Shown here in pieces: positions 1 through 36,673 of a stretch of 36,673 bases of DNA (within the stretch, counting starts at the first letter, position 1; each line of letters opens with the position of its first letter). The position numbers were made by a program, and so were the translations under genes. The stretch is from the NCBI GenBank assembly GCA_903934135.1, contig CAIZMQ010000175.1:1-36673 (forward strand). The letters are read 5' to 3'. Source of the stretch: an uncultured Verrucomicrobiota bacterium (GTDB taxonomy: Bacteria > Verrucomicrobiota > Verrucomicrobiia > Chthoniobacterales > JACTMZ01). The notes beneath the pieces are model-generated. The model made no database searches. It saw nothing but the letters and a program-made list of their open reading frames with translations, and had not been told where the DNA came from.

Positions 1-241
1 CGGCCGTGGAACCGGAATAATTGGCAGCGTCCCCATAATGCACCCCCCGCCCGCCCTGCGGTCAGGGGAAAATCAGCCACACCAATAGCCACGGATAAAA
101 GGTAGGACAACCGCTTCGCCGACCTGGCGGCTGAAAATCCCGGCGCTACCTTCGCGTTGCTCCGGCTAACCTTCCCTGACACCATGCCGCCGCGGCGTGG
201 GCCGAACAGCGGCTCCCTCGCCCTCGCCGGCACAACTCTCC

Positions 242-844
242 ATGCGCATCGCCATTTCCGGTTCTCATTCGCTCGGCAAATCGACCGTGGTCAATGACTG
301 GGTCGCCTCCCGCGCCGGTTACACCCGCGAGGAAGAACCCTACCGGGCCCTGGGTCTGCACGGACCCTACGAAATTCTTTTCCGCGACGCCTCGACGCGC
401 CTGCACAATGGGATCCAGCTTTACTACAACATTAGCCGGGTCCATCGCTACGCTTCGAGCGCGGAAGATGTCATCTTCGATCGTGCGCCGGTCGACTACC
501 TCGCCTACTCGCAATTCACCGCGGACTTCGGAACGACCGACATCGATGATGCCTTCGTGCAATCGATGGTTCCCGCCGTGCGCGAGTCCCTCGATCATCT
601 TGATATCCTCGCCTTCGTTCCTTGCTCAGAGCAGTGGCCGGTGGCCATGGAGGAGGACGGCATCCGTCCGGTCGACCACTCCTATCGTGACGCGGTCGAC
701 GCCATCTTCAAACAGATTTACCGCGAGGGCCGATTCGGCGTGATGCCCGGTCAGAATGCGCCTCTCCTGATCGAGCTCTGGGGATCACGCGAACAGCGCC
801 TGGAGCAGTTGGCCTCGGCCATCGCCGACACCGGCCCGGCCTGA
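242..844 (+). CDS. P-loop NTPase / NadR-like kinase-type ATPase (AAA_28-like)
   Basis: The predicted 200-residue cytoplasmic protein opens with a hydrophobic strand and a P-loop (GSHSLGKST, residues 6-14), matching GxxxxGK[ST]. Further on, FDRAPVDYLAY resembles the 'DR-P-D-AY' segment of small AAA_28/NadR-kinase-type nucleotide kinases. There is no signal peptide or membrane segment. The ATG at 242 places the P-loop at the N-terminus as usual for the family; a longer reading from 197 would add 15 low-complexity residues. It stands alone on the plus strand, 190 nt before the channel gene. The substrate cannot be told: NMN- or ribosylnicotinamide-kinase-like activity is possible, but no adenylyltransferase domain is attached. 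The NTPase fold is well supported; the role is unknown. Confidence 0.75.
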   Translation: MRIAISGSHSLGKSTVVNDWVASRAGYTREEEPYRALGLHGPYEILFRDASTRLHNGIQLYYNISRVHRYASSAEDVIFDRAPVDYLAYSQFTADFGTTDIDDAFVQSMVPAVRESLDHLDILAFVPCSEQWPVAMEEDGIRPVDHSYRDAVDAIFKQIYREGRFGVMPGQNAPLLIELWGSREQRLEQLASAIADTGPA

Positions 845-922
845 GTCCGGCAAACGAAGCCTCGCTCACATCACCCGATGGTCTCTCGCGCGTGAAGACT
901 CGCCCTCTCCACGACATTCTAC

Positions 923-928
923 TATAAT
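923..928 (+). promoter_or_regulatory. Possible -10 box (TATAAT) before the channel gene
   Basis: A perfect TATAAT lies at 923-928 in an AT-rich island between two GC-rich genes. Transcription would begin near 935, which argues against the GTG at 935 as the start of the channel gene and for the ATG at 1037. I see no convincing -35 box, so this is only a candidate. Confidence 0.4.
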
Positions 929-1036
929 AAACAGGTGACTTTCTCCCCAGCATCCGAGTTTCCCGCGCAAAAAACAAAGGCCCCTCTACCCGCGGGCGAC
1001 AAGGCGAGCGATCAGCTGCTCTCCCAGCGGCCGAGG

Positions 1037-2131
1037 ATGAATCGTCACGGCCGGCGGGGCTGGCGCGTTCTCCCGGCCTGGTTGGCGGGGTTGATTTTTC
1101 TGCTCGCGGGCCCGGGCAATGGGCGCGCCATCGAACCCGGGATGCCGAATCCACCGGCGTCGCCAACGGTGGTCACAGTGGGTGTCTTCCTCGCCAATCT
1201 CCTCGACCTGGACGAAGTGAGTGAGACTTTCAAGGTCGAACTCATCGTGGTGGCGGAGTGGGATGACCCGCGGCTGGCCTTCGATCCGGCGGTGGAAGGA
1301 ACGGAGACTAAACTTTTCCAAGGACAATCCCAATTCCAAGGGGCCTTTGCCGGCTGGTGGCCGCAGTTCGTGATCATCAACGAAGTCGGTTCGGGCGACA
1401 TCAGCGCCATCAAGATCGAGATTCGCCCGGACGGGCATGTCCGTTTCTTGGAGGCGCGCAAAGTCACGCTGGAGACGCCTATGCAGCTGGAGCCGTTCCC
1501 CTTCGACACGCAGACGTTGCAAGCCAGGATGGTGGCCTTTGGCAACGACAGCGATCAGGTGCTCCTGGAAGTGAATCAGCGCATGCTGGGGGCCACCGAA
1601 GAGCACGTCAAAAACGATAAACTCGTCAATATGGCGGAGTGGCGCCTGCTCAATCTCGATATGGTGACCAGACTCTCGGACCATCGCTTTTACGGGGAAG
1701 TAAAACCGGTCTCCGAACTTCTTTTCACCATCACTCTGCAACGCGAAGCGGCAAGTGTTTTGTGGAAGGTCGTCCTGCCGCTGATCATCCTCGTTCTGCT
1801 TATGTGGGCGATTTTCTGGATGGAGGTGGACAACCTCTCGGACCGGCTGAATGTCGCCTTCATCGGCATCCTGACCATCGTTGCCTACCAATTCCTCATC
1901 GAGGGTTCCATGCCGCGCATTTCCTACTTTACGTTCACGGACACGGTCCTGCTTTATTCCTTCGTGGTCATGTGCCTGTCCGTCCTGGAAAGTCTCGTCC
2001 TCACCTCCATGTGCAAGGCGGGACACAAAGCGGCGGCAGAGCGGGTCGACCACGTGGCCCGATGGGCGTTCCCCCTCATTTACTTCGCCGGCCTCACGGT
2101 CAGTTACTTCTACTACGTCATCTGTTTTTAG
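1037..2131 (+). CDS. Pentameric ligand-gated ion channel (Cys-loop superfamily, GLIC/ELIC-like)
   Basis: The predicted 364-residue inner-membrane channel subunit has a signal peptide (about residues 1-31), a beta-rich extracellular domain to about 238, then four helices at about 240-262, 273-292, 302-328 and 340-362. Diagnostic marks are the FPFDTQ motif (about 154-159), which is the counterpart of the Cys-loop FPxD core, and the M2-M3 stretch with IEGSMPRISYFTFTD resembling GLIC. The ectodomain contains no cysteine, as in other prokaryotic members. I chose the ATG at 1037 because it begins the signal peptide and because a TATAAT at 923-928 would put the GTG at 935 at the mRNA 5' end. Known relatives form homopentamers gated by protons or small amines; the ligand here is unknown. 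No linked periplasmic binding domain or transporter is seen. The family call is strong. Confidence 0.9.
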   Translation: MNRHGRRGWRVLPAWLAGLIFLLAGPGNGRAIEPGMPNPPASPTVVTVGVFLANLLDLDEVSETFKVELIVVAEWDDPRLAFDPAVEGTETKLFQGQSQFQGAFAGWWPQFVIINEVGSGDISAIKIEIRPDGHVRFLEARKVTLETPMQLEPFPFDTQTLQARMVAFGNDSDQVLLEVNQRMLGATEEHVKNDKLVNMAEWRLLNLDMVTRLSDHRFYGEVKPVSELLFTITLQREAASVLWKVVLPLIILVLLMWAIFWMEVDNLSDRLNVAFIGILTIVAYQFLIEGSMPRISYFTFTDTVLLYSFVVMCLSVLESLVLTSMCKAGHKAAAERVDHVARWAFPLIYFAGLTVSYFYYVICF

Positions 2132-2148
2132 AGCCGGCCGGGCCGGCT
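2132..2148. other. 17-nt perfect palindrome directly after the channel stop codon
   Basis: AGCCGGCC-G-GGCCGGCT begins one base after the TAG of the channel gene. As RNA it could fold into a 6-bp stem with a 5-nt loop. No U-tract follows on either strand, so it is not a textbook intrinsic terminator; it may protect a 3' end or pause polymerase. Confidence 0.35.
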
Positions 2149-2267
2149 GCCGGGGCGACCGGTTGCTTGCCGTTCCGGCGCCGGGGACGGCGCTCACCGC
2201 TCAGTGAAGCACTCTCGGTAACGGTTCGGAAAAGTAGAAGCGGCGTCGACAAGTCGTTGGCTTTCCG

Positions 2268-2356
2268 CCCCTTCGTTACGTTGACTCCCTCGCTCCCGCT
2301 CATCTCGCCTGCGGTGGCCTGTGGCCATCTGCCCCGAGCGCCCGCCCGCTCCGGTG
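2268..2356. repeat. Direct repeat copy 1 (about 89 bp)
   Basis: This segment recurs 266 bp downstream at 2534-2622 in the same orientation with only a few substitutions. It starts with CCCCTTCGTTACGTTGACTC and ends in GCTCCGGTG. Both copies lie in the 531-bp spacer between the convergent channel and kinase genes, where I find no credible gene. Read on the minus strand each copy gives the same short peptide (SGSEGVNVTKG), which looks like chance translation of the repeat. Confidence 0.8.
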
Positions 2357-2383
2357 TGATCTGTGTTAAAACTCAGGCCATTT

Positions 2384-2416
2384 CTTCTCCGTGATCTCCG
2401 TGCCTTGGTGAGAGAA
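2384..2416 (+). repeat. CTCCGTG-type short repeat, forward copy
   Basis: CTTCTCCGTGATCTCCGTGC followed by CTTGGTGAGAG has a roughly 10-nt internal period. An inverted relative lies at 2459-2494, and relatives of the same design occur at 19156-19186 and 25888-25918. All are between genes. Confidence 0.55.
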
Positions 2417-2458
2417 ATATCCGCCCCTTGCCTCCCGAGCCTTGGCCCGGGAACCTGA

Positions 2459-2494
2459 GAACTCTCACGGAGACACGAAGCGTACGGAGATAGC
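2459..2494 (-). repeat. CTCCGTG-type short repeat, inverted copy
   Basis: Read on the minus strand this segment contains TATCTCCGTACG and then TGTCTCCGTGAGAG, the same design as 2384-2416 in opposite orientation. The two copies are about 42 bp apart and sit between the two 89-bp direct repeats. Confidence 0.5.
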
Positions 2495-2533
2495 GAAGAA
2501 GGAGAGATAGCGCATCCAGGGGCCCCTGTCCTC

Positions 2534-2622
2534 CCCCTTCGTTACGTTGACTCCCTCGCTCCCGCTCATCTCACTTGCGGTGGCCTGTGACCATCTGCCT
2601 CGAGCGCCCGCGCGCTCCGGTG
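2534..2622. repeat. Direct repeat copy 2 (about 89 bp)
   Basis: This is the second copy of the 2268-2356 segment, at a constant offset of 266 bp, with scattered substitutions (for example CATCTCACTTG where copy 1 has CATCTCGCCTG). It ends about 40 bp before the stop codon of the convergent kinase gene. Confidence 0.8.
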
Positions 2623-2662
2623 CTTGTGACCTTTGGTCAAAATCCCCACAGCGGACCACTTC

Positions 2663-5404
2663 TCACCCGCCGCCCGGCCGCGGCAGGTAGGCTTGGAGTT
2701 GCGGAAGGAGTTTTTTCACGATGGAGCCATCTTTGGTGATCAACGAATGGACACGGCCGCTGAGACGTCCGCGGTCTTCTTCGGTCAGGTCTTTCGCCGT
2801 GACGACGATCACCGGGGTGTGGACGTAGCGCGGATCGCGGCGGAAGTGGTCGAGGAATTCAAAGCCGTCCATCCGCGGCATCATGAGATCGAGGAGGACG
2901 AGCGAGGGTTCGGTCTCGCGCACGGCCTCGAGCCCTGCCACACCGTCGCCGGCGAGGAGAACTTTCCAACCCTGCTTGACCATGGTGCGTTGGAGCTGGT
3001 CGCGCGAAGCTTCGTCGTCTTCCACGATGAGCACGGTGCGGGCTTGCGCGCCGAGATCGAGACGTTCGAGGGTGCCGCGCAACCGCGTCCAATCAACCGG
3101 CTTGGCCAGGTAATCGAAGACCCCAAGGGCGACGCCCATTTCGCGGCTGTCGGTGATGGTGACGAGAATGATCGGGATGTGCGCGGTGGCGGGGTCGGCT
3201 TTGAGCGCGTTGATGACCGACCAGCCGTCCATGCCGGGCATCATCACATCGGTCGTGATGGCCACGGGATGTTTCGTCTTGGCCAACTCGAGGCCGTCGC
3301 GGCCGTTGCTCGCGGTGTGCACGTCGAAACCTTCCTTGGTCAGGAAACGGCTCATCAGGTCGAGCACGGTCGGATCGTCGTCGATCACCACGACGGAGGG
3401 ACGTCCGGATGTTCCGGTCGTGCCGGCTGGCGCGGCCGCGGCGGGTACAGCCGGCACTTCCTCCTGCGGTGCCGAGGCCGGCAAGGCGACGGTGAAGGTC
3501 GAGCCCTCCCCCGGCACGCTTTCGACGGTGATATCGCCCCCAAGCAGCCGGCAAAAATCGCGACTGATGGCGAGGCCGAGCCCAGTGCCGCCGAATTTGC
3601 GCGTGGTCGAGGCGTCAGCTTGGCTGAAGGCTTGGAAGAGGCGCCCTATCTGCTCCGGCGTCATGCCGATGCCGCTGTCGCTCACCGCGAAGCGCAGCCA
3701 GTCGGCGCCGTTTTCCACGCTGCGCGTGACGACGAGACGGAGTTTTCCTTTCTCGGTGAACTTGCTCGCGTTGCTCAGGAGGTTGAAAAGCATCTGGCGG
3801 ATTTTGGTCAGATCGCTCTGCATCGTGCCGGAGTCAGCAGGGAGTTCGACCTCGAGGTGGTTGTCGTTCTTCTTGACCAGCGGGAGCACAGTCGATTCCA
3901 CCTCGCGCACCATGGTGGCCACGTCGATCGTCTCGCAATACACGGTCATTTTGCCGGCCTCGATTTTCGAAAGGTCGAGCACATCGTTGATCAGCCCGAG
4001 GAGGTGCTTGCCGGCGCTGTGGATTTTGTTCAAGTCGGGGATGAATTCCTCCTGCCCGAGGTCCTGCATCTCCTCGGTGAGCATTTCGCTGTAGCCGATA
4101 ATGGCGTTCATCGGGGTGCGCAATTCGTGGCTCATATTGGCCAAGAAAGCGCTCTTCGTGCGGTTCGCTTCCTCGGCCTGGTCCCGGGCCTCGGCCAACT
4201 CCTCGGTGCGCACGCGCACTTTTTCGTCCATCGTCTCGATCATCTCGCGCAACTGGCCGGTCATATGGTTGAAGTCGCGGGCCAGATCGCCGATTTCATT
4301 GCTGCTGCGCACCTCGGCGCGGCGGTGCAGGTTACCCGAGGCGACCTCGTGCGCGGCGGCGGTCAGTTCCTCGATAGGACGGGAGAACGAGCGCGCCACC
4401 AACCAGGCGGCCAGCGCGGCGAGAAGGCCGCTGACCAGCGCGATGCCGGCGGACAATTTGCGCAGGAGCGAGACCGGAGCGAAGGCTTCGTCGTCGTCGA
4501 CCTTCACCACCACGCCCCAGCGCAGCGCGGGCAGGTATTGCCAGACGGCGAGCACGGATTTCCCGCGGTAATCGGTATCGGGCCCGAAGCCGGGCAGGCC
4601 CTTCATGCTGGCGCGCAGTGCGGCGGAAGGTCCCTCGGCCGGCACGCGCAGACGGAAGGCCGCCTCCGGGTCATGCCGTGTCGGGGCAACAGCCATGAGC
4701 CCGTCGGCGTGTTCGGCCACCACTACCATCTCGCCGGTCGCACCAAGGCCGGAGGTGTCGCTGATCACGCGGTTGATCTCCGCCGCGCCGATCTGCAACA
4801 CGGCCAGCCCGCGATACTTCCCGCCGGCCAGCACGGGCGCGGCAATGAACGTGGCGGGCAAGGCGTCGGGTCCGTAGAAATCGAAATCCGATTGCTCGAG
4901 CCCCAGGGTGAAGCGGGCGGACTGCGCGGTGCGGCCCAGCGTGGTGCCGGCCACGGGAGACGCGTCGATCTTCACGCCGAAATCAGGACCGTGCGCGGTG
5001 GAAAAAACAATCCGGCCATCCGGATCGATGAGGTAGATGTCGTCGGTGCCGATCGATTCCGCGGCGCGGCGCAGGAACGGCGCGAAGCGCGCGGCGGCGG
5101 CAGCGTGGAGGTTTTCGTCGAACGCACCATTCTTCCAGGCGGCGGAAAATGCGCCGATGGCCTCGGCCGTGCCCGGGTTCACCGCGAGGACGAGCAAGTC
5201 GCGTTCCTGCCCGCGCAGGAACGCTTCGACCTGCCGGCCGAGATTGTTGGCCATGGCCCGGAGGTTGTTTTCGATCTGGTCAGTGAGAAGTTGCCGGGCG
5301 GTGCGGGTGGTGAGAAACGCGGCGGCGATGAGCGGCAGCAGAGTGAGGAGCAAAAACCAGACGAGCAGTTGCCTGGCGATGCGGGAGCGGCGGGACCTTT
5401 TCAT
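2663..5404 (-). CDS. Hybrid sensor histidine kinase (dCache-HAMP-HisKA-HATPase-REC-REC)
   Basis: The predicted 913-residue inner-membrane sensor kinase has TM1 at about 13-31, a periplasmic Cache-like domain of about 285 residues, TM2 at about 317-336, HAMP (about 337-388) and a coiled coil. HisKA follows with phospho-acceptor His426 in [16 protein letters not shown], then an ATPase domain with N-box [15 protein letters not shown] (576-580) and GGTGLGLAI. Two receivers complete it: REC1 with Asp719 ([11 protein letters not shown]) and Lys768 (AKP), and REC2 with Asp839 ([11 protein letters not shown]). No DNA-binding output domain or Hpt domain is present, so the signal probably leaves through an unlinked Hpt or response regulator. 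The ATG at 5404 overlaps the stop codon of the upstream binding lipoprotein (ATGA), implying translational coupling and joint sensing. An in-frame reading upstream to 5848 lies inside that gene and lacks family features. Confidence 0.93.
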
Positions 5405-6675
5405 GGCACGGGCGCGTCCTCTTCGCGCGGGCTGACCCATTTCCCACCCCAGGAAGCGGAGAGATCTTTCTGCCAGCTCTCCCAGTCGGCGCGGGTGCGG
5501 AAGAGCGGGAAGGGCATGGGGCGCACCGGTTTGTCCGAGGACCACACGATGTCGAACTGCCCGTCGGGGCGGATGCGGCCGAGGCGCGCGTATTTCCAGG
5601 CGTGGTGCGTGGGGCCGTCGATGTAAGCGAGGCCGCCCGGCGCGCGCATCCCCTGCCCGCCGATTTTGGCCAGCACGGCGGCGGGTTCGGCGGAGCCGGC
5701 GGCGCGCACGGCCTGCGCCCAGAGTATAACGCCGAAGTAGGCCGCCTCGAGCGGATCGGAGACGACACGATCCGCGCCGAAACGCGCGCGGAATTTTTCC
5801 AGAAAGGCCCGGTTCTCCGGCGTCTCGACGCTCTGGAAATAGTTCCACGCGGCGTAGTTCCCCGCCATGGCTTCAGCGCCGAGTTCGGGTAATTCGGTTT
5901 CGCTGATGCTGAACGAAATGACGGGCAGGCGGTCCGGCGTGAAGCCCGCCTCACGGAGGGCACCGAAGAAGGCGACATTCGAATCGCCGTTGATCGTGTT
6001 GAGAATGACCTCGGGTTTGGCCTCGACGATGGCCTCGATCATCGGGGCGACATTTTTCCCGCCGAGCGGGAGATACAATTCGCCGACCACCTCGCCGCCC
6101 AACGCGGCGACCTGGTCGCGGATAATCTCGTTGGCCGTGCGCGGGAAAACGTAATCCGACCCGACAAGGAAAACGCGTGGACCGAAGTTGGCCAAGGCGT
6201 AGCTCACCGCCGGCATGACCTGCTGGTTCGGCGTGGCGCCGGTGTAGACGATGTTGGGCGATTGCTCGAGACCCTCGTATTGCACCGGATAGAAAAGCAG
6301 GTGGTGGTGTTTTTCGAAAACCGGACCGACCGCTTTGCGGCTCGAAGAGGTCCAACACCCGAAGACCACGCTGACCCTCTCCTCCGTGATCAGCCGCTCG
6401 GCCTCGGCCGCAAAGTTGCCGGAGTCGGACTTGCCGTCGGCAATGACCGGTTCAAGCCGCCGCCCGAGGAGTCCGCCTTGGGTATTGATCTCCTCAATGG
6501 CCAGCAGGGTGGCATCGACCACCGGCCGCGCGCTGATCGCCAGGGTTCCGGTCATGGAATGCAAAATACCCACGCGGATCGGCGCCTCATCGGGCCGCGA
6601 ACAGGAGGACAACATCGCAGCGACAACCACGCACGGGAGCAGGCGCAGAATAGATGACTTGGTCAGGCGAAACAT
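5401..6675 (-). CDS. Urea/amide-type substrate-binding lipoprotein (UrtA/AmiC-like)
   Basis: The predicted 424-residue lipoprotein has a signal with lipobox LSSC (Cys25). The mature part is a class I periplasmic-binding fold typical of UrtA, FmdD and AmiC proteins: [14 protein letters not shown] near the start, [35 protein letters not shown], and [15 protein letters not shown]. UrtA-type proteins bind urea or short amides. No urtBCDE permease or ATPase genes follow; instead the stop overlaps the start of a hybrid histidine kinase by four bases. I infer that the protein delivers ligand occupancy to the kinase rather than to a transporter. The start at 6675 gives a compact lipoprotein signal; 6708 would add 11 residues. 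The exact ligand is not determined by the sequence. Confidence 0.88.
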
Positions 6676-6838
6676 CGGAGGACGGGAGCGGTAAAGGGGT
6701 TGTGTCAAACTGCCAGCCAGCGGCGCCGATAGCGAGACGGTTTACGAGGAGATTACGCCTTCGGCGCGGGAAGACACCACCGCGCGCTGTACAATCAGCA
6801 CCCCCGCAAATGCAACGTGACAGTGCGGGGAACCCCCG

Positions 6839-7855
6839 TCACTCGCCGCGCGGACGGCGCGGCGGAGGCGGGCCATCCGGGCCTTCGCGGTGGTGGAATG
6901 TTTCTTTTCGCCCGTCGGGAAATTCGAAGGCCACCGTCCCATCGGCATTCACCGTGTAGACAATTTTCTGCGCGGTTCCGCCCACCTCATAGGTGAGTTC
7001 GCTCCGGTTGGCATGGGTCACGAAATCCGTAATGCGCGCGCCGCGCAAGGGTTGCAAGGCGGGACGGACCGGTCGGGCCCGCGGTTGCGGATCGACCCGC
7101 CCCTCGCGCTCGGTCACCTCGCCATGGAATCCGCCGATGACGTAGGGATATTTTTCCGACGCGTGGTAGTGGTAACCGAGCGCGGGGGTAGAATGGCCAC
7201 CGATCGCATCGAGGCCCAATGGCGCGGAGCCGTCCGGTTCTTTCAGCCCGTAGATCGGATAGCCGTCCAAAGCGTAGGCAACAGGTTTGTCGCGGCCAAT
7301 GGTCTCCTGCAGGTGCAGCGGCGCGATGTGGTAATGGTAATCGTCCGCGCGGCCGCAATGCCCTCCCCATTGGTCGAGTTCACCGATCTCGTAGGACAGT
7401 TCGCCGCGGTTGTTTTGCGGGTTGAAGATCGGCACGCCGTTGGCCGCGAGGGCGATGGCTCCGCGCAGGAAATGATTTTCCACGGAGATGGGTGTCGCGG
7501 CCGGAACGGGAGCGAGCGGAATCTGCCACGCGTTGGCTCCGGTGTAATCCTGCGGAAGCGGCACCTGTTGCTGCCACGCCGTAATACCGGTCATCATGCC
7601 GTGGTCCGGCAAACCATGACTCTCGACGAAAAGAAATTGATCGTCCCAGCGCACTTTGACCGCCGGCGCGAAACAAGCAAAAGCAGCCGCTTGCGGCGGC
7701 GCGTTGGTCGCGCTCAGCAATCCTTCGACTCGCGCGCCGCCCGCAGCGAACGCCGCGGGATCGTGGGCCGGTGCCGCGCACAATGCGGCCGCAAGAAAAA
7801 CGACAACAATCCAAAGCGTTTTCGATGCGGAGTTTAGTGCGGGGTTGTTTTTCAT
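6839..7855 (-). CDS. Exported YHYH-domain protein
   Basis: The predicted 338-residue exported protein has a hydrophobic signal segment at about residues 14-30. Two YHYH motifs are visible, at residues 173-176 (GRADDYHYHI) and 228-231 (GYHYHASEKYPYV), with DGYPIYG between them; this is the YHYH family. The C-terminus is Pro/Arg-rich and hydrophilic. The clustered Tyr and His residues suggest metal binding, but the biochemical role is unknown. The ATG overlaps the stop of the sulfatase-PEBP gene by four bases, so it is the last gene of a three-gene sulfatase unit. YHYH proteins are often found near PEBP and sulfatase genes in Planctomycetes and Verrucomicrobia (general knowledge, not checked here). 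Confidence 0.85.
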   Translation of the reverse strand: MKNNPALNSASKTLWIVVVFLAAALCAAPAHDPAAFAAGGARVEGLLSATNAPPQAAAFACFAPAVKVRWDDQFLFVESHGLPDHGMMTGITAWQQQVPLPQDYTGANAWQIPLAPVPAATPISVENHFLRGAIALAANGVPIFNPQNNRGELSYEIGELDQWGGHCGRADDYHYHIAPLHLQETIGRDKPVAYALDGYPIYGLKEPDGSAPLGLDAIGGHSTPALGYHYHASEKYPYVIGGFHGEVTEREGRVDPQPRARPVRPALQPLRGARITDFVTHANRSELTYEVGGTAQKIVYTVNADGTVAFEFPDGRKETFHHREGPDGPPPPRRPRGE

Positions 7856-9711
7856 GGTGCGCTGGTTGGTCTGTCGTAGGTGACGCTCAGCGAAGCGCGC
7901 TCGAGAATTTTGTCCTTCATTGCGTCGAGCAGGATTTCGCGCGTCACTTCGGAGGTGGGTTGTTTGATCTCGAGCATCCCGGACAAGGCGTAGACCGTGA
8001 GGACATAGGTTTTCACACCGGGTCCTTTGGAGTGCGGCGGTTCGTATCCCTCGCGTCCGCGGAAACCCACCCCCACAAGGCCGGGCGGTTTGCCGTTCTT
8101 TTCCAGATGCGTCACGTCGGCCGGAATATCCCAGATATTCCAGTAACTTTTCGCCATGTCGGGAGCTTGGTGATCCATGATCAAGGCGAAGCTTTTCGTG
8201 CCAGCCGGCGCGCCTTCCCAAACAAGGGGCGGTGACACTCCCGCTCCGTCGCCGGTGTATTCGGCAGGCAACTCGCCGCCGCTGACAAAGGCGGAACTGC
8301 TCAAAACGAATCCTTTGGAGGGGTCCGGAGCCGCAGCGGATCCCTTCGGCGACTCGTCACGACGTGCCTTGCCGCCGCCGCGTGCGGAAGCAGTCGGATC
8401 GTAAGCTGGATTGGGCGAGGACGGACATGGTGCGGCAAGCGACTTTTGCCACGCGTGCAGTTTGTCGCTCAGTTCCTTGGCACGCGCCGGCTCCGACTTC
8501 ACAAGGTCGCGCGATTCGCCCGGATCGCGCGCGAGGTTATACAACTCGGTTTTGCCGGTTTCAAAGAACTCGAGCAGCTTCCAGTCGCCGGAGCGTATCG
8601 CGCTGCAGGGAGCGGTCGGACCCGAGTAAACGGGGAAGTGCCAGAACAAATCACGCGTGATGCTCTTTTGCTTTCCGTCGAGCAAAGGCACAAAGCTCAT
8701 TCCGTCCAAGGGTGATCCAGCATCGGCCTTGACTCCGGCCCACTGGAGAACCGTCGGATAGAAATCCATACTGAGAATCGGTGTGTCGAACTTTTGTCCG
8801 GCGGCGATATCCAGCCCGCTGACAATGGCTGGAACACGCAGGCCGCCCTGATAGAGCGTTCCCTTGCCACCGCGCAGCGGCGTGACGGTTTGCCGCACAC
8901 CCCCATTGTCCGAGGTGAAGATCACATAAGTGCGATCCGACAAACCGAGTTTCTCCAAACCGGCGAGCAAACGTCCAACGTTCGCATCCATCGCCTCGAC
9001 GGTGGCCGCGAGTTCCGGATCGGCGACACCCGGGCGTTGGCGGTATTTTTCCAGTAACTCGGGCTTCGGATCGAACGGCCCGTGGACATCGTGAAAAGCG
9101 AGATAGAGTAAGAATGGACGATCCTCTTCGCGCTTGATCCAATCCAACGCCGCATCGGTCAGCGCGTCGGAAGAATACAACCCGTTGTCGCGGTGGTAAG
9201 CATCCTTGGCGAAACCGAGATCCGTGGGCTCAACGAAAAGATCGAATCCTTGGCCGGTGGGTGAGGCCGGGCCGTTCCGGCCGCGTCCGAGATTCCACAT
9301 ACCGAACAACGCCGAGGTGTAACCCGCGGGTCGCAAGGCCTCGGCAAGTGTGATGGTTCCTTCGGTCAAATCAGCGCGCGTTTCGGTCGCGAGGATCTTG
9401 TGATGCGGCCTGCCGGGCGCGTGCCGCGGATCGACCACATTGTAGACTCCATGCCGCGGCGTGTATTGGCCGGTGAGAAGAGAGGCTCTCGTCGGCGCGC
9501 AGGTCGGCGCGCTGGCGCAGGCTTGAGTGAACACCGCACCGCTCTTCGCGAGAGCGTCAAGGTGCGGCGTATCCACATTCGTGCTCCCGCAAAAACGCGC
9601 GTCGTTCCATCCCATGTCGTCGGCGAGAATGATGACGAAGTTCGGATGTTCAACGGGAGCGGACCAAGAGGCGCGCACACAAAGAAAACAAAGCGCGAAG
9701 CACAGGCGCAC
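7852..9711 (-). CDS. Secreted sulfatase fused to a C-terminal PEBP (YbhB/YbcL-like) domain
   Basis: The predicted protein of 619 residues has a short signal sequence, then an alkaline-phosphatase-fold sulfatase domain (about 22-445): NFVIILADDMGWND for metal binding, C71-A-P-T-R75 as formylglycine motif followed by ASLLTGQYTPRHGVY, and FTSDNGG. After a polar linker an independent domain (about 466-615) reads as PEBP: PAEYTGDGAGVSPPLVW, MDHQAPDM, YWNIWDIPAD and KTYVLTVYAL. PEBP domains bind phospholipid head groups or phosphate-like anions. Fusion to a sulfatase suggests substrate or envelope targeting, but that is inference. The GTG at 9711 starts right before the hydrophobic signal core and lies 31 nt past the upstream stop; an ATG at 9792 would overlap the upstream gene by 50 nt and give a long basic N-terminus. 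The start is therefore uncertain. Confidence 0.9.
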   Translation of the reverse strand: MRLCFALCFLCVRASWSAPVEHPNFVIILADDMGWNDARFCGSTNVDTPHLDALAKSGAVFTQACASAPTCAPTRASLLTGQYTPRHGVYNVVDPRHAPGRPHHKILATETRADLTEGTITLAEALRPAGYTSALFGMWNLGRGRNGPASPTGQGFDLFVEPTDLGFAKDAYHRDNGLYSSDALTDAALDWIKREEDRPFLLYLAFHDVHGPFDPKPELLEKYRQRPGVADPELAATVEAMDANVGRLLAGLEKLGLSDRTYVIFTSDNGGVRQTVTPLRGGKGTLYQGGLRVPAIVSGLDIAAGQKFDTPILSMDFYPTVLQWAGVKADAGSPLDGMSFVPLLDGKQKSITRDLFWHFPVYSGPTAPCSAIRSGDWKLLEFFETGKTELYNLARDPGESRDLVKSEPARAKELSDKLHAWQKSLAAPCPSSPNPAYDPTASARGGGKARRDESPKGSAAAPDPSKGFVLSSSAFVSGGELPAEYTGDGAGVSPPLVWEGAPAGTKSFALIMDHQAPDMAKSYWNIWDIPADVTHLEKNGKPPGLVGVGFRGREGYEPPHSKGPGVKTYVLTVYALSGMLEIKQPTSEVTREILLDAMKDKILERASLSVTYDRPTSAP

Positions 9712-9742
9712 CTTGGCCGACGGCCGACAAATACAGCTTCGC

Positions 9743-11125
9743 CTATTCACCGGCAGCGGACGGTTGGGGCGGAGCGAGCGGATCCGCGGCATTCGTCGGA
9801 CCTTGCTTTTTCTTTCGCCCCCCTGAACCCCCTTGGCTGCGCCCGCCTTGGCCGCCGCCCTTCGCGCGCCATGAGCCGAGGTTCGCTTTCAAATCCGCAG
9901 TCATCCGGGCGACACGATCCGCGCTGGCCGCAGCCATATCCCGGCTTTCGTTCGGATCGTCTTCGAGGTTGTAAAGTTCCGCCGGCCCATCGGGCGACAC
10001 GATTAATTTCCACGGCGGCTCGAACCATGCCATGCTTTTGCTGCCGACGGCGAAGGAAGCGCGATTCGTCGAGCCATCCGCGGCGACCAAAGCGGGCCAA
10101 ATGTTGATACCGTCGAACGGCTTCGCCGGTTGCGGTGTGATGCCGGCTGCCGCGGCAAGGGTCGGCCAGACGTCACCGGCCCACATCCATCCGGAAAATT
10201 CGCCGCCCGCGCGGATCGCGTCCGGATAACGCAGCGCCGCCGCAGAACGCACTCCACCCTCGTAGGCTCCGCCCTTGGCTCCGCGCAAAGCCCCGTTGCT
10301 TCCGCCGCGGCCGTCCTGCGCGCCGTTGTCGCAGAAAAAAAGCACGATGGTCGAATCGGCAATCTTTTGCTCGTCCAAAGCATCGAGCACCCGGCCAATC
10401 GCGCTGTCCATCCGCTCGACCACCGCGGCGTAGGCGCCGCCACCGCGTCCCGGCACACCCTCGGGCGGTTGCAAAGGACCATGTGCCGCGTTGAAGGCAA
10501 GGTGCAGGAGGAACGGATTGTTCGGATCGCGCTTTTTGATCAGGCCGATCGCTTCGTCGGCGAACAAGTCGGTGGAATAACCTTTTTCCGAGACGGGTTG
10601 CCCGTTGCGCCACCAGTCCGGTTGACCGCTAGCCGGATTCACATGGGCGAAATAATCCACCGCGCCGGCGAGAAATCCGTAGAAATGGTCAAAACCGCGC
10701 GCATCGGGATGGTATTCGCGGCCGGCGAACGTGTTGTCATCGGATCCGCCGAGATGCCATTTGCCGCACATCCAAGTCTGGTATCCGGCGGCGCGAAAAT
10801 CGTCCGGAAAGATCCGGTAATCCAGCGGCAACCCCGAGCGGTTGTTCACGCCGGTGCGAGGTGCGAATTGACCGGTGAGGAACGAGGCGCGTGTCAGGCT
10901 GCAGATCGGGTTGACGTAAAAGCGCTCGAGCCGCACACCACCGGCGGCCAACCGGTCGAGATGGGGCGTCCTGATGGACGAACCATGGAATCCGACGTCA
11001 CCCCAACCCACATCGTCGGCCACGATGGTGATGATGTTCGGGCGAGGCGTGGTCGCCCTTTCGGCCGCCGATGCGAACAAACAAAAAAACATCGAGGCAA
11101 AGACAGCTTTCAGGACGCTCCGCAT
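9743..11125 (-). CDS. Secreted sulfatase with variant CSLTR active-site motif
   Basis: The predicted 460-residue exported protein (signal about 1-20) has PNIITIVADDVGWGDVGFHG metal ligands, KWHLGG, HLAFNAAHGPLQPP and FFCDNGAQDGRGGSNG, all typical of arylsulfatase-type enzymes. The activation motif is C75-S-L-T-R79 followed by ASFLTGQFAPRTGV. The usual consensus for formylglycine-generating enzyme is C-x-P/A-x-R, so Leu77 is a departure. The last 50 or so residues are a low-complexity Gly/Gln/Lys/Pro-rich tail after the family-typical ELYNLEDDPNESRD. It is the first gene of a unit with the sulfatase-PEBP and YHYH genes. The substrate is unknown; sulfated polysaccharides are the usual targets in this type of bacterium. 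The fold is certain, activity less so because of the motif change. Confidence 0.92.
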   Translation of the reverse strand: MRSVLKAVFASMFFCLFASAAERATTPRPNIITIVADDVGWGDVGFHGSSIRTPHLDRLAAGGVRLERFYVNPICSLTRASFLTGQFAPRTGVNNRSGLPLDYRIFPDDFRAAGYQTWMCGKWHLGGSDDNTFAGREYHPDARGFDHFYGFLAGAVDYFAHVNPASGQPDWWRNGQPVSEKGYSTDLFADEAIGLIKKRDPNNPFLLHLAFNAAHGPLQPPEGVPGRGGGAYAAVVERMDSAIGRVLDALDEQKIADSTIVLFFCDNGAQDGRGGSNGALRGAKGGAYEGGVRSAAALRYPDAIRAGGEFSGWMWAGDVWPTLAAAAGITPQPAKPFDGINIWPALVAADGSTNRASFAVGSKSMAWFEPPWKLIVSPDGPAELYNLEDDPNESRDMAAASADRVARMTADLKANLGSWRAKGGGQGGRSQGGSGGRKKKQGPTNAADPLAPPQPSAAGE

Positions 11126-11211
11126 GACAAACTGTACAACACCGCGGACCCGACCAAGTTGCGGCGCAAAACGCTTGTCCGCCCGGCTCCAGAGAAGGTG
11201 TCACCAACCGA

Positions 11212-12291
11212 TCAGCCAATCTCAGCGAACACCGCACCCCCCAGAAGGCGCGCGCCTTCGTAGAGGGCGCAGATTTGGCCGGGCGCGAGGGCGCGCTGCG
11301 GTGAGGCAAAGACGATTTCCCCCGTGCCGTCGTCGCGGCGGGCGAATTCGATAGGGACGCGCGGGGCGCGGTAACGCGGGCGCGCTTCGATGCGGGCTTT
11401 GGCCGGAAGTTCGGGACCGGCGGCGCTCAAGTTCGTGAGGATAGCGCGGCTCGCATAAAGACCCTCGGTGTCAGGACGATCGTAGCCGATGACGAGTTCG
11501 TTGGCCGGCATGCGTTTGTCCACCACCACATAGGCCGTCTCCGGTTCGGCCGAGGCCACGCGGATGCCGCGGCGCTGTCCGAGGGTGTAATTATGCAAGC
11601 CTAGGTGCTCGCCGAGGATGCGTCCGGCCAGATCGACGATCGGACCGGGATTTTCCGGAAGATATTCCTTCAAAAAATCCTGCATGCGCACTTTGCCGAT
11701 GAAGCAGATGCCCTGGCTGTCTTTTTTTCCCGCGGTAACCAACCCGGCCGCCTCCGCCTTGGCCCGCACTTCGATTTTGTGCCGTTCGCCGACCGGAAAC
11801 CACGCGCGCGCGATCTGCTCCGGACGCAGCATGGCAAGGAAGTAGGATTGGTCTTTCCCCGGGTCGGCGCCCTCGAAAATGCCGGGCTGGCCCGTTGGCC
11901 CCAAAGCGATGCGCGCATAATGCCCCGTGCCAATACCGTCGAATCCTTCCCGCAAAGCAAGATCGAGAAAGACGCCGAACTTTATCTCGCGGTTGCAATA
12001 GACATCCGGGTTCGGTGTCACCCCCTCGGCGTAACCCTTGAGCAAATAATCCACCACGCGCTCGCGGTAATCTTCGATGAGGTTGACTACGCGAAACGGG
12101 ATGCCGAGCTTTTCCGCTACGGCGCGCGCGTCGGCCACGTCCCGCTCCCACGGGCACTGGCCGAGCGGATCCCACTCGGCCATCCAATTCTTCATGTAGG
12201 CGCCTTCAATCTGGTGACCCTGCTCTTGGAGGAGCAACGCAGCGACGGAGCTGTCCACTCCGCCGGACATCGCGACGAGGATCCGGGCCAT
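11212..12291 (-). CDS. mnmA: tRNA-specific 2-thiouridylase MnmA
   Basis: This cytoplasmic enzyme of 359 residues, the usual family length, makes 2-thiouridine at the wobble position of tRNA-Lys, -Glu and -Gln. The N-terminus carries the PP-loop ATP-pyrophosphatase signature (VAMSGGVDSSVAALLL). The two conserved cysteines sit in NPDVYCNREIKFG and in GKKDSQGICFIGK, which is the persulfide-carrying site, and HNYTLGQRRGI matches the tRNA-binding part. The ATG at 12291 is preferred over a TTG two codons upstream. It begins 6 nt after the stop of the BtpA-family gene and probably shares its transcript. Nothing unusual is seen. Confidence 0.97.
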   Translation of the reverse strand: MARILVAMSGGVDSSVAALLLQEQGHQIEGAYMKNWMAEWDPLGQCPWERDVADARAVAEKLGIPFRVVNLIEDYRERVVDYLLKGYAEGVTPNPDVYCNREIKFGVFLDLALREGFDGIGTGHYARIALGPTGQPGIFEGADPGKDQSYFLAMLRPEQIARAWFPVGERHKIEVRAKAEAAGLVTAGKKDSQGICFIGKVRMQDFLKEYLPENPGPIVDLAGRILGEHLGLHNYTLGQRRGIRVASAEPETAYVVVDKRMPANELVIGYDRPDTEGLYASRAILTNLSAAGPELPAKARIEARPRYRAPRVPIEFARRDDGTGEIVFASPQRALAPGQICALYEGARLLGGAVFAEIG

Positions 12292-12297
12292 GACCAA

Positions 12298-13095
12298 TCA
12301 GCGCAGGGCACGCACCGCAGCAGCGACGGCTTTGACGCGGTCCAACTCAACCGGACTGGTCCAATGTCCGTCCTTCTTCAGCGCGGACCCGACAATGACT
12401 GCATCGGCATGTTGCAGCATGGCGGCGGCGTTTTCCGCGGTGACCCCGGACCCGACAACGACGGGCAACTTTGTCGCAGTGCGCGCGGCAGAAAGGTCGG
12501 CGGTCGAAGTTTCGCGTCCGGTCGCCTCACCGGTGACGATGATCGCATCCGCCCCGAAAAACTCCGCGGCCTTGACCGTTTCGGCAAGGCTGACGTCCGC
12601 GGTCATGGCGTGCGCCGCATGCTTCTTTTTCACGTCGGCCCACACGGCGATGTGTTCCGCGCCGATCTGCTTCCGGTAGCGCAACAAAGGCCCCGCGCAC
12701 GCATCCATCCATCCCTCATCGGCCACGTGGCCGAAGACAAAGCCTTCGGCGCGAATGAAATCCATCCCGGCCGCCAAAGCGACGGCAAGCGCGGCTTGGT
12801 TGGCGCCGGCCAACACTTGCACGCCGCAGGGCAAATCGGTGGCCTCGTTGATCGCGCGGCAGACGGCCGTCATGGAGGCGACGATTTCGGGCCCGACCTC
12901 GCGTTGGAGATAGGGAAGATCGTGCATGTTCTCCACGAGGATGACATCGCACCCGCCCTCGGCCAGCACCCAGACTTCTTGCACCGCCTGGCGGACCAAT
13001 TCGCCGACAGATTGCGACGCCCGCGGTGTTCCCGGCAACGCCCCGACATGGACCATGCCGATGAGGGCTTTGGGTGGAAGTGCGACGGATATCAT
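12298..13095 (-). CDS. BtpA/SgcQ-family TIM-barrel protein
   Basis: The 265-residue protein carries hallmarks of the BtpA family: ALIGMVHVGALPGTPRA at the N-terminus, GGCDVILVENMHDLPYL, CGVQVLAGANQAALAVA, ADVKKKHAAHAM and VVGSGVTAENAAAML. BtpA was named for a role in photosystem I accumulation in cyanobacteria; in heterotrophs the function is unclear, and relatives are called SgcQ. The ATG at 13095 fits the family N-terminus. The first 20 bases of the gene region are duplicated in tandem upstream, giving a mini-ORF of seven codons whose TGA overlaps this ATG. mnmA follows 6 nt downstream. Family certain, role unknown. Confidence 0.9.
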   Translation of the reverse strand: MISVALPPKALIGMVHVGALPGTPRASQSVGELVRQAVQEVWVLAEGGCDVILVENMHDLPYLQREVGPEIVASMTAVCRAINEATDLPCGVQVLAGANQAALAVALAAGMDFIRAEGFVFGHVADEGWMDACAGPLLRYRKQIGAEHIAVWADVKKKHAAHAMTADVSLAETVKAAEFFGADAIIVTGEATGRETSTADLSAARTATKLPVVVGSGVTAENAAAMLQHADAVIVGSALKKDGHWTSPVELDRVKAVAAAVRALR

Positions 13096-13117
13096 AAAAG
13101 TGCGACGGATATCATAA
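13078..13117. repeat. Perfect 20-bp tandem duplication over the BtpA start codon
   Basis: AAGTGCGACGGATATCATAA occurs twice head to tail (13078-13097 and 13098-13117). On the minus strand the upstream copy supplies an extra ATG at 13115 that opens M-I-S-V-A-L-L-stop; its TGA overlaps the true ATG at 13095. The 20-bp length shifts the frame, so the extra start does not extend the protein. Confidence 0.95.
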
Positions 13118-13130
13118 GATGGTGGTGCTT

Positions 13131-13331
13131 TTATTCCGGCGGTTGTCGCCCTTCGTCGGCCAACAACACGCGCAGGAAACAAAGATCTCCCTGATCTTTT
13201 GGACGGAGTGAGCGGCTTTTCATGCGCCAAAGCAGGTCGGGATTAGCAAAAGGTATTTTCACCCCTTCGAGTTCACGTACGCGGATATAGCCTTTGGCTT
13301 CTTCATAACTGATGCCGCTGGCTTCGGCCAC
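13131..13331 (-). pseudogene. C-terminal fragment resembling a small nucleotidyltransferase
   Basis: The 66-residue reading frame starts with GTG, 6 nt after the stop of the small gene upstream. Its sequence (GVKIPFANPDLLWRMKSRSL, then RPKDQGDLCFLRVLL) resembles the C-terminal end of small nucleotidyltransferase-fold proteins, where a K...RxKDxxDL pattern is common. Such proteins are normally 150-200 residues, with the GS-and-acidic active site in the missing N-terminal part. I therefore read it as a truncated gene. The resemblance is by eye only; a genuine short protein is the alternative. Confidence 0.45.
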
Positions 13332-13337
13332 GGGAGA

Positions 13338-13562
13338 CTAGTCCCTCCGACGCCCCGTCGTCATGGCTTTCATCATCCACTCGTCAGCCTCCTCGAAAGT
13401 TTTGAACCGATAAACAGCTTTGGGAAAGCGCGGAAGAAAACCCGCCTTCTGCATCTCTCGCTTCCGGGCCCAATCACCCGGGGCATCCGGCAGGGGGTCA
13501 CCAGGTTGCCGCCACCCCACGGTCTCGCCGATCTTTTCGTCAAAGTTCGCCACAGCGTGCAC
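13338..13562 (-). CDS. Small conserved-looking protein, possible partner of the nucleotidyltransferase fragment
   Basis: The predicted protein has 74 residues from a GTG at 13562. The C-terminal half (FPKAVYRFKTFEEADEWMMK) is the most gene-like part and resembles short proteins encoded directly upstream of nucleotidyltransferase-fold genes in toxin-antitoxin-like pairs. An internal ATG at 13454 would leave only that half. It is followed after 6 nt by the truncated nucleotidyltransferase-like frame. I do not recognise a named family and cannot assign a function; a decayed two-gene module is the likeliest reading. Confidence 0.45.
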   Translation of the reverse strand: MHAVANFDEKIGETVGWRQPGDPLPDAPGDWARKREMQKAGFLPRFPKAVYRFKTFEEADEWMMKAMTTGRRRD

Positions 13563-13571
13563 GGTTTTACT

Positions 13572-13965
13572 CTAGGCTCGGGCCTTCGCACTGGCAACCC
13601 CGCCCCCTGCGGGGCCCGGAGGCCGAAACTTCGTTTGCTTGTCTATCCTCTGAGCAAGCCCTTCCGTCGCCCTCCAAGCCTGCACCGCTCCTGCTCCCAG
13701 CAAGACCAGCGCGCAGGTCGAGGGTTCGGGGGAACACAGAAGCGACAAATCCATCGGAATAATTGTTGTAGGTTCCGGCGATTTGACGCTGGTCGTTGAT
13801 CTGCCAGAAAAATGTCCCAATCTCTCCAGGGACCGCAGTATAGAGTCCGGGATGAGCGAACTGTCGCCCTGGTCGTCGAAATAGTTGCCGACGATCGCCC
13901 CCCGAGTCGTTGATCCCGAGCAGTCCCGTCGAGACCGCAACGGGAGAAGCGTCGGGTGTTTAAGC
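13572..13965 (-). pseudogene. Frameshifted remnant of a PEP-CTERM-anchored repeat protein
   Basis: Coding traces run through three frames. First, VSTGLLGINDSG; then, after a run of six G (13898-13903), AIVGNYFDDQGD; then a shift to HPGLYTAVPGEIGTFFWQ with INDQRQIAGTY and YSDGFVASVF; then, after a run of five C (13728-13732), PEPSTCALVLLGAGAVQAW. The last piece is a PEP-CTERM sorting signal (Pro-Glu-Pro, hydrophobic helix, basic residue). The GINDSG...IVGNY and QINDQRQIAGTY pieces match the repeats of extracellular 'GIN-x-G-xIVG' (HAF-type) proteins. No start codon is evident. Homopolymer positions could reflect sequencing error, but a third shift outside a homopolymer and the missing N-terminus argue for real decay. 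Confidence 0.7.
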
Positions 13966-14094
13966 GCCGGCGACCAGATCAACCAAGCAGTGCGATAACA
14001 AGGAGTGTGTTTTCGTGGCCTCCGCCAAATCGGCGGAATCCGCACGGGAAATGAAGCGCACCAGCACGGGGACCAGCCATTGGCTGGCCGCGGC

Positions 14095-14559
14095 TTACTT
14101 GGCGGGGAGGTCGAAATTCGCCTGCGAGGTCATGAGCCAGCGCCCCCCTTGGCGGATAAAGGTCGCCAGATACGGTGCAGGGGTGCCCTTGTACCGGCTG
14201 CCCTTGATGGTGTATTCGGCGGTGGCCATGTACCGGACAACGAGGGACGACTCGTGACGGGTGGTTTTCATCGGGCCGAATTTGAAAGCGTCGAGCTCGA
14301 TCTTGCCATTGCCGACTTTGACCAAGAATTCCGATTTGTTCATGTAGCTGCCGTCGGCCCTCGCCACCTGCCAACTCGGATCGAGGCTGGCCTCCAACCC
14401 CTTGGTATCGGCGTCTTTGACTTGATTCCAAAAAGTCATGAGCAACTCCTTGGCCTGCGGGCCGGCTTTTCTGCCGGCCGCCGCGCCGTCGCTGGCCGGA
14501 GAGTTTGCGCTGCCGGCGATCAGCGCGAGGAGCGTTGCGACGCAAAAGATCCGTGGCAT
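14095..14559 (-). CDS. Exported SnoaL/DUF4440-like protein (NTF2 fold)
   Basis: The predicted 154-residue exported protein has a signal peptide at about 1-20 (MPRIFCVATLLALIAGSANS) and a mature domain of about 115 residues. The pattern LLMTFWNQVKDADTKGLEAS, a central YMNKSEFL segment, and the ending YLATFIRQGGRWLMTSQANF is typical of SnoaL-like/DUF4440 domains, where the 'GRWLM' strand closes a cone-shaped NTF2-like barrel. The ATG at 14559 sits at the signal peptide; an in-frame reading to 14637 adds 26 polar residues. The gene stands alone, divergent from rpsO and next to the pseudogene patch. Function unknown. Confidence 0.7.
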   Translation of the reverse strand: MPRIFCVATLLALIAGSANSPASDGAAAGRKAGPQAKELLMTFWNQVKDADTKGLEASLDPSWQVARADGSYMNKSEFLVKVGNGKIELDAFKFGPMKTTRHESSLVVRYMATAEYTIKGSRYKGTPAPYLATFIRQGGRWLMTSQANFDLPAK

Positions 14560-14888
14560 GCAGAGGCTGATGGCAAGTGACTTCCGCTTCCGCGGTGCGG
14601 TCGCGTCGTCGAGTTGGCTCTCGGCAGTTGGTTGCATCGAATGAGATGCTGGCAGCCCGGTCTACGAGAGGCAAGCACCGGCGGTTACCCGCAGTTCCGG
14701 GCTGGGGACCGGAACGGCGAATCTCCGGAGGGCCGGGCGGGAGTTTACCCGGAGGCGGTCTCGCCCACCCTCGGCTCCGGCCGCCCCGCTTTTTCGCTCA
14801 GCCCTCCAGTTTCCGCTTTCCGCCCTCTCTTGCCAAACTTCCCCCTTGCTCCGGCCCAGTTTCCCGATAACATCACAAATTCGCATTT
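14560..14888. other. Divergent spacer before rpsO, no gene seen
   Basis: The 329-nt spacer between the SnoaL-like gene (-) and rpsO (+) is GC-rich with no convincing coding frame. The last 60 nt become pyrimidine-rich and then AT-rich (CCCGATAACATCACAAATTC), which is where an rpsO promoter would be expected, but I cannot place -35/-10 boxes with confidence. No Shine-Dalgarno sequence is seen before rpsO. Confidence 0.4.
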
Positions 14889-15140
14889 ATGACCAAGACC
14901 GCCGTAAGCAGCGCAGCGCTGCACGAGAAAGACACCGGAAGCGCGGACGTACAAGTCGCACGCCTGACCGAGCGCATCAACCATTTGACCGGACACCTGA
15001 AAGAGAACGCCAAGGACCACTCGTCCCGCCGCGGCCTCCTCAAAATGGTGGCCCGCCGCCGCAGTCTGCTCGACTACCTGAAAGACACGGCAGTCGAGCG
15101 ATATACCAAGCTCCTCGAGAGCCTCAATCTTCGCAAATAA
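14889..15140 (+). CDS. rpsO: 30S ribosomal protein S15
   Basis: S15 is the primary-binding small-subunit protein that contacts 16S rRNA helices 20-22 and helps order the platform. The 83-residue product shows the family core: [20 protein letters not shown], then [21 protein letters not shown] and a C-terminal [12 protein letters not shown]. It is a few residues shorter at the N-terminus than the usual 88-89. pnp follows 167 nt downstream, the classical rpsO-pnp order, with a strong hairpin between them. In several bacteria S15 represses its own translation; the leader here is too undefined to judge. Confidence 0.98.
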
Positions 15141-15146
15141 ACCAGG

Positions 15147-15171
15147 CCGCCGCGCTCGCGGCGGTTCTTTT
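15147..15171 (+). terminator. Hairpin terminator/attenuator between rpsO and pnp
   Basis: A perfect 7-bp GC stem (CCGCCGC-GCTC-GCGGCGG, 15147-15164) with a tetraloop is followed by TTCTTTT. It starts 6 nt after the rpsO stop. It would end most rpsO transcripts or serve as a processing site, as in the known rpsO-pnp arrangement. Confidence 0.8.
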
Positions 15172-15307
15172 GCCAGCCATCAGAACGCACGTCCCCGTCA
15201 TTCATACCCCAGCCTGGGCTTCAGGTCTCCCGTGCGGAGCCTTGCATCCTGTGCTTTGGGATGAAACGGGGCCGGTGTTCACCAACCAAAAACCGTAAAT
15301 ACACCCT

Positions 15308-17443
15308 ATGTCACATACCATCATCTCGGGCCCTGTCGGCCAGAACGAGATTACCTTCGAAACCGGAAAAATCGCCAAACTCGCCGACGGCGCCGTCACC
15401 GTGCGCTCCGGCGACACCATCATCCTCGTCACCGCCGTCTCCGCAACCAAGTTGCGCGAAGGCCAGGACTTCTTCCCGCTGACCGTCGACTACAAGGAAA
15501 AGGCGGCCGCGGCCGGACAATTCCCCGGCGGCTATTTCAAACGCGAGGGTCGCCCGTCGGAAAAAGAAATCCTCACCGCGCGCATGACCGACCGACCGCT
15601 GCGTCCGCTCTTCCCGAAGGACTATTTCTTCGAGACGCAGATCATCACCATCATGCTCAGTGCCGACGGCGAGAACGACCCTGACATGCTCAGCATCAAC
15701 GGCGCCTCCGCTGCATTGAGCGTTTCGGACATCCCGTTTGACGGTCCGATCGGCGCGGTCCGCATCGGCCGGGTCGGCGGCGAATTCGTGATCAACCCGA
15801 CCCACGCCCAGCGCGAACAGAGCGACCTCGACCTCGTTTACGTCGGCAAAGAAAACGAAGTCATCATGATCGAAGGCGCTTGCGACGAACTGCCCGAGGC
15901 CGACTTCAAAGCCGCCCTCGATTTCGCGCAGGAACCAGTGCGCAAACTCATCGCCATGCAGCGTGAGTTGGCCTCCAAATCCGCCAAACCCAAGCGCGAC
16001 TACCCGCCGCTTGCGGTGGACAACGGCATGCTCGAAATCGCCTACGCCGTAGCCGGCGACCGCATCGAGGCCGCCCTCTACACATCGGGCAAAGTCGCCC
16101 GCTCGAAAGCGGTCGGCGCCCTGCGCGGCGAGGTCGAAGCCGCCATCAAGGCGAAATTCCCCGAGGCGACCCCGTTCGCCATCGGCCAAGCCTTCGACTA
16201 TCTGCAGAAGAAAGCCTTCCGCATCAGCATCCTCGATCGCAAAGAGCGCTGCGACGGACGCGGTCTGCACGACCTGCGCAAACTCGAAGCCGAAGTCGGC
16301 ATGCTGCCCCGCGCCCACGGGTCCGCCCTCTTCCAGCGCGGTGAGACGCAGGCCATGGCCCTCGCGACCCTCGCCCCGGCCGACGAGGCGCAAAACCTCG
16401 ACACCTACGCCGGCGGCGAAGCGACCAAGCGCTTCATCCTGCATTACAACTTCCCGCCGTTCAGCGTCGGTGAAGCCGGCCGCTTCGGTGGCATGAACCG
16501 CCGCGAAATCGGCCACGGCGCCCTCGCCGAGCGCTCCGTGCGTCCGGTCATCCCGCCGGAAAACGAATTCCCCTACGCCATCCGCGTGACCAGCGAAGTG
16601 ATGGAGTCCAACGGCTCCACTTCCATGGCCAGCGTCTGCTCAGGCGTGCTCGCCCTCATGGACGCCGGTGTTCCGATCAAGCGCCCGGTGGCCGGCATCT
16701 CCGTCGGCCTGGTCAGTGAACACGACGAGAGCGGCGCGATGAAGCGTTACACCACGCTGACCGACATCCTCGGCTCCGAGGATCACTTCGGCGACATGGA
16801 CTTCAAACTCTGCGGCACCTCACAAGGCGTCACCGGCTTCCAGCTCGACCTCAAGTTGCCCGGTCTGCCCCTCGACATCCTCAAGCTGGCCATCGACGAA
16901 GCAACCGAGGCCCGCGGCAAAATCTTGGAGGTCATGAACGCGGCCCTCGCTTCACACCGCACGGAAATGAGCCCGTATGCGCCGCGCATCGAAACGGTGA
17001 AGATCCCGGCCGACAAGATCGGCCTCCTCATCGGCCCCGGTGGCAAAACGATCAAGGGAATCGTCGCGGAGACCGGCGCCGAGATCAACATCGAGGACGA
17101 CGGTTCGGTCCATATCTACTCGAGCAGTGGCGACAGCCTGCGCCGGGCCAAGGAGATCATCTCCGGCATGACCAAGGACATCGAAGTCGGCGAGATGTAC
17201 CAGGGCACCGTAGTCACGATCAAAGAATTCGGCTGCTTCGTTGAAGTCATGCCCGGCAAGGACGGCCTCGTTCACATCTCCGAACTGGCCGACTTCCGCG
17301 TGAACAAAGTGGAAGACGTGGTCAAAGTCGGGGACTCGATCTGGGTCAAATGCATCGGGGTCGACGACCGCGGCAAAGTCAAACTCAGCCGCCGGGCCGC
17401 GATGAAAGATCGCGATCAAGGCGCGGTTCCGGCCGACGCCTGA
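15308..17443 (+). CDS. pnp: Polyribonucleotide nucleotidyltransferase (PNPase)
   Basis: This 3'-5' phosphorolytic exoribonuclease of 711 residues works in mRNA decay, probably as a homotrimer. It has two RNase PH-like core domains: the first with FPGGYFKREGRPSEKEILTA, the second with RCDGRGLHDLR, RGETQAMALATL and VCSGVLALMDAGVPI. An all-alpha linker separates them. A KH domain (about 563-620, IGLLIGPGGKTIKGI) and an S1 domain (about 627-697, GEMYQGTVVTIKEFGCFVEV) bind RNA. The ATG at 15308 gives the standard N-terminus; no clear ribosome-binding site precedes it. A strong terminator follows 26 nt after the stop. Complete and ordinary. Confidence 0.98.
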   Translation: MSHTIISGPVGQNEITFETGKIAKLADGAVTVRSGDTIILVTAVSATKLREGQDFFPLTVDYKEKAAAAGQFPGGYFKREGRPSEKEILTARMTDRPLRPLFPKDYFFETQIITIMLSADGENDPDMLSINGASAALSVSDIPFDGPIGAVRIGRVGGEFVINPTHAQREQSDLDLVYVGKENEVIMIEGACDELPEADFKAALDFAQEPVRKLIAMQRELASKSAKPKRDYPPLAVDNGMLEIAYAVAGDRIEAALYTSGKVARSKAVGALRGEVEAAIKAKFPEATPFAIGQAFDYLQKKAFRISILDRKERCDGRGLHDLRKLEAEVGMLPRAHGSALFQRGETQAMALATLAPADEAQNLDTYAGGEATKRFILHYNFPPFSVGEAGRFGGMNRREIGHGALAERSVRPVIPPENEFPYAIRVTSEVMESNGSTSMASVCSGVLALMDAGVPIKRPVAGISVGLVSEHDESGAMKRYTTLTDILGSEDHFGDMDFKLCGTSQGVTGFQLDLKLPGLPLDILKLAIDEATEARGKILEVMNAALASHRTEMSPYAPRIETVKIPADKIGLLIGPGGKTIKGIVAETGAEINIEDDGSVHIYSSSGDSLRRAKEIISGMTKDIEVGEMYQGTVVTIKEFGCFVEVMPGKDGLVHISELADFRVNKVEDVVKVGDSIWVKCIGVDDRGKVKLSRRAAMKDRDQGAVPADA

Positions 17444-17468
17444 GCGATCCGCCAGCAAATCACACGAA

Positions 17469-17495
17469 GGGCGTCCCCAGCGGGACGCCCTTTTT
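17469..17495 (+). terminator. Intrinsic terminator after pnp
   Basis: A perfect 9-bp stem (GGGCGTCCC-CAGC-GGGACGCCC, 17469-17490) is followed by TTTTT at 17491-17495. It lies 26 nt after the pnp stop and separates the rpsO-pnp unit from the corA group. Confidence 0.92.
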
Positions 17496-17555
17496 GCTTT
17501 CTTCCATGCGGAGCTTCGGGCAAAGGTGCAGGGTCTCTCCCCGGACGCCCTCGCC

Positions 17556-17774
17556 ATGCCTGACCCGAAGAAAGCGCCGGCCAAGCCGAAACACGCCCTC
17601 GAAACCGAAGTCATCTGGGCGGTGATCGGGCTCTACCTTTTCATCGCCGGGGTTCTCCTTCTCATCCACCACCTGCAGCCCGAGGACCGGGAAACGAGGT
17701 CCTCATCCCCCTCGCCCAGCCACGCGGCGCAGTACGGTGTCCCGGGCGGCGCACCGCACACCACCCGACCATGA
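17556..17774 (+). CDS. Small single-pass membrane protein coupled to corA
   Basis: The predicted 72-residue protein has a Lys/Pro-rich cytoplasmic N-terminus, one membrane helix at about 19-38 (VIWAVIGLYLFIAGVLLLIH), and a polar Ser/Pro-rich tail. The ATG at 17556 was chosen; an upstream in-frame ATG at 17526 would add 10 residues. Its TGA overlaps the corA ATG (ATGA at 17771-17774), so the two are probably co-translated. I do not recognise a family. A regulatory or accessory peptide for the magnesium channel is conceivable but unproven. Confidence 0.6.
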   Translation: MPDPKKAPAKPKHALETEVIWAVIGLYLFIAGVLLLIHHLQPEDRETRSSSPSPSHAAQYGVPGGAPHTTRP

Positions 17775-18736
17775 TTACCGCTTTTTTCAAGGACAACGGA
17801 ACCTTCCGCTTCACCCGCGAAGTGCAGTCCGCGGAAGAAATGAAGGGTGCGCTTTGGATCGATGTCCTCCGCCCCACGCCGGAGGAAAAAGACATCCTGC
17901 GCTCAGCGCTCGGCATCGAACTCACCCTCCAGCACCCGACCATTTACCATGAGGATGACACTCTCTTCATGACCATGGGCTTGGTGAGCAAAGACGAAGA
18001 AAACGCCACCCGGGTCAACAAGCTGACCTTCATCCTCCACGAGGACTGCGTGGTCACCCTGCACGAGATCGAGCTCATGCCCGTGGCCATCTTCGCCCAG
18101 CGCATCCGCCGCCGGGCACACCTCTACGACAACCCGAAAAAAATCCTCTGGGGCCTCCTCTTCGCCCTGAGCGAAACCGTGGCCGACCGGGTCGAAGCTG
18201 TCGGCACCGACCTCGAACAGCTCTCGAAAAACATTGCCGAGATGCCGACCGAATTGGGCACCGGCAAGACCGGAACCATGACCGAGATCAGCGAACTCCT
18301 GGCCGAACTCTCGCGCTACGAAGACTTCATCTCGCAGAGCGGTGAGAGTGTGCTGCAACTCGCCCGCGTCGTCCGCTACTTCAATGCCGAAGTCGACGGC
18401 TTCACCGACGCCGAGTTGCAGGCCCGGGTCAACGAACTGGCCGCGGACGTCGCCGGGATCAAAGACCACCTCGCCTTCGAACACGACAAAGTGCGCTACC
18501 TGCAGCAAGCCTCCATGGGTATCCTGAACATGCAGCAGAACCAGATCGTCAAGGTCTTCACCATCCTCACCGCCGTCTTCCTCCCGCCCACCCTCGTCGG
18601 CACCATGTACGGCATGAACTTCGCCCACATGCCTGAACTGTCGTGGAAGTGGGGCTTCCCCGTGACCATCTTCCTCACCTTCCTCTCCGCCATCCTTCCG
18701 CTCATTTACATCAAGCAAAAGCGCTGGCTTCGCTGA
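17771..18736 (+). CDS. corA: CorA-family Mg2+/Co2+ channel
   Basis: The predicted 321-residue inner-membrane protein has a long soluble N-terminal domain with an alpha-helical funnel (helices about 130-250) and two C-terminal membrane helices. The signature YGMNF ends the first, followed by the short periplasmic loop AHMPELSWKWG and the second helix ending in a basic tail (IKQKRWLR). The GMN motif is the CorA selectivity filter; the family conducts Mg2+ and sometimes Co2+ or Ni2+ as pentamers. The start overlaps the stop of the small membrane protein by four bases. The SUI1-domain gene follows after 6 nt and probably shares the transcript. Confidence 0.95.
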   Translation: MITAFFKDNGTFRFTREVQSAEEMKGALWIDVLRPTPEEKDILRSALGIELTLQHPTIYHEDDTLFMTMGLVSKDEENATRVNKLTFILHEDCVVTLHEIELMPVAIFAQRIRRRAHLYDNPKKILWGLLFALSETVADRVEAVGTDLEQLSKNIAEMPTELGTGKTGTMTEISELLAELSRYEDFISQSGESVLQLARVVRYFNAEVDGFTDAELQARVNELAADVAGIKDHLAFEHDKVRYLQQASMGILNMQQNQIVKVFTILTAVFLPPTLVGTMYGMNFAHMPELSWKWGFPVTIFLTFLSAILPLIYIKQKRWLR

Positions 18737-18742
18737 TCCGTT

Positions 18743-19129
18743 GTGGCGCGGGAAAAGAAACAGCGCATCGCCACCGAAGCGGCACCCGCCGCGTTCACCC
18801 ATCCTTTCGCTTCGCTTGATCTCGGACCGCTGCGCAACGCCCCACCCGCCCCGCCTCCTAGGGCCTCCCCGCCAGCCAAAGAATCAAAAGAACGCCTCCT
18901 CCTCCGCCGCTCCACCGCCCGCCGCGGCGGCAAGACCGTCCTTGTCCTCGAAGGCTTCTCTCCCGCCTGGAACGCGGCCAAGCTCGAATCACTGCTCCAC
19001 GAGCTGAAAACATCACTCGGCTGCGGCGGTAAAGTCGAAGCCCGTACCCTCGCCCTTCAAGGCGAACTGGCCGACCGCCTTATCCCGCTCCTTGAAACCC
19101 GCGGCTTCGCCATCAAACGTGGTTGGTGA
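18743..19129 (+). CDS. SUI1/YciH-family translation initiation factor-like protein
   Basis: The predicted 128-residue cytoplasmic protein has an N-terminal half that is basic and Pro/Ala-rich. The second half is a SUI1 (eIF1-like) domain: RRGGKTVLVLEGFSPAWNAA, then LLHELKTSLGCGGKVEARTL, LQGELADRLIPLLETRGF and a basic end. The G-CGG-K-loop and the 'LQG(D/E)' strand are the family marks. Bacterial YciH proteins discriminate initiation complexes in some species, but the role is not settled. The start is GTG at 18743, 6 nt after corA. It is 3' convergent with the aminotransferase gene. Confidence 0.88.
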   Translation: MAREKKQRIATEAAPAAFTHPFASLDLGPLRNAPPAPPPRASPPAKESKERLLLRRSTARRGGKTVLVLEGFSPAWNAAKLESLLHELKTSLGCGGKVEARTLALQGELADRLIPLLETRGFAIKRGW

Positions 19130-19155
19130 GGGTGCTCTGCGGTCGACCTTCCCAT

Positions 19156-19186
19156 CCCTCAGCGTTCTCCGCGCCGTCTGCGGTTT
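19156..19186 (+). repeat. CTCCGCG/CTGCGG-type short repeat
   Basis: CCCTCAGCGTTCTCCGCGCC then GTCTGCGGTTT has about a 10-nt internal period and resembles 25888-25918 closely (CTCCGCGCC-CTCTGCGGT) and 2384-2416 more loosely. It lies in the 78-bp convergent spacer after the SUI1 gene. Confidence 0.5.
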
Positions 19187-19207
19187 CAATGACCCCGCCG
19201 CCCGTCG

Positions 19208-20734
19208 CTACGACTTCGCCAAGCACTTCGTCCCCCAACCGCACGGACCGTAGCAGTCCGGCTTGGAGAAGCTGTGCATCTGCGGGGCCGGCGGCACGTC
19301 GCCCGGCTCGAGTTTCACACTCTTCAGCGTGTCTTCGAGACGGTTGAGCGTCTCGTCGAGCAGTTCCTGCGGCACGTTGAGCGCCGGCTCGATGCGGATA
19401 CTTTCCGCGCTGATCAAGGTGCCCGCGGTCAACACGCGGCGATGGAACATACCCTGCGCGACCTTGTAACCGACCGTCGATGAAGGGAATTTCATGCCGA
19501 TGAGCAAGCCCTGACCCGTCACCTCTTTCAAAATGTCCGGATAGCGTGCCTTCAGTTCGTTGAGCTTGGCCATCATGTAGTGGCCCTTGCGCGCGGCCTG
19601 GCCCGGAGTGTCTTCCTCGAACATGACCTCGATGGCGGCCAAGGCGGCCGCACAGGCGATCGGATTGCCACCCGTTGTCGTGGTGTGCATGAAGGGATTC
19701 GGTTCCATCACGCTCCAAATTTTCGCGGTGGAGAAAAAGCCACTGCAAGCCACCACGCCGCCGCCAAGGGCTTTGCCGAAGCACATGATGTCCGGTGTGA
19801 TCCCCGAATGATCGACGCCGAAAAGTTTGCCCGTGCGGCCGAAACCGGTCTGCACCTCGTCGGCGATGAGGAGAACCTTGTAATGATCGCAGATCGCGCG
19901 GAGGCGCGGCAGGAAGTCCGGCGGCGGCACAATAGCCCCCGCTTCGCCCTGCACCGGTTCAATGATGACCGCGGCCATGCTGTCACCCACCATATGGGCC
20001 GCTTCGAGTTCCTTCTCCACCGCACAGGCGCAGCCATAGGGTACAAAACGCACGCCTTCGAGCAGGGGCAGGAGGGGCTGGCGGAAGACCGCTTTGCCGG
20101 TCACGGACAATGACCCGAGTGTCTTCCCGTGGAAACCTTTCTGCATCGAAATGATGCCCTTCTTTCCGGTGTAAAGCTTGGCCAGTTTCAGCGCGCCTTC
20201 GATCGCTTCAGTGCCGCTATTGGCGAAGAAGCCTTTTTGGATGTCACCGGGCGTGATGTGCGCGATGACGCGGCCGAGTTGCGCGCGGAGAGGATCGAGC
20301 ATTTCCTGGGAGTATTGCGGCGAGCGGTCGAGCTGCGCTTTGACCGCTTCGATGATTTTCGGATGACGCAGCCCGTAGCTGTAGAGCCCGAAGCCGCCGA
20401 GCATGTCGATGAACTCCCGCCCGAGGGCATCGCGGATCAGCGAGCCCTGACCCTCCCACTCGGTGAAGGCGAATTCACCGCCGAGGGTGGCCGACTTGCG
20501 GTGCTCGAGAAACCCCGCATTGATGTGCTGGGCGAAATTTTCCACCGTCTGCTCGGCAATCCGCTGCCGCGCCTCGAGCGAGATGTCCTTGGCCGGCTTC
20601 TTGACCAGATCGAGCATCCACCGCGCTTCCTCCAAGGCGTATTCGTGATCGCGCAGATGCGGGGATTCCAAATGCTTGGATGAGACATCAGCCGCACTCG
20701 TCGCGCGGGAAGGAGGTGTTTCCGACAAAGCCAT
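19208..20734 (-). CDS. PLP-dependent class III aminotransferase (putrescine/ornithine aminotransferase-like)
   Basis: The predicted 508-residue PLP enzyme shows the class III fold: GGFGLYSYGLRHPKIIEAV, FFANSGTEAIEGALKLAK, GFHGKTLGSLSVTGK, then DEVQTGFGRTGKLFGVDH and the PLP lysine in DIMCFGKALGGGVV. The overall pattern, with an N-terminal extension of about 70 residues, is like putrescine aminotransferase (PatA/YgjG). It would move an amino group from a diamine or ornithine-like donor to 2-oxoglutarate. The C-terminal tail adds three cysteines (494, 498, 504) in KPDCYGPCGWGTKC, which is unusual. ATG at 20734 is preferred over TTG at 20752. The exact substrate is not resolved. Confidence 0.9.
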   Translation of the reverse strand: MALSETPPSRATSAADVSSKHLESPHLRDHEYALEEARWMLDLVKKPAKDISLEARQRIAEQTVENFAQHINAGFLEHRKSATLGGEFAFTEWEGQGSLIRDALGREFIDMLGGFGLYSYGLRHPKIIEAVKAQLDRSPQYSQEMLDPLRAQLGRVIAHITPGDIQKGFFANSGTEAIEGALKLAKLYTGKKGIISMQKGFHGKTLGSLSVTGKAVFRQPLLPLLEGVRFVPYGCACAVEKELEAAHMVGDSMAAVIIEPVQGEAGAIVPPPDFLPRLRAICDHYKVLLIADEVQTGFGRTGKLFGVDHSGITPDIMCFGKALGGGVVACSGFFSTAKIWSVMEPNPFMHTTTTGGNPIACAAALAAIEVMFEEDTPGQAARKGHYMMAKLNELKARYPDILKEVTGQGLLIGMKFPSSTVGYKVAQGMFHRRVLTAGTLISAESIRIEPALNVPQELLDETLNRLEDTLKSVKLEPGDVPPAPQMHSFSKPDCYGPCGWGTKCLAKS

Positions 20735-20788
20735 GATGTTTTTAATAAACAACGGCCCACGCGGTCCCGCAAGGGGATTCGGGCCCGG

Positions 20789-22171
20789 TCACAGGGTGAA
20801 TTCCCCCGCCTCAACAGGTTCGGCGCAACGTTTGGCGTGCACGCTGACCACCCGGCGACCGTCGGTCTGGCTCACCGTGAACTCGTATCCGTCGATACGC
20901 ACCGTCTCGCCCTTCTTGGGCAAATGGCCGAGTTCGTGGGTCAAATACCCGCCGATTGTACTCACCTCGGTGCTCTCGGCTTTCACCCCGATCAAATCCT
21001 CGAGATCGTGCAGCGCTACGCCGCCCTCGAGCACGAATTCGTCTTCGCCGACCTTGCGGTACTCCTCTTCGTCGGTGTCGAACTCGTCCTGGATTTCACC
21101 GACCAGTTCGGCCAGCACATTGTCGAGCGTGACCACCCCGACCGCACCGCCGTACTCGTCGACCACCACCGCCAAGTGCGCGCCTTTGCCGAGAAAAAGT
21201 TTGAGCAAGCGCTCGAGCGGCATCAGCTCCGGCACATGCAGAAGATCACGCTTGATCGAGGCAAGGTCCGTCCTGTCCGCCTGGACCAGGGCGAGCAAGT
21301 CTTTGATATGGACCAGACCGATACTGTCGTCAAAGCGACCGCGGCAAAGTGGAAACCGCGTATGGCGCGATTCGAGGGCGGTGCCGAGGTTGTCGTCGAA
21401 ACTTTCCTCCAGATCGAGGAATACCACCTCGCCGCGCGGTGTCATGATGTCGCGCACCACGCGTTTGCGCAAATCGAGCGCGTTGATCAGGATCTCGCGG
21501 CCCAATGTGCTGACCGTTCCGCCATCGCCATCCGACGTGTTGCGCAGAAGGGTGCGCAACTCGTCCTCCGTATCCTCCCCCCCCAAGCGCGGGTCAGGCG
21601 GGGTTCGCAGCACGGTGCGCAAGATCCAACCGGAGGCAAAATCGACCACCCGAACCAGCGGGCGGAGCGTGAAATGGAACAGCCGCATCGGCCCCGCCGT
21701 CCAAAGCATGATCTTCCGCGCACGACGGATGGCCAGTAACTTCGGCACCTGTTCACCGACCACCACATGAAGGAAAGCGAGCAGGGCAAAGACAGCCGCG
21801 AAAGCGATGGCTGACACCACCGCCTCGCTGCCGATTCCGACCCAATGCAACCACGGCTCGAGCAGTCGGGCCACGAAGGGCGCGCCGACCCAGCCCAGTC
21901 CAAGACTGGTCAAAGTGATGCCGAGTTGCGCCGCCGAGAGGTAGGGCTGCGTATTCTGCAGCATTTTGCGCACGCGGGCCCCGTTGCGGCGCCCACCGAA
22001 ATCATCCTCCTCGTCCCAGCCGCCGGCGCGAAGCTTCACCATGGCAAACTCGGCCGCGACAAAGAATGCGTTGAGCAACAGGAGCGCCGCCACAGCCAGC
22101 AGGCGCAGGCTGGCACCATCGGCCACCTCCGGCAAGGCGGAGGCCAAGGGTTGGTAATGGGGAAAATTCAT
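20789..22171 (-). CDS. CNNM/HlyC-CorC-type membrane protein with CBS pair
   Basis: The predicted 460-residue inner-membrane protein has an N-terminal DUF21/CNNM domain with about four helices (LRLLAVAALLLLNAFFVAAE first). Next come two CBS motifs (about 210-330: RDIMTPRGEVVFLDLEESF and LAVVVDEYGGAVGVVTLDN) and a C-terminal CorC_HlyC domain (about 345-440: FVLEGGVALHDLEDLIGV). Family members are implicated in Mg2+/Co2+ export or haemolysin-named functions. The ATG at 22171 begins just before the first helix; the frame stays open upstream to 22246 without family features. The aminotransferase gene follows 54 nt downstream. Another Mg2+-linked gene (corA) is only 2 kb away. Confidence 0.92.
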   Translation of the reverse strand: MNFPHYQPLASALPEVADGASLRLLAVAALLLLNAFFVAAEFAMVKLRAGGWDEEDDFGGRRNGARVRKMLQNTQPYLSAAQLGITLTSLGLGWVGAPFVARLLEPWLHWVGIGSEAVVSAIAFAAVFALLAFLHVVVGEQVPKLLAIRRARKIMLWTAGPMRLFHFTLRPLVRVVDFASGWILRTVLRTPPDPRLGGEDTEDELRTLLRNTSDGDGGTVSTLGREILINALDLRKRVVRDIMTPRGEVVFLDLEESFDDNLGTALESRHTRFPLCRGRFDDSIGLVHIKDLLALVQADRTDLASIKRDLLHVPELMPLERLLKLFLGKGAHLAVVVDEYGGAVGVVTLDNVLAELVGEIQDEFDTDEEEYRKVGEDEFVLEGGVALHDLEDLIGVKAESTEVSTIGGYLTHELGHLPKKGETVRIDGYEFTVSQTDGRRVVSVHAKRCAEPVEAGEFTL

Positions 22172-22239
22172 TATCGGGTCGATCACGCTGATCAAAGGAA
22201 GGACGGAGCGTCGGCTCCGGCGCGCGATCGACAACATCG

Positions 22240-22259
22240 GCGGCACCGGGCGGTGCCGC
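22240..22259 (-). terminator. Strong hairpin downstream of rpsN
   Basis: GCGGCACCG-GG-CGGTGCCGC is a perfect 9-bp inverted repeat, 12 nt past the rpsN stop. Folding gives a stem of about 8 bp with a 4-nt loop. No U-tract follows on the minus strand, so it is a terminator-like structure only. Confidence 0.45.
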
Positions 22260-22271
22260 GCGAGACACCTG

Positions 22272-22541
22272 CTACCAGCTTGCTTTGGTCACACCCGGGA
22301 TCAAACCCGCACAGGCCAGCTCGCGGAAAGTGAGGCGAGACATTTGAAATTCACGGATGAAAGCACGTTTGCGGCCCGAGACACGGCAACGGTTCGACAA
22401 GCGCACCGGGCTGGCATCGCGGGGCAACTGGGCCAGAGCAAGATAGTCACCCTTCTTTTTGAGCTCAGCGCGCAACGCGGCGTGTTTGGCCACCGTTTTG
22501 CGCTTGCGCTTTTCGCGCTCTGTCCATGCTGTCTTTGCCAT
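22272..22541 (-). CDS. rpsN: 30S ribosomal protein S14
   Basis: Predicted 89-residue S14, a head protein of the 30S subunit. The sequence MAKTAWTEREKRKRKTVAKH starts it, and the conserved RLSNRCRVSGRKRAFIREF and SRLTFRELACAGLIPGVTKA end it. The zinc-ribbon cysteine pairs of the short S14 type are absent, so this is the long zinc-independent (C-) form. ATG at 22541 gives the standard N-terminus. The gene stands alone rather than in a ribosomal-protein operon, and is divergent from the Pro-rich protein gene. Confidence 0.97.
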   Translation of the reverse strand: MAKTAWTEREKRKRKTVAKHAALRAELKKKGDYLALAQLPRDASPVRLSNRCRVSGRKRAFIREFQMSRLTFRELACAGLIPGVTKASW

Positions 22542-22727
22542 ATGATTAAGAAATAGTCGTCTAGGATGCATCGGACGGGACTCCGGCGCAAGATCTAAAT
22601 CGGTGGAAGGACAAAAAACCTCCGGTCTGGAGCGAAATAATTGACACCCTCCGGATGAAGGTTAATTCTGATCGACTTGGTCGACGAAAGCCTCGCGCCT
22701 CGTCGTCGCCCCGAGAAAAATCCCGCC

Positions 22728-23525
22728 ATGAACGAGCCCAAAAAAGAAACTGTCCGCATCGTCCTCCCGCCCCGCCTCGACGGAAAACCGGGCACCGCCA
22801 ACCCCCGGGAGGCCGCGATGGTCAACCTTCCGCCAAAACCCCTGCCAACCGCGACCGGCGCACCGCCGACCATGCCCTCGCCTCCGAAAGCCGGCACGCC
22901 GGCCACCCCGGGTGGTATCATGCCACCGGCACCGCCCAAACCGTTTGCCATGCCGTCCATGCCCAAGCCCGGGATGACCGCCACTCCTCCGGCCCCGGCC
23001 ATGCCAAAACCGCCCGGTGCACCTGCCGCACCCACCGCCGCGCCCCTGCCTCCCAAGCCGTTGGGAACTGGACCTGCTGCCGCACCCAGGCCTCCGGCAC
23101 CGGCCGCGCTGAAACCCCCGGTTCCGGGGGTCCCATCCGCTCCTGCCGCACCCAAGCCCGCTTCAGCCCCCCTCCCGTCCGCGCCCTCGACTTCCGGCGG
23201 GGCCATGCCTCCCAAGCCGGTATCCGCGGCACCCAAACCTGCGGTTGTGGCTCCTGCCGCGCTTAAACCCGCTTCCGCGGCCGAGGCGAAAAAAAGCACT
23301 GCCAAGGTCGATGTCGCCCCCCCGTCTCGCCCCGCCCCGCAGGCCACGGTGAAAATTGCCCCAGCCAGCGCCGCCGCAAGTCCTGCCCCGGCGATGAAGA
23401 CCGCCGCGCCGGCTGAAGTTTCGTCCGGCGACGCCACCCCTGACTCGCTCACCGGCATCCTCGCTATTGCCGCGACTGTCGCCGCCCTCGCCGCAGTTGG
23501 TATCCAAGTGTGGATGTTCCTCTAA
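22728..23525 (+). CDS. Pro/Ala-rich protein with C-terminal membrane anchor
   Basis: The predicted 265-residue protein begins MNEPKKETVRIVLPPRLDG, continues with about 200 residues dominated by Pro, Ala, Lys and Met in PPxP-like steps, and ends with one helix (about 241-264, LTGILAIAATVAALAAVGIQ). No signal peptide is seen, so it is probably tail-anchored with the disordered part in the cytoplasm. thioredoxin follows 28 nt downstream. I recall similar 'KKETVRI-LPP' proteins beside trxA in Verrucomicrobia, but that is from memory. The ATG at 22728 fits the charged N-terminus better than the upstream start at 22677. The antisense frame is open too because Pro codons reverse to Gly codons. Function unknown. 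Confidence 0.72.
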   Translation: MNEPKKETVRIVLPPRLDGKPGTANPREAAMVNLPPKPLPTATGAPPTMPSPPKAGTPATPGGIMPPAPPKPFAMPSMPKPGMTATPPAPAMPKPPGAPAAPTAAPLPPKPLGTGPAAAPRPPAPAALKPPVPGVPSAPAAPKPASAPLPSAPSTSGGAMPPKPVSAAPKPAVVAPAALKPASAAEAKKSTAKVDVAPPSRPAPQATVKIAPASAAASPAPAMKTAAPAEVSSGDATPDSLTGILAIAATVAALAAVGIQVWMFL

Positions 23526-23553
23526 AAAAACAACCCAACCCACAACCCGAAAC

Positions 23554-23883
23554 ATGGCCAGCACCAACGTTCTGCAACTCAACGACAGCAATTTCGACAG
23601 CGAAATCAACAAAGGTACTATCCCCGTCCTGGTCGATTTTTGGGCCCCTTGGTGCGGTCCCTGTCGCATGATCGCCCCGGTTCTCGACAAAATCGCCGAT
23701 GCCATGGTCGGCAAAGCCGTGGTGGCCAAAGTCAATGTCGACGAAGCCCCCGGGGTGGCCAGTCGCTTCCGCGTTTCCTCCATCCCGACCTTGCTTTTCT
23801 TCAAAAACGGCGAGGTGAACGGCCAAATTGTCGGCCTGCAAAGCGAAGCCGATCTGACCGCAAAGCTCACCGCTTTGATGTAG
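23554..23883 (+). CDS. trxA: Thioredoxin
   Basis: Predicted 109-residue cytoplasmic disulfide reductase. The active site is W33-C34-G35-P36-C37 in VDFWAPWCGPCRMIAPVLD. The cis-proline loop is RVSSIPTLLFFKNGE, and the buried Asp of the VDF strand is present. The ATG at 23554 gives the usual N-terminus; the frame extends upstream into the Pro-rich gene without homology. It lies 28 nt after that gene and probably shares its transcript. Complete and ordinary. Confidence 0.97.
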   Translation: MASTNVLQLNDSNFDSEINKGTIPVLVDFWAPWCGPCRMIAPVLDKIADAMVGKAVVAKVNVDEAPGVASRFRVSSIPTLLFFKNGEVNGQIVGLQSEADLTAKLTALM

Positions 23884-23887
23884 TTAG

Positions 23888-23960
23888 GAGTTGAGCAATG
23901 AGAGTTGAGGGAAAAGAAGAACCCTCCTCCTCCAATCTCTCAACCCTCAACCTTCAACCC
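23888..23960. repeat. GTTGAG-type inverted repeat between trxA and DUF72
   Basis: The left arm (23888-23911, GAGTTGAGCAATGAGAGTTG) and right arm (23936-23960, CTCTCAACCCTCAACCTTCA) are imperfect reverse complements. A related GTTGAGGGTTGAG string lies at 31765-31787 on the minus strand. The arms lie over the probable start and first 20 codons of the DUF72 gene. Confidence 0.55.
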
Positions 23961-24929
23961 CCGGCTTCCCTCGCGCTCCCCGCGCCCCTCGCCCAAGAAA
24001 CCTCGCGCCTCGCGCGGGAAAACAACCTGTACCTCGGCACCTCGTCGTGGAAATACGAGGGCTGGCTCGGGCAAATCTACGACGCTCAGCGCTACCTCAC
24101 GCGCGGCAAAATTTCCACCCGCCGCTTCGAGACCGAGTGCCTCGAAGAATACGCCGACACCTTTCCGACCGTCTGCGTCGATGCCGGCTACTACCGTTTT
24201 CCCTCGGATAAATTCCTCGCGGGCCTGTGCGCGCAGGTTCCCGACCACTTCCGGCTGAGCTACAAAGTGACCGACGAAATCACGGTGAAAAAATTTCCCC
24301 AGCTCGACCGCTTCGGCCACCGCGCCGGGTCCGAGAACGAAAACTTCCTCCACGCCAAACTTTTCATCGACGCCTTCCTCGGACCGCTCTCGCCGCATCG
24401 CGGGAAAACCGGCGTGCTCATCTTCGAATTCTCAGCTTTTTATCCGACACACTTCGAGCGCCTGCGCGACTTCATTGCCGGGCTCGATGCCTTCCTCGGG
24501 CAACTTCCGACCAATTGGCAATACGGGGTTGAGGTGCGCAACGCCAAACTGCTCCGCCCGGAATATTTCGACGTCCTCCACGCCCACAACGTGGCTCACG
24601 TCTTCAACAGCTGGACCAAGATGCCGCTGGTCGAAGAGCAAATGGCCATGCCGGGCTCTTTCACCGCCGACTTCTTCGCCGCCCGCTTCCTCCTCCGCCC
24701 CGGCCGCGCCTACCAACAAGCGGTCGACCACTTCCAGCCTTATAGCGAGACCAAGGAAAAAAACCCCGAGGCGCGCGCCGCAATCAAAGCCCTGATCAAA
24801 CGCGGAACTGCTGCACCCACCCCGCGTCCCAGCTACGTCTTCGTCAACAACCGCCTCGAGGGAAATTCCCCCAACACCATCGCCGCGGCTCTGGATCTTC
24901 CGGTGGATCGCGATGTCCCATTGCGATAA
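23898..24929 (+). CDS. DUF72 (YecE-like) family protein
   Basis: The predicted 343-residue protein has a DUF72 TIM-barrel-like domain from about residue 44: LYLGTSSWKYEGWLGQIYD, TFPTVCVDAGYYRFPS, FRLSYKVTDEITVKKFP, GVLIFEFSAFYP, YGVEVRNAKLL and a C-terminal PSYVFVNNRLEGNSP. DUF72 members lack a settled function; structures are TIM-barrel-like. The start is doubtful: ATG 23898 has a good AGGAG 7 nt upstream, but it lies in a GTTGAG-type inverted repeat, and residues 1-37 (MRVEGKEEPSSSNLSTLNLQ onward) are low-complexity translation of that repeat. No other ATG precedes the domain. It follows trxA by 14 nt. Confidence 0.9.
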   Translation: MRVEGKEEPSSSNLSTLNLQPPASLALPAPLAQETSRLARENNLYLGTSSWKYEGWLGQIYDAQRYLTRGKISTRRFETECLEEYADTFPTVCVDAGYYRFPSDKFLAGLCAQVPDHFRLSYKVTDEITVKKFPQLDRFGHRAGSENENFLHAKLFIDAFLGPLSPHRGKTGVLIFEFSAFYPTHFERLRDFIAGLDAFLGQLPTNWQYGVEVRNAKLLRPEYFDVLHAHNVAHVFNSWTKMPLVEEQMAMPGSFTADFFAARFLLRPGRAYQQAVDHFQPYSETKEKNPEARAAIKALIKRGTAAPTPRPSYVFVNNRLEGNSPNTIAAALDLPVDRDVPLR

Positions 24930-24941
24930 TTCCAACCACTC

Positions 24942-24962
24942 ATCGCGCCCGGAGAGCGCGAT
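24942..24962. terminator. Hairpin in the DUF72/esterase convergent spacer
   Basis: ATCGCGC-CCGGAGA-GCGCGAT forms a 7-bp stem 12 nt after the DUF72 stop. A competing 11-bp pairing exists between 24902-24912 (GGTGGATCGCG) and 24957-24967 (CGCGATCCACC). No U-tract follows, so function as a two-way terminator is only possible. Confidence 0.35.
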
Positions 24963-25003
24963 CCACCTTTGGCCACCCCCCCATCGGTAGGGCCCCGCTG
25001 GCC

Positions 25004-25882
25004 TCAGCGAGCCGCTGCCTTCTCCCCAGGCAGCATAAACCGCAGCGCCACCGGCAACCGCTTGGCCCAAGCCTTTTCGTTGTGCTCGTCACCCTCGCCC
25101 GGATTCCAAAGAAAATTTTCTCCCTCAATGTAGCCCTGGGCGAGCAAGGCATCGCGCACCGCCAGCGCATCCTCCCAATAATCCCCCGAGAGATTCCCTT
25201 GCTCCTTCGTCCCCATATCCAGGTAAATCCGCAGGCCGTCTTTCTTCGAACCGCCCATCAGCGACTGCGTGAAATTCGGGCTCGTCCAAAAAGCCGGCGA
25301 AAAAACTCCCACCGCCCCGAACGCCTCCGTATTCAGTCCGAGCCAAAGCGAAACCAACCCGCCCATCGACGCGCCCGCCACGGCAGTGTTTTCGGTGTCC
25401 GACAAGGTCCGGTATTTCGCATCGATGCCCGACTTCACTTTCCCGACCAAGAAATTTGCATAGCGATCGCAAATGCCGTTCCCCCGCTGGGGATCACGCG
25501 GGTTTAGATCGGACGGTGGTTGGTATTCGGTCATCCGCGCCTTGCCCATGTCCGCTTCGTTGTTCGGAATGACCACCAAGATGGACTCCCGCATCCGCCC
25601 TGCCTTGATTTCCTCCAGCGCCGCGTCCTCCGCGAACCAGCACCCAAACGATCCGCCCGGACGGAACACATTCTGCCCGTCATGGAAATAGAGCACGGGA
25701 TACATTTCGTCCCCCGTGTCATAGCCCGGCGGAAGCCAAACCCGCACCTCCCGCGAGGGAATTAAGGCGTCGTCCGACTCGAAAAACACCGTCTCCATCC
25801 GCCCCTCGGCGCAAGCACTCACCACCAATAGCAATAGTATCTGTAGCGACGATGCCCTCCGCGACGGTCGTTTCTTTATCAT
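25004..25882 (-). CDS. Esterase-like lipoprotein (alpha/beta hydrolase, Esterase D-type)
   Basis: The predicted 292-residue protein has a lipoprotein signal with lipobox VSAC (Cys24). The mature part is a putative-esterase alpha/beta hydrolase: EVRVWLPPGYDTGDEMYPVL, YFHDGQNVF as oxyanion region, nucleophile Ser in AVAGASMGGLVSLWLG and the late His in GEGDEHNEKAWAKRL. Relatives include enterochelin esterase-, feruloyl- and acetyl-esterase-like proteins. The ATG at 25882 gives a compact signal; the frame stays open to 25969 through a short intergenic repeat. It is divergent from menA and convergent with DUF72. The substrate is unknown. Confidence 0.87.
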   Translation of the reverse strand: MIKKRPSRRASSLQILLLLVVSACAEGRMETVFFESDDALIPSREVRVWLPPGYDTGDEMYPVLYFHDGQNVFRPGGSFGCWFAEDAALEEIKAGRMRESILVVIPNNEADMGKARMTEYQPPSDLNPRDPQRGNGICDRYANFLVGKVKSGIDAKYRTLSDTENTAVAGASMGGLVSLWLGLNTEAFGAVGVFSPAFWTSPNFTQSLMGGSKKDGLRIYLDMGTKEQGNLSGDYWEDALAVRDALLAQGYIEGENFLWNPGEGDEHNEKAWAKRLPVALRFMLPGEKAAAR

Positions 25883-25887
25883 CCCCC

Positions 25888-25918
25888 CCTCTGTGCCCTC
25901 CGCGCCCTCTGCGGTCAA
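25888..25918 (+). repeat. CTCTGTG/CTCCGCG/CTCTGCGG short repeat
   Basis: CTCTGTGCC-CTCCGCGCC-CTCTGCGGT shows three variant units of about 9 nt in tandem. It lies in the 92-bp divergent spacer between the esterase and menA genes. See 2384-2416 and 19156-19186 for relatives. Confidence 0.55.
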
Positions 25919-25974
25919 TCCCTTCGCCGCAAAAGAATTGACCCTCACTCCCAATCCGCGTGCCATCACTGCAG

Positions 25975-26844
25975 ATGAACCCTTGGATCCTTGCCGCCCG
26001 CCCGCGCACCTTGGGGGCCGCGCTTATTCCAGTGGTCGCCGGAGGCGCTTTGGCCATTTCGATCAGCGCGTTTGATCCGTTGGTTTCCGCTCTCATCCTC
26101 GCCAGCGCCGTCCTCATCCAGATCGCGACCAACTTTTTCAACGACGCGATCGACCACGTCAAAGGCGCCGACACCGCCGGGCGACTCGGCCCGACCCGCG
26201 TCACCTCGGCCGGACTCCTCCCCGCGCGACGGGTGATGACCGGCGCGTTTCTCACCTTGGCGCTCGCCGCCCTCTTCGCCCTCCCCCTCGTCCTGCGCGG
26301 CGGCGGGATCATTCTCCTCGTCGGCCTCCTCTCCCTGCTCTTCGCCTATGCCTACACCGGCGGCCCTTTTCCCTTGGCCTACCTCGGGCTCGGTGAAATT
26401 TTCGTCATTCTCTTTTTCGGTCTCATCGCCGTGGCTGGCACCTTTTATCTCAACACCCTCGCCTTTTCCGTGGCCGCGATTCTGGCCGGTCTGCAAATCG
26501 GACTGCACTCCAGCGTGCTGCTCGCGGTCAATAATCTCCGCGACCTCGAAACCGATCGTGCGACGAACAAGAAAACTCTGGCCGCCCGGTTCGGGCTCAA
26601 CTTTGCCCGCCACGAAAACGCCTCACTCGTCATCGCCCCCTTCATCCTCGGCCTCGCCTGGCTCCCGCTCGGCTATCTTTGGGCCTTCCTCCTTCCCCTT
26701 CTCACCCTGCCCCTTGCCTGGTGGCTGGCCCGCGCCTGCCTCGCCGCCACGCCCGACCGCCAGGTCAACCAACTCCTCGCCCAGGCCGCCGCCCTGCATG
26801 CCGCCTTCGGTCTCCTCCTTGCCCTCGCTTTTCTGCTTCCGTGA
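25975..26844 (+). CDS. menA: 1,4-dihydroxy-2-naphthoate polyprenyltransferase (MenA, UbiA family)
   Basis: The predicted 289-residue inner-membrane enzyme with about eight helices attaches the isoprenoid chain to dihydroxynaphthoate in menaquinone synthesis. UbiA-family motifs are visible: NPWILAARPRTLGAALIPV at the N-terminus, the first Asp-rich site in TNFFNDAIDHVKGAD (about residues 47-61) with following GRLGPTRVTS, and the second in NNLRDLETDRATNKKTLA. The GPTRVTSAG string separates MenA from UbiA. ATG at 25975 is chosen over an upstream GTG at 25960. The stop overlaps the GTG start of menC (GTGA), indicating coupling. Confidence 0.95.
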   Translation: MNPWILAARPRTLGAALIPVVAGGALAISISAFDPLVSALILASAVLIQIATNFFNDAIDHVKGADTAGRLGPTRVTSAGLLPARRVMTGAFLTLALAALFALPLVLRGGGIILLVGLLSLLFAYAYTGGPFPLAYLGLGEIFVILFFGLIAVAGTFYLNTLAFSVAAILAGLQIGLHSSVLLAVNNLRDLETDRATNKKTLAARFGLNFARHENASLVIAPFILGLAWLPLGYLWAFLLPLLTLPLAWWLARACLAATPDRQVNQLLAQAAALHAAFGLLLALAFLLP

Positions 26845-27824
26845 AAATCTGGGCGCACCACTACACGCTGGAGCCCGGATCCGATCCGGCCCGCGCCGCA
26901 CGAGGTCCGCGAAAGGGAGCACTTCTCCGCGTCGAGTTCGAAGATGAAACAATCGGCTATGCCGACCTGCATCCGTGGGAAGAATTCAGGCACGCTTCGC
27001 TGGCCTATCATCTAACATCACTCTGCACGGACCAACCGACGCTGTTGGCCAAGCTCGCCGTGCGCCACGCCCGCACCGATGCCGCAGCGCGCCGAGCAGG
27101 GCTCTCGCTTTTCGATGGGCTTCCCGAAGTGCGCAGCCATGCGCTTTTCACCGATTGGACAGCCGCTCCGCGCAGTGCGTTTGAGCAATGCGTGGCAGGA
27201 GGTTACACCGCCGTGAAGCTCAAGATCGGACGCAATAGGCAACGCGAAACAGAGGCGCTCAACGCATTGGCCGATCTGCCGCTGCGCTGGCGCCTCGATG
27301 CCAATGCCTCTTTCACGATCGGCGACGTATCGATCGACGCCTTTCTCACCAACCTCAATCCGAATGTCCGACAACATATCGAATTCCTCGAAGACCCGCT
27401 CCCTTACCATCCGGACGCGTGGCCTGCATTCTCGCGGCGCGAAAAACTCCCACTCGCCCTCGACTGGGAACTTTCCGACTCCCCCCCGCCTTGGCCCGGA
27501 GCGCAAATTGTCGTGATCAAACCCGCCTCCCAAGACGCCTTCCCCCTTGCCCTCGCCGCCGCGCAGGCAGGTTTGGAAATCGTGGTGACCCACAGCATGG
27601 ACCATCCCCTCGGGCAAGCCGTCGCCCTCTGGACCGCCCAGCGTTTGTGCCAGCGCCACGGGGATCTCGTCCGCCAAGGCGGACTCCAAGCCGCCAGCCT
27701 TTACCAGCCGGACGAATTCAGCATCCAAATCAAAACAAACGGTCCATTCACCACGCCGCCCCCCGGTACCGGCTTCGGCTTCGACAGCTTGCTGGCCCGG
27801 CTTCCCTGGCAACCACTCCGATGA
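26841..27824 (+). CDS. menC: o-Succinylbenzoate synthase-like protein (MenC, enolase superfamily)
   Basis: The predicted 327-residue protein has the enolase-superfamily barrel with the expected catalytic set: K126 and K128 in TAVKLKIGR, Asp in WRLDANASF, Glu in EFLEDPLPY, Asp in LALDWELSD, and Lys in IVVIKPAS. MenC dehydrates SHCHC to o-succinylbenzoate in menaquinone synthesis. This fits its position directly after menA with a GTGA overlap. GTG at 26841 is the start; the frame is open upstream inside menA without homology. The related dipeptide epimerases share the fold, so the call rests partly on context. menF, menD, menB and menE are not in this window. Confidence 0.87.
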   Translation: MKIWAHHYTLEPGSDPARAARGPRKGALLRVEFEDETIGYADLHPWEEFRHASLAYHLTSLCTDQPTLLAKLAVRHARTDAAARRAGLSLFDGLPEVRSHALFTDWTAAPRSAFEQCVAGGYTAVKLKIGRNRQRETEALNALADLPLRWRLDANASFTIGDVSIDAFLTNLNPNVRQHIEFLEDPLPYHPDAWPAFSRREKLPLALDWELSDSPPPWPGAQIVVIKPASQDAFPLALAAAQAGLEIVVTHSMDHPLGQAVALWTAQRLCQRHGDLVRQGGLQAASLYQPDEFSIQIKTNGPFTTPPPGTGFGFDSLLARLPWQPLR

Positions 27825-28180
27825 ACCAACAAGCGCCCGCACTTCACGTCTGGTGGCTCATCTGGGCAGCCATCACCGCAGCATTTTTCCTCGCGGTCGG
27901 CATCTTCGAAACCGCCGCCACCCCGGCCGGCACGCTGTCATGGCTCGCCCTCATGGCCCTCCCGCCCTTCATTGCCTCCGCGGTCATCCGCTTCGGCCTG
28001 CTCCCCGGTGTCACGGCACCGCCGAAGAAGTTCATCTTCTTCCTCCTCGGCCTCGCCCTCGCGGAATCAGGCGGATTCTTTGCCCTCATCCTCAGCTCAC
28101 CCTGGAAAACGCCCTTGGCCGCGGCCGCCCTTGTTCTCATCATCATCTACATCCCCGCCTTCATCATCCGGCGCCCTTGA
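27821..28180 (+). CDS. Small four-helix membrane protein in the men unit
   Basis: The predicted 119-residue protein has four hydrophobic helices (about 10-27, 36-56, 68-88 and 97-115) and a short basic end IRRP. The ATG overlaps the menC stop by four bases (ATGA), so it is translated with menA and menC. I do not recognise a family. A membrane-bound accessory to quinone synthesis is a guess from position only. It is not a frame artefact: the hydrophobicity pattern is regular and the coupling is exact. Confidence 0.7.
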   Translation: MNQQAPALHVWWLIWAAITAAFFLAVGIFETAATPAGTLSWLALMALPPFIASAVIRFGLLPGVTAPPKKFIFFLLGLALAESGGFFALILSSPWKTPLAAAALVLIIIYIPAFIIRRP

Positions 28181-28205
28181 ACCCAAAATCGCATCCCTCA
28201 CCCTC

Positions 28206-28766
28206 ATGACCCGTTCCCTTCTCACCCTTCTTGCTCTCCTCGCCGCTCTGGTCTCCCTCCCTGCTCTGGCCGCGGAACGGGCCAAAATCCTCTTCGACTT
28301 CGCCGACCCCGCCGCTCTGCGCGGATGGCAGGTCCGAGACGACGGAGTGATGGGCGGCCTCTCGAAAGGAAACATCACCCGCGATCCGGCCGGCTACGCC
28401 GTTTTCAGCGGCAAAGTTTCGCTCGAAAACAATGGTGGGTTTTCCTCCATGCAAACCAACTTCGACCCCATTGAAGTTTCCCAGTATGAGCAGGCCGTCA
28501 TTCGCCTGAAAGGCGACGGCAAAGATTACCGTTTCATCGTCAAAGCCGAAAGCGACGCCAGCCACTACTACGTGGCTGAATTCCCCACGACAGGCGATTG
28601 GGAAGAAATCAAAATCCCCCTGCGTACCATGTATCCTGTCCGCCGCGGCGACCGCCTCGACTTGCCCGATTACCCCGCCGAAACCCTGTCCCAAGTCCGC
28701 TTCATGATCGCCAACGGACGGGCGGAATCCTTCCAACTCCAAATCGCGGGCATTGCCCTTGATTAA
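28206..28766 (+). CDS. Exported CIA30-like (complex I intermediate-associated) protein
   Basis: The predicted 186-residue protein has a signal peptide (about 1-22, ending ALA-A) and a CIA30 domain: ILFDFADPAALRGWQVRDDG, VMGGLSKGNI, FSGKVSLENNGGFSSMQTNF, IRLKGDGKDYRFIV and the final VRFMIANGRAESFQLQIAGI. CIA30 domains have a galactose-binding-like beta-sandwich fold; in mitochondria one assists complex I assembly, while exported bacterial versions are uncharacterised. It begins 25 nt after the membrane protein gene and is probably the last gene of the men transcript. Confidence 0.85.
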   Translation: MTRSLLTLLALLAALVSLPALAAERAKILFDFADPAALRGWQVRDDGVMGGLSKGNITRDPAGYAVFSGKVSLENNGGFSSMQTNFDPIEVSQYEQAVIRLKGDGKDYRFIVKAESDASHYYVAEFPTTGDWEEIKIPLRTMYPVRRGDRLDLPDYPAETLSQVRFMIANGRAESFQLQIAGIALD

Positions 28767-28920
28767 ATGCGCCAACGCCACTCACCGTGACGCACTTGCG
28801 GATTGATATGATCTGGCATGAGGCCTGCGGCTGGATTGGCGCTCGATTGGGGCGAAGGCTGCACCGAGTCGATCCTCGCCGAGTGGGCCCATGCTTCGGA
28901 CCCAGCCCATGTCCCGATCC

Positions 28921-28954
28921 CACACATGGACTTTCTGCAGAATGTCCATGTGTG
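28921..28954. repeat. 34-bp imperfect palindrome in the CIA30/priA spacer
   Basis: Arms CACACATGGAC (28921-28931) and GTCCATGTGTG (28944-28954) are perfect reverse complements. The centre TTCTGCAGAA is itself a palindrome on the same axis, giving a 34-bp dyad with one T-T mismatch per arm. It lies in a 239-bp convergent spacer without a gene, preceded by a doubled GCCCATG. No U-tract follows on either strand. Confidence 0.7.
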
Positions 28955-29005
28955 ACCCCGTGGCGTTTCCTTTGTTTGCTTCGTTTCCCTCTCTCCAGAG
29001 ATCCC

Positions 29006-31231
29006 TCACAACACCGCCACGGGATCCACATCCACCGCGACATGCACATCCTTCGGCAGCTTGATTGTCCCCAAACACTCCTTGATCACCTTGGTCAGGG
29101 CCCGGACTTGTTTGCCCCGCGCTACCACCTGATACCGGTACATCCCGCGGACCCGCGCCAGCGGGGCCGGGGCAGCCGGGCTGACCATCACGGTGTGCGG
29201 AACCGCCGCGCTTAAGCTCTGGGCCAGCGTTCGCGCCGCGAACTCCGCTTTTTGTGCGGTATCCGCCCGCGCGGTGAGCAAAACCAGATGCGAATACGGC
29301 GGATGTCCGAAATTATGCCGCATCTCGAGTTCATGCGCGGCAAACCCATCGAAGTCATGCGATTTGGCAAACTGTAGCGACGGATGCGCCGGGGAGAAGG
29401 TCTGCACAATCACCTCGCCCTCCGCGTCCCCGCGCCCCGCCCGCCCCGCGACTTGCACCAAGAGCTGAAAGGTCCGCTCACCCGCGCGGAAGTCCGGCAG
29501 ATGCAACGCCGAATCCGCACTGATGATTCCCACCAAGGTCACGCCCGGAAAGTGCAGGCCTTTAGCGATCATCTGGGTGCCGACCAGGATGTCGATTTTC
29601 CGGCTGCGGAACGCCCCGAGCGTTTCGTGATACGCACCCTTGCGCGTCATGGTGTCCGAATCCATGCGCGCCACCCGGGCCGAGGGAAACATCTTCTTCA
29701 CAACCGCCTCGACTTTTTCCGTGCCCACCCCGCTGAAAGCGATTTGCGGATCGTGGCACTCCGGACACCGCCGCGGCGGCTTTTGCGAGTAACCGCAAAT
29801 GTGGCAGCGGGCCAGGTCCTCCTTTTTGTGCAAGGCCAGCGAAACACTGCAGTGCGGACACTCCACATTTTTCCCGCAGGACTTGCAGGCCAGCACGGTG
29901 AAAAATCCGCGGCGGTTGAGAAAAAGAATCGTCTGCTCGCCCTTGGCCAGGCGCGACTCAATGGCCAGCCCCAGCTTTGGCGAAATAAACTGGTCGTTAC
30001 GTTCCCCGTCCTTGCTCCGCAAACGCATGTCGACCACACGAAAAACCGGCAGCACGCAACCGTCGTGGCGATGGCTCAGTTCGAGCAAATCGTATTTCCC
30101 CTTTCGGCAGTTCTCGAAAGTTTCCAGCGACGGCGTGGCCGATCCGAGCAAGACCGCGCACGGCTCCATCTTCCCGCGCACCACGGCCAGATCTCGCGCA
30201 TGGTAACGCGGCCCCTCGTCCTGCTTGTAAGAATTGTCATGCTCCTCGTCGATGACGATGAGCCCCGGATTTTCCAAGGGCGCGAAGACCGCCCCGCGCG
30301 CTCCAATAACAATGCGCGCCTGCCCGCTCCGCACCCGGTGCCATTCGTCGTGGCGCTCCCCCTCGCTCAAATGACTGTGCAGCACCGCGACCGCAATCCC
30401 TTGCGGCGTGAAGCGCGAGGAAAAGCGCTCGACGGTCTGCGGGGTAAGGGCAATTTCCGGGACCAGCACGAGCGCCGTTTTCCCCGCTCGGAGCACCTCA
30501 TCGATGGCGCGCAAGTAAACCTCCGTCTTCCCGCTGCCCGTAATGCCTTTGAGCACGATCGGCTTGTGCGCGGCCGGATCACGCAAGGCCGGACGAATTC
30601 CTTCCAGCGCGTGCTCCTGCTCGGCACTCAAGACCGGCGGCTTTGAGGCCACGAATTCCTCCGATCCGAGCGGGGCGCGCCGCACTTCCTCGGCCGTGAC
30701 CTGGACCAACCCGCGTCGGGCGAGCGTTTTCACCGCAGCATCGGAAGCACCGGTCTCCGCCGTGAGCCGTGCCACCGCTACCGGACCGTTGGCTTGCAAA
30801 TGTTCGAGAACCGCCGCCTGCCGCGGTGCCTTGGTCCGCAGCGCCGCGATCTCCTCAGCACTAACCGGCTTGGCCAACGAAGCAAACTTGCGTTTGAGCG
30901 GCGCATGCCCTGTCTCCCGCACCGCGCGCGGCAATACGCAGCGCAACGCATCCTGCTCGTCGCACCCGTAATACTCCGCCATCCACTTCGCCAGTTTCAT
31001 CAGCACCGGCGTCATCTGCGGACGCTCGTCCATCACCGCGGCGAGCGGACGCACCCCCTTGGCCGAGGTCGTCTCGGTCACCGCCACCACCGTCCCGATG
31101 ACTTGCCGGTTGCGCAGCGGCACGCGTACCCGCGAACCCGCCGCCACCCGCCCCTCCCAACCCGCGGGGATCTCGTAATCAAGCGTCTTCCCCGTCGAAC
31201 GGTCGAGGATCACCTGGGCGAAACACGGCAT
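29006..31231 (-). CDS. priA: Primosomal protein N' (PriA replication-restart helicase)
   Basis: The predicted 741-residue DNA helicase reloads the replisome at stalled forks. The N-terminal 3'-DNA-binding domain begins MPCFAQVILDRSTGKTLDYE. The helicase core shows Walker A GITGSGKTEVYLRA, Walker B VIDEEHDNSYKQ, LGSATPSLE and GRAGRGDAEGEV. The zinc-binding insert is complete, with eight cysteines from CKSCGKNVECPHC to CHICGYSQK and CPECHD. The length is standard. The ATG at 31231 gives the family N-terminus. The gene follows yjbQ by 94 nt and is the last of the uvrC-to-priA series; it converges on the CIA30 gene. Confidence 0.97.
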   Translation of the reverse strand: MPCFAQVILDRSTGKTLDYEIPAGWEGRVAAGSRVRVPLRNRQVIGTVVAVTETTSAKGVRPLAAVMDERPQMTPVLMKLAKWMAEYYGCDEQDALRCVLPRAVRETGHAPLKRKFASLAKPVSAEEIAALRTKAPRQAAVLEHLQANGPVAVARLTAETGASDAAVKTLARRGLVQVTAEEVRRAPLGSEEFVASKPPVLSAEQEHALEGIRPALRDPAAHKPIVLKGITGSGKTEVYLRAIDEVLRAGKTALVLVPEIALTPQTVERFSSRFTPQGIAVAVLHSHLSEGERHDEWHRVRSGQARIVIGARGAVFAPLENPGLIVIDEEHDNSYKQDEGPRYHARDLAVVRGKMEPCAVLLGSATPSLETFENCRKGKYDLLELSHRHDGCVLPVFRVVDMRLRSKDGERNDQFISPKLGLAIESRLAKGEQTILFLNRRGFFTVLACKSCGKNVECPHCSVSLALHKKEDLARCHICGYSQKPPRRCPECHDPQIAFSGVGTEKVEAVVKKMFPSARVARMDSDTMTRKGAYHETLGAFRSRKIDILVGTQMIAKGLHFPGVTLVGIISADSALHLPDFRAGERTFQLLVQVAGRAGRGDAEGEVIVQTFSPAHPSLQFAKSHDFDGFAAHELEMRHNFGHPPYSHLVLLTARADTAQKAEFAARTLAQSLSAAVPHTVMVSPAAPAPLARVRGMYRYQVVARGKQVRALTKVIKECLGTIKLPKDVHVAVDVDPVAVL

Positions 31232-31325
31232 GGCAGGATCTTATCCGGTCCGGCCGCTGCCTCAATCAGGCATTGGCCGAATGAGCCGGAAGGGACGCAC
31301 GAAAGAGGGAGGCATGGCAACTACC

Positions 31326-31745
31326 TCAGCTCCCCACCGTCGAGACCACAACCTCGCGTCGGTGCGGCGCGTGGCGGTGCTCGAGCAAGAAAATCCCCTG
31401 CCACGTGCCGAGCGCCATGCGACCGCCGGTCACGGGAATCGTCTCGCTCGTGCGGGTCACAGTCATGCGCAAGTGGCTGGCCGTGTCATCCGGACCTTCC
31501 ATCGTATGCACATGCCAGTCGGCGCCGTCCGGGGCAAGCCGGTCGAGAAACTGATGCAAATCCTCCCGCGCCGAGGGATCGGCATTTTCGAAAATGACCA
31601 GACTGGCGCTGGTATGCCGGACAAACACCGTGACGATACCCTCCTTCAGGCCGGAAGCCTCGACCACCCGCGCCACCTCGTCCGTGATTTCGTAACTCCC
31701 GCGGCCGCGCGTGCGAACCTCGAAACTTTCCGTCTTGGCGATCAT
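31326..31745 (-). CDS. YjbQ/UPF0047 family protein (secondary thiamine-phosphate synthase-like)
   Basis: The predicted 139-residue cytoplasmic protein shows the whole family pattern: VRHTSASLVIFENADPSARE, then LHQFLDRLAPDG, the His-rich EGPDDTASHLRMT, and the end GTWQGIFLLEHRHAPHRREV. Conserved His and Glu residues form a metal site. YjbQ proteins can replace thiamine-phosphate synthase weakly; the physiological role is unsettled. The ATG at 31745 gives the usual start; the frame upstream reads through a short GTTGAG-type repeat. It follows the serine hydrolase gene by 26 nt. Confidence 0.93.
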   Translation of the reverse strand: MIAKTESFEVRTRGRGSYEITDEVARVVEASGLKEGIVTVFVRHTSASLVIFENADPSAREDLHQFLDRLAPDGADWHVHTMEGPDDTASHLRMTVTRTSETIPVTGGRMALGTWQGIFLLEHRHAPHRREVVVSTVGS

Positions 31746-31764
31746 GGCGAGAAACTTTCCACCC

Positions 31765-31787
31765 TCATCACTCAACCCTCAACTCCA
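31765..31787 (-). repeat. GTTGAG-type repeat at the hydrolase/yjbQ junction
   Basis: On the minus strand GGAGTTGAGGGTTGAGTGAT then GAG matches the design at 23888-23911 (GGAGTTGAGCAATGAG). It supplies the last codons (Val-Glu-Gly-stop) of the serine hydrolase gene and the spacer to yjbQ. Confidence 0.5.
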
Positions 31788-32920
31788 TAAAGCGCCCGCA
31801 CGAGCCGGGCCGGACGCGATTCGCGCAGAACCCCGTTTTCCATCCGGTTCATCACGTAGGCAAAGCCGAGCCGGTTCTCCGGATCGGCAAAGGCCAGACT
31901 GCCTCCGGCCCCCGGATGCCCGAAGGCGCCCAACGAAGGACCGAACGTGGCGCGCTGTTTTGTCCCGGATGCATCCAGCGGATCCAGCATGAAGCCGGCC
32001 GAGAAAGCCGTCGGCTGGCATAGCACCAGATCCGGGCCATTGCTGCGGCGTTGGGTCAGCGCCTCGTGCCACGGCCCGTGGAAAAATCCCCCCCCCGCCA
32101 AGCGGTCATAGAATCGGGCCAAGGACCGCGCATTGCCGATCCCGCCGAAGGAAGGAAGCGAGGCGCGCCATACTTCCAGCCGGTTCGTGGCGGCCGCGCC
32201 GACCACCCCGGACGGCCGGGCGAACGATCGTGCAGTGAGCGAAGCCCGGTCAGCCAACGCATTCTCGAACGGTCCAGGCTCTTTCAAATCCCCGACCCGC
32301 GCCGCATGCATCCGCGCGACATGGCTATCCAATTCTGCGGGTAGCCCGATCCAGAATTGCAAGGCAAGCGGATCGCCAAAGGTCTTCCTCCAATAAGCGC
32401 CAAGCGGCAGACCCGCAGTGCGCCGCACGATCGCATCGAGCAGGTAGCCGAAGGTTCGCGGCGCGTAGCCGTGTGCCGTGGCCGGTTCCCAATTCGAAGC
32501 CTGCGCCGCCAGCGCCGCAGCCACGCCCTCCAAAGCAAAAATATCCAGGCCGTCCTGCTCGAGCACAGCCAATCCGGCCCGGTGGGCGAGCAGCTCGGAG
32601 ATCGTCACCTTGTCTTTTCCCGCCGCCCCGAATTCCGGCCAGACATCGGCCACCGGGGCCTCCAAAGGAACTTTTGCTTCCTGCAAAGCATGCAAGGCAC
32701 AAGCCGCCGCGGGACCCTTGGTCGCCGACCAGCAGAAAACGATAGTGTCTGCGGTCCAGGGCGACGTCTCCGCCGCGTCGCGCCACCCGCCGCCGAACCG
32801 CAGCAACTCGTGGCCGTCCTGCCAGACACAGACCTCGGCGCCCAGCTCCTCGCCGCGGGCAAAATGATCCTCGAAGACCGCCCGCACCCGCGCGGTGGCG
32901 GCCCCGTCGATGCGCCTCAT
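31772..32920 (-). CDS. Serine beta-lactamase-fold hydrolase (EstB/class C-like)
   Basis: The predicted 382-residue cytoplasmic protein lacks a signal peptide. The SxxK motif is S65-A-T-K68 (VFCWSATKGPAA), with the expected Tyr in HGYAPRTFGYLLDAIV and a late FGHPGAGGSLAFADP that corresponds to the HxG/KTG site. This set marks the beta-lactamase/transpeptidase-like family of esterases and D-aminopeptidases, such as EstB. Without an export signal, antibiotic resistance is unlikely. The ATG overlaps the stop of the TPR gene by four bases. The last codons come from a GTTGAG-type repeat, so the original C-terminus may have differed slightly. Substrate unknown. Confidence 0.9.
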   Translation of the reverse strand: MRRIDGAATARVRAVFEDHFARGEELGAEVCVWQDGHELLRFGGGWRDAAETSPWTADTIVFCWSATKGPAAACALHALQEAKVPLEAPVADVWPEFGAAGKDKVTISELLAHRAGLAVLEQDGLDIFALEGVAAALAAQASNWEPATAHGYAPRTFGYLLDAIVRRTAGLPLGAYWRKTFGDPLALQFWIGLPAELDSHVARMHAARVGDLKEPGPFENALADRASLTARSFARPSGVVGAAATNRLEVWRASLPSFGGIGNARSLARFYDRLAGGGFFHGPWHEALTQRRSNGPDLVLCQPTAFSAGFMLDPLDASGTKQRATFGPSLGAFGHPGAGGSLAFADPENRLGFAYVMNRMENGVLRESRPARLVRALYGVEG

Positions 32921-33336
32921 ACCAGCTTGCCGATGACGTCTTCCAAATCGGGATCGTAGCGGGCGATTTCGCGGAACTTTTCGTCCAAATTGAAACTCAT
33001 CTGCAGATAGCTCTGCGCTTCCTCCGGGTTCCCCAACACTGCGTGGTAGCAGCCGAGATTGTAAAAATAGACCGGTTCGCGGAGCAGCGAAGCGGGACCC
33101 TTCTGCAACAAAGCCATAGCCTCGGCGGTGCGTCCGAGTTCATGCAGACAAAAGGCCCCGTGGATGTAGCCGAGGGGCGAGTCAGGTCGGTCGGCCCGCA
33201 AAGTCTCGCAGGCGGTCAATGCTTCCGGCCACCGCCGCACGCGCATAAAAATAAAAACCCTCAACTGCGCCACGTCTTCGTGCCCACGCTCCTCCCCCGG
33301 CACCCGCTCCAATTCGGCGAGGGCCTCTTCCGCCAT
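32917..33336 (-). CDS. TPR-repeat protein
   Basis: The predicted protein of 139 residues from ATG 33336 has helical TPR units: EEALAELERVPGEERGHEDV, WPEALTACETLRADRPDSPL, HGAFCLHELGRTAEAMALLQ and YNLGCYHAVLGNPEEAQSYL. It is probably a protein-protein interaction scaffold. The frame stays open upstream to the uvrC stop and reads LQHYINAAQGYLELG, which completes the first TPR helix, yet holds no ATG, GTG or TTG; only a CTG at 33381 or ATC codons are available. The true start is thus uncertain. It lies between uvrC and the serine hydrolase gene, overlapping the latter by ATGA. Confidence 0.75.
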   Translation of the reverse strand: MAEEALAELERVPGEERGHEDVAQLRVFIFMRVRRWPEALTACETLRADRPDSPLGYIHGAFCLHELGRTAEAMALLQKGPASLLREPVYFYNLGCYHAVLGNPEEAQSYLQMSFNLDEKFREIARYDPDLEDVIGKLV

Positions 33337-33395
33337 ACCCAGCTCGAGATAGCCTTGGGCGGCATTGATGTAGTGTTGCAGGGCGATGATGGTAG

Positions 33396-34991
33396 CTAAG
33401 GCGAAAGGTGGCTACCGCGCAACCGTTTCGCCTCGCCTCCGCCGAGAGAGGTGCTGATCTGCAGGGCCAATTTGAGGCCGATACCCGGTACGGCGGCGAT
33501 GTCCCCGACCGGAACCCGGCGCAACCGCTCGACCGAACCGAAGGCGCGCAACAGCGCCTGCTTGCGCGTTTTGTTCACCCCTTCGACATCGTCCAGACGG
33601 CTCTCCGATACCCGGCGCTTCATCAGCAGTTGGTGGTAGCCGTTGGCCACCCGGTGCGCCTCGTCCCGGATGCGCTGCAGCAACTTCAGCCCCCCGCTCT
33701 CGTGCGGCAAGCGCAGGGGCTGCGGGTCATTCGGGAAAAAAATTTCCTCCCGCTCCTTGGCCAGTCCGATCACCGGCTGACCGCGCAGCCCGAGCCGGCG
33801 CAACTCCCCGACTGCGCTGGACAATTGGCCGCGACCACCATCGACCACCACGAGATCCGGAATACGGTCCACCGCGGGCATGGTTAGCCGCGCCACCGCC
33901 TCACCCGCCTCCTCCTGGCTGAACTCGGCGGCCTCGGGATGCGCCTCGCGCGCCGCGGCGAGCAGCCGCGCATAACGCCGGCGCACCACCTCGGCCATGC
34001 TCGCGAAGTCGTCCTGCCCCTCCACCGTCCTGATCCGGTAGCGGCGGTAGCTGCTGCGGTCCGGGACACCGTCCTTGAAGCGGACCATCGAAGCCACCAC
34101 GTGCGTGTTGGTGATGTTGGAAATGTCGAAGCACTCCATGAGAGAAGGCGGGCGCGGCAACCCGAGGGCCTCCCCGAGTTCGTTCAGGTCGGCTTCCGGA
34201 TTGACCGCGCGCGGCAAAGCATCGCCACGCAGAAATCGCCGCGACTTCGCCGCGGTGCGCCGCAGCGCGGTCACGAGATCACGCAGTGCCGCTGCCTTCT
34301 CGAAATCCTGGCGGGCGGCCGCCGCCTGCATCTCCTGTTCCAACTCTTCAGGCACATCTTTGCTCCGGCCCTCGAGAAATTTGCAGGCCTCGAGAACGCG
34401 TGCCCGGTAATCCGCCTCGCTGATTTTTCCAACGCAAGGTGCGGAGCAATTTTTGATGATGTCATCGTGGCAGTGACGGTAGTCTTTTTCCGTCGGCACC
34501 CGCGGCCGGCAGGAACGCAGCCCGTATTTGCGCTTGAGGATCTCAAGGGTGGCGCGGAGAGCTCCCGAGTGCGCGTAGGGTCCGTAATAGCGGGCGCCAT
34601 CATTTTTCTTCAGCCGTACGAGGGAGAACTTTGGGAACGGATCGTCGAGGTTGACTTTGATCTGGAGAAAATTTTTGTCGTCGCGAAAAGAAATATTGTA
34701 TTTCGGCCGGTATTCCTTGATCAGCCGACCCTCGAGCAACACCGCCTCGGCGTCGGAGCGGACCACGTGCAGGGTGAAATCCCACACCGAGTCGAGCAGT
34801 GCGCGCGTCTTGAGGTCGGCCATCCGCGAGCGCGCCGGAGTGAAATAGTTGGCCAGCCGCTTGCGCAGGTCGCGTGCCTTGCCCACATAGATGACCCGGC
34901 TGAGCCGGTCCCGCATGAGGTAAACCCCGGGCTTGTGCGGCACCTCGTGCAAGCGGGCGCGGAGGTCGGGCTTGTCGCCGGCAGCAGGCAT
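33396..34991 (-). CDS. uvrC: Excinuclease ABC subunit C
   Basis: The predicted 531-residue nucleotide-excision-repair nuclease makes both incisions around a lesion with UvrB. The N-terminal GIY-YIG domain shows KPGVYLMRD and RVIYVGKARDLRKRLANYF. Next come a Cys-containing segment (CHDDIIKNCSAPCVGKIS), the UvrB-binding UVR helix pair (AAARQDFEKAAALRDLV), the RNase H-like domain (LMECFDISNITNTHVVASMV and DLVVVDGGRGQL) and a helix-hairpin-helix tail (VEGVNKTRKQALLRAFGSVE). It is shorter than the roughly 600 residues of E. coli UvrC but has all domains. ATG 34991 is chosen; the frame remains open far upstream over the divergent gene without homology. Confidence 0.97.
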   Translation of the reverse strand: MPAAGDKPDLRARLHEVPHKPGVYLMRDRLSRVIYVGKARDLRKRLANYFTPARSRMADLKTRALLDSVWDFTLHVVRSDAEAVLLEGRLIKEYRPKYNISFRDDKNFLQIKVNLDDPFPKFSLVRLKKNDGARYYGPYAHSGALRATLEILKRKYGLRSCRPRVPTEKDYRHCHDDIIKNCSAPCVGKISEADYRARVLEACKFLEGRSKDVPEELEQEMQAAAARQDFEKAAALRDLVTALRRTAAKSRRFLRGDALPRAVNPEADLNELGEALGLPRPPSLMECFDISNITNTHVVASMVRFKDGVPDRSSYRRYRIRTVEGQDDFASMAEVVRRRYARLLAAAREAHPEAAEFSQEEAGEAVARLTMPAVDRIPDLVVVDGGRGQLSSAVGELRRLGLRGQPVIGLAKEREEIFFPNDPQPLRLPHESGGLKLLQRIRDEAHRVANGYHQLLMKRRVSESRLDDVEGVNKTRKQALLRAFGSVERLRRVPVGDIAAVPGIGLKLALQISTSLGGGEAKRLRGSHLSP

Positions 34992-35066
34992 AGGCCGGCA
35001 ATTATAGCGCCTCCGGCCGCCCCCGCCATCCTTGCATCGGACGAACAGACCGCTAACCTTCGAGTC

Positions 35067-35789
35067 GTGAGATTGCTCCCGGCCGCTTTTGTCACCTTGC
35101 TTACCGCCGCAAGCGCCCGCGCGCAGGAGGCTTTGCCGCCCGTCCGCGCAGAGATCAATTTGTGGCAGGTCATGCTCTCCGGCGGCCCCGTTATGATCCC
35201 TCTGGGCATCCTCTCGGTCATCGCCGTGATGCTCATTCTGGTCTACCTTTTCACCATGCGGCGGGGCGCGGTGGTGACCAAACGCTACATGGCGACGGCC
35301 GATGCCCTCCTGCGCAAACGGGACTACCTCGGTCTTCTGGCCATTTCCAACCGCCATCGCGAAGCCGTGGCTCGCGTCATGCAACGCACGCTGGACTTCG
35401 TCACCCAACACCCGGAAGCCACCTTTGCCGACGCCCGGGAAATCGCCGAAACCGAAGGAACCCGCCAAGCCGCCGCCCTCAATCAGCGTATCACTTACCT
35501 CGCCGATATCGGCACCATCGCCCCAATGCTCGGCCTCTTTGGGACGGTGCTCGGCATGATCAAATCCTTCAGCGTGGTGGCCAGCGACATCGTGGCCTCG
35601 CGGCCCATCATGCTGGCCGAGGGCGTCTCGGAGGCCCTGGTGACCACAGCCACGGGCCTGGTCATCGGCATCCCGGCCATGGCCGCTTATTCTTTTTTCC
35701 GCGGACGCACCCAGTCGCTCATCGCGGAACTGGAGGCCGCTTCGACCCAGTTGATGGCCCTCATGTCGGTGGCTTTCACCCGGAAATAA
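35067..35789 (+). CDS. MotA/TolQ/ExbB proton-channel family protein
   Basis: The predicted 240-residue protein starts with GTG at 35067 and a signal-like segment (about 1-20, ending ARAQ). Three membrane helices follow: about 34-55 (VMIPLGILSVIAVMLILVYL), about 149-170 (IGTIAPMLGLFGTVLGMIKS) and about 185-210 (GVSEALVTTATGLVIGIPAM). The last two are the core of ExbB/TolQ, where they line the proton path. A cytoplasmic domain of about 85 residues lies after the first helix. ExbB-type proteins energise TonB or Tol with ExbD/TolR; no ExbD gene follows here, only a lipoprotein gene. The GTG choice fits the signal segment; the open frame upstream overlaps uvrC antisense. Confidence 0.9.
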   Translation: MRLLPAAFVTLLTAASARAQEALPPVRAEINLWQVMLSGGPVMIPLGILSVIAVMLILVYLFTMRRGAVVTKRYMATADALLRKRDYLGLLAISNRHREAVARVMQRTLDFVTQHPEATFADAREIAETEGTRQAAALNQRITYLADIGTIAPMLGLFGTVLGMIKSFSVVASDIVASRPIMLAEGVSEALVTTATGLVIGIPAMAAYSFFRGRTQSLIAELEAASTQLMALMSVAFTRK

Positions 35790-35848
35790 ACGGCACGCCC
35801 CGGTCATTTTTTGGTGCCATCCGGCCCGGTCGGCGCTATGTCTGTCCT

Positions 35849-36235
35849 GTGCGTTGGAGTCCCCTCATTCTTGTCATCTGTGCCGGTCTGACCGCCTGCG
35901 CGACGCCCGAAAACCGCCGCGAACTCTACGGGCCTTGGTACCCCTACAAGCCGATCCCCTACACTCCTCCAGAGAAGGATGTGAATGACCGCGTGATCCA
36001 ACCCGTGGTGGCTCCCAACGACACCATTGTCCACTACGGCCCCGACCAGCGTGAACTGATCCTCGGCACTTGGGGCATGGCCGGCCACCAGCCCAGCATG
36101 CAGTACCCCAGCACTCCGTGGAGCACGGAGCAGCGCATCATCAGCCGCTACAACGACAGAGGTCTGGACGCGAAAGAAATCGCAGCCCGCGAACGCGCCC
36201 GGAACTACGCGGCAGGTTCTCCTGCCGTCAAATAA
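35849..36235 (+). CDS. Small lipoprotein of unknown function
   Basis: The predicted 128-residue protein has a short lipoprotein signal with lipobox LTAC (Cys17). The mature part is polar, with aromatic/Pro-rich YGPWYPYKPIPYTPPEKDV and a C-terminal stretch ISRYNDRGLDAKEIAARERA. I recognise no family. GTG at 35849 is the only start giving the lipoprotein signal; the ATG at 35838 is in another frame. It lies 59 nt after the ExbB-like gene, and its last 31 nt overlap the 3' end of the convergent rdgB gene. A role with the ExbB-like protein is possible only from position. Confidence 0.7.
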   Translation: MRWSPLILVICAGLTACATPENRRELYGPWYPYKPIPYTPPEKDVNDRVIQPVVAPNDTIVHYGPDQRELILGTWGMAGHQPSMQYPSTPWSTEQRIISRYNDRGLDAKEIAARERARNYAAGSPAVK

Positions 36236-36673
36236 GCGGCCAAGGCCCGCCCGCGGTGGCTGCAAGCGTGCTTCTCCGCCGGGGCGAACTCCGCAAATGT
36301 CCGGCCGCTTCCCTCCGGGACGAATAAGGCATCATAGCCGAATCCCCCCTCGCCCCGCTCCGAGGGTGCGATAGAGCCTTCCACCGTTCCGGAGAAAGTC
36401 CGGACCACCACCCCATGCCTGGCCAAGGCCAGCACGCAACGAAAACGCCCGCGCCGCTCCTGACCGCGCACTTCGCCCAATTTTTCGCGCAGCAGCACAC
36501 GATTGGCCGCCATGTCGGCGTCTTCTCCCGCGAACCGCGCCGACCGCACGCCCGGCGCCCCGCCCAGCGCATCGACCTCCAAACCGGAATCATCGGCCAG
36601 CACCCACCCGGCGTAATGGGCCGAAGCGGACAGAGCCTTCAATTTGGCATTCTCTTCGAACGTGTCTCCGGAC
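36205..36673 (-). CDS. rdgB: RdgB/HAM1 non-canonical purine NTP pyrophosphatase (5' end beyond window)
   Basis: This enzyme hydrolyses dITP, XTP and related NTPs to monophosphates, keeping deaminated purines out of DNA. The visible 156 residues include GDTFEENAKLKALSAS at the window edge, ADDSGLEVDALGGAPGVRSA, RYAG-like RFAGEDADMAANR, GGFGYDALFVPEG, and the substrate-binding end EKHACSHRGRALAAYL. About 35-40 N-terminal residues lie outside the window. The 3' end overlaps the lipoprotein gene on the other strand by 31 nt; a short hairpin (GGCAGG-TTCT-CCTGCC, 36211-36226) lies within the overlap. Confidence 0.95.
   Translation of the reverse strand, partial: SGDTFEENAKLKALSASAHYAGWVLADDSGLEVDALGGAPGVRSARFAGEDADMAANRVLLREKLGEVRGQERRGRFRCVLALARHGVVVRTFSGTVEGSIAPSERGEGGFGYDALFVPEGSGRTFAEFAPAEKHACSHRGRALAAYLTAGEPAA

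Follow-up and report, generated by a model that had tools for sequence, protein, structure and literature searches.

The analysis of the window (the whole stretch of 36,673 nucleotides from an uncultured Verrucomicrobiota bacterium) has highlighted three overlapping genes, for which we lean towards the reading of a translationally coupled operon encoding an exported ester-hydrolase unit, in which a PEBP domain, acting as a portable binding module, has moved to a hydrolase of a clade marked by the motif GMWN. The unit was found to recur in relatives, where PEBP forms part of the YHYH protein and where, in some lineages, secreted phosphoesterases replace the sulfatases; hence it looks like a real and undescribed ester-hydrolysing system. 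The families themselves are known; the combination of the trio, the GMWN clade and the PEBP move were not found in the literature, in a search of limited coverage which returned no paper linking YHYH proteins with sulfatases and none on PEBP together with sulfatases and Verrucomicrobia.

Organization of the locus

All three genes lie on the minus strand and their domains were confirmed, with every Pfam match above its cut-off. The first gene (9743..11125) encodes an S1-family sulfatase of 460 aa (PF00884, 161 bits; hereafter S1), the second (7852..9750, or to 9792) a sulfatase-PEBP fusion (PF00884, 192 bits, with SGSH_C and PF01161) and the third (6839..7855) a YHYH protein of 338 aa (PF14240, 51.5 bits against a cut-off of 25). 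The trio of two sulfatase-type genes and a YHYH gene described in the first-pass annotation is present, and the export assigned there is predicted from the N-termini of the three proteins, which are all signal-peptide-like as judged by eye. Both junctions of the trio overlap. The fusion stop and the YHYH start share the ATGA at 7852..7855 (minus strand), exactly as had been claimed, and the likeliest start of the fusion, GTG at 9750, overlaps the S1 stop within GTGAATAG. An ATG at 9792 is also in frame; GTG is preferred; the homologue in G005, a genome of the same genus, starts likewise, its S1/fusion junction overlapping with ATGAGTAG.

Neighbours of the trio are a gene for tRNA modification (11212-12297) on one side and one for a Peripla_BP_5 protein (5401-6708) on the other. 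A promoter and terminator scan at the trio gave no signal above shuffled sequence, and the window holds no sugar-degradation or regulatory genes near it; the loci of relatives, unlike the window, carry anti-sigma-like, cytochrome (PSCyt/PSD) and other genes. The source genome assembly (2.3 Mb, 182 contigs) has eight sulfatase matches and encodes a formylglycine-generating enzyme (FGE) with the Cys pair, in GGSFLCHPAYC. Elsewhere in the window, a dCache hybrid histidine kinase with two receiver domains comes after a periplasmic binding protein of urea/amide type (Peripla_BP_5), the two (2663-6708) possibly forming a ligand-sensing pair. A UvrC-like protein (33396-35807) has its GIY-YIG domain from residue 293, so that either its N-terminus is much extended or its start was placed too far upstream.

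Active sites of the two sulfatase-type proteins

The sulfatase part of the fusion (8383..9657, minus strand), called FS here together with its clade in relatives, was found to be nearest in sequence (316 bits) and in fold to the S1_16 sulfatases (AMOR_S1_16A, PDB 9FO1; 6UST), the closest solved structure being the kappa-carrageenan sulfatase 9FO1. It had been described as a full sulfatase on account of its CAPTR motif (9487..9501, minus strand), and this holds for the formylglycine site and for the other catalytic and Ca residues but not for the pair Lys and His of GKWH. In an alignment of 21 FS sequences, in which a few loci are represented more than once, CxPxR, Asp13, Asp14, His211, Asp317, Asn318 and Lys375 (Pseudomonas numbering) are retained in 21/21; nine catalytic or Ca positions are unchanged, among them the Asp-Asp...Asp-Asn ligands of S1 formylglycine sulfatases. 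On the other hand, GKWHLG has become GMWNLG (9286..9303, minus strand), in which Lys113 is Met and His115 is Asn throughout the clade (GMWNLGRGR in 21/21), so that FS is not catalytically canonical. Lys113 is retained in all 125 other sulfatases of the alignment set and is conserved in 94% of 4058 S1 sequences, and His115 is the residue to which the desulfation step has been assigned (PMC5066984). FS scored above threshold in only 3/213 genomes of the order (five candidates scored per genome).

In comparison to the S1_16 enzymes, FS keeps CxPxR, the Ca ligands DD...DN and the equivalents of His201 and Lys287, but the hallmarks Trp79, His125 and His149 (9FO1 numbering) are replaced by Val, Asn and Phe (PMC11760155). 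Further differences are the Met in place of the catalytic Lys and, in the window, the PEBP domain at the C-terminus. At the Lys and His positions of GKWH, phosphonate monoester hydrolases likewise depart from arylsulfatases, RlPMH having Tyr105 and Thr107 (PMC5488252). FS resembles these enzymes (RlPMH, S1_0) in having neither Lys nor His at the two positions, although the residues are different (Met/Asn against Tyr, Asp/Thr), and their fourth metal ligand is His (PMC5488252) whereas FS has Asn in 21/21. FS is S1_16-like overall, and its best matches are S1_16 sulfatases and not phosphonate monoester hydrolases.

CSLTR is found at the formylglycine site of S1 (10889..10903, minus strand) instead of CxPxR, with Leu where Pro or Ala is usual, and it is the same in G005 and in L014, a locus from another relative. 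Residues other than Pro/Ala each account for <1% at that motif position in the survey of 4058 S1 sequences (PMC5066984), and FGE may act poorly on CSLTR. S1 keeps GKWH (as GKWHLGG), and its nearest solved relative is human N-acetylgalactosamine-4-sulfatase (1fsu). As CSLTR is maybe poor for FGE and FS is without two catalytic residues, neither enzyme is a certain working sulfatase.

Origin of the sulfatase-PEBP fusion

A search for sulfatase-PEBP fusions and their YHYH neighbours has shown that G005 carries S1, the fusion and the YHYH gene in the order of the window, its fusion being 78% identical over residues 27-645. Both fusions are intact, at an identity of 74-78%, and the fusion is present in 2/11 genomes of the genus. 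Assembly error is ruled out as its source, since it recurs in G005. In G009, of the same genus, the YHYH gene is intact and directly 5' of it lies what is left of a PEBP domain, interrupted by an in-frame stop and a shift of frame; no sulfatase adjoins the YHYH gene. The order of PEBP before YHYH is therefore common to three genomes, and the YHYH gene can be kept alone, as G009 has it with no hydrolase and a broken PEBP.

Elsewhere the arrangement is different. In twelve relatives (L010-L019, L072, L073; eleven Verrucomicrobiota and one planctomycete, from genome contigs) the sulfatase is its own gene beside a single YHYH-PEBP protein, and PEBP is C-terminal to YHYH in the other FS-clade members with an adjacent YHYH-PEBP. 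The window's YHYH protein stops where its relatives pass into linker and PEBP, and the window's PEBP follows the FS C-terminus. In the FS tree the window pair (support 100/100) has as its sister L014 (93/90), where S1, FS and YHYH-PEBP follow in the window's order. Because this sister has PEBP on the YHYH protein, the fused state in the window is derived, and these sequences are most simply explained by a move of PEBP inside the operon in this genus. The first-pass annotation had named, as evidence against its own reading, that PEBP might normally be a separate gene and the fusion a local accident or assembly error. Half of this is borne out, as PEBP is normally found elsewhere, on the YHYH protein; the other half is not, the fusion being neither an assembly error nor an accident of one genome.

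Seven of the twelve YHYH-PEBP relatives were seen to carry a further C-terminal domain of ~200 aa, with no Pfam match where tested (none in L018). This domain (ADNWFMLYVNG...EYPMTIAVLAKDNADPKTGLEYG) forms the C-terminal end of the YHYH-PEBP protein or a separate gene (L018:12600-13149, L151:5533-6696, L157:1983-2675, L019:3995-4729).

Structure and partners of the PEBP domain

The PEBP domain of the fusion (7876..8274, minus strand; residues 507-639), which in relatives forms the C-terminus of the YHYH protein, matches PF01161 (PBP) at 69.7 bits against a cut-off of 24. The AF2 model of the fusion has a mean pLDDT of 74.7 and a pTM of 0.62, with most of the PEBP domain above 90 and the linker from sulfatase to PEBP (8317..8412, minus strand) below 50. 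It was built on a smaller alignment; a deep joint alignment misplaced pieces of PEBP onto the sulfatase. The predicted fold is thus a sulfatase and a well-folded PEBP domain joined by a linker predicted to be disordered, and since the linker is disordered the model gives no evidence for a cleft shared by the two domains, for which the first-pass annotation had suggested looking.

The domain is similar to the YbhB/YbcL-type PEBP proteins, with PF01161 above cut-off and 3n08, 1fjj and 1vi3 matched by sequence. The window's subfamily differs from them in a characteristic PPHSKGPG segment, in a TIGR00481 score below cut-off and in the pocket. When the domain is aligned to 3n08, Tyr and Lys stand in place of the canonical anion-pocket histidines (residues 86 and 118 of human PEBP1). 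Due to this replacement, the earlier suggestion that PEBP binds an anionic head group is not supported.

PEBP domains of the same subfamily were found on several other partners. They are fused to FGE-like (PF03781) proteins in L192-L195 and to LTXXQ proteins in L196 and L198, and they occur as a gene of their own, in L199 at 38 bp downstream of a sulfatase and in L197 next to an LTXXQ gene. Partner changes are hence recurrent, and PEBP is most likely a portable binding domain. An LTXXQ family gene also follows FS in L009. The FGE-like fusions were considered as maturases and rejected for L192 and L195, the two of L192-L195 in which the FGE Cys motif was read; the Cys pair is absent (RGGNWYNGENGH, RGGNWFNGENGH), so these were not counted as FGEs.

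The YHYH protein and its genomic association

The YHYH protein shares its profile and a conserved His/Asp set with the PF14240 proteins, including phage tail YHYH domains. Both of its YHYH motifs, the first at 7328..7339 within GHCGRADDYHYH and the second at 7163..7174 (minus strand), are invariant in 13 sequences. The AF2 model with 13 homologues reached a pLDDT of only 45, a solved structural relative was not found, and further homologues in viral contigs were not confirmed. The His/Asp set has been predicted elsewhere as the Zn site of a metal-dependent hydrolase (PMC7824862), and the YHYH protein is read here as a putative metal protein and hydrolase. The window-type subfamily is distinguished from other PF14240 proteins by its link to the C-terminal region and PEBP and by adjoining sulfatases or phosphoesterases.

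YHYH genes were gathered across the phylum without reference to sulfatases, which gave 18 usable loci of this subfamily. A same-strand sulfatase lies within 2 kb of the YHYH gene in 13/18 loci against 0.86 expected from upper-bound sulfatase counts per genome (P ~3e-15, a value which overstates independence since the 18 loci are related by descent). More distant YHYH proteins (n=4, ~57 bits) have no sulfatase within 2 kb. The trio is therefore a real and recurrent association. Among the five loci without a sulfatase, three (L144, L148, L156; in G552, G199 and G501) have two secreted calcineurin-like metallophosphoesterases adjoining the YHYH gene, and six YHYH loci have both a sulfatase and metallophosphoesterases. 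This metallophosphoesterase family is small, with 12/17 genes in 19 genomes lying within ~6 kb of a YHYH gene, as counted from coordinates on the same loci where the pattern was noticed. In L159 (10811-15457), a protein of 1549 aa directly after the YHYH gene combines a sulfatase, an Ig-like domain and a metallophosphoesterase.

Possible functions of the unit

The unit can also be read as an ordinary sulfatase cluster which only desulfates a polysaccharide (a carrageenan-like or mucin-like galactan), with GMWN as a tuning of an S1_16-like sulfatase and with PEBP and YHYH as passive binding domains. The kappa-carrageenan sulfatase is indeed the best match of FS in sequence and fold, a second sulfatase with canonical CSPTR adjoins most FS relatives, and the anti-sigma-like and PSCyt/PSD genes near relatives fit such a cluster. 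However, the S1_16 hallmarks at Trp79, His125 and His149 are missing (PMC11760155), the Lys and His of GKWH are absent from every FS member, and three loci have phosphoesterases instead of sulfatases; on these grounds we consider this reading unlikely. The loss of the desulfation residue and of the highly conserved Lys (PMC5066984), and the presence of another sulfatase next to FS in most loci examined, would also suit a pseudo-sulfatase, a partner of sulfatase fold with no turnover of its own, serving to bind substrate or to regulate the active sulfatase next to it. A decaying site would hardly have kept CxPxR, its Arg, the four Ca ligands, His211 and Lys375 in 100% of the 21 sequences, and phosphonate monoester hydrolases without the same Lys and His are active (PMC5488252), so that we hold this explanation to be similarly unlikely.

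The fusion itself may be functionally meaningless, a neutral accident of local gene rearrangement. Its occurrence in only two genomes of the genus, the broken PEBP piece in G009 and the position of PEBP on the YHYH protein elsewhere speak for it, but both copies have stayed intact while diverging to 74-78% identity, and the same module has changed partners repeatedly (YHYH, FGE-like and LTXXQ proteins, or alone after a sulfatase), which makes an accident quite improbable. A bolder proposal sees here an undescribed secreted system, present in Verrucomicrobiota and in at least one planctomycete. In it, YHYH-PEBP works with ester hydrolases that can replace one another (sulfatases, formylglycine enzymes of the GMWN clade or paired calcineurin-like phosphoesterases), and the GMWN clade is a new type of formylglycine enzyme, with hydrolysis of a phosphate- or phosphonate-type ester and not of a sulfate ester as its main activity. 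We regard this as doubtful, a little more so than the ordinary cluster.

We return to the preferred reading, in which the unit is most likely a module of secreted hydrolases for anionic esters, PEBP being its portable binding domain. The operon would comprise the S1 sulfatase, the GMWN-clade hydrolase of formylglycine type and the YHYH protein with its conserved His/Asp metal-type site. A rearrangement inside the operon would have transferred the PEBP domain, which normally ends the YHYH protein, to the C-terminal end of the GMWN hydrolase. Outside the cytoplasm, the proteins would all work on a single anionic substrate, from which the hydrolases may remove sulfate (and/or phosphate-type) esters, while the YHYH protein could bind or cut the backbone with a metal. 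PEBP would hold the hydrolase and the YHYH protein on the substrate or link them with one another, possibly in a physical complex. The first-pass annotation had proposed a sulfated or phospho-lipid-like substrate; the phosphate-type part of this idea has gained some indirect support from the phosphoesterases that replace sulfatases in relatives, but nothing points to lipids.

A domain which changes partner inside one operon is 'Rosetta stone' evidence that the sulfatase, PEBP and YHYH act together. In the GMWN clade, formylglycine enzymes are set apart by two invariant substitutions at the very positions where sulfatases and phosphonate hydrolases differ. Further, the enigmatic YHYH family is placed by this unit in an enzymatic context that recurs, and its function thus becomes testable.
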